Source of the DNA: Owenia fusiformis
Lineage: Eukaryota; Annelida; Polychaeta; Sabellida; Oweniidae
Assembly (NCBI GenBank): GCA_903813345.2
Contig: CAIIXF020000009.1
Location: 13,466,347-13,530,346, forward strand
DNA: 64,000 nt
Direction of reading: 5' to 3'
Shown here piece after piece: positions 1 to 64,000 of the stretch. The translations under genes were made by a program, and so were the position numbers. Under the pieces are notes generated by a model. It saw only the letters and a program-made list of their open reading frames with translations. It searched no databases and was not told the origin of the DNA. Each line of letters opens with the position of its first letter. The first letter of the stretch is position 1.

Positions 1-65
1 TTGATTTTGATAAGTTTTGGTTATTTGTGTCTCTAATGTTTTTCAACCTTAATTTTTAGTTGGAT

Positions 66-480
66 GTCTCAAAGGGCACTTCCTAAATTTCTACAACGAT
101 AATGTTAATTTAAATAGGAAAACTATCAAGATTCTTGATGATATGTTTGCGATTTATATTGCGGCAGGGTCAGGGATGCCGCAAATAAAGTGGACTTTGT
201 GACATAAAAATCAACTGATTTACGTGGACGCAACTGTGCGATGACTGCATAATACCAATTTGCGTGCGGTTAGCAGTGTATTTGCGATGCGAAATGAAAA
301 TAGCGATGCGTCTACCGTGTAATAAGAAAACTGCGATTTGCGCTAAAGATGCAAAACGGCAATAAATTTGCGCTAGAGTGCCTTTGAGATGACCTCATAA
401 TATTGTTTTGCGTACGATTCGCTAAATATTTACGTTGCGATTGCGATTTGCGGTGCGTCGACCGGATAATGAGGCCTCTG
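66..480. repeat. CpG-containing degenerate repeat patch with short inverted ends
   Basis: Seen: the stretch is rich in TTTGCG and TGCGAT motifs, unlike the AT-rich surroundings. Imperfect inverted ends flank part of it (TCTCAAAGGGCACT near 67-82 and GAGTGCCTTTGAGA near 376-389). Similar blocks with GCGATGCGTC and GCGGTGCGTC recur near 300 and 450. It looks like a decayed non-autonomous DNA element. No coding potential is seen and the family is not recognised. Confidence 0.3.
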
Positions 481-1499
481 GTGTATAATATAAGTAATAT
501 ATGGAGGACTTCCCATTATCCGTGACGATAACGCTACATCGGCTCATGGCAGGATCCTTGCGCTACTTAAAACACTGATAACATGGCGATGGTTGTGGCA
601 GGCGTAAGTCTTGCAATAGATAGCATGTGATTTTTTACCAAAATGTTACTTTCCAGCTGTACCTCAAGTTGCTTTTTTAACATGCAGACTGCTAGTCTGT
701 ACAGTGCTGATATATAATAATATAAGGTGCGTTTTCTAACTAAACAGAGTGTTCCTACCAAAATGAATTTGCCTACATACCCCTGAAACTCTTATCTGAT
801 AGATAGAATGCACAAATAAAACAAAAGTTTTGCTATTATAGGTAAAAAGTTCTCTTGAAATTTCGAAGTGATTTTACCTGTTAATTCTGTCCATGGTCCG
901 CCATTTTTGCGGAAGTTAAACTGAAACGCAAACTCCATGAAACGAAACGAAATCACTAGAAAAAAACATGGCACACATTGTGCGCATGTGCAGCAAAGTT
1001 TAGACCAATTAGATCATTTGATTATTTTGCGCACGTGAATTATTTGCTTCTGAGCACTTACAAGCTTACCACAATAAACAAACCTGGCAGAGACTACCCT
1101 TAGCCTACTTCATTTTGGCGAAATTTCAGCTCAAACTCGTGACAAATGCATTATGCATACGCTGGTATGAAGCCTTGGAGACACTCATTTTGGTAAATAT
1201 GATTTATGGGGTATACTTTTCTGCAGTTTGTGGGAGTTTGGGACATTAAATGTTAAAATTCAAGAAAATATGCCAATTAAACGACTGATCAATTAATATA
1301 TACCAGCATTGTAGGTCTACAGTTCAGAGAAAATAAAGATGTCGCTGACTATGTTTTGAATGGAGCTAGTTCATGTAGAATTGACAAATCAAGTGGATAA
1401 CGTCTCAATCTACATAAAAAGATAACTTACATTAACTGTTGGATAACTGCGTTTCCATTCCTTGAATCTGAGTTTGTTCGAATTCACGAGTTTTTCGAG

Positions 1500-1880
1500 T
1501 AAGGGCAATCTACAACTGATTCGGTTCGGTTCTAGTTCGTGTAAGTGCGCATGCGCAAAATGCAAGGCATTTCCCATAATACCTTCCGGTCAAGTCATTC
1601 TGTATCTAATTCGGTCATCAATGCTGTGAACGAAAGTATTAAGAATGTCTATATCAATTTAACATCGTTTGTTCGTGTTCCATCCCCACTTACATAGTTT
1701 TCCTTTCACAATGAAATCAATATATACAAAAATAATGGATCATATAAATATAAATTGCTCCAGTGCAATATAACGATTTAACCAATCAAATTTTAGATGC
1801 GCAGGAAATATGCGCCTAGAACCGAATCAGTTACAGATTGCTATAGAACTGAACCGAATCAGATGCAGATTGCCCTTACT
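1500..1880. mobile_element. MITE with about 37-bp terminal inverted repeats (AAGGGCAATC type)
   Basis: Seen: the left end reads AAGGGCAATCTACAACTGAT followed by TCGGTTCGGTTCTA. The right end (1843-1880) is its near-perfect reverse complement. The 380-bp interior has no ORF. Short TA-containing flanks fit a TA target site. A second, truncated copy lies at 10850-10952. Inference: a non-autonomous DNA transposon. Confidence 0.7.
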
Positions 1881-2042
1881 TATTTCCCATGATACCTTTC
1901 TGATAGGCGGCATTCTGTGTCTGGTTCGGTTCATCATGCGTATGAAACCTATGGTATTGACCGGGTATTGGCAAATACCGGACAGTTACTTTATTATTTT
2001 AGACACTCTAAACCACTAAAGTACTGATCATGTTTTCAATTT

Positions 2043-2400
2043 GTGTTGCACATTATCCTGTCAAGGTGTCGTACAATCCTTTGGCGGTTCTTGGAGTGTG
2101 GGGGGGGGGGCTTGGGCAGTTGGGTGGGCCCAGAAAAAATTAGTCCAAAAAGCCTCAAAAAGTGGGCCTTTTTGGTCATAACTGGGCCTTTAAAGGCCTT
2201 ATATTTTAATTTTTGGCCAAATGTTGAAGAAAATGGGCCTCCTATTGCCTATTTCCCCTCTATTGAATGCCCATATGCTCTCCCATATTATTGGGGATGG
2301 AGATCCATGTCCATACATGCAGCTAAGGGATGTCTGATCCCCTCTCATTTGGCCAAAACCTTTCAAAAGTTAAATCATGCATTTTATGAGTCACCATTCT
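2043..2400. repeat. Low-complexity G run plus GGCC-rich dispersed repeat
   Basis: Seen: an eleven-base G run at 2100-2110, followed by repeated GGGCCTTT and GGCC motifs to about 2260. An ORF runs through it, but its composition is that of a repeat and no domain is recognisable. No gene is called. Confidence 0.35.
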
Positions 2401-2454
2401 GAGCTCACATTCCAGTGGTTGGGCCAAGAAACACAACATGATGATATTAGGCTT

Positions 2455-2822
2455 ATGGGCTTTCAAGTAGAAGGGTTTGCAACTCTGTGTAATAACATGA
2501 GACCTTCAAAATGAGCAATCCCATGCTTCCCTTATATGGTAAAAGTATTACATAAATGTATATGTTTAGGTATTATTTTGAATATTTTCAAGAAGACATT
2601 TGAATTAGACTTTCTTTATTGCCATAATTATGATGAATTCCATTTGTTATTAAATTATCAACATGTATGTAAGATAATCATGTTTTGATTTTTGAGTTAT
2701 TTCTTTAAATCATCAAAATAAAATCTTCTTGGAATATGTACATTCTCCAATTTTGAAAACCAAGGCAAATCTTATGTATGAAATATGAGAAGTTGCCTAT
2801 ACCCTTCAAGTTGAAAGCCCAT
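2455..2822. mobile_element. MITE with ATGGGCTTTCAA ends
   Basis: Seen: the left end ATGGGCTTTCAAGTAGAAGG and the right end near 2802-2822 form about 20-bp inverted repeats with one mismatch or indel cluster. The element is 368 bp with no ORF. Related ends occur at 10471-10497 (two ends fused into a near-palindrome), near 12075 and near 41144. Confidence 0.6.
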
Positions 2823-3179
2823 GGCCTATCCAATAACTAACAGACAAAATAAAGTTATGATGACTACAGTGTAAGTTATGTTTATTGTACGCAGTTTCCT
2901 TACAGGTATATACAATAGTCTATGCAGACTTGTCAGACATCTTGAACACTTATCGCATAATCCCCCCCCACTTTTGTTTGTAAGTGGGGGTTGTATGATG
3001 CGATGACTTGAACACATGCATCACTTTTGGTAATTGTCACAAATATATGTTATAGAAAAATCATGACCATGACAAGCCAAAAATAACTGTGAGATAATAC
3101 ATACATATTTTTATCTTAAACATTTTAACAAATGATCATTTTATTTTTTGAAAAATAAATCTTCCCCAAGTAAAAAAGA

Positions 3180-3650
3180 AATCTAATATAACACTAACAG
3201 ATCACCAATAGATCACCAATACACCATGAAAAGTGATTAAGTCAAGTGGTTTATAAGTTATGTATTAAAACTGTATTAAAATCTATAGAGATTTTGTACC
3301 TTATGGATGTATAAAATTCTGAGATCTCAGGAGTGATTTGTTCTGAAGTAGTCTATAAGACTAGTCATGGTAGTGGTGTATAAGAGCTCAGGAAGTGATG
3401 TATTAGTGGTCTATTAGTAATATTTGAGACTTCAGGAGTGATCTATTAGTAGTGTATTACATGCTCTCTGATTGGTCAATAATTGTTATCTCATTTGCAT
3501 GGTAATTTTTTCAACTAATAAACCACCTGTTTAGTCAATGGCAGAAAGTGATCTGTTAACGAAAATCACCACTAACAAATCACTAATAGTTCATGTTCTA
3601 CTAGTTGAGTATTAGTAGTCTATTAGTGGTTTATTAGAGTGGTTTGGCAA
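3180..3650. repeat. Degenerate repeat rich in TATTAGTGGT / ATCACCAATA motifs
   Basis: Seen: motifs such as ATCACCAATA on the left and TATTAGTGGT or TATTAGTAGT on the right recur in opposite orientation. The two halves form a loose inverted repeat around an AT-rich centre. No ORF is seen. Probably a decayed non-autonomous element. Confidence 0.4.
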
Positions 3651-3811
3651 GCTGTTTTTTTTTCACTTGGGCCAGATTTGTTGAATTTACTTATCATATA
3701 CTACACATAACTTCCATTATATAGTAATACTAAAATGTAACATATCTTATCATATCTTATACTCACAAGAGAAAGGAAAACCCCATGTTTAAATTGATGA
3801 CATACAATTTC

Positions 3812-4204
3812 ACCAATATAAATTTTTGCCAAAATTTAGAATGAATCCCCGGGTATTATCTAGGGTATTTCGTCCAGTGTTTCACTTCTTGTTTAGTTTT
3901 TTTCCAAAAATATTAAAAAAATGTCTCTCATAAATTGGCTCAGAATTGGTCAGTCACTTATTAATACTCAGGGAAAACTATTACTAGTATCAATTGAGGT
4001 GCAAAATGTAAAGGATGATCTCACACAAATGTACAAATGTGGTGAATATCGCCAGTGGTCTTCAAAAGAAAAAATTAACATAGCCAAACATGCCCATTTA
4101 CATAGTAATTCGCACGTTTAACATTGCATTTAATTTTTTTTTTTTTTTGCATATCCGCCAATATGCCAAATATGGCAAAATCGCCAAATTATCCCAATCT
4201 ACAG
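3812..4204. mobile_element. Left-truncated copy of the CTGTAGATTGGGTTAA MITE
   Basis: Seen: the sequence matches the interior and right end of the 5575-6050 element, including the GAATCCCCGGG block and the terminal CCCAATCTACAG followed by TA. The left inverted repeat is missing. A poly-T run sits at 4132-4148. Confidence 0.6.
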
Positions 4205-4792
4205 TAACTACCTTCTCGCTTCTTGGTAATTGTTTGAATTTACATAATTTTACAAAATTAATAGATTCAGCATCATTTAAATCAAAAGATAGATTACACC
4301 AATATATGTACTATTTGTTTATGTATACACTATGTATTCTATACTGTGAACTTTATAATCCAGATACTAGATTGTTATGCCTTTATACAGTTATAACCTC
4401 TACTATTACTTTTGGAACACCTTCAGTAATAAAGGCCTACTAGCAGTTTCCAAATCTTTCCAAAGAAATGTTTTCAGTGTTTTCAAAGCCTTAATACAGC
4501 ACATTGCTGTGTACATATCATAATGCTCCTTACTTCAACCTTTAGAGCAAATATTCATTTTTTATTCCATGTAAAGAAAACAGAAATTGATAAAATATTG
4601 ACATGTCATAAAAATAAAATATTGACAGAGTGAGACCGCATGTTGAAATGGACGATGGTAATACCACGCACCACATGCATTTTGAATTGAAAATGAATCT
4701 TATTGATGATATTCCACAAAAAACTTATTTCTAATGGGCCTCTAATGTTTTCAAAGCACTTGATAGTTGATGTAGCACTTGATATACATCCT

Positions 4793-4894
4793 TTAAATCC
4801 CTGTGTAATGCGATGGGTGTCTAAAAAGTTCATATAGCATTTCTGCCTGTAGTTTTGTAAACCCGTCCTTCTGTTGTAGTAGATGTACAACAAT
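4793..4894 (-). CDS. PHD gene, last coding exon
   Basis: The acceptor TTTATAG precedes a 102-bp frame (IVVHLLQQKDGF... to ...HPSHYTGI, then TAA). It joins in phase 0 to the exon at 5263-5352. Confidence 0.5.
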   Translation of the reverse strand: MVVHLLQQKDGFTKLQAEMLYELFRHPSHYTGI

Positions 4895-7800
4895 CTATAA
4901 ATAAATAATATTCACATCTGAATGAACACTACTATTACATGTAGTCCGCATTGAGTAATTCATGCATTTAAAAAATGTACCAATTTTAATTATTTTTCAA
5001 TGGTGTTTCAATAAAACATTGTGCTTTAAATGTTTAATGTAACATATTTTTTTCTTCGAGAATATAGAACGTTTATTTAGTCACCGAATACTGAACACAG
5101 GCATAAACAGTGATAAAACTATAAAGGTCAGAATTCCATACTAAAAAGTACACAATTTCGTCTCCATTTTACCATCTTCTTGTTAAAGTTAAGACTATAA
5201 TTATGTCTTTTAGTGCCAATTAACTAAGATTATGAAGCTGGATTAAAAATACTGTATCTTACTTCTGGATAGATTACATAATGACTAAAGTCAAAAGATG
5301 TCCTTGGATATGCATCTGTGACTGGTTTCATGAAGGCATTGATTATCTCTATCTAAATAAATAAAATATAATACATGGTATATTATTTTTCATATCACTA
5401 AGTCTTTGCACCTAGTATTTGCATTCCTTTGGGACCCCAACCAACCCAATTTAGTGCTCAGAGGCATCATTCCGAAAGAGCTTTCACTTTAGATCCCATC
5501 GGCTGTACAGTATTTATGAATAATCTGTAAAATGTTAATTTGGGCTATAATTATTTTATATAAATAAATCCATACTGTAGATTGGGTTAATTTGGCGCCC
5601 GCTTTAATTTGGCGAATTTGGCGAAATTGAAAAATTCGCCAATATAAATCTTCGCCAAAATTTAGAATGAATCCCCGGGAATTATCTAGGGTATTTCGTC
5701 CAGTGGATTTAGGTCACTTCCGGTTTAGTTTTTTCCAAAAATATGAAAAAATGTCTCTCATAAATTGCCCCAGAACTGGTCAGTCACTCATTAATACTCA
5801 GGGAAAAACTAGAAAGGAAAAGCATGGTATAGTAGCAGCATCGATCGAGGTGCTGAATATCGCCAGTGGTCCTCAAAACTAAAAATGAAAATAGCCAAAC
5901 ATGCCCATTTACATGGTAATTCGCAAACAGCGCGTAAGTCTAACATTGCATTTACACTTTTTTGCATATCCGCCAAATTAAATAGCCGTCAATATGCCAA
6001 AAATGGCAAAATCGCCAAATTAAGTAGCGCCAAATTAACCCAATCTACAGTATTACATGTACAGTATTTGAACATACTAGAACGAAATTTTATTGACATA
6101 TACTTCAGTCAATGTACCATACAATTACGATACTGTCTATAAGGTTAAAGTATAAGATTCAAAATAACTTGGAAACCAAAACTAGTTTATATGTTCCAAT
6201 CAATATGCACCAATATTGTTTATTGTTGATTATTGTATCTTTATTTCCCGTATCAGAGATACGGAGCAAAAAACAGTTTTTTCCGAGCCGAATAATTTTT
6301 TTCATTTATTACATAATTCAACATGATTTTCCGAATAATTTTTTTCATTTATTACATAATTCAACATGATTTTCATACCTCATATTTCCCTGGGAAAACT
6401 TGTATTTTTGGAAAAAATGACTATTAATAAGAAGTTGATGTATATTTCAGTATGTTTAAAGCATGGCATGTGTGTGTAGTGTTTATCTTTGTGAGCAAGA
6501 ACAAGAGTTGAGATGTTAATATGGTATACATACTGATCTGTCTGATAAGAACATTATTCCTGCAATGCTCCCAAGCTGGAATCGTGTGGCATTTCGTAGA
6601 TTCACATTCCTGACTGGTTTTCGGCCATGCTCTTCAGCAATTCTCTCCATCATTGCATACCTCCAGGAAGCTCTATTCCCAAGCAAAAGTTCTTTGGTAA
6701 TTGTCTGCAAAACATAATGATTAACCATGCTTATATCTTGTACAGTAGTTCAATTAGTTGTGATAGATATTAATTGCAATACATAATATCAAAGAATTAT
6801 TCTGACATATTATTCTGACAGCAATTAATCTTTATGTCATATTTAGTTCATTTTTATCAATGAGATTTCGGTTTCTATTGATATATGTATTTCATTCTTC
6901 CTTAAATGGGGGACACATCTGATGATATGGTTTTTGGTGTTATTGCATTATAAGATATATTATTGAAGACTCCATATAGAACAGTTGAATCAATCACAAT
7001 ACTGACCTCATCTTTATTTATATCAAAGGTTAAGAAGGTGGGAAGCTAGGTAGGTATATACGTATATAGGTAGGTAGGTTGGTTGATTGGTTATCATATA
7101 CATTCACTGTACCTCTATATCCTTCTTTTTACTGGACACAAATGCTCTCATCAAATTGGTACTCAAATGTGGCATGGTCAATCTGAATTAGAAGAATGAG
7201 AAAGTATTTTATTTCCTGGGCTGTAGTAGCATCTTGCTACCAAGTGCCATTACAAATGCATCTATAATTCCTCATAGACTAAGATTTAATAAACTAAGAT
7301 CTTTAAAATTGAACCCTTCAAACACTGTATCATGTCCAACGTATGTGGGTAGGTGGGTATGAGGTTGGAGGTTTTTTATACAAAGCCGTGAAAAACTGCA
7401 CAATTTTGAAAGAATTTTTGGCCAGGTAACCCCTCTTTTGAAAAATGAACGCCAAACCCCCTCCCACTGGATATGGGCCTGGAGCAAAATACTGTATATT
7501 GAAATAATATTATAAATATATAGACAGTGTATGCCCTAAGGAAGTGTACATGTATGCCCTAAGAATCTGAGAACTGCTGGTCAAAATGGCACTACGGATC
7601 AGTTGCAATGTTATTTTCCTAAACCTTGTGAAAAAATCAACTGATCATTATTAAAAGTAACCTGGTAATGACCAGCGCTTAGGGCATACCCTGTATATAG
7701 ATGATTAATCCATTATCATTCAATAGACATACAACCTTGTTTCCTTAGAGATGACCATGTGGCATCCACAGCAGAAAATGTCCTCCACATTGTCTCTAGC

Positions 7801-10650
7801 CCCAGCACATGCCACATGGTACCAACGTTTACATATATCACAGCTGATCCATGACACAGTCTCCCTATTTTTGTCCTCCCCACTGCACAGATCCCTCTGA
7901 AGGAAGTATTGCGCAGCGTACACTTATGATTTTCTTATTTTTATTATTTTAGCAAAAACATGAATTTTTATTAAATCTTCAACCGACCTTATTATTATGT
8001 AATTTTGGGAAATATATTCCCATAAAAATAATAGACATTCTTAGGCGACGGGGAAAAAATGACCAAGGGAAATGTGAAAAAACAACATTTTTCAACCGAT
8101 AATTGTTGGTGGGTATATTAACTACGAAAAAACTCGAGCACTGCCCGAAAAACTTTTCACAGAGTTAGAAAGGTAAATGTCTTCCAAATCGAATACACAC
8201 GAAATTAAACATACAATCCCTTAAGTATTCCTCGGATAAGATTAATTTTTAAAACCTACACCACACCCACATCATCATTTTTGCTTCATATCAGTTAGAA
8301 TAGTGACACCATACATCTAAAGTGTACGACGGAATATTTTGTCACTGTACATTAATTTGTGGATGGTTAAGCGGGGCCCTTAAATGTGTAAAAATGATTT
8401 TAAAATAAGGTGAAATGGGATTACAAAATGTTTATGTTTATAAGCATTACCGGATTTTCTCGCATATACGCCCCCCTAAATTTAGGCCCATGGGCCAAAA
8501 ATCGAATGTAGTACGCTTATACGCCCATGGGCCTATAAAAAATGACTATTTATTGATTTTTTCAATAAATTCAAGAATATTTTCTCACTGGCAGATAGTT
8601 CTGTCATTACTTTGTCTTTGTTTCAACATTAAGTTCAAGTGGCAGTGGTGGATCGTTCTGTTGTTACTTTGTTTCAACATTAAATCCAAGGTTGTAGGTG
8701 ACATTTCCTTTATAATTCTTACAAAACATGCGGTAGGACTACAACAGTAGGCACGGTAGTCTTTGTATTCATCAGCTCTTCTCACCTTTACGCCCTAGGA
8801 GGTTCACTTATAAACATTGACGGGGATCCTTGGCGCACATGGGTACCTTTTTGGACATTTGGTATGGCAATTAACATTCTACCCTAAACTATGTGTTATT
8901 AAATTTAGCACACAGATAAACTAGAGGCAATTTCCAACATAGAAAATTTTTGTTTTCATTTTACTTCAATATCAATAACAATAGAAACACACGCAACTGA
9001 ACCAATGGTGTCATTACGTAATGCTTTAACCAATTTGACGTCATAAAATCAAAATTTAGAATAGATTTAGACAATTTTATTTACTTATCACTTATTTGAA
9101 CAATAACACTCTGTTTAAAGTAGATCTTTATGGTATTTTTGAATAGTCTATCGGTAGACTGTCTATATTAAAGACAGGTTCATCGACAAAGCTTTATTTT
9201 GGAAATATACTTGCGCTTGATATCTAGTTGTCCAGGTGTTGTCATGGTTGAATCATAAATGCACTACAGTTTTAACATCATATTCATTGAAACAATATAG
9301 CAACTTTGGTAGAATGTTCAACAATCACGGGTTAAAGTTATGATCAAAAACTTGTGTGGGGTACTATAATGCTGACCCTACTGTGCACTCACACTATGTG
9401 CAGTATTTGTAAAATATCAAAAAATACAAAAATTGCAACCGAAAGGATATAAATTCACAAGAGTTTGTAAAGTTTACTATCTTGTATCATCTCATCAACC
9501 TCTTCTGAAATCAATCTACTGAAATATTTGTCACTCAGAAAAGATTAAAAAACGTTGAAAATATTTGAGATAGCAGCATTCTTTCACAGTACACTACATT
9601 GGAAATCATTGATAGATCCAAGACTAGATGGATTCGATAAATAATATTAATGATAAAGTTTGCTACATTTAGAATGTAAAGGGTAATAATGTATTCTCTT
9701 AAAAGCAGTTTGGTTTCTTCTATTACTGTAAACTCTTTATATTAGCGTATAGTAATCTTTCAGAAATAAATCAACGAAATCTCATCCTTTTAAATAATCT
9801 AACAATAATTTTTTAACAGTACGCATTCTATTTATTTATATTTTGTCAAAAAACTAAGTCAAATAAGATAAATAACATTATTATCTCAAAAACAAAAATG
9901 ATGGGAAATGAAGTATATTTCTCTGTGTACAGTAACATTTTAGCAAAACCCTAATTCTGCTTTGAGAAGCAACTTCTACAGTTTGCTGGAATATGAAACC
10001 ACATTAATGTTTGCGTTGACAGCTTAATGGGCCTAGATAGGGATTTAACATACAGTATAGCTATACTGGTAGCGGTATACCATTTCTTGATTTGATGGGA
10101 ACACATTCAAATTTGACATTTTGGTATGGGAATATATTGATATCTGAGGTTTCAGCCTAGGACCCCTGCCAAAATTTTGTACACAGTGAACCCCCCACCC
10201 CCAGGCTTTACGCCCACTTGTCCAAAATTCGAAAGTAGTACACTTATACGCCCATGGGCGAAAAATAAGAGGTAAAATAACAAACAAAATTACCCCTTCT
10301 TTCAGTTATACGCCCAGGGCTTATATGCGAGAAAATCCGGTACAGGCCATGAAGAAAGTATGGTGCATACCAGGAGTAGTTTAAAGTTTATTGAGCTACT
10401 GATTCTACTACAAAATAATCTTGCCGGGATCTATGATTTGACGTTTCAATAAAGAAATCTTAAAAAACAGCATGGGCTTTCAATTTGAAAGCCCATGAAA
10501 ACAGTGAATGAGGTCCGACAATACAATAGACTCTATAGATTCATTAGCTTCTAATCAGTGTATTTATAAATTTGGATGTTGATAAACATCTAGGCTTACT
10601 TACTGGTCTTGCGTTTGATCCTCGTCTGCTCCCTCCATTTCCACGTCCAT
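4793..10650 (-). CDS. PHD-finger-containing protein, spliced gene of about 210 codons
   Basis: Rebuilt by me from consensus splice sites and phase: exons 10650-10604, about 7894-7736, 7182-7113, 6704-6534, 5352-5263 and 4894-4793 (stop TAA at 4795-4793). All five exon joins keep one open frame. The protein starts MDVEMEGADEDQ, then has WISCDICKRWYH..C and DIFCCGC, which is the C-terminal two-thirds of a PHD zinc finger. The usual first CxxC pair is incomplete, because only the Cys of DLC is visible. The remaining 140 residues are helical, charged and of no family I recognise. PHD fingers commonly read histone H3 tails, but function here is not assigned. The gene is head to head with ALDH1L, and an intergenic MITE fragment lies in the shared 5' region. 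The start of exon 2 (7894, 7896 or 7921) and the first exon are the least certain parts. Confidence 0.55.
5263..5352 (-). CDS. PHD gene, internal exon (30 codons)
   Basis: The acceptor TTATTTAG and donor GTAAGA bound an open 90-bp exon starting IEIINAFMKPV. It is phase 0 at both ends. Confidence 0.5.
5575..6050. mobile_element. MITE with 23-bp perfect inverted ends and TA flanks
   Basis: Seen: the left end CTGTAGATTGGGTTAATTTG continues GCG, and the right end is its exact reverse complement. TA flanks both sides (5573-5574 and 6051-6052), as for Tc1/mariner-type insertions. Copies: 31946-32451 (opposite orientation, full length) and 3812-4204 (truncated). ORFs inside are chance frames. It lies in an intron of the minus-strand PHD gene. 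Confidence 0.8.
6288..6374. repeat. Two-copy tandem duplication, 43-bp unit
   Basis: Seen: a unit beginning CCGAATAATTTTTTTCATTT occurs twice head to tail, starting at 6288 and 6331. Confidence 0.8.
6534..6704 (-). CDS. PHD gene, internal exon (57 codons)
   Basis: The acceptor TTTTGCAG and donor GTATGT bound 171 bp, phase 0 at both ends. The peptide TITKELLLGNRASWRYAMME continues as a basic, helix-prone segment. Confidence 0.55.
7040..7095. repeat. Short TAGG/TTGG microsatellite
   Basis: Seen: consecutive TAGG and TTGG/TTGA tetramers interrupted by a TATATACG stretch. Confidence 0.5.
7113..7182 (-). CDS. PHD gene, internal exon (70 bp)
   Basis: The acceptor AATTCAG and donor GTACAG bound the exon. 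One base completes the AG|A codon from the PHD exon, followed by LTMPHLSTNLMRAFVSSKKK. It ends in phase 0. Confidence 0.5.
7360..7490. repeat. Dispersed repeat, AAAACTGCA...GAAAGAATTTTTGGCCAGGT type
   Basis: Seen: the block AAGAATTTTTGGCCAGGT with a preceding ACTGCACAATTTTG recurs near 13080-13125. It recurs in reverse complement near 33590-33625. Non-coding mobile-element debris. Confidence 0.5.
7736..7894 (-). CDS. PHD gene, exon with the PHD zinc-finger residues
   Basis: It encodes DLCSGEDKN...WISCDICKRWYHVACAG...DIFCCGC. The spacing C-x2-C-x4-H-x2-C...C-x2-C is that of a PHD finger. The first CxxC pair has only one visible Cys. The donor GTTGTA is weak. The acceptor could instead give a start at 7896 or 7921. 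Confidence 0.6.
8450..10340. mobile_element. 1.9-kb element with CCGGATTTTCTCGCATATA terminal inverted repeats
   Basis: Seen: the left end CCGGATTTTCTCGCATATAC and the right end ATATGCGAGAAAATCCGG are inverted repeats, flanked by TA on both sides. Subterminal blocks with TACGCCCATGGGC recur near each end in opposite orientation. A fragment of the 35021-35498 repeat is embedded at about 10085-10200. No transposase frame is seen, so the copy is probably non-autonomous. It sits inside the first intron of the PHD gene. Confidence 0.65.
10471..10497. repeat. 27-bp near-palindrome made of two fused MITE ends
   Basis: Seen: CATGGGCTTTCAA is followed directly by TTTGAAAGCCCATG. The arms match the ends of the 2455-2822 MITE, so this may be an internally deleted copy. 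Confidence 0.5.
10604..10650 (-). CDS. PHD gene, putative first coding exon
   Basis: ATG at 10650 opens MDVEMEGADEDQTQD and ends at a strong GTAAGT donor (phase 2), which fits the exon starting at 7894. Another ATG frame through the same bases (MSPQHFSS..., from further upstream) would fit a start at 7921. Transcript data are needed to decide. Confidence 0.35.
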
Positions 10651-11131
10651 CTTCCCATGCTGCCCAAAACTTCAAATTCCCGGCAAAACAAACTTGAGAA
10701 ATGTTGTGGCGACATCTATTTCAAATTAAGGAAATGACGTTGTTTCTTCTTAAATACGATTACAAATGTATGCTGGGTAAAATTCTCTCGTGTTTTTTCC
10801 AATGACAATGACATCTATAAACAAATAAAGAAGATAATTTTAATATACATTGCGCATGTACAAAACTAAAATGAACCAATCAAATTTAAAATGCGCATAA
10901 CATATGCGCAAAGAACCGAATCAGAAAACCGAATCAGTTGTAGATTGCCCTTAGTGAGTTTTTCTGATTGAAACTTTTGAAGAGCTCCTATTTAGGTCAT
11001 GACAAGCCCTTTTTGAAGACGCGCCACATATTTGCAGCATAGACACCAATGTTGTGATTGATATTCTACACACCTTATTCTTATCTAATCTAAGCTGATA
11101 CAAGGTCAGGAGCACAGTGTCAGTCTAGCAT
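10651..11131. promoter_or_regulatory. Shared 5' region between the PHD gene and ALDH1L
   Basis: Inference: the two genes diverge from this interval of about 480 bp, which should hold both promoters. It contains the truncated MITE at 10850-10952 (right end AACCGAATCAGTTGTAGATT...). I see no convincing TATA box. Confidence 0.4.
10850..10952. mobile_element. Truncated right half of the AAGGGCAATC MITE
   Basis: Seen: similar to 1780-1880, including CCAATCAAATTT, ATGCGCA and ACCGAATCAG motifs and the GATTGCCCTTA end. The left half is absent. Confidence 0.6.
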
Positions 11132-11149
11132 ATGAACATGTCAGAGTCT
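11132..11149 (+). CDS. ALDH1L1: ALDH1L exon 1 (coding part)
   Basis: ATG AAC ATG TCA GAG TCT then the GTAAGT donor. An in-frame TAG lies six bases upstream of the ATG. The exon is very short, but its phase matches exon 2. Confidence 0.6.
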
Positions 11150-14100
11150 GTAAGTATATTTTAGTTATGATTACAACAGAGGAACCACAGAGAACTATTT
11201 AGATGTAAAATTGTTTATTTTTTGGTGAGCTAGAGTCCATTTCACTGTTAAAGTGCGTCAGTAAAAGCTATAAAATAAGAAATCAAAATATCATTTTGCA
11301 ATAATATATGGAAAAATATATTCCTATTGAACATGAATGACATTTGTATATCTTGGATTGCTTCTAGTTTGGCTTAGAAAGTGTGTGGCCTCTTATATTT
11401 GGATGCTTCTCTGCCATGTTATTTTCAATAAGATTAACATGCCTGAAATTCTTCAAATTACAAGACGGCACAGGCTTATTGCACAAAAAACTAAAAAATC
11501 TGATATATACAAATGTCATTCATGTATATTATGAATATACTTTTCCATATATTATTGCACAATGGTCTCCCAATTTCTTATTTTTGCCGTTCTACTGACG
11601 CACTGAAGCAGTGAAATGGACTTTAAAAATCATTTTTTCATGACATGTGGCATGTGTAGTACAGTATAACAAGGTGTAATCAAACATGACACTGAAGCAG
11701 ATAATGCAAGACAAAATGATCATATGAACTATTTAAACTCTTTCCCCTCAATTCTTGGTAACTTCTGACATAGTTTACAGATTCAAAAATGTACATGTAT
11801 CGATTGCATCACTTTAGCTTCCAAACCCTGTCTGCGATGTGAAAAACTAAGAGTTATTACAACGATATACCTATGGATGTGCCAAAAAGCAGCACTAAAC
11901 AAAAAGCTATAAATTATAATGATATCATGATTATGTGCCATGGTTGCGCCAGACCCATGCAGAGGGTCGTAACATTGCCATTCTTGTACAAAATGACATT
12001 TATTGATCACTAATACAAAACAGCAGTTTAAAATTTTCTAAACACACATCATGGGGTTTAAAGAAAGCCCTTTGAAAGCCCATGCATACATCAAACAATT
12101 CAAAATGGAATTTACTTATTAAGTGTTCCAAAATCTTATGACGTGTCATCTCATCAAGGCAAAAATTATTTAGGTAGTACTGTTCTTTGATCAACCATTT
12201 TGTACCAAGTCTCTGCTTTGATAATTTGAAGAACAATACTGCAGTCCTTGTATAATAAATGTTTCCTCTTTGTAGGGTAAATTGAAGATAGCTATAATCG
12301 GGCAGAGTGTGTTCGGCGCAGAGGTTTATCAGCTACTGAAGAAGAATGGCCATACAATTGTTGGAGTCTTTACAGTTCCAGACAAAAACAATCGCGCTGA
12401 CCCATTAGGTGAGTAGGAATCATGATGGCTAAATCTAAATATCCATACTCCATAGTGTTGTGGAAAATCTAAATTTCATCAATATTGTACAAAATCAAAA
12501 TATCAGAGTACTTCATTCTTTCATGAATGTTATGTTGATACTATCACATTTCTCTATTGTTCTAATGTGTTCTATGAATCTATTAACGTTTTCAAATACC
12601 TTATCTCTCATTCCAAGACCCCAAACTTTTTGGCATGAAATATCGACCATATCTAACTAGAATGACATATGCATAGAAACCTTCTCTGAGAAAATACATG
12701 AATTTTTTATTTGCATAAACATTACAATATACATTTACATTGCTTATTTCAGCTACTGCTGCCGAAGCTGATGGTGTAAAAGTATTCAAATATCCAAGAT
12801 GGAGGATCAAGGGCCAGGCCATTCCAGAAATCTTAGAAGAATACAAATCTGTGGGGGCTGAATTGAATGTCTTGCCATTCTGTACTCAGTTTATTCCAAT
12901 GGAAGTTATTGAATTCCCAAAACATAAAACAATCATCTACCACCCCTCCATACTACCTAGGCATCGAGGGGCTTCAGCTATAAACTGGTGAGACAAAGTT
13001 CCTAGTAAAGTATGATAATCAGGTCTGTAGCTTAAACTCCCTAATTTTGACCCAAAATCACTTCAAAAGTGTTCAAAAGTTGTTAAAAACTGCAGTATTT
13101 TGAAAGAATTTTTGGCCAGTTATGGACCTGATCATATACATGTACATGTATTGTATAACATGTAGTGTAAATATTTATACACATCATAACTACCAGATAA
13201 GGTGACGTAACACAGGGCCGGATCCAGGATTTTGTGTTATGGGGAGGCGTGTGATAATAACTGTGAGCAAAAAAAAATTTTGTAAAAAAAGATGAGCCAA
13301 AACACAAATTTTCCAACTTTTTGTGGGGGGCGTGCCCCGTCTAGATCCGCTGGTGTAACATGATGTTAGCTTCAAATCGAAGAGGGTAACATGATAAAAT
13401 AAAAAAATTCAAATATAAAGTGTTAAAATTAGATACCTGTCGAAAGCAAATATGAAGTCACAAACTAACAAACAATCAAACTAACAAACAAACAAACAAA
13501 ACAGCAATATAGTGAATCATAAGTGAATCTAGACTCATCTGGTTGAAACTGGAAACTGGTTGACCTGAGGTGATTATATACAGTGTACCTTCTATCAACA
13601 TTAATGACTTAACAATTTATCTTATCATTTTTCAATATTGATTTACTACATGCACTTTTAATAACGCATAACAACATTCAGCTCCCTGGAGGTCTTGTAT
13701 TGCAGTAACTATTAAAGGTCAATAAATAGTTACGGTATAGTACTATTTGACTGACCTCTCTATTTACCAATGGTGTTTTGAGGATCCTGGTCCTGGTTTC
13801 AGATTCTCTAAGATTTAATAATATCAAAAAGATCAATCAGAATTTATCCATTTAATCTGTTTCTGTTGAAGTTCTGTTTGAATTTTCTCTAAGGCTATTT
13901 TAGTATAAAGTGTTCCACTTAGAGAGGTGTTCCACTTACAGAGGTGTTCCACTTGATAACATATTAGACTGTTAATGATGAAACAGTCTATTTGGAAGTT
14001 AATATTTTAAAGATGTTGCTGAAAATAATTTTCAACTGTCTAGTTAATGCAAGTACCAAGTATAAATGAAAGCAATGAAAAAATATGCAAATCATGCAAC

Positions 14101-17100
14101 TAACCTCCATCTCATTACCAAATGGCTCTTTAAAGGTGCAATAATTAGTGCAGAGGGGTCATTCAACGATCATGGACCAGTGTCAAAATATATTTAAGTT
14201 TGGATATTTCATCAAGACTAACATCAATTTTTATTATCTACAAAGAAACCCCCTAGATAAACATTATTTTAGCTGATATTCCTCTTGAGACATGGTGGAT
14301 CTTAAAAATATAAAAGTGGAAGTCCCCTTTTTCAAGCTTTGAACTGAATTTACACTTCTTAATGCTGAAATTGATAATTTATCCATACATTTTAAGAAAA
14401 TAGGTATGTCAAAGAAGATGTTAAACCAAATGTTGCCTTGATAGCTCAGAAAAAATGAAAAAACTTTCCTATTTTCTCTACAGTCCTTATTGCCCCTTTA
14501 AAAGACAAGTTGACATGAGAGAGAAACACCCCAGAATTCCCAGGTTCATCTTTACATAGAGAATAGGTAGGTTCATTCATGAATTTCTGGAGTATTTCCT
14601 CCTCTTAGTTGAAGAATGATGTGTTTCAGGACCTTGATGCAAGGAGACAAAGAAGGAGGCTTCACAATATTCTGGGCAGACGATGGGCTTGATACAGGAC
14701 CCATTCTCCTTATAAGGAAAACTGATGTTGATCCAAATGATACTCTTAACTCTCTCTATAGAAACTTTCTCTTCCCAGAAGGTGTTAAAGCAATGGTGAG
14801 ATATTTTTGAGAGGGTGGGGCTGAAGTACCTCCTCATTCTTGTTATTTGGCCAAGACTTGTTTCAAATTTGGCTTAATACAACCTCTATATTGATTCTAA
14901 ATTCAAATATCTACTTGTTTGATACATTTACATTTGCGCATTTGAAGTGACAAAATCTGTCCAAATACCTGACATAATTTATGACTAAAATCAGATGCAC
15001 ATTTGAAATTGGTTATGAAAAATATTAATGAAAGTATTTATGAGACATTTATGTACTTGAATGATATTTGTTTTAGGATAAACCCATCAATGCCACAACA
15101 TTATGTCATACACATAAACATTACTAAGTAAACATTATTCTCACTTAAAGCACGGTGTATGTAATTTTGAAAGTATTATCACACATTTTGTGCATATGAC
15201 GTTAGTCATAAACTACTATGAAATAACGTGGACATTGGAACCCTGTATCAATACCCTGTGAGGACTTACATGAAAATTCTCCTCCTTATAATATGTTAAT
15301 TTATTGAATGAGAGATATAAATCTCATGTTACCAACAACAAAGTCATGAGTTAAAGATTTTGGAATGCATATTGACTTCCATTTTTGTTTATATCATTTG
15401 AGGCTATATAGTCAAGTCAGTAAATATGTGGGCCTCAATGTTGAAATGATTTGGCAGTTGTTAATTATGAATGATCCACAACATTAAAATGTTTTATTAA
15501 GTCAGTCGACTGTCAATCATTAGCAGTTCCTAATTTGGGTGTAATTATTCAATATTGTACTTTAGGGCGAGGCTGTTGAAATGATTGTCGCTGGCACAGC
15601 ACCACGGATAGTTCAACCTGAGGAAGGTGCAACATATGACCCAATGATCAAGAAAGATAAAGTCCAAATCAACTGGGACTCAAGTGCTCAAGACATCCAT
15701 AACTTTATTAGAGGCAATGACAAACAACCAGGTGCTTGGACCAATATTGATGGCAAGGTATTGTTCAATTAGATCACAAGCAATTTGTAAACAACCATTG
15801 AATCATCATATTTAATAAGACCCCCAAAGTTTAATTCTCTGTTATTTTTTAACAGGTACTTGTGACCAAACTGAAAGAAAATGGCTTAAATTTTCAAAAA
15901 TTAACAAAACTTTATATCCAGTTTTACTTTTTGTTTACCAGTTATAATGAATAATCATGGACCATCATCTCCTTATGGCTAATAACCAGATGGATTTTAT
16001 CTTAGTAGACATTACATTATAAATGTAGTTTGTATTTCCTTTAATGATGATTGATAAACATAATGGGAAGCATCAAGTATTGGGCTAATGTTATGTAACG
16101 TTGACATGATATTAATGTTATATAGAAAAATATACATCAGTTTTAGAGTAGAATATTGGTACATGTATAATATAATCGATTGCTGCAATAGTCTTTCTCA
16201 ACTTGTATGAAACTCAACATTTTCTAATCCTTAATAATTATGATAACACGGTACTGCGTTATCTAGAATATTATAGTTGTTAAATATGATGAAAAGTTAT
16301 GATTATATTATGTTTTTTTTGTATCCAGCAAACAACACTGTATGGTTCTAAGCTGTGGACAGCTGAGAGACCAGAGGGAACTGAAGTGCAGATAGATGGC
16401 AGCACTAATGCTGCACTCGTACACAGTGGAGGCATGCTGTTCTATGGCAATGATGGCAATGCTGTAAGTTCACATGATTCTATGTAGACATAATTTCATA
16501 TGATTCTTAAGGAATTTTGATCTCACAATTATGCACCCATTGACTCAACACAACTACGTACCCATTGCATTAACATAATCCATTTTCCAAAACAACTTGC
16601 AATATCCATTGCTTCAATGCAGCTGTGTACGCCTCGCCTCAACACATTTATGCATCAGCTTTTGAATGATATATGAGCCAATAATATTTTAATAATAAAA
16701 CAATTCTTTACAAAAGTCGCTCGCTAAATCTGACTGCCTTTAAAGTTGACATTTGATTTCATTATGATCTTGCAATTCCACTTAATAGCTATAACACACA
16801 GTCAGGTTTAGATATTTTTACATATGTTGTCAACTTGTAGGTAAATATAGACCAACTTAAGTTAGATAATGGCAAAACTATACCTGCCTCCAAATTTGGT
16901 CAAACTGATGAGGCTCAAGAAGCTCTAGTCTATACAAATGTTGAAAAGGAATACATTGCAAAGCTGAATGATGCATGGGCAGGTATTCTCAGCAAGCAGG
17001 TGACGGATGATACTGACTTTTTCAAGGCTGGGGCTGGGTCAATGGACATTGTTCGGTAAGGAATACATGCAATTCTGGCTCCAAAGATGGACAATGCTTG

Positions 17101-20100
17101 TATTACTACAGTTTTAGCAACACAACGCCAACATTTAACTTGATTATTATTATCTTTATGACTCAAGCTCTGTTTATTTTATTTGCTGCTATATGATCAG
17201 TAAATTCAGGATTGGGCCAATATTCACACCCAAGTCTCTGACATTTGTATCACTCTGTATATTGGCTGCATATTTCTCCATCTATCTAGTCTCAACCTAC
17301 ATTCTGTAACATAGTACTTTATATAGTGTACTGTACTTACGTTTATTGTTTCTTTTAGCCTGCTAGAAGAAGCTAAAACTAGGTGTGATATTACCATGAC
17401 TACAGAAGATGTTTTCATGAATACTACATTTGGAGAATTCAGCCGTGCAGCTATACTATGCAGTAGAGGCCTTGGAGGCAAGAAGGAATTCACATATGAT
17501 GCGGTATGACAAGCAATATCTACATATAAAACATCAGCATGAACCAGAATACTTAAGTGTTGTCCCAATATGTTCCTTCCTGAAAATATGTAAACTAAAA
17601 GTCATCATTTCCTTTTAAAAACTGATGTACACCAAAATTTTGTCCATAAGTGTTTTTGAATTCCTTTTCCAGATCAAAATGAATGTTAACAACATGGACA
17701 TTACATTCCCGCACCAGCTGTTCATAAACAATGAGTTTGTACCCAGTATTAGTGGAGACACATTTGAAACAATCAACCCAGCTGACGAATCTGTAAGTAC
17801 ATAAGACTCACCTTGTTCAACTTTAAATCTGTCCCTATTATCCTTCTTAGTTCCATGTTAATGTCTGTCAGATATAATTTGAAAGAGAAGTTAAATTACC
17901 AGATGGAATATTCTCATGTTACTTTTACTATTAATAACTGACTCTGCTCTTTGAAAGACCAAATGATATATTGATGGTGTTACTATAGTAACTATTGTGT
18001 TTCTAGGTGATATATAGGCAAGGAAATGCTGGTTATGTTGGTGAAATAAATATTGTGTAACTATGTGATATGTTAATGTTGTTTTAATAATTGGTGTGTT
18101 TCTAGATGATATGTTAATGGAAATGCTTATGATGTTTCTATGGTAATTGCTTTGTTTTCAGGTGATATGTAAAGTGAGCAAGGGGAGTGCTGATGATGTT
18201 GCTATAGTAATTGCTTTGTTTTCAGGTGATATGTAAAGTGAGCAAGGGAAATGCTGATGATGTTGCCAAGGCAGTGAAAGCTGCTATTGCTGGTGAAGAG
18301 GTTTGGAGCAAGATGAACGCAAGAGACAGGGGTGCCATTATGTACAAGTATGTCACATGCTGGATTTTTTCTTTTCCTGCTCATTAGTATGATATTTTGC
18401 TTCTCATCTTTGTCTTCTTTTTCTTTTCAACTAAGAAAGAAACTGGTACCTACACTTTGCCATCCTCCTAGGCAGGTGTCCAGAATCCATACCTCCTTCT
18501 TCCCCCCTGCGATAAGCAGTTAGCATTTCCCTGATTAAGAACTCACAATCTCATTGGCTGTCGCAACACTTCGACAGAAATCATGTATAAGTCATTGCGC
18601 ATAATTATATCACGTGATTCAGTTAAATCAGGCGCTTCCAAATTGGTTATAGCAGGGGGTAAGAAGAAAGAATATATTCTGGATTTTGAAGCCCTGTGAT
18701 CGGAGGATGACACTTTGCAGGTTGATGTTATTTATAGAATTTATTAGCTTCGGCACTAATTCTTACTTTGATATTCATAGGACATGTGATCATGTCAAAA
18801 TAAAAGGAGTATTTTTGTAATCAATGGAAAAATGAAAATGGGGCAAAATTATTTTTCACTTAAAAATCTAATTTATGTAAGTAAAGAATATGTATTTTCA
18901 CATTTCTAGATTGGCAGACCTAATGGATGCTCATCGTGAAGAGTTGGCTACGCTGGAGTCTATTGACAGTGGCGCAGTGTACACATTAGCCCTAAAGACA
19001 CATATAGGCATGTCCATAGACACATTTAGGTACTTTGCTGGATGGTGTGACAAAATCCAGGTAAAGAAATAAAGTACCGTTTTCATAATAGAAAGTATAT
19101 AAGTGGCAGTCATATAAATTTGCGAGGTTTGCAATTTAATAGAAAACGAAACACATAACAGTGCTCTCCCCAGGATTTATTTGTGTGGAGGATTTTGTTA
19201 TTTTTTTAGCGCAACATTCTAGTATTTTTAACTTTTTGTGCAACATTTTATGATTTGGGAATTTTTTTGTGCAACATTTTACAATTTTTGAACTTTTTGT
19301 GCAACATTTTATAATTTCCTTATTTTTTATTGCAACATTAGTGAGGCGCATCTTATTGCATTGAGGAGCATTTTGGTTTTAGAAAATACATGGAGGTGCT
19401 GCGCCTCAGTGATTTCAATGTGGGGAGAGCACTGCATAATGCTTTCATGTAAAAAATACAGTATATATAGAAAGCAAATGCTCGATAAACTTGAATCACA
19501 CGACAATCCTATTAAACACCTTTTCAACATGGAGGATGATTCCCTTTTTTCCAATATTGTATGTCTTGTGAAAATAAAGAAATTGAAATTGTAGCAGAAT
19601 TTATTCATAAATGTAATATAACGAAGAAGGGTGTGATATATGACATAAACAATGGACGCGTATCACAATCACCATTCATGTGCTCATCCATGATACATAT
19701 TTATTTGTTCATTTATTTATTTATTATGAAGTATTTAAAATTGTGTGTGTTGTTATATATGCTGTTTTCTGTTGGATTTTTTTTTTATTTTATTTTTTTT
19801 AATTTTTTTTATTTGCAAATTACACTGTTTTCTGTTGTATTGATATTGTAAAATTAGTGTTTACTTTGTGTACACTTAACCCTTTATGGGTATGCATGTG
19901 TAATAAAGTTCATAAATCTAATCTAAATCTATAAATACATGCAAGCAAATAATGTAAAATGCTAATATAGATGGCATTATCTTTGTTATTTTAGGGCTCA
20001 ACTATTCCAATTAACAATGCAAGGCCCAACAGGAATCTGTCGTACACCAAGAAAGAACCTATTGGGTAATTATTAGAGTAGGCATGTAAATATTATATGC

Positions 20101-23100
20101 TGTCATATTCAACACACAGTATAATGATTATGGATTAACAGGGAATCGTTATAAAGTACATGTACTTGTAAATGTACATGTATTGCAAATAATGATTATT
20201 TATCTAACTTTTCATTATGACTATCTACATTTTAGCTTTCACAACAACAGTGTTAACTGTTTTAACTTTGGTTATGAAGTATTTAGATGACGCATATTTT
20301 GGTCATTTACAGCTATATTATGGGGGATGACAATATGAGAACAGTAAAAATGAAATAGAACTTCATCATGTACATGTATTAAATATTCAAGTCGCAATCA
20401 AGCAATGTAAGAATTTTATTGACTGTTATATCCTTTGTATTTATTTGTTATAACAGGGTATGTGGTATAATCACCCCATGGAACTACCCTCTCATGATGT
20501 TACATCCTTTATATTTCTTTGTTATAACAGTGTATGTGGTATAATCACCCCTTGGAACTACCCTCTCATGATGTTACATCCTTTATATTTCTTTGTTATA
20601 ACAGTGTATGTGGTATAATCACCCCATGGAACTACCCTCTCATGATGTTAGCATGGAAGATGGCTGCCTGTCTTGCTGCAGGGAATACAGTTGTTCTGAA
20701 ACCAGCACAGGTTAGTATTTTCACCTACTGTATTGACTTCTAATGTGGTTTCTCATCATTTATGCTTTCATCTTCATCTTGCTTTCTCATCTTCATTTAC
20801 TCCTTTCTCATCTTCATTTACTCCTTTCTCATCTTCATCTTGCTTTCTCATCTTCATTTACTCCTTTCTCATCTTCATCTTGCTTTCTCATCTTCATTTA
20901 CTCCTTTCTCATCTTCATCTTGCTTTCTCATCTTCATTTACTCCTTTCTCATCTTCATTTACTCCTTTCTCATCTTCATCTTGCTTTCTCATCTTCATTT
21001 ACTCCCTTCTCATCTTCATCTTGCTTTCTCATCTTCATTTACTCCTTTCTCATCTTCATCTTGCTTTCTCATCTTCATTTACTCCTTTCTCATCTTCATT
21101 TATTGCTTTCTCATCTTCATTTACTCCTTTCTCATCTTCATTCATTGCTTTCTCATCTTCATTCATTGCTTTCTCATCTTCATTTCCTGCATTCTCATCT
21201 TCATTTCCTGCATTCTCATCTTCATTTCCTGCATTCTCATCTCATTCTTAACTCCTTTTATATTTGCAGGTGACACCTCTGACATCTCTCAAGTTTGCAG
21301 AGCTAGCAGCAAGAGCTGGTTTCCCTCCAGGGGTCATCAATATCATACCTGGGTCAGGTAAGTAAAATCACTGTCACACCTGGATCAATAAAGTCATGTC
21401 AATATCAATCTGGCATGTTTTAACATTTAAAGGTGCAACAGCTAGAACAGGGGGGCCATTCAACGATCATCGACCAGTGTCAAAATATATTTAAATTTGG
21501 ATATTTCATCAAGACTAACATGTATTTTTATTATCTGCAAAGAAACCCCAGCTGATATTCCTCTTGAAACGCGATGGATCTTAAAAATCTATAAGTGGGA
21601 CTCCCTTTATAGAAGCTTTGAACTGATTACACTTCTTAATGCTGAAATTGATAGTTATCCATATATTTTAAGAAAATAGGTATGTAAAAGAAGATGTTAA
21701 GCCAAATATTGACCTGATAGCTCAGAAAAAATATAAATTTTTGAATTTTCTCCAGTCCTTGTTGCCCCTTTAACTAAGAATATAGTGTTACAGTGTTAGA
21801 AGTATTTGAGTCTGACTCTAGATATGTTTTATGTTTTCTTTTGAAAATATAATCAAGGCAGTGCTTAATTTACTCATTTGATGTGTTCTTCAGGTCGTGT
21901 TGTTGGAACTGCCATAGTGAACCACCCAGCAGTGAGGAAGGTGGGATTTACAGGCTCAACTGAAGTTGGCAAACAGATCATGGAAGGGTGGGTATAAACA
22001 ATTGAAATCAATATCCCCATCTGCAATATATGTAAACATTAAATGATTTTCAATAATATAAACATGATAAAATTTCAAGTTGACTCCCTCCCTTTCCATC
22101 TGAACAAAAGAGATGATGAATTATTTGCAAGTAATAATTTATCAAATATATCAACCCGTTCTTGAATAAGAGAGATTAACCTTTAGTGATGGCTGTGTTT
22201 TTTATTGTTGCTTACAGTGCTGCTAAAAGTAATGCTAAGAAGGTGTCTCTGGAACTAGGGGGCAAGTCACCGCTCATCATCTTCAGTGACTGTGACTTGG
22301 ATAAGGCAGTCAGGATGGTAAGTAAGAAACTACATGTAGTTGATTGGAGAAAATACTAATTAGTGTCAAAGGTGTGAAAACAAAGCAGTTTCAATCATAA
22401 TTATTTCAATATAACTGAAATTTTTATTCATAGTTTTTATTTGACCGTTGTGCTTCCTATAATTGTTAAATATTGCAATCTTATTATATTTTATTTTACA
22501 CTGCAGAGGTGGCATTATAATATAGATGGAAATTATTGTTTTAGGGTTGTGGAGGGGTCTTCTTCAACAAGGGAGAGAACTGTATAGCAGCTGGTAGACT
22601 GTTTGTAGAAGAATCGATACATGATGAATTTGTCAAACGAGTGGTGAGTGATTTTCTTACAATAAACGCTAGTGCCATAGTTGAATAAGGAGATATTTTG
22701 TTACCAAGATTGATTTTAACTTTTGAAATCACATTGCATTTTGTGACACAGACTTGCTTGGTGACTATAGGAGAAATGATGCATATTATGGAGCATGGAG
22801 CTGAGAGTCAGTTTCTTTTCCTTGTGTTTAGGAGGCAGTTCACTCATTTTCTCAAGTGTGTTGATCATTACACCTGTTCCAATGGTTTATGCATTAATGT
22901 TGCTGTATTAAGACTTCAAATATACAGTGCAACAATTAACTTAATACATGTACACAGCTTTTTGTCATAATTATATTTCATGATTCATATAGGATTTGTA
23001 TATTTTCAATGAAGTTAAATCTTCGGAGATGTTTTGAAGCAGTTCATACATGTTACAGTATTAACAATTAAACCTAATGAATTTTTCGTCATCTATTTAC

Positions 23101-26100
23101 AGTGCTTTGGCCATTAATTGTGTGAATGAAAATAGTAGGATTAAAAGAAAAATGTTGTCTAGTTTTTGTTGCGATTAACAGGAAATTAGCCAGTTTGATA
23201 CCCATGTTCTTGTAAAGATTTAAAAGAGCATATCTCCAAAAATATCCACCATTTCATGTACAAAGCTTCTTGAAGTCTTAGATAATTAATAAATTACATT
23301 ATAATGGCAAATATTTACAATATGCCCATTCATCATCTGGCAAATTATTTGCCTTTATTCCATATACATGTATTCTACAATTGTTCACTGCCTTATTGTA
23401 TATTAAAGGGGCAATAAGGACTGTAGAGAAAATAGGAACGTTTTTTTCATTTTTTCTGAGCTATCAAGGCAACATTTGGTTTAAAGTGTCTCACAAATTC
23501 GATCAAAACTTGCCATGCAAACATGTTAGTCTACTTTACTGGCCCCCCTTGCTGTAACAAGGAACCAAAAACACATTAAAACGTAAACATAAACCTGGAA
23601 TTAGTCACTTCACTATGAAAGTGAGGGGTGTTAATATCAGTGGTCATTTACTGTGTCAACTTAGTAACCCTTGCATATCGTGCTCACTCAAGTATTGAAT
23701 ATTTTTTTTATGATCTAAATGTTTGTGGTTTATAAAGAAATGTGATATATTTTAGTTAGAAATACATTCATTAATATATTCATTCAAACAGCACTAGAAT
23801 GCGGGAAGAAAGTGCAATGGTGACAAAATGCAGACAGAATTTTCCGTAAGGGTTTCAAACATTTCTGAACACAATCATACATGTACTTCATGTGAACTGT
23901 TATTTTAGTGCTGTATTTATAGATATAATTTCACGTATTAAAATCATATTTTCCAGCAATGACTTCAAATTCTGAACCACAACCATATCACATTTTCTTC
24001 AATAACTCCAAACATGTGTAAACATTGACCATGTGCATATAAATTCAGATTTCACGAGCTCTTTCCTATTCGAGTACCTCATACACCCCTGCATGGATTT
24101 GAGTTGGATTCGCCTTTTATACGTGAGCCGACACACTCGCAAACGCTGATTGGATAAAGATTGCGAGAAAATTTAAGAAAAACAGCTTCACAGTTGCTTT
24201 TAAAACTTTAACATCTTGTTCAGCTCACTTCATTCTAGATCTGATTAGGTTTTGGACCTGTTAGCTCAGTCGTGTCAGCCATTTTGAATGTTTTAAGAAA
24301 AGTTAGCGCACAATAATACTTTGTATCATATTGAATGGTGTTTTTCAGTTTTCATACTTTAACTATTTAGTAGCTTTATTGAATGGTGTTTTTCAGTTTT
24401 CATACTTTAACTATTTAGTGCTTTGTTGTAAAAGCCTATCTTGTCTTGTCTGTAAAGTCTTGTCTACGCGTTTTCAGGTGAACCGTTTGGTAGATCAATT
24501 TCAAATTTTCAGGGATGATTGTTAATATGAAAATCTAGATCTGATTAGTTTTTGGGCATTCTGGGTAAATGTCAAGGCAGCCATTTTGGATTTTCCATCC
24601 TAAAATCTTGTCTGTAAAGTCTTGTCTACGCATTTTCAGGTGAACTGTTTGTTAGATCAATTTCAAATTTTCAGGAATGATTCTCAGTGTGAAAATCTAG
24701 ATCTGATTAGTTTTTGGGCATTCTGGGTAAATGTCAAGGCAGCCATTTTGGAATTTCCGTCTTAAAATCTTGCCCGTAAAGTCTTGTCTACGCGTTTTTA
24801 GGTGAACCGTTTGGTAGATCATTTTGAAATTTTCAGGGGTGATTCTCAGTATGAAAATCTAGATCTGATTAGTTGTTGGGCATTCTGGGTAAATGTCAAG
24901 GCAGCCATTTTGGATATTCTGTCCTAAAATCTTGTCTGTAAAGTCTTGTCTACACATTTCCAGGTGAACTGTTTGGTAGATCAATTTCAAATTTTCAGGG
25001 ATGATTCTTAGTATGAAAATCTAGATCTGATTAGTTTTTATGCATTCTGGATGAATGTCAAGGCAGCCATTTTGGATTTTCCATCTTAAAATCTTGCCCG
25101 TAAAGTCTTGTCTACGCGTTTTTAGGTGAACCGTTTGGTAGATCAATTTCAAATTTTCAGGAATGATTCTTAGTATGAAAATCTAAATCTGATTAGTTTT
25201 TGGGCATTCTGGGTAAATGTCAAGGCAGCCATTTTGGATTTTCTGTCCTAAAATCTTGTTTGTTAAGTCTTATCTACGCATTTCCAGGTGAACCGTTTGG
25301 TAGATCAATTTCAAATTTTCAGGGATGATTCTTAGTATGAAAATCTAGAACAGATTAGTTTTTTGGCATTCTGGATAAATGTCAAGGCAGCCATTTTGGA
25401 TTTTCTGTCCTCATATCTTGTCTGTAAAGTCTTGTTTACATGTTTTCTGGTTAACTGTGTGACGGATCAATTTCAAATATATTCAGGGGTGGTTCTTAGT
25501 ATGAAAATCTAGAACTGACTAATTTTTTGGCATTCTGGGTAAATTTTAAGGTGGCCATTTTGGATTTTCCGTCCACAAATTGTGTCTGTAAAGTCTTGTC
25601 TACTCATTTTTAGGATAACCATTTGACGGGATCACCCAAAGGTGGGGACATTTTGTACACATATGTGTTCTTGTATTTTTTTAAGATCCACCATGTTTCA
25701 AGAGGAATATCAGCTAAAATAATGTTTATCTAGGGGGTTTCTTTGTAGATAATAAAAATAGATGTTAGTCTTGATGAAATATCCAAACTTAAATATATTT
25801 TGACACTGGTCCATGATCGTTGAATGACCCCTCTGCACTAATTATTGCACCTTTAAGAAATCATAAAACTTACATCCCTAAATATGGTATATTTGTCATA
25901 TGAGTGCTTATCAACTGCACATACATCACCAAGCTGCTCTGGTGATCCTCTGATTCTGAAGTGAAGAGTACATAAAGGAAGTTCTTAGTTAATGTTAGAT
26001 ATATATTAAAAAGTTGTAATATTATGAAACATGCACTAAGGACAGATCAGGTCAAAGCTACCTGCTTTCAAGTATGTGTTGTATCATCGTATAGATGTTG

Positions 26101-29100
26101 TATCTTGAAATTTGTGGGAGCGAATTTTGATTGATAGCTTTCCAATTGTTTTCACATAATGCTCATACGTATTTGTAACCATATACCTTATGAGGAAATG
26201 AATGATTGAGAGGTGAATGTTGAGTTAATCATCTGATTTCACAGTGAGAGCAATATTAATTATGGTTAAAGCCATCAGTTATGAAATAGTAAGCATATAG
26301 TTTAGATTATGTCACCCACACAAGTGGTGACATAATAAAACACCATAGACAGACCACAAGTGGTGACATAAATGTCTCCAACTTTTCTATGGATGGCAAT
26401 TGGTATTTGGCATCTTTAACATGGTATCTGAAACAAATGGCAGGTGGTGACATTTAGTTATTGGTGATAGTGAAGCACTGTCTTGAGTGAAGACTTATTA
26501 GCTTGTACATGATCTATGTGTCATGTTTTTATACAATGGTCAATCAAAGAATTATATAATAGAATCTCAGAAACATGGCTTACCGTATTACTCTATTACC
26601 TATATACCGTGGGTGTAACAAATTAAAATGTGTAACAATCACTGAGCTCCCTGTGAAATATGAAAGTAATTTTGCCAATTAACAATAACAGGATATAAAG
26701 AAACCATCTATATCTCTGTGATGACTGGATGTCAGTAATGGTTCAATTTTTACAGGCAGGTGTTTCCTGTGCATAGGTCATCTGGCTGTGCAGAAGATTT
26801 CAATATGGCTACTCTATTCTATTCACTATTTTTCGTGGAAATGTAATCATTGATAATTCAGTTGTCAGAAATCATTCAAATTGTGTAGGCTGATGTAAGT
26901 GATGTTTAAAGGGCAGGGGAGCTCTGCCTTAGATACGATTTACCCTGCTTTATATAATTATGGGTGGTAAGTTTACCTGACAGCTTTCTCCAAATGCTGG
27001 TGTTTGTTCAAAATGCCTTCTCAAATAATAACACTTGCAATTTTTCAAAGAAAGTAATATTTTTGGCTAACTTATTTTCGCCTTTCATTGTGAGGATATG
27101 GAAGTGCTCACACGTGTATCAGTCTGTCTGTCCTTTCCTCCATTCGGCAACAATTTTTGGACAAATAAAAATTGGCAGAATTTATGCTCATATCCATTTT
27201 TGGTCAATCTTAGTAATTTTGCCTTGTTTTGGGGAAATCAGGTTTGTCATCAGCTGTGCACATTGAGGTGCAATTTTTCAAATCTTGTATCTAAACAATA
27301 TACGTACATTAGCCAAAACAATTTACTAAATGGTTAAACTTTTCTTCAAGAAAATAACACGATAAATATGCATGTTCAATCAAGAGGTTCAAATTATTTT
27401 AAGCGTTATACACAGAGTATGCTGACTATTCTGTTCTGACTAATCTGATGAGTTGTTATTGTGAAAAGGCAAGCTCCTGGTGGTTGGTGTACAACCTCCT
27501 TTGTTTGGCGCTGAGATGTATAGACATGATGTGACAAAAGCAATAATTACTAGTGTCATACAATCTGTAGGTATAGAATATCATAATCACACCAATCATG
27601 TTTGAAACAAGATACCTCTACCTTTACAAAAAATTATGACTAAATCAATATATATATCTGTCTAAATTTGCTTAAAATCATTATTTTAATTAGATATTAT
27701 AACATTAACACAAATATATGGGCATCATCTAGATATTTCCATTTAATCTGTTATTAAAAACTGAACAGGTTTATCAGTATTAAATGGCATGAGATCTATT
27801 GTGTGGGGTCGTGTTATAAAATCAGTTGATGTCACTCTTGGAACTAATATTGACAAGATGCAAAGACATAATGGAGGAACTTTTATGACATAGGGATATT
27901 TTTATTATCTGTGAAACAGTTTAGATATCATTTTTGCATTACAAATAACATGGAGTAAGTTCTATAAAAACAAATTTTGAATTTGGGAAATACTGGAGAT
28001 TTCATAAGAGATTGTGAGAACTGAATGGAAAGGAAATCATTATTACAAAGAAAACTAGACAATGCAATTCTTCTTTGACATTTGCCTTTTCGAGCAATGC
28101 TTATTTGTGGTAATCTTCATACTGACTTCACACAGTGTTGCAGAATCAGAGTCATCAACAATTGTTCATGATGTCACTGTTTCCATGGTGACAGGCTCTC
28201 TAGCTGATGTAGAGGATGTCACCATATCGGCAATAACTGCAGAGGTCCCAGTGACAGAGGAGAGTATCAGCTACTCAGCTTGTGATACAGCAGGTCAAGT
28301 CTGTGATGGCAGATGTGGACATAAAGGGAACGCTTCAATTGGTAGATGCCAGTGTGATCCACTTTGTACTACATATGGTGATTGCTGCCCAGATTTCAAA
28401 ATGTGTGTTAGAGTGGACATTTTGAAGCAGGGTCGTGCAGGTGTGGCACCAGAGTTAGACAGCATGACCCATCAAGGAGGAACATTTGAATGTGTAGCTA
28501 TTAATCGCAGTAAGAATGTTTATATGAAAGCCAAGTGTGATTCAAGATTCATTGACAATGACGTTATTGATTTATGTGTCCAAGAATCAAGAAGAGTAGA
28601 TACAAAGATTCCTGTCACAGACTCGTCCGATGGAAACATTTACAGAAATATATATTGCGCAAAATGTAACTTTGCAACAGAGCTGCAGTTCTGGAACATG
28701 AGCCTTCATTGTGATGTCAGAGAATACCAGAACATATCGATTTTTAATGCTGACATGTTTGAAACATATCCGAATCAAGAATGTGCGTTGGAATACACAG
28801 CCCCACATGTGGATGATACTGATGTTAGAGAATGCAGGAGGGTCATCTCAGATTGTGACAGTTGTGAAGAGAATCAGGTGGCCCTATGTAACACCTATGG
28901 CCTTGAACCAATGGTTGATCCTCACACCGGCCTAGTATATCGTAACAAGCACTGCATGAACACATCACAAGTGGCTGCTATCAAGTCATGTGATCAGATA
29001 GAACAGTCCAAAATTATTCAGGACATTGTTTGGTATGACATTAATGTGGTTAGTGAGGGGAATGGTAGTATGTTACTTTCTGTGGCTATTGAAGGTGTCT

Positions 29101-32100
29101 CTACACATAGTGATGAAGATCAGATGATATTTCAGTACTTCCTAGCTGAACAGGGTGAATTTGTTTCATGTCCCTCAAGGTATGATCTTGTAGATGGTGA
29201 ATGTGTAACTGATGGTGCCTTGTTCCTCTTCAATATCACCTCAGTCATGTACAGGTTTGTTTCTGGTGCAGTCATCAGCATGGATAGCTATAATTCTAGG
29301 CTCACAGACACCCTTCAGCAATTTCTTACTGTCATTGGCAACATGAATATTATCACCGAACAATTTATCTGGAATTTTTCTCCATTTAAGATTGACCAAA
29401 ACAATGTGTTTCATGTTTATTTCCCAGCTTATACATCTAGTGATGCTATAATGGAGGCATTTCAAACCATCACTGATAACATATTTGGTCTCCAGTTGGA
29501 AATGTCTGGTAACAAGTCTACCATGAAACTGAGTATCAGCTATATGTTTATCTATGGGGTTTATGGGGTGTCGAATGTGACTGCAGCAGAAGGCTGGACA
29601 AGTGATAGTATTCGCGGCCTTGTCACTCTCACTTGTCTCATAGTGTCCTCTACTCTTCTTATTATTCGCATTGTTCTACAGGCCTTCATCCCTGTCTTTC
29701 ACAACCATCATGGTAAGGTACAGTGTTGTCTGACAGGCTCCATACTTGCTGCAAATGTTTCCTTTCTGATGCGTGGTGTTTACCTTGTTGCAAGTGTGCC
29801 CTGGGTTTGTGCCACTATGGCTATCATCACCCATTGGTTCTACCTACATATGTTTACCTGGATGCAGGTAGCGACCTATGATATCTATACCAAATTCAGC
29901 AAGTCCTTTGCCAATCTGGTTATCCAGAAGCAAGACTTGGGCTACAGGGGTGTTGTGTATGCTATCACCATTCCATCTGTCATTGTAACATCTGCAGTGA
30001 TTGTTGATTTTGTTCTGCCTGAAGACAGTCGTTTCAGTCCAAAATATGGTACTGAGCTCTGCTGGATATCCCAGCAGTATGCCTTGATCATTTTCTTCAT
30101 TGCCCCAATGACTCTCATCCTCATTGGTAACACAGCTATGTTCTTTGTAACTGTCCAAGCGATCTTTCGCAATGGCAACAACCTTCTCACACCTAATATA
30201 CAGCAGCGCAAAGCTCATATGATTGGTGTGTATCTACGTCCTTTAACGATGGTTGGATTGACATGGTTCATTGGTATATTAGCCAATGTTATATCTGTAG
30301 ACCCAGTGTGGTACCTCTATATTGTCTTGAATGCTCTTCAGGGGGCATTCCTGGTCCTGTCAGCCCTTTGCTCCAGACGTGTTGTTGACAGCAACTCCAA
30401 GTCTAAGAGACAGGCTACCACACATTTTCCCTCATCTAGCAGTAGTCAGCTTTCTATATTCTCATTCAAATTGTAGACATTTATGAGGATTGATTATGGT
30501 ATGATTAGTTAAGTTGAAGGCAGATTTGAAAGGGTCGTTTGATTAAAAGAAGGAGATGTTTTTCTTGACCTCATACATTATAAAAATGCTTTTTGCTTAC
30601 TTTAGGCACTTGCTGAACTGTCCACTCACTTTATCTGTCAATATATTTTACAGTTTTTTCAGGGTACTCTTTAAATTTTGTAAAAGGTTTGAGTTATTTT
30701 GTTTTTGCCAACATTTTGCAATGTTACTCACACAATGATTTTGTCATGAGCTTATTCAATAGATCATATTGAGTTATTCTATTATATTATTGTTTTATAT
30801 ATTGAGTTATACTTATATGATATATTTGTAATTTGAAAAACTTTTGCCGCTTGTCTTTTATTTAAAAAAAGTATAAGGAATCACCATATGAGCATACTGA
30901 ATGATGCCATTTTTGGCAATGAGAAGTTCATTTGTCAATGTATTGTATAATTTCATGAGAGTTGCTTTAATGATATTGAAAAAGCAATGTTCAACATGTA
31001 TTATGATAATGTCAGAGTTGTTTAACATGTTTAATGATATTGAGATAAGCAAAATACTTCTAATTGTAATTGACAGGAAAATATGCTAACAACCTCTCAC
31101 ACAGCTAATATGGTGCCCAAGCTGTAATTAGCATGGAACCAAATTATATTATTATAATATTGTATCTGTTTTTGCCTGATGATTTGTGCATTTTCAAATC
31201 CATAATGGCCACCCAAACCTTGGATTGGGGAATTCTGAGATTCCACCAATGTATGCCTTTTTATCAAGTTTTTAACAGTAGATTGTAAATATACTACATG
31301 TTTATTGTGACATGTTCCAGGTTCATGAATAATTTTTCAGTTGGGATATGTGATGTAATATTTAGCTACAAGAAGACTGACCAGCATTTGATGGTAGTTA
31401 ATATTTTCTCTTATATTGTAGCATCACTAGACATTAAGTGACGCTTCTGAACACAGCCCAAAAGACTGTCCTGACTTGTGGCATGTACAAAGTATAATAA
31501 TGGTAATAAGGTTGTTGTGTTTGTCATATGATAATGAGATAATATTGTTTGACATATTATGAGAACTATGTTATGATTTTGAGTAAAATTATCATAAAAA
31601 ACTATTGTGATAAAGATGCAAGTATATTTTAGATTAATTTAAAATGTTACAGTTAAACTGTTTCTAAAATTTGCTTTGAGCATGATACATTCGATTGTCT
31701 GATGACAATTTTGCAATCCATCCACTATGGTGGCCATTTTGAAAAATGATATCTTGCTATCTTGTCTGGCATTATTAGATGTTAGATGGGATTTGCTGTA
31801 TGTCTTGGCATTGCTGTAATCTAGTTATAATTGTGAGAATGATGATCGTGATACAGGGTTGTTTCGTAAATTTTATGATAATTTTACTTGAATTATGAAA
31901 TCAGATGTTTCAGGATAATAAGCAATTATTGGTTATGAGTAAATACTGTAGATTGGGTTAATTTGGCGCTACTTAATTTGGCGATTTTGCCATTTTTGGC
32001 ATATTGGCGGCTATTTAATTTGGCGGATATGCAAAAAAAATGTTAATGGAATGTTAAACTTACGCGCTGTCCGCGAATTACTATGTAGATCTAGATCTAA

Positions 32101-35100
32101 ATGGGCATGTTTGGCTATGTTCATTTTTTCTTTTGAGGACCACTGGCGATATTCACCACGTTTGTACATTTTTGTGAGATCATCTTTTACATTTTACACC
32201 TCAATCGATGCTGCTACTTTTCCCTGAGTATAAATGAGTGACTGACCAGTTCTGAGCCAATTTATGAGAGACATTTTTTCATATTTTTGGAAAGAAAATA
32301 AACCGGAAGTGACCTTAATACACTGGACGAAATACCCTAGATGATTCCTGGGGATTCATTCTAAATTTTGGCGGAGATTTATATTGGCGAATTTTCCAAT
32401 TTCGCCAAATTCGCCAAATTAAAGCGGGCGCCAAATTAACCCAATCTACAGTAATGGTTGACATGTTTGTTATATGATGATATTGGTTAACAGAAATCTA
32501 AAACTGATTAGTTTTGAGTTATTGAAGTTGGAAAATCAAGATATGATTACCTTTGTGAGGACATCATTTATGGTGTCTCCTTGTGTAATATAATGCAGGG
32601 GAAAAGGAGCCCTGTGTATATAACCTTATGTAGGCTTTCATACTAAAACTATTCTTGCCTTGCCTCAACTGTGGATCAATTGAGGAGCCACTTGGACAAT
32701 ATATGTACAGAGCTATATGAATGTACAACATATATGAGTGATATATGAGAGGTTTTGGATATGGAGTATATCCTGGGAAAAATATAGATATGTTACTCAG
32801 GTCCTGTATTCAAGAGAGATGTACCATACCAACTAAAAACATCTTGACTTTTCAGTCTACCTATAGATTTAAATATATATATTTTAAATGTGCTACGTGT
32901 ATATTTTCTCATATTCATATTTCTTGTGGCAGGTATTAACACATCTCCTACTATATATTAACAGAGACATATAAAACATATATGTATTTTATATGTCTCT
33001 GATATTAAACACTCTCCAATTAAACACTGTAGTCAAATCCTTTTTACAATCAATTAAACACTTTGAATCTCCTACATGTACAATCAGTGTTTATATTTGC
33101 AATATATCATTAAATGTACCATAAAATCATGAAAAGGTGAGACAAAATTGATCCATAAATCTATTGATGTTTAGAAAGAGAAAATCATCCAGAATTCATA
33201 GACGAACCTTTCTTCATGTAAAGATGACCCTCTATCCGCCTTCTTAGTTTAGAGGAACTTCTTGTTTGCCTTCCATTTCTCCGACCTAAATTAGCCACCT
33301 AGTGGCGAAACTGCTAACTACCATCGGGTACCTTGATTGTGGTACATTTATGTGAAATCTAGTCTCTGTTGTACAGTTAGTACATTAATAAAAGCATTAC
33401 AATCCTAATTTTTCTGAAATATAAAAGTAACTGAAGATATATAAGACAGAAATTAAAATTAAAATGGAAGGTCTATTTTGAAGATCTATCCTGTGTGAAA
33501 TAAAGTCAACTGTTTAGACTAAGAAATAGCCTAGTGCTAGAATATGGAAAGAATGTCACATTTTCCTAAAGCCAGGGGGGCGAACCTCCCCCTGGCCAAA
33601 AATTCTTTCAAAGTCATGCAGTTTTTCACCATTTTGAGCACTTCTCAAGTGATTTTAGCCATATTTGGGCCAAAATGGTCAAATGTGAACCCCCCTAGAA
33701 ATTTTTGAAAACTGAACCCCCCCCCCTTGACAAATCCTGGCTATGGGCCTAATACCATACTATCTTTATCGGCCAGATCTGTTAAATATTTGAATCAATC
33801 TTGTGAATCTTTAAAACAACCAAGCAGGACTAAACATAAACAAGATATGAGTTTTCATTCATAGGAAAATGTAATACGATTATTTCACTTGACAAAAACA
33901 AATATTATAATTGCACAGTCATTTCATTGACATCACTTCACCATGAGCCACATTTACATCACACTTCAGCCCTACATTATTTATAAAATGGAACATACAC
34001 CCCCAATCTACACTCTGAAATCACTGTACCGTACTGTACATTAAGAGTATGGTACCATATAGTCTAGTAGGAAGGTATGGTCCCCATGCACCCGAAAGAT
34101 GTATTTTTTTAATGTACATTTTTGTAATCCTAAAGGTCCATACTAAAGATTTTTGCATGTTCCCAGAATGAAATATTGTCCCATGGTATCCATTGGTGGC
34201 CATCTTGTCGGCCATCTTGAATTTTTGAAAGAGTTGGTGTTAATTATCTCAAAGTACAATAACTTCCACAGTTTTGAGAATTGAAAGCTGTAAGTGGTAC
34301 CAAAATGAAGCTTTTATAGTATCCTATATTATCAGATGCAATAATTATGCAAATTGCCTCATTTGCATAAAATGTGACATCATCAATCATAATTCTTGCC
34401 TCTTTACAACGGTATCGCATTATACCTTTCCGCCTGAGTGATCAGTCTTAGTCATTCATGAACATAAATGAATTTAAATATATAGGTACATTAATTTTGA
34501 ACATATTTGCAATTGAAAGTTTTGGAAAAACATTGTCAGACACATGATTATGTAACTGAAAAGGGGCGTGGCACTTCTTGCGAAAGAATTGATGTTAATC
34601 ATTTCAAAGTACAATGACTTCCACAGTTTTGAGAGTTGAAAGCTGTTAGTGGTACCAAACTGAAGCTATCACAATATCCTATATTATAAGATACAATAAT
34701 TATGTTAATTACCATATTTGCATAAAATATGACATCATCAATCATTATTTTTGCCCTTTTTCAACGTAATGCATATTGCCTTTTCCTCTGAGTGACCAGT
34801 CTTGGTCTCTCATGAATATAAAGATATTAAATGTATACATTCATTTTAAACATATTTGCAATTGAAAGTTTGAACCTATTTGCATTGAAAGTTTTAGAAA
34901 AACATCATCAGAAATTAAGGTATGACCTTTCAAATGATTATTGTTCTGAAAAGGGGCGTGGCACTTGTTGAAAGTCTGTAATGTTATTATATAATCAATG
35001 TATCATTTGTAAAATACCCAGGGGTTCACTGAATACACAATTCTGTAGGGGTCCTAGGCTGAGCCCTCAGATATCATTATGTTCCCATACCAATCTGTCA

Positions 35101-38100
35101 AATTTCAATGTGTTCCCATACCAACCAAAATAATGCCCAAAAGCCATACCAAATATCCAAATATAAGACCAATGCTATATCAAATGCCATTCCAAATATC
35201 CCAAAAATATAAGACCAAGGGAATGCAAAATGTCTCAAGCCCCTTGAAGAAGGCAGAACTTTTAGGAAATGATCCTAAACAACCTCAAATAAAGGACATT
35301 TGTAAAAACTAGACCAATCCCATACCACAAGTGAGAGGTAACCTATTCTCCATGACCATTCTTGTACCACAAAGTAGAAAAATCCGACCATTGTCATACC
35401 TCAAAAGTCATATTTTGGGGGCATTCTCATTCCAGATCCTAAAATTTGGATCCATTGCCGTCAAGGTTTATATACAGTGAACCCCCCCCCCCCCCCCCGG
35501 TGTAAAATATAGGTTTTGACTTTTAGAAAGTAGCCCAGTGATGTCTCTTATTCCTAGCTTGTTGGTCTGTTTGGCAGACATTTAAATTTCAGCCAAAGAT
35601 ATATAAGCTGTATCGCTTTTGAACTAAGTACTGTACAGATACGAATGACCACATATCCCCATATCATTTTAGGATAGGCAATGAACTGAAATGGGTACCC
35701 ACAGTATTTAGTTGTTAAAGCTATATAATAAACTCAATATGTATTAAGCCTGTACCTCCGTCCAATGTTTTATCCAAGAAATCCGACTGGACTCTTAAGT
35801 GACCTCTTCCAGAAACTCAGTGCTGATGTCAAAACACATCATCTTCAATGAGCTCATGGTACTTTCAGAGACTGACTAAAATATGTCAACAGCTTAAAAA
35901 TCCAAGACCTATTTGATGAGGCTAAGACAAGAGGGTGGTATGCAGTTATGCAACCAACAGAAGTGGGATGCAGAGCCCAGCCTCTTCACTATGCTACCTC
36001 TTATCCAAGTTAGAACGATTTCCATCCCAGATGCGAGGACAAGGAGTGGAGGAAACATCTGTGAAACACCATTGTGTTGGGCCAAGTAGAAGACAAAAGC
36101 TTCTCTTGGGAAGGGGAGATGAAGCCCGCAGTGTTAGTGGACGGCTTCATCACTAGCAAGAGAGCTCCAACAGATGCTTCTTAAGAGATTACTTCAACTT
36201 AGTCATCCAAAGATTCTTCTTCCAAAGATAGAAACACTCAGGAAAAGAGAAGCATAGGACCAGGAAGACATTCTTTAAAAATCTCTATAGGCTCACATCA
36301 AATTTGTTAGGGAACCAAAGAGTGCCCATATGGCATGTACGCAGGATCAATCAGAAGCAAATACTTTGGCAGCACACAGTGACCCAGATCGAGAGATGCC
36401 ATTGGGTAATTTTCCAATTGACATCCCACCAGATTTATCATCAAAACCGTTTGACCAGTCAGATTTCAAGCTTGATGAGGTAAGAACAATCATCAGGAAG
36501 GCTCAGCCTCAGGTCTAACATGTGTGACATACAGGGTCTACAAGAACTACCGAAAGCTGTTAATACATCTATGGCGATTGCTAACAAGCATCCAGAACAA
36601 AAAAATCTAGCAAGGAATTGGACTTTGGTGGAAAGGTGCTTCATTCCAAAGGAGCTAAAATTTGAGCGACTGAACCAGTTCATGTAGACATCATTATTGG
36701 ATGCTGAGGGAAAGATCTTCTGGGCCATTATGGTCAAGCCTCGAAGTTGTTTCCTAGTGGCATGCCAAGCATTCAGAAAAGTGGTCTCCCAAGACATCAT
36801 GGGGTACATATAGCAGCATAAGCCAACTTGTGAAGGAAGCCAAAAAAGAGAATCAGTAGTTTGGCTGGACAGAAGGCCTACCTAGTGTCCCTCACCAACT
36901 GATACTAGAGGTACAAGTTCACTTTCACGTACCAAAACCAACAGATGTAGTCAATCTGACATGGGAAACACAAACTCCTTGAAGTTGCACAATACATTTT
37001 GCAATTATACCACTAATTAGCAGAGTTCGGAGAAAGGCATAGTGGCAGACTGCCCTGTATCAGTAGTTCTCTTCGTAACATCCATGAACCTACTGCTAAA
37101 TGCAGGGATGATGCAGTGTAAGGTTCCACAAGCAAATGAAGGTGCAAAACACCTACCATACAGAGCTTTCATGGATGACATCACAGTTATGACCAGTTCA
37201 GTAGTGAGTACCAGATGGGTTCTATTAGCTATGTAAAGAATGGCAAACTGGACTTGCATGAAGTTAAAAGCCTACCAGGTCAAGAAGCATGGTTTTGGTC
37301 GATGGCAAGCTTTCTCCAATGCAGTTCAAAATAAAGGGCAAGCAAATACCAACAGTGCATGATAAAAGAATCAAATGTCTAGAGAAGAACTATGACAAAA
37401 CCTTGCGTGGTTTGAACAATACAGCTGAAGTCTCAAGGGACCTGGACAAGTGGCTTAAAGCCATTGACTCAAGTCATGTATCGGGGCGTTATGCCATTAC
37501 TCCCCAATTTCAGTGGCCTTTCCAGATTTACGACATTACCTGGGAACCCTCACTTCAGCAATTCTTGAAATAGAATGACCTTTGGTCCATGGACCGAGGG
37601 GAGTTCAATTTCCTATTAAGAGCTTTCCTTGACCTGGTCTCAACTCCATCAAACCTCAGACTTTGGGGCAAGGAAGAAACTGCCAACTGCCCCAAGTACA
37701 TGGCAACTGAATGACACGTACATTAAATCATATACTCAGTATTTGGGTTACAGCTCCCACTGATGGACAATACAGATGGCGTCATGATTGACACTGAGGA
37801 TGCCCATACTTTGATCTGGGCCTATCTTCAATATCTATCTTGCGTTTCTTTGATCTGGGCATTATTAACCACTACCACTTCTAACATGTCTCATCAGATC
37901 GACTTTTGCATATGTGACAATAAAATAGCCTGATTTGTATTGTGCTGTCATATTGGAATTACAATATCATAATGAACACATCATGTACTTGTAAGTGGTG
38001 CACACAAGCTGCAAAATTTGGCCAACATTTCACCAATAAGCAACATTGAGCTCTATCTACATGACTCTGCCAGAGCAGCTTCAGCCTTTGAAGTTGACAT

Positions 38101-41100
38101 TAGTGTTTAGAAGTTAACATTTTGAACAAGAAGTGCCCCCCCCCCCTTTTCAGTTACATAATCATGTGAAGTGTCAACACTTAATTTCTTATAGTTTTTC
38201 CAAAATTTCGATTGCAAATAGGTTCAAAATTAATGTACCTATATATTCAAAATCATAAATGCTCATGAATAACCAAGACTTTAACCCAGAGGGAGCGATA
38301 TTGGTCGTTACCATTGAAAAAAGCCAAAAATGATGGAGGTTGTCACATATTATGCAAATGGGAAAGTTTGCATGATTATTGCATTTTTTATAAGTATATT
38401 ATAATACAGGTAGCTCCATTTTGGTACCACTTACAGCTTTCAATTCTCAAAACTGTGGAAGTTATTGTACTTTCAAATGATTAACATCAACTCTTTCTCA
38501 AGAAATGCCACGCCCCTTTTCAGTAAAATAATCATGTGAAGTGTTATAATTTAGTGTCTGACAATGTTTTTTCCAAAATAAATATGTTCAAAATTAATGT
38601 ACCTATATATTTAAATTCATTTATGTTCATGGGTGACTAAGACTGGTCACTCAGGCAGCAAGGTATTGTGCGATACCATTGTAAAGAGGCAAACATTACG
38701 ATTAATGATGTCACATTTTATGCAAATGAGACTATTTGCATGATTATTAATCTCATAATATGGGATACTATAATAGCTTCATTTTGGTACCACTTACAGC
38801 TTTCAATTCTCAAAACTGCGGAAGTTATTGTACTTTGAAATGATTAACATTAATTCTTTCACAAGAAGTGCCACGCTCCTTTTCAGTTACATAATCATGT
38901 GTCTGACAATGTTTTTCCAAAACTTTCAATTGCAAATATGTTCAAAATTAATGTACCTATATATTTAAATTCATTTATGTTCATGAATGACTAAGACTGA
39001 TCACTCAGGCGGAAAGGTATAATGCGATACCGTTGTAAAGAGGCAAGAATTATGATTGATGATGTCACATTTTATGCAAATGAGGCAATTTGCATAATTA
39101 TTGTATCTGATAATATAGGATACCATAATAGCTTCATTTTGGTACCACTTACAGCTTTCAATTCTCAAAACTGTGGAAGTTATTGTACTTTAAGATAATT
39201 AACATCAACTCTTTCAAAAATTCAAGATGGCCGACAAGATGGCCGCCAATGGATACCATGGGACAATATTTCAATCTGGGAACATGCAAAAATCTTTAGT
39301 ATGGACCTTTAGGATTACAAAAATGTACATTAAAAAAATACATCTTTCGGGTGCATGGGAACCCCTCCTTCCTATCCGTCTAATACAATACCCTAGTATG
39401 GTGCCATATTGTGTTTGTTGTACCGTATGTACATACCATACCATATTTTCCAGTACCATAGCCAAACTGGTACAGTATGGTACTCTTGGAGATTGATGGT
39501 CAGTTTGCCAGTATAGTTCTATTGAATTATGAAGCTGCACATATTATAAAAGAATACCTTGCCTGAGTCTAAACAGTGTTCTGTTAACATAATGGATTCC
39601 AAGGTGTATAATACAATGTCTTCTGCACTAGCGTTTGAAGTTCATTACTACTGCGGTATGTGACGGAGGTCTTCTATAACAAGTGCACAATTTTAAGATC
39701 TAATATACATATACACTCTTTCCTGTTTTTTCCTTCTCTATTTTTCTGAATTTTTGTTTTAGATTGAAGAGGTTGGGAAAATGAAGATAGGAGATCCATT
39801 TGATAGATCTACAGACCATGGACCACAGAACCATAGGTAATAATTATGGTATAGTACTATGGAAAGCGGACATGGTTTAGTTTATGGTAAAATGTAAAAA
39901 TATACCTACGTCGTATTTGTTTGAATTACAAGCACATGTGGGTACATCAAAGTGCTACTCATTTTAAGGCTGAAATGAATTGAAATTCTGAAAAAAGATT
40001 TGTTTATTTTATTTTATTTTTTTATTTTTGATTTCTCAATTCATCCCTTATAGGGTATAAGAGTACAAAAGACAAACTTAACTAATACAGTAACAAACAT
40101 TGAAATACATCTATATATGTACATTTTTTAAACATGAATAAATGAAAATAAAAAAAAAACTATACTAGACTCCTTTGTCTAACATGCATAGCTTTTACTA
40201 CAGGGCCCACCTTCAGTCATTGTTAGACTTCTGTAAAGCTGGTGTGGATGGTGGAGCCAAGCTGGTTCTAGGGGGCAAGCAGCCTGATCGCACAGGTAAA
40301 GTAGCATTTTTACAGTTGTCAGCTTGATCTGCAAGGTTTCAGCTTATTGGATCCCATACCCTAGAAATCAATGATGGATGCCTTACTATATAAGTATCAG
40401 CACTGGCTATGATGTTAGACACAGGCAGATGTCATGGGATATTATGAGAGAATTTAAGATTGAATCAAAAAACAAAACCTGTACTTGAAATATGATGTGC
40501 GTGAATAAGGAATACTTGTATAATAATTGTGTTCACATTTCTTTGGACTGCTTTGTTTTACAAGTGTCATCAGCTTATAGAAACAATAGAAAGCCTATTA
40601 ACTTGTAACTGCATTCAAAACTTTTAGTATTAGTTGAAGCATCAAAAGTTCAATGTCAGATTGAAAACTATAAACGTGTTTTTGAAACATTATGTGTGTG
40701 ATTTTAATTTTAATACTTTTGGCCATGGATTAATTAAGGATTTAAATCTTGGACTCAGTGTTTTGGAGGATGATTCCACGATGATGTGGTTTCCAAATCT
40801 GCATAACCTCGCAGGACGAATGTAAAGTTTAGGAAACAACATCTGAGTGGAATGAAGCAGCCACAATGCATGGAGTCGTGGGCTTAAATTCTTTTCACAC
40901 GTTGCAAAATATTTTCTATAAAATCACCTAAAAGATATGAATCGGACACACATTGCCTAGCTACACATGAATATATTTTATTTGGACATTTGACAAGATT
41001 CGATATGTATGTACTTATGGGGCAAAATCAATATGACTAACTCTTGGACTTCTACATATAAACATATTACACATATTATTGGGACATTTAAATAGTTTTG

Positions 41101-44100
41101 CCGTTTCAACAGTTTCATGTGGTGTGTGACTGATCTTTCAGAATGAAAGCCCATGTCTGTTGTGTTTGTAATTCTTTTAAAGGATTTGGTTGAATTATAT
41201 TTTACCTCACGAGTGAGCTCACCACAATATGTTGGCCATCAGCTTCACCCCATATAGGGTATCAGTACCAACTTAGGGGAATAATGCTCATAGTGATTTT
41301 TACTGCTATTTTATGTGAGTTTTGTGCAATTATTCATGTATGAACGGGGTTGTTTTCCTGTTGCCTGTTAATACTTGCCATATCATCTAAATCATTATCT
41401 AATGCTTTAAAAGACAAATGCGTATGCGAACGTGACTATACAGATACCAGTTTCACACTGAATGTGTATCTCAAAGGCGTCTTTGTCTGTAGTTGGCACC
41501 TAAAGTGAATATCTCATTACGTTGGAGTTGTTATGCTATTAGTCTCTGTTGGTGACTTGGTGTTAATTAGTAGAGGTACATTAATATAATTTCTACATTA
41601 GTTATTATGTCATGTTGTCAAGAATTAAATTGTCATATTCAATATCTGCATTGTAATTGGTAATTTCTATTTCCCATTATTAGAGCATATCATTGTCATG
41701 GTGATGCATATCATTTTTTGTGTAACCCTGCAGAAATATTAGGATATCTCATATCATGGCTGTTTGATGTCAACACAGTTGTCATACCTGTGTTCCTAAC
41801 ATGTATATATATTTGCCTTTCATTGAAGAAGGTATGAAGTGATTTTGATTTTTACAAATAAGTGAAGGGAAAGAATGAAATAAGATATTGGTCTGAAAAT
41901 AACAAGTTCTTTGAAATGCTGCAATTGTTCAATATTGAAAATGCAATTGATGAAAATGTTTTATATTTCCTCCATTTAGAATATCTGTATAATATAAAAA
42001 TGCACTTCAATTGTATTTCAAGGTCTTTTCTTTGAACCTACAATTTTCACTGATGTGAAAGATGACATGTGGATTGCAAAGGAGGAATCATTTGGACCAG
42101 TCATGATCATCTCTAAGTTCAAAGATGGGTGAGAATTATTACTATTAATCATAATGCTAGAGAGACAATTACAACAACATAGAAATTAAAACACCCTTGG
42201 TTTTATTTTTAAACATCGTAATTAGCCAAGTATAATATGTTATCATGTTTCAATTATCTTTATCATGAAATATCTGAAAACCTGAGAGTATTATATAACT
42301 TGTTATTTACGTGAGTTCTCAGACATGATTTCCTGTCAGGCTGTTAGATTGCAGTTCATGATAATTAACGAATTCCATGGACGCCCATATGCAATAGAAC
42401 CACACAGAACTGTTTCATTACCATGTATAGTTTCCTGTGATAGAGTAGAAAATGAATTGTTTGTTCATTAAGTAATATTTATTTCCTGTGTATGATTTCA
42501 GGGACATTGATGGTGTATTAGAGCGTGCCAATGCCACAGAGTATGGTCTTGCATCCGGTGTTTTTACCAAAGACCTCTCTAAAGCTCTGTATGTATCAGA
42601 TCAGATACATGCTGGCACAGTCTTTGTCAACACATATAATAAAACAGATGTTGCTGCCCCATTTGGCGGATTCAAGCAGTCAGGATTTGGCAAAGACTTA
42701 GGTAATGTCTGGCTATGGTTATCTACTTTACGTTTCTGAACAGTATACCATTTTCATCTCATGAAATCACCAGAACCTGTCGTCAGATCCCCCGGTCGTT
42801 TGATTTTGTTAACAATTGAATTGAGTTAATATTATTATAAATGTTGAAAAGAAATGTCAGAGTTCAGTATATTACATGTATACATGTACAGTAAAACCTG
42901 TGGATATTGAACATTTTTTGCCAAGAAAAAAAGTTCAGTGTTGGTACTTACTACTTAGGTGTTCAATACAGAAGTCACTAGAGTATGTGTGGAGGAAGGG
43001 TATTCACTAGAAATAATTAGAGAGATGTGTTCACCAAGACAGGTTTAACTTACTCTACCGAGCTGACAGAAGTCAGCTCTGGGAAGCTGGATTGAAAATT
43101 CTTGAAGAGAAAAATTTAGCCCATTTTGACTAAATACTGTGCTACTGTACTGTAGCGTTTATAATACACTATATACACCCCCAAAATGCAATCTGATTTT
43201 TGACGCCGTTTCGGTGCCAAATTTCGATGCCGTTTCGGCACCAAATGGACTGACTAGTCTGGTAGCAAATTTTGGTGTCGAAAGGTTTCGGTGCCGGAAC
43301 GGTGTCGAAACGGTGCCGGAACGGTGCCGAATTTGTTCGATGCCGACACGGTGTCGAATTATATTGGCTGTGTATTTGAATCAATACCTAATTTATTTGT
43401 TGTTACCTTATTTTGATCCTTCAACAGTCTGTTGTTGTAGTAAATCAATGTTCTATTAGACAACAAAACTTTTGAATTGAGATTGCAGCCATTTTAGGTC
43501 TTGCGAGATCTCTTGACATTCGAAAGTAAAGATTTGCTACAAAATAACTTGCACTAGCTAAATATGAATAGTCACGTGATCTTTTAGCGGCAATACCCAT
43601 GTGCATGTAAAGTACAATGCGCATGTGCACGCATGCGCAAAAGTTAAAAAATGGTGCACACCAGGTCTGGAATTTCTCCACTTTAACTGCAAATTACACA
43701 ACAAGTAGGACTTATTGTCACCATGCGTCATGAAAAGGGCAAGTTATAGTCAATTATCTTCTTAAATACCGTTAACTTATTCCAGCACACCTGCTGGAAG
43801 AGAGAAAACCACTTCACAAGACGGTATATTTGAACGTTCCCTCAGCTGGCTTTTGAGCCAGCTGTGTGCAGTAAGGTTTTACTGTATTATATGGAACAGT
43901 TCATCAAATCATTTGATTTCAATTCAATGGCAGATTCTTGACTAATTACTTATATTAGTATATTGGAATTTTAAACTACAAACCATTGTCAGCTGAGGTG
44001 TTGTTCTGAGAATTCAATCTTGTCACTTTGGATGGAATCTTATATAAATCAGTGATCTCCCTGGGATTTTTTCTCAGACGGGTGCAAAATTCTCATTTTC

Positions 44101-44629
44101 ACAATTCAGACCAAAATTGGTCAAAATATGCCAATTTTTCATGATTTTTCTCATTTTTAAGTGGGTGCAAATGGATTTTAAGGTGGGTGCAAGCCTATTC
44201 TCAAAATCTCAGGTGGGTGCTGCACCCATTTATGCTGTAATGCTGGGTAGATCACTGCAAATATATTCAGCAGAGGTTGAATCCTTCATATAAGGATAAT
44301 CTGGTATTTATTTTATATATCAAGTCTAACAGTATTAAGGAATCTGCCTGAATTAAGGAAGACCTGCTGGTACAACCAACCTTACGTTTGAGAGGTGATC
44401 ACATTGAGAGGTTTATGTTGAGAGAGGTTCACATTGAAAGGTGCTTACTTTTAGATGAGGTTCATTAGAAGTAAAAAGAGGTTCATATATAGAGAAATTT
44501 ACATTAACCATATATTTAACAATATGAATATGACTGTAAATGTCTAATTTGATTTTTGCTACTATATTTGCAGGACAAGATGCTTTGAATGAGTACCTGA
44601 GAACAAAGTGTGTCACCATCGAGTACTAA
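11132..44629 (+). CDS. ALDH1L1: 10-formyltetrahydrofolate dehydrogenase, complete 22-exon gene
   Basis: The enzyme converts 10-formyl-THF to THF and CO2, reducing NADP+, in cytosolic one-carbon metabolism. Splicing 22 exons with matching phases gives 905 residues, about the usual length (near 900). Domain 1 (about 10-210) is the formyltransferase-type hydrolase, with YHPS (H114) and DDGLDTG (D150). Domain 2 is the linker region to about 310. Domain 3 (about 320-395) is acyl-carrier-like with GAGSMD, where S360 is the expected 4'-phosphopantetheine attachment. Domain 4 (about 405-905) is the aldehyde dehydrogenase, with TPWNYP, GFTGST, ELGGKSP (E676), GENC (C710) and ESFGP. Start: ATG 11132 follows an in-frame TAG at 11126. 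A second in-frame ATG at 11138 is possible. No mitochondrial presequence is seen, so it is cytosolic-type rather than ALDH1L2-like. Introns 9 and 12 end in tandemly duplicated acceptors, and intron 17 hosts another gene. Confidence 0.95.
12276..12408 (+). CDS. ALDH1L1: ALDH1L exon 2
   Basis: [20 protein letters not shown]... is the start of the formyltransferase fold. Acceptor TTTGTAG, donor GTGAGT. Confidence 0.95.
12753..12987 (+). CDS. ALDH1L1: ALDH1L exon 3
   Basis: Encodes [14 protein letters not shown]... and the hydrolase motif [18 protein letters not shown]. Acceptor TTATTTCAG, donor GTGAGA. Confidence 0.97.
13213..13352. mobile_element. Short hAT-like MITE (CAGGGCCGGATC ends)
   Basis: Seen: left end CAGGGCCGGATCCAG and right end CTAGATCCGCTG are imperfect inverted repeats. 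Flanking octamers ACGTAACA and GTGTAACA match at 6 of 8 positions, like an aged 8-bp target duplication. It lies in ALDH1L intron 3. Confidence 0.55.
14134..14497. mobile_element. TTAA-flanked MITE, copy 1
   Basis: Seen: starts AGGTGCAATAATTAG and ends CCTTATTGCCCCT, flanked by TTAA on both sides. Related copies: 21431-21769 and the ends of the 23407-25852 element. The TTAA target suggests a piggyBac-type origin (inference). Confidence 0.7.
14630..14795 (+). CDS. ALDH1L1: ALDH1L exon 4
   Basis: [20 protein letters not shown] continues DTG, with the conserved hydrolase Asp (D150). Acceptor GTGTTTCAG, donor GTGAGA. Confidence 0.97.
15566..15757 (+). CDS. ALDH1L1: ALDH1L exon 5
   Basis: 64 codons. 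It ends the hydrolase domain ([13 protein letters not shown]) and enters the C-terminal substrate domain ([16 protein letters not shown]). Confidence 0.97.
16329..16463 (+). CDS. ALDH1L1: ALDH1L exon 6
   Basis: 45 codons of the linker domain ([13 protein letters not shown]...LFYGNDGNA). Donor GTAAGT. Confidence 0.93.
16841..17055 (+). CDS. ALDH1L1: ALDH1L exon 7 (carrier-domain serine)
   Basis: Contains [17 protein letters not shown], where the Ser is the family's phosphopantetheine attachment point. Acceptor ACTTGTAG, donor GTAAGG. Confidence 0.95.
17359..17503 (+). CDS. ALDH1L1: ALDH1L exon 8
   Basis: Second half of the carrier domain ([20 protein letters not shown]). Acceptor TCTTTTAG, donor GTATGA. 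Confidence 0.95.
17673..17792 (+). CDS. ALDH1L1: ALDH1L exon 9
   Basis: 40 codons starting the aldehyde dehydrogenase domain ([14 protein letters not shown]...TINPADES). Donor GTAAGT. Confidence 0.95.
18000..18225 (+). repeat. Ladder of duplicated 3' splice sites before exon 10
   Basis: Seen: a clear extra copy of TTGCTTTGTTTTCAG plus GTGATATGTAAAGTGAGCAA starts its exon-like part at 18162, 64 bp before the true exon start at 18226. Two more decayed acceptor-plus-GATAT copies start near 18008 and 18106. Using 18162 instead of 18226 reads into a stop after about 24 codons. Confidence 0.8.
18226..18347 (+). CDS. ALDH1L1: ALDH1L exon 10
   Basis: [20 protein letters not shown]..., in phase with exons 9 and 11. 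It is the last of a series of duplicated exon starts. Donor GTATGT. Confidence 0.95.
18479..18683. mobile_element. Palindromic MITE-like inverted repeat
   Basis: Seen: the arms TCCAGAATCCATACCTCCTT... (18479-18515) and its imperfect reverse complement (18646-18683) enclose about 130 bp. No ORF. It lies in ALDH1L intron 10. Confidence 0.55.
18910..19060 (+). CDS. ALDH1L1: ALDH1L exon 11
   Basis: [20 protein letters not shown] with downstream [11 protein letters not shown], typical aldehyde dehydrogenase helices. Donor GTAAAG. Confidence 0.97.
19159..19434. mobile_element. 276-bp MITE, CAGTGCTCTCCCCA inverted ends
   Basis: Seen: perfect 14-bp ends CAGTGCTCTCCCCA and TGGGGAGAGCACTG, flanked by CATAA on both sides. 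The interior repeats GTGCAACATTTTA motifs. A related element with CAGTGATCTCCC ends lies at 44050-44257. Confidence 0.75.
19995..20065 (+). CDS. ALDH1L1: ALDH1L exon 12
   Basis: [20 protein letters not shown] then EPIG. Ends in phase 2 with donor GTAATT. Confidence 0.95.
20426..20655 (+). repeat. Three-copy 74-bp repeat spanning intron 12/exon 13 boundary
   Basis: Seen: three copies of TTGTTATAACAG followed by the exon start (TGTATGTGGTATAATCACCC), with exon-like parts starting at 20457, 20531 and 20605. The period is exactly 74 bp twice. Only the third copy continues into the full exon. Because 74 is not a multiple of three, the first copy's frame stops in the second. Confidence 0.9.
20605..20710 (+). 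CDS. ALDH1L1: ALDH1L exon 13
   Basis: [20 protein letters not shown]... with VVLKPAQ, the coenzyme-binding core of aldehyde dehydrogenases. Donor GTTAGT. Confidence 0.96.
20745..21248. repeat. About 500-bp pyrimidine-rich minisatellite (TCTCATCTTCAT units)
   Basis: Seen: alternating TCTCATCTTCATCTTGCTT and TCTCATCTTCATTTACTCCTT units, drifting to TTCCTGCA-ending units near the right edge. It fills most of intron 13 up to 20 bp before exon 14. ORFs in all three plus frames are repeat artefacts. Confidence 0.95.
21270..21357 (+). CDS. ALDH1L1: ALDH1L exon 14
   Basis: [20 protein letters not shown] with GVINIIPGS. Acceptor ATTTGCAG, donor GTAAGT. Confidence 0.96.
21431..21769. mobile_element. 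TTAA-flanked MITE, copy 2
   Basis: Seen: starts AGGTGCAACAGCTAGAAC and ends CCTTGTTGCCCCT, with TTAA on both sides. Clearly homologous to 14134-14497 throughout. Confidence 0.7.
21894..21987 (+). CDS. ALDH1L1: ALDH1L exon 15
   Basis: [20 protein letters not shown] then [11 protein letters not shown], the NAD(P)-binding loop. Donor GTGGGT. Confidence 0.96.
22218..22317 (+). CDS. ALDH1L1: ALDH1L exon 16 (catalytic Glu)
   Basis: Contains [16 protein letters not shown], with the general-base Glu of aldehyde dehydrogenases (E676). Donor GTAAGT. Confidence 0.97.
22545..22643 (+). CDS. ALDH1L1: ALDH1L exon 17 (catalytic Cys)
   Basis: Contains [20 protein letters not shown], where the Cys in GENC is the nucleophile (C710). 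Donor GTGAGT opens the 17.1-kb intron 17. Confidence 0.97.
24331..24422. repeat. Two-copy 46-48-bp tandem duplication
   Basis: Seen: ATTGAATGGTGTTTTTCAGT followed by TTTCATACTTTAACTATTTAGT occurs twice in a row. Confidence 0.8.
24440..25640. repeat. Tandem array of about 7.5 copies of a 162-bp unit
   Basis: Seen: CTTGTCTGTAAAGTCTTGTC-like starts recur near 24445, 24608, 24769, 24931, 25093, 25255, 25417 and 25581, a steady spacing of about 162 bp. Each unit carries AGGCAGCCATTTTGG. Degenerate copies lie at 46970-47350. No coding frame is kept. Confidence 0.9.
25853..28061. other. ALDH1L intron 17, stretch upstream of the nested receptor
   Basis: No gene recognised. A motif AGTGGTGACAT recurs at about 26322, 26360 and 26450. 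Any promoter of the nested receptor gene should lie near the right end, but no TATA box or clear initiator is evident. Confidence 0.4.
28062..30476 (+). CDS. Somatomedin-B-domain seven-transmembrane receptor (secretin/adhesion-like), intronless and nested
   Basis: 804 residues in one exon. Residues 1-28 form a hydrophobic signal peptide. A somatomedin B domain lies at about 74-115, with CDGRC...CQCDPLC...CC..F..C giving all eight family cysteines. A Cys-rich extracellular region follows to about 300, then a region to about 515 without a clear GPS autoproteolysis motif. Seven membrane helices run from about 516 ([20 protein letters not shown]) to about 772 ([20 protein letters not shown]). TM6 carries [13 protein letters not shown], typical of class B/adhesion-type receptors. 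The short Ser-rich tail ([14 protein letters not shown]) is likely cytoplasmic. The likely role is cell-surface signalling; the ligand is unknown. The gene lies wholly in ALDH1L intron 17 on the same strand. The lack of introns could mean retroposition. Alternatives: a methuselah-like receptor, or an upstream non-coding exon exists. Confidence 0.85.
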   Translation: MQFFFDICLFEQCLFVVIFILTSHSVAESESSTIVHDVTVSMVTGSLADVEDVTISAITAEVPVTEESISYSACDTAGQVCDGRCGHKGNASIGRCQCDPLCTTYGDCCPDFKMCVRVDILKQGRAGVAPELDSMTHQGGTFECVAINRSKNVYMKAKCDSRFIDNDVIDLCVQESRRVDTKIPVTDSSDGNIYRNIYCAKCNFATELQFWNMSLHCDVREYQNISIFNADMFETYPNQECALEYTAPHVDDTDVRECRRVISDCDSCEENQVALCNTYGLEPMVDPHTGLVYRNKHCMNTSQVAAIKSCDQIEQSKIIQDIVWYDINVVSEGNGSMLLSVAIEGVSTHSDEDQMIFQYFLAEQGEFVSCPSRYDLVDGECVTDGALFLFNITSVMYRFVSGAVISMDSYNSRLTDTLQQFLTVIGNMNIITEQFIWNFSPFKIDQNNVFHVYFPAYTSSDAIMEAFQTITDNIFGLQLEMSGNKSTMKLSISYMFIYGVYGVSNVTAAEGWTSDSIRGLVTLTCLIVSSTLLIIRIVLQAFIPVFHNHHGKVQCCLTGSILAANVSFLMRGVYLVASVPWVCATMAIITHWFYLHMFTWMQVATYDIYTKFSKSFANLVIQKQDLGYRGVVYAITIPSVIVTSAVIVDFVLPEDSRFSPKYGTELCWISQQYALIIFFIAPMTLILIGNTAMFFVTVQAIFRNGNNLLTPNIQQRKAHMIGVYLRPLTMVGLTWFIGILANVISVDPVWYLYIVLNALQGAFLVLSALCSRRVVDSNSKSKRQATTHFPSSSSSQLSIFSFKL
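30477..31945. other. Sequence downstream of the nested receptor within ALDH1L intron 17
   Basis: AT-rich. It should contain the receptor's 3' UTR, but I see no decisive polyadenylation site. A GGTGGCCATTTTGAAA motif near 31730 resembles the 162-bp satellite. No further gene is seen. Confidence 0.35.
31946..32451. mobile_element. Full-length copy of the CTGTAGATTGGGTTAA MITE (opposite orientation)
   Basis: Seen: starts CTGTAGATTGGGTTAATTTG and ends with the reverse complement, flanked by TA at both sides. The interior matches 5575-6050 in reverse complement. Confidence 0.8.
32962..33001. repeat. 40-bp hairpin with 15-bp perfect arms
   Basis: Seen: CAGAGACATATAAAA and TTTTATATGTCTCTG around a 10-base loop. 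Function unknown. It could be the two ends of a deleted element. Confidence 0.6.
33570..33745. repeat. C-rich dispersed repeat with AGCCAGG/CCTGGCT ends
   Basis: Seen: begins AAAGCCAGGGGGGCGAACC and ends AAATCCTGGCTATGGGCC. It carries the reverse complement of the AAGAATTTTTGGCCAGG motif shared with 7360 and 13080. Mobile-element debris. Confidence 0.45.
35021..35498. mobile_element. Repeat with GGGGTTCACTG inverted ends and a C homopolymer
   Basis: Seen: left GGGGTTCACTGAATACA and right TATACAGTGAACCCCC are inverted repeats. A run of about 17 C closes the right side. The segment near 35021-35110 is the reverse complement of about 10085-10200. Confidence 0.55.
35900..37680 (+). pseudogene. 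Decayed retroelement reverse transcriptase
   Basis: Seen: conceptual pieces in the plus orientation, broken by many stops and frameshifts. Near 36500-36585 a [18 protein letters not shown] segment resembles an RT finger region. At 37042-37236 the frame reads [18 protein letters not shown] and then [12 protein letters not shown], with the catalytic YxDD box as FMDD at 37168-37179. At 37289-37573 downstream thumb-like sequence follows ([17 protein letters not shown]). No intact protein is encoded. The element family is not determined. A non-LTR-like element is most likely, from the [14 protein letters not shown] region. Confidence 0.65.
39763..39836 (+). CDS. ALDH1L1: ALDH1L exon 18
   Basis: [20 protein letters not shown] then PQNH. 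Acceptor GTTTTAG after a pyrimidine-rich run, donor GTAATA. It closes the 17.1-kb intron. Confidence 0.96.
40204..40295 (+). CDS. ALDH1L1: ALDH1L exon 19
   Basis: [20 protein letters not shown] then [10 protein letters not shown]. Acceptor TTTACTACAG, donor GTAAAG. Confidence 0.96.
42023..42128 (+). CDS. ALDH1L1: ALDH1L exon 20
   Basis: [20 protein letters not shown] with [15 protein letters not shown], the conserved aldehyde dehydrogenase ExFGP region. Donor GTGAGA. Confidence 0.97.
42502..42701 (+). CDS. ALDH1L1: ALDH1L exon 21
   Basis: [20 protein letters not shown]...[20 protein letters not shown] then QSGFGKDL. Donor GTAATG. Confidence 0.97.
42889..43884. mobile_element. 1.0-kb element with CAGTAAAACCT inverted ends and TA flanks
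   Basis: Seen: left CAGTAAAACCTGTGG and right AAGGTTTTACTG, each flanked by TA. It encloses the GC-rich repeat at 43195-43365. Similar ends flank sequence near 52076-52132. No transposase frame, so non-autonomous. Confidence 0.55.
43195..43365. repeat. GC-rich repeats of CGGTGCCGAAA-type motifs
   Basis: Seen: at least nine variants of (C)GGTGCCGAAAC or its complement (GTTTCGGTGCC, CGATGCCG, GGTGTCGAAA) in 170 bp, in both orientations, in otherwise AT-rich DNA. Confidence 0.7.
44050..44257. mobile_element. 208-bp MITE, CAGTGATCTCCC ends
   Basis: Seen: left CAGTGATCTCCC and right GGGTAGATCACTG. The interior has repeated GGGTGCAAA motifs. Related to the 19159-19434 element. Confidence 0.6.
44574..44629 (+). 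CDS. ALDH1L1: ALDH1L exon 22 (stop)
   Basis: [18 protein letters not shown] then TAA, the characteristic end of the family. Acceptor ATATTTGCAG. Confidence 0.97.
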
Positions 44630-44859
44630 ATCAGAAGTTCAACAAAAAGGCTTTATGGATGTGTTTCTCAAACCACTTCTTAGTCTCATGGAACATTATA
44701 CAGCATTTTAAATGAAAGCTAATGTGCTTCTTGATGCAACTCTCCACAACTGAGCACGGCCCTTTATACTGTACATGTGATTCCACTATGGTGTACGTAC
44801 TATATAATGTCCACCTTGTAGATTTATATATCAAAAAGTCAATAAGCCATAAAAACTAT

Positions 44860-45420
44860 TCACTGTAAACCCTGTAGATGTAGGTCACATGAATCAGTAT
44901 GGTGTACCTAGTATATACTGTAAACCCTGTAGATGTAGGTCACATGAATCAGTATGGTGTACCTAGTATACTGTATAAGTGGTATTTAATCCGAGTGGTT
45001 AATTTGCCGATTGGTCAAATTTGATCATTTTCCTAATTTTAATTTTCCTAATGACAAGAAACTTCCCATTGGATAACATTACAAAGATAATATTTCCGAC
45101 ATTTAATTTTCCGAACCTGGCCAAAATTAGACAATAGGCAAATTAAATGATTAGGCAAAATTACCACTTATTCAGTATACTGTAAACCCTGTAGATGTAG
45201 GTCACATGAATCAGTATGGTGTACCTAGTATATACTGTAAACCCTGTAGATGTAGGTCACATGAATCAGTATGGTGTACCTAGTATATACTGTATACCCT
45301 GCAGAATTATATTACACAGTGACTCAATATGGTGTACGCATTATATACTGTACACCTTGTAGATGGATATTGTGTACATTCCATATACTAAAACTGTACA
45401 CCATGTAGAAGTAATCACAT
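44860..45420. repeat. Tandem array of about 55-bp units, interrupted by a MITE
   Basis: Seen: CTGTAAACCCTGTAGATGTA units followed by CACATGAATCAGTATGGTGT recur with a period near 55 bp on both sides of 44967-45179. Units become more divergent to about 45420. It lies in the ALDH1L 3' flank or 3' UTR. Confidence 0.85.
44967..45179. mobile_element. 213-bp MITE inserted in the 55-bp array
   Basis: Seen: left TATACTGTATAAGTGGTA and right TACCACTTATTCAGTATA are 18-bp inverted ends with one mismatch. The array continues on each side, so insertion came after or during array growth. Confidence 0.75.
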
Positions 45421-45483
45421 CAAGTCAGAGTGGTATACACACTTATACTGTACACCATGTAGATGTACATTGTATCACATTTA

Positions 45484-46001
45484 CCGGGTGTCCCAAAAAA
45501 TATTGTACCATATAAGACACAGAAATAACTCTTTTTTCTTCATTGAAAAAAGGTGAAATTTTCACATGATAGAGAGAAATCACTTTTACAATTACCAAAA
45601 AAAAGTTCACAGAAACATGTAAATTACCTACTGAGAAATTTCACATTTTAGATGACATGTTCTAAATGACCTCCATCATAATAGATGCAAATCTGAATGC
45701 AATTCCAAACATCAAAAATGGGTGATGGTGCTTAAACAACCCTTTCTCAAAAACTAGATAGAATTACCTGGTGAAACTTTTAAATGTTTATGATAATTAA
45801 TTTGTCAGATGACTAAATTTCAGGATTAGGCCTATTCCTTATTCACTCATAGATTTGTTCCATATTTGTCTCTGTATAACGTGGAAAAAGAAGTGACATT
45901 ACTGATACAAGCTTTTCTATAAAACTAAATAAAGTAAATTGTATCTAAGATTATTAGATTATTTGTCAGTTGACCAATTTCTTTTGTTTTGGGACACCCT
46001 G
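45484..46001 (-). mobile_element. Mariner-like remnant, GGGTGTCCCAAAA ends
   Basis: Seen: left CCGGGTGTCCCAAAA and right TTTTGGGACACCCTG, both flanked by TA. On the minus strand near 45665-45715 a short frame reads VWNCIQICIYYDGGHLEH, which resembles the C-terminal tail of mariner-type transposases. The rest of the transposase is missing. Confidence 0.65.
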
Positions 46002-49000
46002 TAGTCAGCTGCCTGTAGTCAGTATTGTGTAGAAACTATACACTGTACACCCGGTATATGTACATCACAATATTTATCATATTTACACATTATACAAGAG
46101 ATGCAACCAAATAATTTTAGTTTAGACAGATTATGATTTTGTAGTTAGCTAGCTTATATGGGCAGGGAGATCAAACATAGTCAAGTATTTGCTGCAGGGA
46201 AATTTTGAAATGGTGCATATGGTGTATTATGTAGGTGTAATCTGTTATTTATTTTAATAAAATTATTCATGCTTGAATGTAATTTTAGCATTCATGGATA
46301 TATGTATGATTGATCATTGTAACAGATCTACTGGCTTTAGTCATGTTAAAATCAAAGTAAAATTGTAGATTGGTTATTCATAGCTTATTAGTCTAATTAA
46401 TATTTTATAAAATACCTGATTTCTCAAGATTGGACCCTGAGGAATTAAAAAGATTGGACCCTGAGGAACCGAGATCTCATAGTGTTTGCCATTCTTTACT
46501 GTGTTCTTAAAAAAGCTATGTGCATTGATATTTAATCATTATCAATTTGTTTTCTGATTGTCATATATACTGCTGATTAAATATATCTCTTTTATCAATA
46601 ATTAATTTTAGGCCTATGTTTTGATTTCTACACACTCTACTACACTTATATTGAGAGGATATTCTATGCTTTTATCGTGATGAAATCATATTTTGTTTAT
46701 CATATCAAAAGAAAATATAGGATGTCCTTTTTCCATGTGTGTTAAATTGTGATCTCTTAATCTTGCAGGCAGGCAGGGATAATTTTTGGTATACTACATA
46801 GCAAACATTTCTCAAGGTTGAATCAAGGCTGATGGCAAATTGGGATTAATTTAAGCTTGATACATGTGATATCAAGCTTCATTCAACATTGAAAAACCTC
46901 AATTCTGAACCAACCTTAAAATCAAGCTTGATTCAATGTTGATTTTTCAGGCTTGATTCAAGGTTGAGGATCATGGTCATTTTGGATTTTCTCCCTAAAA
47001 TCTGGTATACAGTGTCTTGTCTAAACTCTTCTATACAAACTCATGATGGATTGATTCAGGCTTTTAGAAATGGTTTTGGTAAAAGTCAAGAATTGACTAG
47101 TTTTTAGGCATGATTGGTAATCCTTAAGGTGGTCATTTTTGATTATTTTCTCTCCCCAGATTTTGTTTATGTGTTTCTGGGCATACTGTTTGATGGATTG
47201 ATTTCAAATTTTCAGAGATATGTCTCAACCTGATTAGTTTATGGGAGTCGGAATGCTTCAATGCATGTAATGCAAAGCTTTTCATTGATGATTAAGTGGT
47301 AAACTACAAGATAGCCATGTTGGATTTTTTGTTCTAGAATCTTGCCTGCAAAGCAAGGTAAAAATCACACCGAAATAGCCGATATCGTCAATGACAAAGG
47401 AATCTGAATTTGAAATAATTTATAAAGACAATTGCATACGGTAATACAGTGTCCTTTGTCCCGTATCTCATTTTGATCGGTTAAATTAAAGACTTTATTT
47501 CGATGGTAGAACATAATTAACTGTACAATGAGTATAAAGACATTTTGATTGACTGTTGTTCCAACAAAATTTAGTCTAGGTGCTCTATTAAACATACAGT
47601 TTATGAAAATCTAATTGAAGCGATGGTTATGTCCGCCATTTGTGACAATTCCAGTGTGTAAATGAAATCCCATAGAATAACCAACAACTCAGTTTAATGC
47701 TGTTGTTAAAACTTTGAATGGAATTCATCATAAGACAAAATGATGAGTTAATCCATCCTAGGTTTATCCTTAGACAACAAGCTTTATCTTTAGCAGCACT
47801 TTTCACACATACTTTTCATGTAAGAGAGTTGTGACATCATCTCCTAGTACTTTCCTGAAGAATGACTATTGGATCTTACAAATAGAAATAAGTATAACTA
47901 AGGTATTAATTTGTTTCCCAAGATTATGGTTTTCAATGCCTTATTACAGTATGTTGACATACATTTTTGTTACTGTATTTTAATTTTTTTAATTAATATT
48001 GGCAACATTTCATAAGTGTTTAGTCAAGTTGTCATATTGTTTACTTGTTAATATACTTGTGTAATTACATATCCCATCAATAAGTTCAGAAATTGTAATT
48101 TTATGGTAATAAAAGGTTCCACAACATGCAGACTAGACAAAAGTATTGGGTCTCTGCAACCACCTCTTTTCTGCCAGTTTCTATTCTGTTTCTGTTTTTG
48201 TATGAAATTAAACTATTTATTTCAAGAAAGAAATTAAAATACAGTAAAAAATATGTTCAACAACATACTGTGTTAAAGTTTCAATGTGGGAAAGTAGTGA
48301 AAACCATAATCTTGGGGAAAATATTGATACTATTCTCAATCATACAATTTTAAGGCTGTTATCCCATAGTTGGTGTATCAAATCAACATTATATTCTGAC
48401 ATTTCGTGGTCACATGGCCACATCTTTTATAATTGTCAATTATAGAATACTTTTTAAATTACATCTCAGAATGTATTTCTCTTATTAGTACACTGATGTG
48501 TATGTAGGGATATACATGTAGCTATGAGATAAGAGACACAGTAGTTGACTCAGGAAGGAAAACGTTATCAGTAAATCCTATTTGATTGTTACAACAGCTA
48601 GAGATAAATGTTTCGTTAAGTTGAGTATGAACAAACATTTGATAAATTAATGAACATTTGAGTAATTGAGAAGTAATTTACATACAATTAAAAAGCAGTG
48701 TTTGACTGTACCTGTATAAGTATTACTTACTTGGCTAGAAACAGGCTGGCTTGTATGGTTGTATTGCATGGTTGTATTGTATGGAGCCACAATGCAGAGC
48801 AGGAATTTGCTGGCAATCTAATGTTATGTGGCGCTACATGGCTACATGGCTTCATTAACAATGAAACAAAACATTTTTAATAATAATATTTTTTCTTCGA
48901 TTATCTTTAAACAAACTATTGGAGCATGTGCATTCCAAGTGTTGTCCATTCTAAGTTGAAATTTTATTGAATTTATTTGCATTCCAATATAAATAAAATA

Positions 49001-49322
49001 ACAAAATGGTGATAAGAAAAATGATGTTTATTGACATTCCCACACATAATTCACGTTGCTTATTCAGTAGCTAATCCAATTAGACACTTACTTGAAGAAT
49101 CTACTTCCATTTCTAATTGTCAAATTCCTTTGCAATTAATAATTAAGAGATCTTCTCCTCCTTTGTTAGTGGATATTTCACATGGGGTGGGAAAAGAGAA
49201 GCCAAATCTACTTGACAATTTGTGAATCTGTTATAATCCCATCAGAGAATTAAGGATATAATGGTTGGAAAATCTTAGAGAATTCAGTTGTTGAATTTGT
49301 TGTTAACTTGTTACGTTACAAG
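46002..49322. other. Intergenic region between ALDH1L and the Nodal-like gene
   Basis: No gene recognised. An inverted repeat built on GATTCAAGGTTGA and TCAAGCTTGATTCAA lies at about 46810-46970. Degenerate copies of the 162-bp satellite follow at 46970-47350. An AATAAA near 46256 is one possible, distant end for the ALDH1L transcript. Confidence 0.4.
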
Positions 49323-49698
49323 ATGTTTTGTTGTAGAGATTTATTGTTGTTTATTATCATTGTTTTAGTTTTAATTGTTGAAATATCAAGTTTTATAACA
49401 AACATGAAGACTGAAGTCGCAAATGGTGTGACAACAGAGAATTTGAAGTTGTCAACTAAAAAATCTAGGAAACTCAACCGAAAAAGGCACAGAAATAACA
49501 GGAACAATATGAAGAAAATTTCAGATGAGGGACTCGAGGAAGAAATCAAACTTAAGTCAAGTGGATCTACTACTAAGTTCTTAGTTGAGCTCTATGAGAG
49601 GTTGGAAGAGGGTGGTAATATGCTGTATGCTGCAGGGCACTCCATGCATGATAAGGAATTAATGCAGGCTGATGCCGTTAGAACCAATGCTGGTCAAG
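49323..49698 (+). CDS. NODAL: Nodal-like exon 1
   Basis: Signal peptide and N-terminal propeptide (FLVELYERLEEGG). Donor GTAATA, phase 1. Confidence 0.8.
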
Positions 49699-51220
49699 GT
49701 AATATAATACTACGTATTCTGCACCTATGTTATCAAGCTCTAAAATTTTATGATTTTTTCATTGTTTCGTCTTACCAGAAATTCATATTATTCAGTGCAT
49801 ATTGCAACCGCAAATTGTGATCCAAATTGAATATTTTTCAAATGTATTTGGGCAGCCAAGATATTTTGACTTAAGGTAGTTTTGCACCATAATAGGTCTA
49901 ATAGAAAAAATAATTTGGGAAAATGGCATTTGAATATGATTTTGACAAAATATTCTGATTTTGAAGTAGCCTATGTATTTATCATTATCATGAAAATAAC
50001 ATGAAAATGCTCAATCTTAGAATTTTAATGAATTTTCATTCCATTTTCTGTTTGGATGATATTTCAAATAATGATGATTCAATTCCTATTCGTATTAAAT
50101 ATATCCCTCTTGGGTAAACAAGTTTTAAATGAAAATGAATTTTCAACCTTACAAGAAACATGAAAGGGCAATAACTGAACGTAAAAAACAAATATTCATT
50201 CTTATGCTAAATCACAAACATCTAATTTTGGTATAGAGCAGATGCTTGTTATAACTTTCTACCACATTATTTTATACAAAGACACAATACTGATCCAAAA
50301 ATTAGACTATTAATTCATGTGTCTGTTTTCTTTATTTTTTTGAAAAATATTTTTAAATGTTTCTTGAAGGGCCAAAAGTAAGGAAGTACAAATACACATT
50401 TATAACATAAGATCAATCCAACTCATGTTTTTTATTCATTTCAGTTGTGGTTGGAGGCAAGACAACAACAGTCAAGTTCATTCTTCAAAACGTCAACAAG
50501 AAAGCTCTAAGAACTGAATTATGGTTTCCATGCAGCAGTGGCAAGCATAGCAACAAGAAAGTCACTATTCGATACCTTAGTAACAACAATGAGGTTATTG
50601 CCAAGAAAACCATGAAGTTGAAACTCACAAGATCTCAGATCCGACCATATGGGTTTACTGATGTCACTAAGCTCTTAGAGAACACAGAGGCAGTTAGTGT
50701 TGAATTCACTTTAAGAAATAAAGCCAATTCAAACCAGTTGGAAGAGATCACCCCAATGCTTGTCTCATTCTCTAAAGATGGCGCAGAATTCTTGAACAGC
50801 GAATCACAATCTTCGAAACGATCCAAGCGTTCCATCATTTTGGACAATGTATCTAAGAAATCAATCAAGAAACTGAAGACAAAATCTGAGAAACGTCAAA
50901 GAAGGAAAGGCTGCCAAAAGAAAGACTTTATTGTTGATTTTGAGGAACTTGGTTGGGATTCCTGGATTGTGTACCCTAAGCAATTCAATGCCTACCAGTG
51001 CTCTGGAGGATGTCCCAACCCTATTGATGAGAGCTACAACCCAACCAACCATGCCCTCATTCAGAGCCTCATGAAGTTCAAGAAGCCAGACTCTGTGAAG
51101 AAAGGACCTTGTTGTGTACCAAGTAAACTGAAGCCACTCAGCATGCTCTACTATGAAGGGGATCAACTAGTGGTGAAACATCACGCTGGTATGATTGCTG
51201 ACAGGTGCGCATGTAGATAA
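49323..51220 (+). CDS. NODAL: Nodal-like TGF-beta superfamily ligand, two exons, 383 residues
   Basis: A secreted ligand precursor. Exons 49323-49698 and 50445-51220 join in phase 1. Start: ATG 49323 opens MFCCRDLLLFIIIVLVLIVE, a signal peptide. The propeptide runs to a basic site KRSKR (250-254), and a second site RQRR lies at 276-279. The mature domain has seven cysteines (C282, C311, C315, C348, C349, C380, C382), the TGF-beta knot plus the dimer-forming Cys. WDSWIVYPKQFNAYQCSGGC, CPNPID, NHALIQSLMK and KPLSMLYYEGD are closest to Nodal among family members I know. Nodal acts through activin-type receptors and Smad2/3 in axis and left-right patterning; that role is inferred here. The C-terminus RCACR is slightly unusual against the common CGC. 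Alternatives (BMP, activin) fit less well. Confidence 0.85.
50445..51220 (+). CDS. NODAL: Nodal-like exon 2
   Basis: Acceptor CATTTCAG, continuing VVVGGKTTTVKFILQNVNKK through the cleavage sites to the cystine-knot domain and TAA at 51218-51220. Confidence 0.9.
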
Positions 51221-54200
51221 ACTTCAATTCTAGTATACTACAATATGAGATTGTTATATATATGTATATATTGTCAAAGTTACACCATTTGTTATTAATA
51301 TTATTTGTTATAAAAGTTGTTATTTTATCAGTTATTGTTGACATATGATCATATTTAAGGTGTTATATTTATGATGTTTTTATGATGTAATTCATATCTT
51401 TTCTACTGTATGTTATACTGGCTATATGCTACAGTAGATGTATAAAATTAATATTCTGTTAATGTAACGTTATGCACCAGCTGTTGATATACATGTTAGT
51501 TGGGAAATTTTGAAAACTGTTACTTTTACAAATATTTATGTGCTATGCATAGTTTTATTATGTTGATGTTATTGTTAAAAAACTAAGTTATATCATAAAA
51601 CATAAAGTCTGAGACTTCATAACATGTTACAAAATAAGTCTGAGACTTTCGTATTTCACAAAAGGTAACACTTAAAAATAATTTAAGTCTAAGTTTTAAG
51701 AAAATGTTATATGTTAAGAAGCAACAACGGAGAGATAGAGATGAGAGATAGGTAATTTATTAAAAACTGTTACCCAGACTTATAGGTTAGGTCAGAACTC
51801 TGTATTTGTGAGTTTTGTTCAGAGTGGTGAAACAGGAAGAGTGGTTAAGTGAAACACCTCTGTAAGTAGTAAGTGTTACACTGTACCTGTTCCTTATTGA
51901 TTTAATGTAACGTGAACCTCTTTAAGTAGAACACATTAAAGTGGAACATTATTTGGAGGTATCAAAGGTGTTCCACTTACACAGGTTTACATTTTAGATA
52001 TCACTTACCCAAATTCAATTATATGAGATAGAGGTGTTTACAAGGTTTACATTTTCATTATACATTTTTCTATACAGTAAAACCTGTCTGATGGAACACC
52101 CTTCTGTTCCTTGTTCGCGGGTTTTACTGTAATGACTCATTGTGAGAAATCACAACCTTCTATCATTTCAAGGCAATGGTATAGTATCAGAATGAAAATT
52201 TTTTACTGAGACGTATGAAAAGATTTAAAAATACAATTTGGTTCTTGCTCAATGTGGAACTTTAATCAACTTAAAAAGTTGAAGATCATATAAATGTACA
52301 TACTGTAATTATATTAATTAATGTAGTTCTTATTATTTCATATTGCACTATCATGATACTCTTCTTTTGTATATATTATAAACTTTCTTTAAATAGTAAA
52401 CCACTATTCAAAAGTGTGTGCAAAAAGTATTATCTTTGTAGATATGTTTTAGTTAGATTAGGTAGCCAAATCTTTACTGTAAATATTTCCCATCTTTATG
52501 GTATAGTTATAACTTTACTGGTTGTATAATCCATAAACTCCGATATATGATATAGTTGTAACTTTACTGGTTGTATAATCCATATACTCCAATATATTGA
52601 TTATATACTCTGATATATGGTATAGTTGTAACATTACTGGTTGTATAATCCATATACTCCTATATATTGATTATATACTCTGATATATGGTATAGTTGTA
52701 ACTTAATTGTAATATCATCTTCATGGTTTAGTTGTATCTAGTAGTATTTTATCCTTATCTTTTAGTAGTATTTATCTTTATGTATACTTTAACTTTACTG
52801 GTAGTTGATCTATTTTATGGCAGACTGATAACTTTATTGGTAATACAATCTACCTTTAAGGTATTGCTGTAAATGTACTGCTAGTATCTATTTTTATTTA
52901 TTTATTGATTTATCTGTGTTCCTGTAAGAAATCTCCACCATATCCATGTACTGTAGTTTCAGTAATATGGCACCAACCATGCCTTCTGGAGATTCCTTAG
53001 CAGAACAAATCTTAGATAAGTCCTATAATATCACCACTGCTGTAAAAACTTTTTATAATACTGTACATAAATAAAACTGACAAAAAAATAAAAAATCTTA
53101 AAAATGAAATTTTATCTTAATTATTTTTACTACGAGCATGAAACTAAGTCACCTGAGCAGTGATGTCAGTTTATATAGCTTTAAGATATTAACTCGGACA
53201 CATGTCACTTGGTTTTATGTCACCACAGAGAAAGTGACATATTATTTTAGCCACCATTTTAAAAATAAAGTTTTCAGCTTCATTAGCAATTGAAACACAT
53301 ACCAGTATGTTACAAACAATTATAGAAACATTACTACTTATGTGTTCACTCTGTGAGTTTCAAGTGAATCTGACCTTTACTTTTCAAGTTATCACTGTAT
53401 TAAAAATATTAACAAGTTATTGACATGGAATTGAATACTTCCTAAAATTAGAACATGTTAACATGTTTCAAGTCAATCTTTTCATTTTCTTAATTTTTTT
53501 GCTTTTATTCTCAAATTCCATAATGCATTGCCATGGAAACAGATTGCAGAAACCCTAGACAATTGGTTACATCTTAAATGTGTTTTCTTAAAAGTATCTT
53601 AGTTCCATATGTTCCAACAGATGGTGTCTAAAATCTGATTTTTTGTAACATCTCGATGGAAGTATATAATATAGTTTGTACTTCCAGTCATTACTTCTTC
53701 AATTATTGTGACATGACATGTAAAATGTACTCAGAACAATGTGTCGCTGGTTATTGCAAAAACTTTTGAACCTTTAAGTTATTGCAATTTGTTAGACACC
53801 AATGTGTTTCTTGGTAGTGACATAATGGTGCAATGCATAAGTGACAAAATATCACTTCCTGATTGTGATGTATTTCAAAAGTGTAACCAGTTGTTACAGA
53901 TGCTGAATGCTGGTCACAAAAAGCAGAGGCAATAACAATGTCACTATTTCTTAGTGGTAACATTCAGTAAAAATAATGAACATTCAGTGACACCTTTCTT
54001 TGAGTAGCGTAATGAAATTGGTCTTAATTATTATAAGTTAAAGCATTTACGTTATGAGGATACTATGCCTGGTTTAATATGGTGATTTCCAATTACAGGT
54101 TGCAGGGTAGTGTTACATAGTTTGAATATAAAGATTTAATGATAGCTTTCTATGGAATTTGAGAGCTTATATATTGCTTAGTCAAATACCGCATTCTTTC

Positions 54201-55185
54201 AAAAAAGTGCACAGTACGCTTCCAAAATTTACATGGAAAATAGTGAAATATTGAGAAATTCTAAAGATAGGACATTTTTAAAGCAAATTTTTTAATGAAA
54301 AAAAATATTGCAAATAATGAGTGAATATCAATACATACAATCTGACAATGCTTCAACTTCCTTTTAGCTGTTATCACTATGTTATAAATACTTTGTGGCT
54401 TCCATATTATTACTTTCTTTGCATCAAAAGTAATCAAGAAGATTTCAAATACCTGGAAGCCTTGCTATAAAATTAAGTAAAATGTTATTTGCTGGTAAGT
54501 CAATTTTCCTGAGACTGTTCATAATATACATTGTATGTACACTCTTTGGAGGTTGTGCGGTCTTTAGAGAGAATATGGTATATAAATAACACATGACAAT
54601 ATATCGCAATACACAATAATTTATTACATATATATGACTATGTATCTCATATACGTAGATAACATGAAATCTGTATAACATCTATTTAGATTCATAATAC
54701 TTTTCAAATGCATGGAAAAACTATCTAGTATGTAATATAGAAAATATAACTTTTTTCCATGGGTTTGAAAAAGTACTGCCACTGTGATGTGGTTGAGTAA
54801 TTCTAGCAACCATATGCACTGAAATGAAACATGAAATGCATCATCAGTTAATATAGATGGACTATAGAAATAGAATCCAAAGATTTTGACTTTGATCATA
54901 CAGTACCATATACTTAAACTAAGAAACATTCAATGCACAATGTAGAATATACAATCAGAACAAGTGTGATTGCATTCGTATGTACAGAACATGATAATAG
55001 ATAAGTTATATATCAATCACGTAAATATGAGGCTAACAATCTGTATAACATGGACGGACACCATTAATGGTTGGCAACTGAGATTTCTCACTCTTAATTA
55101 ACTCGAATGTGTGAGAGTATTAGTTATTATGAACTATCCAGAGACAATAGATCAGCTTCATGTGTGACTATGTGCCATTGATTAA
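51221..55185. other. Convergent intergenic region between the Nodal-like and CLUAP1-like genes
   Basis: No gene recognised. AATAAA with a downstream run near 53070-53095 could end a long Nodal-like 3' UTR. TTTATT at 54620-54625 is a minus-strand AATAAA, about 0.56 kb past the minus-strand stop. Repeats of GTGTTCCACTTA type and a TACAGTAAAACC end occur at 51850-52132. Confidence 0.4.
52498..52720. repeat. Imperfect tandem repeat, TATAGTTGTAACTTTACTGG units
   Basis: Seen: units with GTATAGTTGTAACTTTACTG followed by GTTGTATAATCCATATACTCC recur three times, plus partial units to about 52860. AT-rich and non-coding. Confidence 0.75.
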
Positions 55186-55353
55186 CTAAAAGTCATTATC
55201 ACTGTCATCTAGAGGTTGCTGAGGTTGCCCACCTCTATTGCGAGCACCTCTCACTGCCCTAGCCATCTCCATCTCATCATCTTCACTGTCGCCACCTATA
55301 TCATCATCATCTATGTCTATGTCTGAGCCACCAGACCCCATATCATCACTGTC
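55186..55353 (-). CDS. CLUAP1: CLUAP1-like last exon
   Basis: Acceptor GTGTTGCAG, then DSDDMGSGGSDIDIDDDDIG ... QQPLDDSDNDF and TAG (55188-55186), 56 codons including stop. Phase 0. The acceptor is the first of 19 tandem copies. Confidence 0.75.
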   Translation of the reverse strand, partial: DSDDMGSGGSDIDIDDDDIGGDSEDDEMEMARAVRGARNRGGQPQQPLDDSDNDF

Positions 55354-58300
55354 CTGCAACACAGAGATTATGCATTACAATAAATCATCATTGTCCTGCA
55401 ACACAGAGATTATGCATTACAATAAATCATCACTGTCCTGAAACAGAGATTATGCATTACAATAAATCATCACTGTCCTGCAACACAGAGATTATGCATT
55501 ACAATAAAAATCATCACTGTCCTGTAACACAGAGATTATGCATTACAATAAATCATCACTGTCCTGTAACACAGAGATTATGCATTACAATAAATCATCA
55601 CTGTCCTGTAACACAGAGATTATGCATTACAATAAATCATCACTGTCCTGCAACACAGAGATTATGCATTACAATAAATCATCACTGTCCTGTAACACAG
55701 AGATTATGCATTACAATAAATCATCACTGTCCTGCAACACAGAGATTATGCATTACAATAAATCATCACTGTCCTGCAACACAGAGATTATGCATTACAA
55801 TAAATCATCACTGTCCAGTAACACAGAGATTATGCATTACATTAAATCATCACTGTCCTGTAACACAGAGATTATGCATTACAGTAAATCATCACTGTCC
55901 TGTGACACAGAGATTATGCATTACAATAAATCATCACTGTCCTGCAACACAGAGATTATGCATTACAATAAATCATCACTGTCCTGTAACACAGAGATTA
56001 TGCATTACAATAAATCATCACTGTCCTGCAACACAGAGATTATGCATTACAATAAATCATCACTGTCCTGCAACACAGAGATTATGCATTACAATAAATC
56101 ATCACTGTCCTGCAACATAGAGATTATGCATTACATACACATCAAAACTAAATAAAACAAATAAGAAACAACAAAATAGATGAAATTCTCAAAGCTGTAG
56201 TTGAAAAACAATATGTCTGTAGAAGGAATACTGTCAATTTCATTTTATATTGTTTAGGTTCTAATGTTTTTAAAAATAAAGTTATTTCAATATTTTCATA
56301 TTGGCACTAATGTTAACTAAAAGCTGTATAGTCCCAATTCACGAAGCCATGCAGAGAAATCAGCAACTAAATTCTGACAATGTTGCACCATCTACATGCA
56401 CTAAAGTAAGTTTTAAATGCAACTTTATGCAACAAATTTAATGCAAAAGGGAGTTCAATGCCTACAAAAACTGCATTTTATCATACTGTCAAATAAAACA
56501 TGTATCATATATATAAGAGAAATAAATTGTGCATGATGAAATGTTTTTTGCCCAAGCCTGTCGTGCAAGCAAATAAAAAGGATTATGAACATGCTTTTTA
56601 GACCAGCCCATTGTTAGTACTATACATATTGATTTCTATGTATGATTTTCCAATCATGTTATACAAGTTGTTTATCAGTTTTTGGATGGCAGTATACAAA
56701 TACAGATATTATGAGGAATCAAAATACATTGTAGTAAACATGAAAAATCTCATTGGTGATAATTTTCCAGTAGAACATGTATTATTGAAGCATAGATATC
56801 CAAAATCCAAAATCAGTTTGCTTTTTAAATCAGGTATCAAATATAAAAGTCATAAACCATAATGATGGTAGTATTTTTAAAACACAGTAGAACAAGGCAC
56901 ACAGTAATGAAAATCAAGATGCCAAATGGGAATCAGGTCTAAGATGTTCATATCTAAAAGCGTTACAAATTTTTATTTTGCCACATGCTGGCTCATTCAG
57001 CAACCCGCATTCCTGCCAATCAGCACAAGATAGTTAGTGAGGTAGCATCGAAAAATGTACCCGCTTCTGAACAAATTGAAATTACTTGTTTCTTATGTAT
57101 TTTTATGCGATACTTCAGAAAATTTTTGTCTGATGCGCCGTATCCGGGGCGAAAGTTGTCAAAATTGGGTTTTTGACCCTAAAAAGGAAAATTACAGGGT
57201 TACAGGGGGTACATTATCATCATTGAATAATTCATTCAGTTGGTCTTCAATCATCATAATAATTTAATCGAGAGTTGATGAGATCATTTTAAGGTAGTAT
57301 GCAAAGTTTCAATGGTCTGTCACTCGTGGTTGCCATGGAAACCACAATTTTTGCTGAGAAAATCTTTAATTTTGGTAAAACCTTTACCTGTACATAATAT
57401 AGAATGTGGATTATTTTTCAAATCAACAGATATCAGAACATTTTAGCATTTTCAAAATTACCAGGGCAGTTCAAACATTTATTTAAATATAAAGGATATT
57501 GCAATTAACATAACTGGGGAGTGTCAAAGATCAGACAATTACATAAGTGATCAAAAGTGGGCGTCGCCCTTATCATAGTAGATGATTGCCATTCTCTAAA
57601 AATACTTGACTTTTGAGATACATTTATAATGATGTTCTTTGGTTATACTAAATATTAAGCATTTTTGGTAAAATAATGTATATGTAAGTATTATACTTAT
57701 TGCATTGGGGAGGGGGTAGATGGGGAGGGGGGGGGGTAACAGAATTGGAAGAGGGCAAAGCTAATCACCCTTAAGTATAAATCTCATCTACATAGTTCTG
57801 GATTTCATGGGGTACATCTTCTGGGTCTTCTTCACATTCATCTGAATATATAGGATATTATAATTCTGCATGATTGGTAAGTATAAAGACCATAGAATTA
57901 CTCAAGTGATCAAAAGTGGGCGTCGCCCTTATCATAGATTCATTCTCTATAAATACAGAGTCTAAGTTGACTTTTGAGATACATTTACATTACAACTTCT
58001 TTTATTATACTTAATTACAAGCATTTCTGGTTAGTAATGCACATCTAATTGTAATAGTTCTTGCCTGGGGGAGGATGGGGGGGAGTAGTAACAGAATAGG
58101 GAGGGGGCAGAGGTAATCAGCCTTCAGTATAAATCTCATCTGCATAGTTCTGGATTTCACGGGGCACATTGTGTGGGTCTTCTTCATATTCATCTCAATA
58201 TATGGGATATTACAATTTACAGGATTTGTCAAACACCATACAATTACATATTTATAAATGATCAAAAGGAGTGTCACCCTAACAATAGTAGATGGTTGGT

Positions 58301-61300
58301 TCTTTGTATAAATACAAAATTGAACTTGACTTTTGAGATACACATGGATACATTCATAGTTATACTGAACTGCTGTTATTATAATTTATGTCAAGCATTT
58401 CTGGTAAATACATCTGTGTAAGTATTATAGTTTTTACATTTGGGCAGGGGTGAGTAGTAACAGAATTAGAATGAGTAGATCTAATCTGCCTTAAGTATAA
58501 ATCTCATCTTTTTAATTCTGGATTTCATAGGGTACATCTTCTGGAGTTTTCTGATTCATCTCCTGGTGTTGCTATATCACCAATCTCTTGTATGAGAATA
58601 TCAGTCAATACCCACTGGAAAGATATGGAGTCATTTAGTTTCCATTCAAGTCCACCTGGTGGTTCACTACGAGGATTTGCAATATGGGCCATACAGACAA
58701 TAAGTGCTTTATATGGATGAGATGGTTACAACGATCAGACAGTCCTTCATAAGACCAACTTAGGAAAATTATCTAGAGATGAGATGAGTGTGACACCCAT
58801 AATGACCTTGGAAAGGCACAAATAGCAAGTATAGAAAAAGACATAAAGATGACAAAAACCGCAATCAAAGACTTCCTTGATCCATTTACCATTGAGGATG
58901 AAGGTCATCTCTACGATGTATCTAAAGGAAAATCTGTGCCAAATGATGTCGCTGCAGATCTCATCTAATTTTAGTCAAAAGGGGAAATTGCATGAAGAGA
59001 TACCATCTGAGATTAGTTGAAAAAAAGATTTCATGATCTAATAAAACATATGAAATTGAAAACTATAGCAGCAAACTACAGCAGCAACAGTGACAGTAAA
59101 AAAGTATTCAGAACAAGCTTATACAAATACATTCTGAATGAAACATCTTTGAACAGCTTCGATCTTGCTTTAGAACATAAAATTAGCCTAGAATGTCTCC
59201 TGCAGTTCCTATTGAGCCCTGTGCCTTGGGCTCTAGGAACACTGACAAGACTTCTTGCAAGAACAGAGAAACGCATCCCTATGCATGAAAATGTACCCAC
59301 AAGTGCCAAAGGGAAAGGACCAAAATTTGTAATAGAACCCAGCAAGAAAAAGAAAACTTCTAAATGTATACAAGTCATAAGGAAAACAAACCCCAACTAT
59401 CCCAAACCATAATTCAACTTGAAAGGTAGTTTTGTTTCTGGATCTGGCGGAGACTGTTTCAAGATTCTACAATTGCAGATTGATTAGTTTTTGTATGTGA
59501 TAATTACATCAAAAATTCTATAAAGGAACCTGAAAGAGGGGAGGGACACCTTGCCCTATTTAAGGTAGAAAAACATGAGTTCCTAAAGATTGGAATTAGT
59601 TCTTGTATGATGATGAAAACAAAAAACCAAATACAGCAAAGTGTGCTGCTGGATACTTGAGTTGGAAACAAATGAAGACTGATGTCAGTGGTATTTCCTC
59701 CAATATAGACCCTGACATATATGCAGCCTTCCTAGCACTTCACACATTCACAGATGAAGTGCCATGCAGAAGGGGCAATAGCACCTTTTTAAAAGGCAAA
59801 GGTGGAGCGCCATATAGATACACTCAACTGAATGACTCTCAAATCTGCAAGTGTAGTGGTATAGTCTCTCACATGATATTGTTAATATATTAACATCGGG
59901 AGGTGAATGAAAATGATCAGACTATGATATTAATACTTAAGACTGACTGGCCATTGGCTCTGCCCCCTCCCATTTCTGCTACTACCCCCCTTGCCCCCCC
60001 CCCCACAGGGAATAACTATTACAATACTAAATGTAATCAAAGAAGTTTTAATTTAAAAAATAAATCTTAAAGTCAAGTTAAACTCCATATTCATAGAGAA
60101 TGAATTATCTACTATTGTTAGAGCAACACCCACTTTTGATCACTTATGTAATTGTATGGTCTTTGACACTTACCAATCATGTAAATTGGAATATCCCATA
60201 TATTGAGATGAATGCGAAGAAGACCCAGAAGATGCACCCCTTGAAATCCAGAACTAAATAAATGAGATTTACATTTAAGGCTTATTAGCTCTGCCCATTT
60301 CCAATTCTGTGATTCTTAGAGTGCTAAAATGTTCTGATATCTGTTGATTTGAAAAATAATTCACATTCTTTATTATGTACATGTACAGGTTTTACCAAAA
60401 TTTAGGATTTTCTCAGCAAACATTGTGGTTTCCATGGCAACCACGAGTGACAGACCATTGAAAGTTTGCATACTACCTTAAAATGATCTCATCAACTCTC
60501 AATAAAATCATTATGATGATTGAAGACTAACTGAATGAATTATTCAATGATGTTAATGTACCCCCTGTAATTTTCCTTTTTAGGGTCAAAAACCCAATTT
60601 TGACAACTTTCGCCCCGGATATGGCGCGTTAGACAAAAATTTTCTGAAGTATCACATAAAAATACATAAGAAACAAGTAATTTCAATTTGTTCAGAAGCG
60701 GGTACATTTTTCGGTGCTACCTCACTACCTAAGATTATTACAGCAGCACTTTTCAAGTGCAACAAATAGTAGTATAGATTGGCTTTAAAATCCACACCCT
60801 ATAAGTAATTCACCCATGCAATAGTTTAGCCATGCTTTTTAAGGATCATATATGATGGAAGCTGGAATCATTGTACTGTGAATTCAGTCTCCATGGAGAT
60901 GTTTGCACACTGAACTCTAGGCCTTCATCATTGTTACAATATGATCCTTAAATACAATCAAATCATCCATCATGCCCATATATTGAAATAAACCTTTTTA
61001 TGTGAGCGCCTTGACATTTTAGGTGTTGTTTTATCATAAAGGCGGGGCCTAGTGGTTGGTCTTCTCGGCGAATGTGGAGGAAAATGACTTGGGGACAGAA
61101 TCTCTATCCGTGGCTACAATAGGTCAATATAGGAGATAAATGGAGAGACATCTATAAATGGGGAGCCATTTGTAAAATAATGTGAAGCATATTTTACAAT
61201 GATTAAGCAGCATAGTTATGAAGAGCTCATAGTTGTGAGAGACAGAAACCCAGATGTATGGGTAATGTAGGTTACACATCTTTCAAAGGATAAGTGGCAT

Positions 61301-64000
61301 GTTACACCAGAATGGTGCGTTGTCAGACAACTAATTTATGGGAAAAGTCCTAGATCGCATGATAAAAGTCTGGAGAAATTAAATTTATCTATGAATGAAA
61401 CTCATATTCTAAAAGTGATAACGTGAGAGTGTCTTGTGGGTATTTCCCTTGATGGTTATAGTAACTAGAGGTGTCAAGTATTAACCGGTTAACCGGTTAA
61501 CCGCCGATAATGCCTTGACCGGTCTGTGTTTTTATGGGCGGTTAGTTGACCGTGTATAATTCTATTATTTCCCGCGCTTATTTTGCATGCTAATCCGTTT
61601 GGTTTTATGGTGTCAGTTTCACGTAAGCTACTCATACATGTAATAAGTCCCATAACTCCTTACAAACATCCAATCAGCAACTTTAATCCCTGCCACATTG
61701 CTTCCCGCTCTTACTTTGCATTTTAATCTGTTTGTTTTTCAATCAGTTTCATGTGAGCTACTCAAACATGTGATAGGTCCGATAATTCCTTACAAACATC
61801 CAATCAGCAACTTTAATCCCTGCCACATTGCTTTCCCGCGCTTACTTACATAGAATAGAGTAAAGCTTGACGAACGTAAAAAATAAACGCCGATATATCA
61901 TTTTTCCAATTTTTTCAACTTTCAAGATCGAAGATGAAGATTTCATTTGAAATTATCAGTTCAAATTTCCCGCCGGTTAACCGACTTTAACCGGTAAAAA
62001 CCCCCGGTTAACCGGTTAATGCTCGAGCGTTTAATTGACACCACTAATAGTAACCCTTGTCTGATACTAATGCACAATATTTGGTCCAAACTGGAACAAA
62101 CAGCAATTAACCCAAGAATAGCAAATCCTAAATCTTTACTCATTTCATGCTAGATATGACAATTGTCCATTACTCATCCATTCTGTCAAAAGTTACACCA
62201 GTGAGGCTAAAGCAAAACTATTCAAATAAAAATAAACTCCCCAAATTGATAAGTTATAGCTCACAAATGCCAAATTACATGGATGAAAAAGCCACTACTT
62301 TGAAACACAGCACCATTTTGAAAATTAAATCCAAGCAAATACATGACAGGCTGTACAGACAGAGATGATTGATGCAGCTTTAACAGCTTAAAACTGTTCA
62401 AGGGCACAGAAGTCTTAACCAAAGCAAGATAAGTTATGTGATGATAGAAAACAAAATCTACAAAATATTACGATGCCAGAAAATTAATTATAGAATAAAA
62501 AATCTGAATTGTTTTCTCATAAAAATCTTTTGTAATAAATGTAAGGAACAAGCTATAGCCCTAATAAGTTATGTTTGCTTGGAAAAAGTTATGAAAATTT
62601 CTTTACTTCATCATCTTCATCATCATCCTCGTCGTCGTCATCGCCCATTCCCATAGATCCAAACACCTGAGGTTTCCCGCCCATGTTGTTATCTCTCTGA
62701 CCAGAGGCGCCTACAAAACAAATCATAGTGGAGAGACAATAAAATACAGAGTGCATGAAGTACATTATAAGATGATAGAAATGCTAAGTAATGAATAATG
62801 GAAAATTGAGAACAAAACTTATCCAGCATAATATAACAATCAAACAACTGAAGTACCATAAAACTGTAATACATGTACATCTAAACAAAACCATACAACA
62901 TGGTTCTCTGAATCTTTTTAAAGAAAGGATTAGGTTGCTTTGGTGGAATAGTTGATTTCATTTAAAATCTTTACTAATTTGAAGTGATCCATTGAAGGGT
63001 TTTACTGGAATTACATGGAAAATAGAAAAAACTAGATTGGAGAAATTGAACAAGTTCAATTCAAGACTCCAGATTTAGATTGTTTATCTCAAAACCATTT
63101 TGAGATCTGATATTAATGAAAGGGTTGAGATTGTTACAATTTGGTGGCAGCGGTGGGATTTTTTTTGAGATTTCAAAAGCCCATAACTTCTAAACCGGAA
63201 GTCGGATCTCAATTTTGTTTTCAGATTCGAAATCTTGAGGAAATTTCCTATATAATTAATACCAATTCTGATAGATTTGGAACATTTTAAAATTCAACAT
63301 TTTTTTAAAGTCATATTTCTCAAAACTGATCATTTTTTATCAAGACATATATTTGGCAACATGTTTGAAACACTTAGAGAAACCTAGAAAAATATTTATA
63401 GCAAGAAATATTGAAAGATAAAAAAGAAAATTGAAAATTTGTGAAATTAAAAAAATTGACCTAGAATTTGAACTTTGACCTAGATAAAAATTTGACCTAA
63501 TTTCCCAGAAACTAGGTCACATACCCTAACGAACTATGTAATTAAATTTACCCTAAGTCTTCTAGTTATTGAGATATCTTGCTAAGAAAAATAATAATAA
63601 TAATAATAATAATAATAAGAATACAGGCAAAAACAATAGACTCCAGATTTTCAATCTGGAGTCTAATAATCAAAAATGAATCAATGAGATGAGCTTACTG
63701 TCCTTGAATCGCAATGACATGAAATATAAGAAAATGAAATGGTCCTTTATTGCACTTCAAATCATTCAATAACGTTTTTATCGTGTGATCCTGTGTATAG
63801 CTACTGAGAATGTCCCCTCTGTACCAATATTTTCTGTATTGCAACTGAGATGATCAACGGGGACAACTTCAGTTGCAATACAGATTGGTACAGCACAAGA
63901 ACTGACCAATCAGAGGGCTTCATTTTACAGATCATACGATAAAAATACATACCTGCTTGTCTCTCTCTGTTGTGTGAGGGACGTGGACGTCTTTGTTCAA
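55186..64000 (-). CDS. CLUAP1: Acidic C-terminal part of a probable CLUAP1/IFT38 gene (5' part outside window)
   Basis: Three exons join in frame: 64000-63953, 62710-62607 and 55353-55186. They give a tail starting EQRRPRPSHNRERQAG, then GGKPQVFGSMGMG, long Asp/Glu runs, and the end PQQPLDDSDNDF before TAG. From memory of the family, CLUAP1 (clusterin-associated protein 1, IFT38, an IFT-B component needed for ciliogenesis) has an acidic C-terminus that finishes in a very similar Ser-Asp-Asn-Asp-Phe. That is the basis for the name. The calponin-homology-like and coiled-coil parts would lie beyond the right edge. The last intron is 7.25 kb and full of repeats. Other acidic-tailed proteins cannot be excluded. 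Confidence 0.55.
55349..56136 (-). repeat. 42-bp minisatellite, 19 copies, each carrying a 3' splice-site copy
   Basis: Seen: on the minus strand each unit reads CATAATCTCTGTGTTGCAGG followed by ACAGTGATGATTTATTGTAATG. The functional acceptor TTGCAG|GACAGTGATGAT of the last exon is the terminal copy. In about 18 of 19 copies the AG survives (TTGCAG, TTACAG, TCACAG or TTTCAG). One copy near 55812 has lost it. Unit length is 14 codons, but each unit has an in-frame TAA after DSDDLL. Confidence 0.95.
57031..60731. mobile_element. 3.7-kb foldback-like element with long inverted arms
   Basis: Seen: 57031-57455 and 60320-60731 are inverted copies (TAGTTAGTGAGGTAGCA on the left; TGCTACCTCACTACCTA on the right). 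Inside, units of about 355 bp containing GATCAAAAGTGGGCGTCGCC start near 57550, 57908 and 58260, with a reverse-complement relative near 60115. G-rich runs occur at 57712-57737 and 58067-58105, and a C run near 59996. The interior holds broken protein-coding remnants. It lies in the last intron of the CLUAP1-like gene. Confidence 0.7.
58790..59880 (+). pseudogene. Broken coding remnant inside the 3.7-kb element
   Basis: Seen: plus-strand pieces DIKMTKTAIKDFLDPFTIED (about 58840-58900), FHDLIKHMKLKTIAANYSSN to KTNPNYPKP (59017-59412) and KPNTAKCAAGYLSWKQMKTD (59603-59893), separated by stops and frameshifts. They look like parts of one mobile-element-encoded protein of unknown function. No catalytic motif is recognised. 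Confidence 0.45.
61466..62046. mobile_element. 581-bp hAT-type MITE with an 8-bp target-site duplication
   Basis: Seen: ends TAGAGGTGTCAA and TTGACACCACTA are 12-bp inverted repeats with one mismatch. Both sides are flanked by ATAGTAAC (61458-61465 and 62047-62054), an exact 8-bp duplication as hAT elements make. Subterminal AACCGGTTAACCGG palindromes lie near both ends. An internal unit of about 130 bp (AAACATCCAATCAGCAACTT) occurs twice. Confidence 0.85.
62607..62710 (-). CDS. CLUAP1: CLUAP1-like penultimate exon
   Basis: Acceptor TTTTGTAG, donor GTAAAG. Encodes ASGQRDNNMGGKPQVFGSMG followed by an Asp/Glu run. Phase 1 in, phase 0 out. Confidence 0.7.
63064..63664. repeat. Dispersed repeat with GACTCCAGATT ends and an (AAT)n tract
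   Basis: Seen: GACTCCAGATTTAGA at 63064 and AATCTGGAGTC near 63652-63663 are inverted. An ATA microsatellite occupies 63588-63616. No ORF. Confidence 0.5.
63953..64000 (-). CDS. CLUAP1: CLUAP1-like exon, cut by the window edge
   Basis: Reads EQRRPRPSHNRERQA with donor GTATGT, phase 1 out. The 5' end continues beyond 64000. Confidence 0.6.

Follow-up and report, generated by a model that had tools for sequence, protein, structure and literature searches.

The acceptor of the last exon of a CLUAP1 (IFT38) gene lies within a minisatellite whose 42-bp unit spans the intron/exon boundary. Potential acceptors matching the true one recur along the array, the surrounding gene model is intact, and similar arrays lie at exon ends of other genes in the same genome. 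Repeats that span an exon boundary are a known kind, present in other genes of this animal too, and the CLUAP1 array is a large member of it. We consider it likely that this array is a neutral minisatellite of the kind called a 'mirage' and that functional mRNA arises when the last copy serves as acceptor.

The CLUAP1 gene and its 42-bp array

Twelve CLUAP1 exons (from the second exon onward) join without a stop in one frame of 469 residues, and GT and AG are present at all 11 introns of this model. Some of these lie in the window (i.e., the whole stretch of 64,000 nucleotides analysed, C9:13466347-13530346 of the assembly); further exons with the Cluap1 domain adjoin it, outside, on the same strand. 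The joined protein matches Pfam Cluap1 over the whole domain length (5.5e-118, profile 1-267 of 268) and chain L of PDB 8bd7, clusterin-associated protein 1 (2.1e-83). One CLUAP1 locus was found in the assembly. Its 3′ end, in window positions, comprises:

62607..62710, minus strand: exon E12 of the gene model, with donor GAA/gtaaag, phase 0
55354..62606, minus strand: last intron, 7,253 bp, longer than any of the other 10 in this model
55186..55353, minus strand: true terminal exon E13, with the copy 19 acceptor and a 55-aa acidic tail ending DDSDNDF

The initial annotation had placed the boundary at the same site, and the model agrees: E12 ends at 62607, E13 starts at 55353, the junction is phase 0 on both sides and the joined frame is open. 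The 50-odd residue acidic tail ending in DNDF that it described is also present, as DSDDMG...DDSDNDF (55 residues counted from DSDD, 19 of them acidic). Only the final four residues, DNDF, were compared with the CLUAP1 chain of PDB 8bd7, which we take to be algal, and they are common to both; a search of PDB with the tail alone gave no match. The open 55-codon tail and the shared DNDF suggest that at least some transcripts are spliced at copy 19. In excerpts of a report on IFT-train structure, the CH domain and coiled coil of IFT38 are placed and the tail is unmentioned (PMC10191852).

Tandem Repeats Finder (TRF) reported the array at 55342-56135 with period 42, 18.9 copies, 96% matches and a score of 1458, against 13 arrays with a top score of 68 across 200 first-order Markov control sequences (4 kb each). 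Reading out all 19 units established the head-to-tail 42-bp array that had been claimed. Its features are:

55342..56135, minus strand: 42-bp tandem array of 19 head-to-tail units (TRF and unit-by-unit read-out)
55379..56134, minus strand: 18 upstream (decoy) acceptor copies, 17 with AG (read-out, matrix scoring and translation)
55816..55817, minus strand: copy 8, AG lost, reading CTG; first exon base 55815 (unit read-out)
55421..55460, minus strand: copy 17, 40 bp, TTTCAG, the most exposed decoy in local RNA folding

On the minus strand the unit reads GTAATGCATAATCTCTGTGTTGCAG up to the intron/exon boundary and GACAGTGATGATTTATT beyond it (i.e., ~25 nt of intron end, 12 nt of exon start and a TTATT filler). 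The upstream units measure 42 bp in 16 of 18 cases, copy 15 being 44 bp and copy 17 40 bp, and the acceptors are spaced 40-44 nt apart (typically ~42 nt) over 756 nt. The most frequent unit variant, G/A at -4 (eight of 17 units compared), is dispersed through the array, a pattern that block turnover would produce. A search of the 498-Mb assembly found this unit at one place only. Within the CLUAP1 gene, the last 14 intron bases at the E8 acceptor (67894 as a window-like coordinate), TCTCTGTGTTGCAG, are the same as in the array unit and the flanks differ, an identity due either to chance or to gene conversion.

Two long plus-strand open reading frames that overlie the repeat (of 205 and 222 aa) were taken as by-products, the 42-bp unit having no stop in those frames. 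A single-copy acceptor, TTTATTTAG, lies 5′ of the array with its first exon base at 56147; it is pyrimidine-rich by eye, yet it falls at the 5th percentile of the acceptor matrix. A search for similar DNA among plasmids, uninformative for an animal locus, found none.

Strength and coding outcome of the decoy acceptors

We scored the copies with a matrix built from 95 acceptors of the same genome. The true site (copy 19) scores 9.23, the 43rd percentile of this set, which is biased to high scores because 78 of the 95 were picked by best score near a profile match. Nearly all copies had been expected to keep a pyrimidine stretch and AG; the AG is present in 18 of 19 units, and the pyrimidine stretch is weak. 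Copies 2, 3, 5, 9, 10, 12, 16 and 18 equal the true acceptor base for base from -30 to -1 and share its score; copy 1 scores 8.87 and copy 17 scores 8.93, and 10 of the 18 decoys differ from the true site by less than 0.4 bit. Six TTACAG copies are weaker (7.52, 22nd percentile), yet within the range of real sites, while copy 6 scores under all 95 acceptors and copy 8 has no AG. Because eight decoys are identical to the true site, local sequence cannot decide between the true site and the best decoys, and the features examined here hold no explanation of why these eight would be ignored.

Translation revealed a stop 6-9 residues after the acceptor in every AG-bearing decoy. Splicing to any distal copy had been predicted to add DSDDLL and then stop; truncation is indeed found throughout, but the exact peptide in only 14 of the 17 AG-bearing decoys, the exceptions being copy 7 (DSDDLM), copy 15 (DSDDFYCNA) and copy 18 (DNDDLL). 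The tail is encoded by copy 19 only, and the presumed authentic boundary lies in this outermost copy. Read-out and translation thus bear out the proposed anatomy of many potential acceptors, one of them productive and every other truncating. A predicted DSDDLL product would lose the 51 residues after DSDD and be 49 residues shorter overall. Exon-junction-dependent decay should not apply to a stop in the last exon; decoy products, whose stop sits in the terminal exon, would therefore probably escape nonsense-mediated decay.

Boundary-spanning arrays in other genes

The ALDH1L1-like gene that neighbours CLUAP1 has acceptor arrays at two of the 13 exons placed by tblastn, a count confined to exons from 18.2 kb onward:

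18119..18266, plus strand: acceptor array, 64 bp x 2.3, with older degenerate copies upstream (by eye)
20424..20650, plus strand: acceptor array, 74 bp x 3.1

Two other repeats were seen in the window. A pyrimidine-rich minisatellite at 20756-21246 (21-, 40- and 141-bp periods) lies directly 5′ of the ALDH1L1-like acceptor at ~21270, and a 162-bp unit repeated 7.3 times at 24444-25625, with TTTTCAGGTGAAC in several copies, lies away from every exon placed.

We also surveyed the best 30 loci each for Cpn60_TCP1 and Myosin_head (70,115 and 85,645 unique bases). Local duplications were scanned for at 92 exon matches (45 of 60 TCP1 and 47 of 92 myosin); 15 TCP1 and 45 myosin matches, outside or at the edge of the DNA covered, were left out. 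With boundaries taken as profile-match ends ±25 bp in two gene families of one genome, the acceptor side lies in a tandem duplication at five of the 92 matches and the donor side at four, i.e., at nine of 184 exon ends, each of them read out:

CCT-theta-like gene (named by eye): acceptor array, 83 bp x 9
G000:C11:134865-135460, minus strand: TCP1-family acceptor array (C11:135017), 96 bp x 4
C8:21853988: acceptor array, 86 bp x 2
C10:13378984: acceptor array, 30 bp x 2
C1:57373909: myosin acceptor array, 61-bp unit
C1:58969963: donor array, 154 bp x 2
G000:C11:141560-142160, minus strand: TCP1-family donor array (C11:142062), 28 bp x 16.6
C10:13377174: donor array, 48 bp, degenerate, flagged over only 20 of 50 bp
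C4:17297275: donor array, 34 bp x 4

Flagged and uncounted were C10:4787212 (a 32-bp dispersed copy on the donor side) and the acceptor side of C4:17297275 (an intronic 21-bp repeat). The C11:142062 donor array follows the end of a TCP1-family exon and its GT, and several copies carry GTGAGT. In the CCT-theta-like chaperonin gene, eight decoys are identical at the acceptor and each truncates. GC content in the TCP1 survey loci is 34%. At one myosin heavy chain locus (G000:C9:37986009-37994334, minus strand), 12 separate matches to roughly the same Myosin_head segment (~18-84) suggest that one exon is present there as about 12 clustered alternative copies. A homeodomain locus of the assembly reads KWKKDNNIEKLTGP, with the homeodomain followed by KLTGP, which we take to be the lophotrochozoan Lox5 signature. 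The genome is therefore probably not that of an amphioxus, and the annelid Owenia fusiformis fits well as the source, without this being proof of the species; a species search with mitochondrial COX1 gave no match.

Outside exons, 9.8% of bases (13,515 of 138,339) lie in duplications, against 1.3% of exon interiors (108 of 8,639). Exon ends fall between the two, with five of 88 acceptor and four of 88 donor positions duplicated (the 92 matches minus C11:135225, where the profile match runs into an array, and three matches in genes taken as single-exon). The rate at boundaries is thus about half that outside exons, in small numbers from one genome, and we read this intermediate rate as duplication that is blind to splice sites together with selection on coding interiors.

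Decoy use in the seven other acceptor arrays, whose exons were taken as internal, is predicted to give a stop in five (both ALDH1L1-like arrays and those of C8, myosin and the CCT-theta-like gene) and an in-frame insertion in two (32 residues per copy at C11:135017 and 10 at C10). CLUAP1 is the terminal-exon case, and its 19 copies are the most among the acceptor arrays observed; this copy number could mean that the locus is special. The case for a special regulatory locus is weakened by the acceptor and donor arrays in other genes, CCT-theta-like included, and by the amphioxus precedent, which suggests regular splicing. Since the CLUAP1 array is not unique, the earlier interpretation is only partly supported.

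Origin of the array and use of its copies

In amphioxus, minisatellite-like repeats across an intron-exon boundary are named mirages (excerpts of PMC3087553 and PMC3902484). The end of an intron and the start of an exon are duplicated in the globin gene BflGb6, with six and three units in two haplotypes; mirages described earlier in Adh3 show somatic instability (as cited in PMC3087553), and others occur in PGBD5 and troponin C (PMC3902484). As in Adh3, BflGb6, BflGb9, troponin C and PGBD5, the CLUAP1 unit spans the boundary and many copies keep the AG. Amphioxus units run from 10-72 bp (Adh3) to 150-160 bp (globins), and 42 bp lies in this range. Acceptor and donor sides are affected both there and in the present genome (PMC3087553, PMC3902484). 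The CLUAP1 array thus has the anatomy of a mirage, i.e., a boundary-spanning unit within 10-160 bp, AG retained in many copies and the authentic boundary in the outermost copy. Unlike the amphioxus cases as excerpted, it lies in a lophotrochozoan-looking genome, at a terminal coding exon, and has 19 copies against six and three in BflGb6, and arrays of its type sit at nine of 184 exon ends surveyed in its genome; occurrence in a cephalochordate bears on the scope of the name and not on the mechanism. By analogy with the BflGb6 haplotypes, it is plausible that array length differs between individuals. In the open-access literature searched, the name was not found beyond amphioxus, boundary repeats there were also found in human paralogues, and absence elsewhere is unproven; the excerpts of earthworm metallothionein and zebra mussel papers do not describe boundary-spanning repeats.

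Three other systems are similar in part. Genes in human segmental duplications carry internal tandem repeats with units of ~30 bp, some at exon-intron boundaries and able to alter splicing (PMC2812944). These share with CLUAP1 a minisatellite at the boundary, but belong to recent primate families whose paralogues differ in copy number, whereas here the repeat is in a one-locus ciliary gene. NAGNAG and other close tandem acceptors (PMC1449888, PMC3250501) are likewise competing 3′ splice sites, but NAGNAG sites are 3 nt apart and make small changes, in contrast to the ~42-nt spacing, 756-nt span and truncation seen here. In intron gain by tandem genomic duplication (PMC4974935, PMC2891723) splice signals are copied, as in the CLUAP1 array; unlike that process, the CLUAP1 piece already carried an acceptor, and a new intron is neither needed nor seen.

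We infer that the array grew by serial tandem duplication of a segment that takes in the final bases of the last CLUAP1 intron and the first bases of E13. Local tandem duplications are frequent in the sampled parts of this genome, and those spanning a splice site would be tolerated because the outermost copy retains an intact boundary. Coding conservation suggests that functional CLUAP1 mRNA joins E12 to copy 19, an acceptor probably favoured because it lies closest to the signals for terminal-exon definition. The decoys would then be cryptic sites with rare or low-level use.

The array might instead be regulatory, with decoys often used, tail-less CLUAP1 escaping decay and accumulating, and array length setting the balance between tail-less and full-length protein and thereby IFT-B-BBSome coupling. 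We regard this as unlikely. The AG is kept in 17 of 18 decoys, many of them nearly as strong as the true site, transcription reaches the upstream copies first, and all 18 decoys would truncate; truncation is, however, also predicted at most of the internal-exon arrays of other genes, with in-frame insertion at the rest, and RT-PCR in amphioxus suggested splicing undisturbed by mirages (excerpt of PMC3087553). Human cells offer a parallel, since IFT38 lacking residues 329-413 (i.e., 1-328) rescues ciliogenesis, does not bind BBS1, BBS2 or BBS9, and leaves GPR161 export impaired (excerpt of PMC6777367). The parallel is only suggestive because the human deletion removes 85 residues and CLUAP1 decoys would remove 51. 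The array is still of interest, because decoy products are likely decay-proof and truncated human IFT38 is ciliogenic but BBSome-unbound.

Alternatively, the array may bury its own decoys. The unit is nearly palindromic, so adjacent units could pair acceptor to acceptor, hiding most decoys in helices and leaving copy 19 freer for the spliceosome to reach. Local RNA folding, run at two window settings, gave AG unpaired probabilities of 0.01-0.15 for nine TTGCAG decoys against 0.21 and 0.50 for copy 19; an intron reduced in silico to a single copy gave 0.51 and 0.60. Two pieces of the array had folding z-scores of -2.45 and -2.59, compared with -1.37 at the last copy and -0.76 upstream, though shuffling inflates z-scores of repeats. 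Against this reading, copy 17 (0.71 and 0.81) exceeds the true site in exposure, and six TTACAG decoys range from 0.11 to 0.32. The last copy is not clearly more accessible in six of the seven other acceptor arrays, and in the ALDH1L1-like array at 20 kb it is only modestly so (0.19 vs 0.15 and 0.00; 0.06 vs 0.03 and 0.01). We therefore discarded burying as a general rule and retain it for CLUAP1 only, where it is improbable as the full account; acceptor-acceptor pairing that buries TTGCAG decoys is a possible aid specific to this gene.

It is highly improbable that splicing stops at the first acceptor, making the tail-less form the norm and the terminal exon a decaying relic, for although copy 1 is the first acceptor and its score (8.87) is near that of copy 19 (9.23), an open acidic 55-codon tail (19 of 55) sharing DNDF with the PDB 8bd7 chain is unexpected in a relic.

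The CLUAP1 array sets identical 3′ splice sites in series within a single natural transcript and makes it possible to ask how the spliceosome chooses one acceptor when local sequence cannot decide. In the boldest reading, to which we give little credence, boundary repeats are pervasive in this lophotrochozoan genome (~1 in 20 splice sites) and exon-proximal choice among acceptors identical over 30 nt is routine, while leakage at the CLUAP1 terminal exon would yield a decay-proof, BBSome-uncoupled protein whose dose is set by a minisatellite of variable length. If boundary repeats are as common as our small survey suggests, annotation and variant interpretation in genomes of this sort must allow for them, and they would be raw material for intron gain. 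In CLUAP1, the array may link repeat length to ciliary transport.
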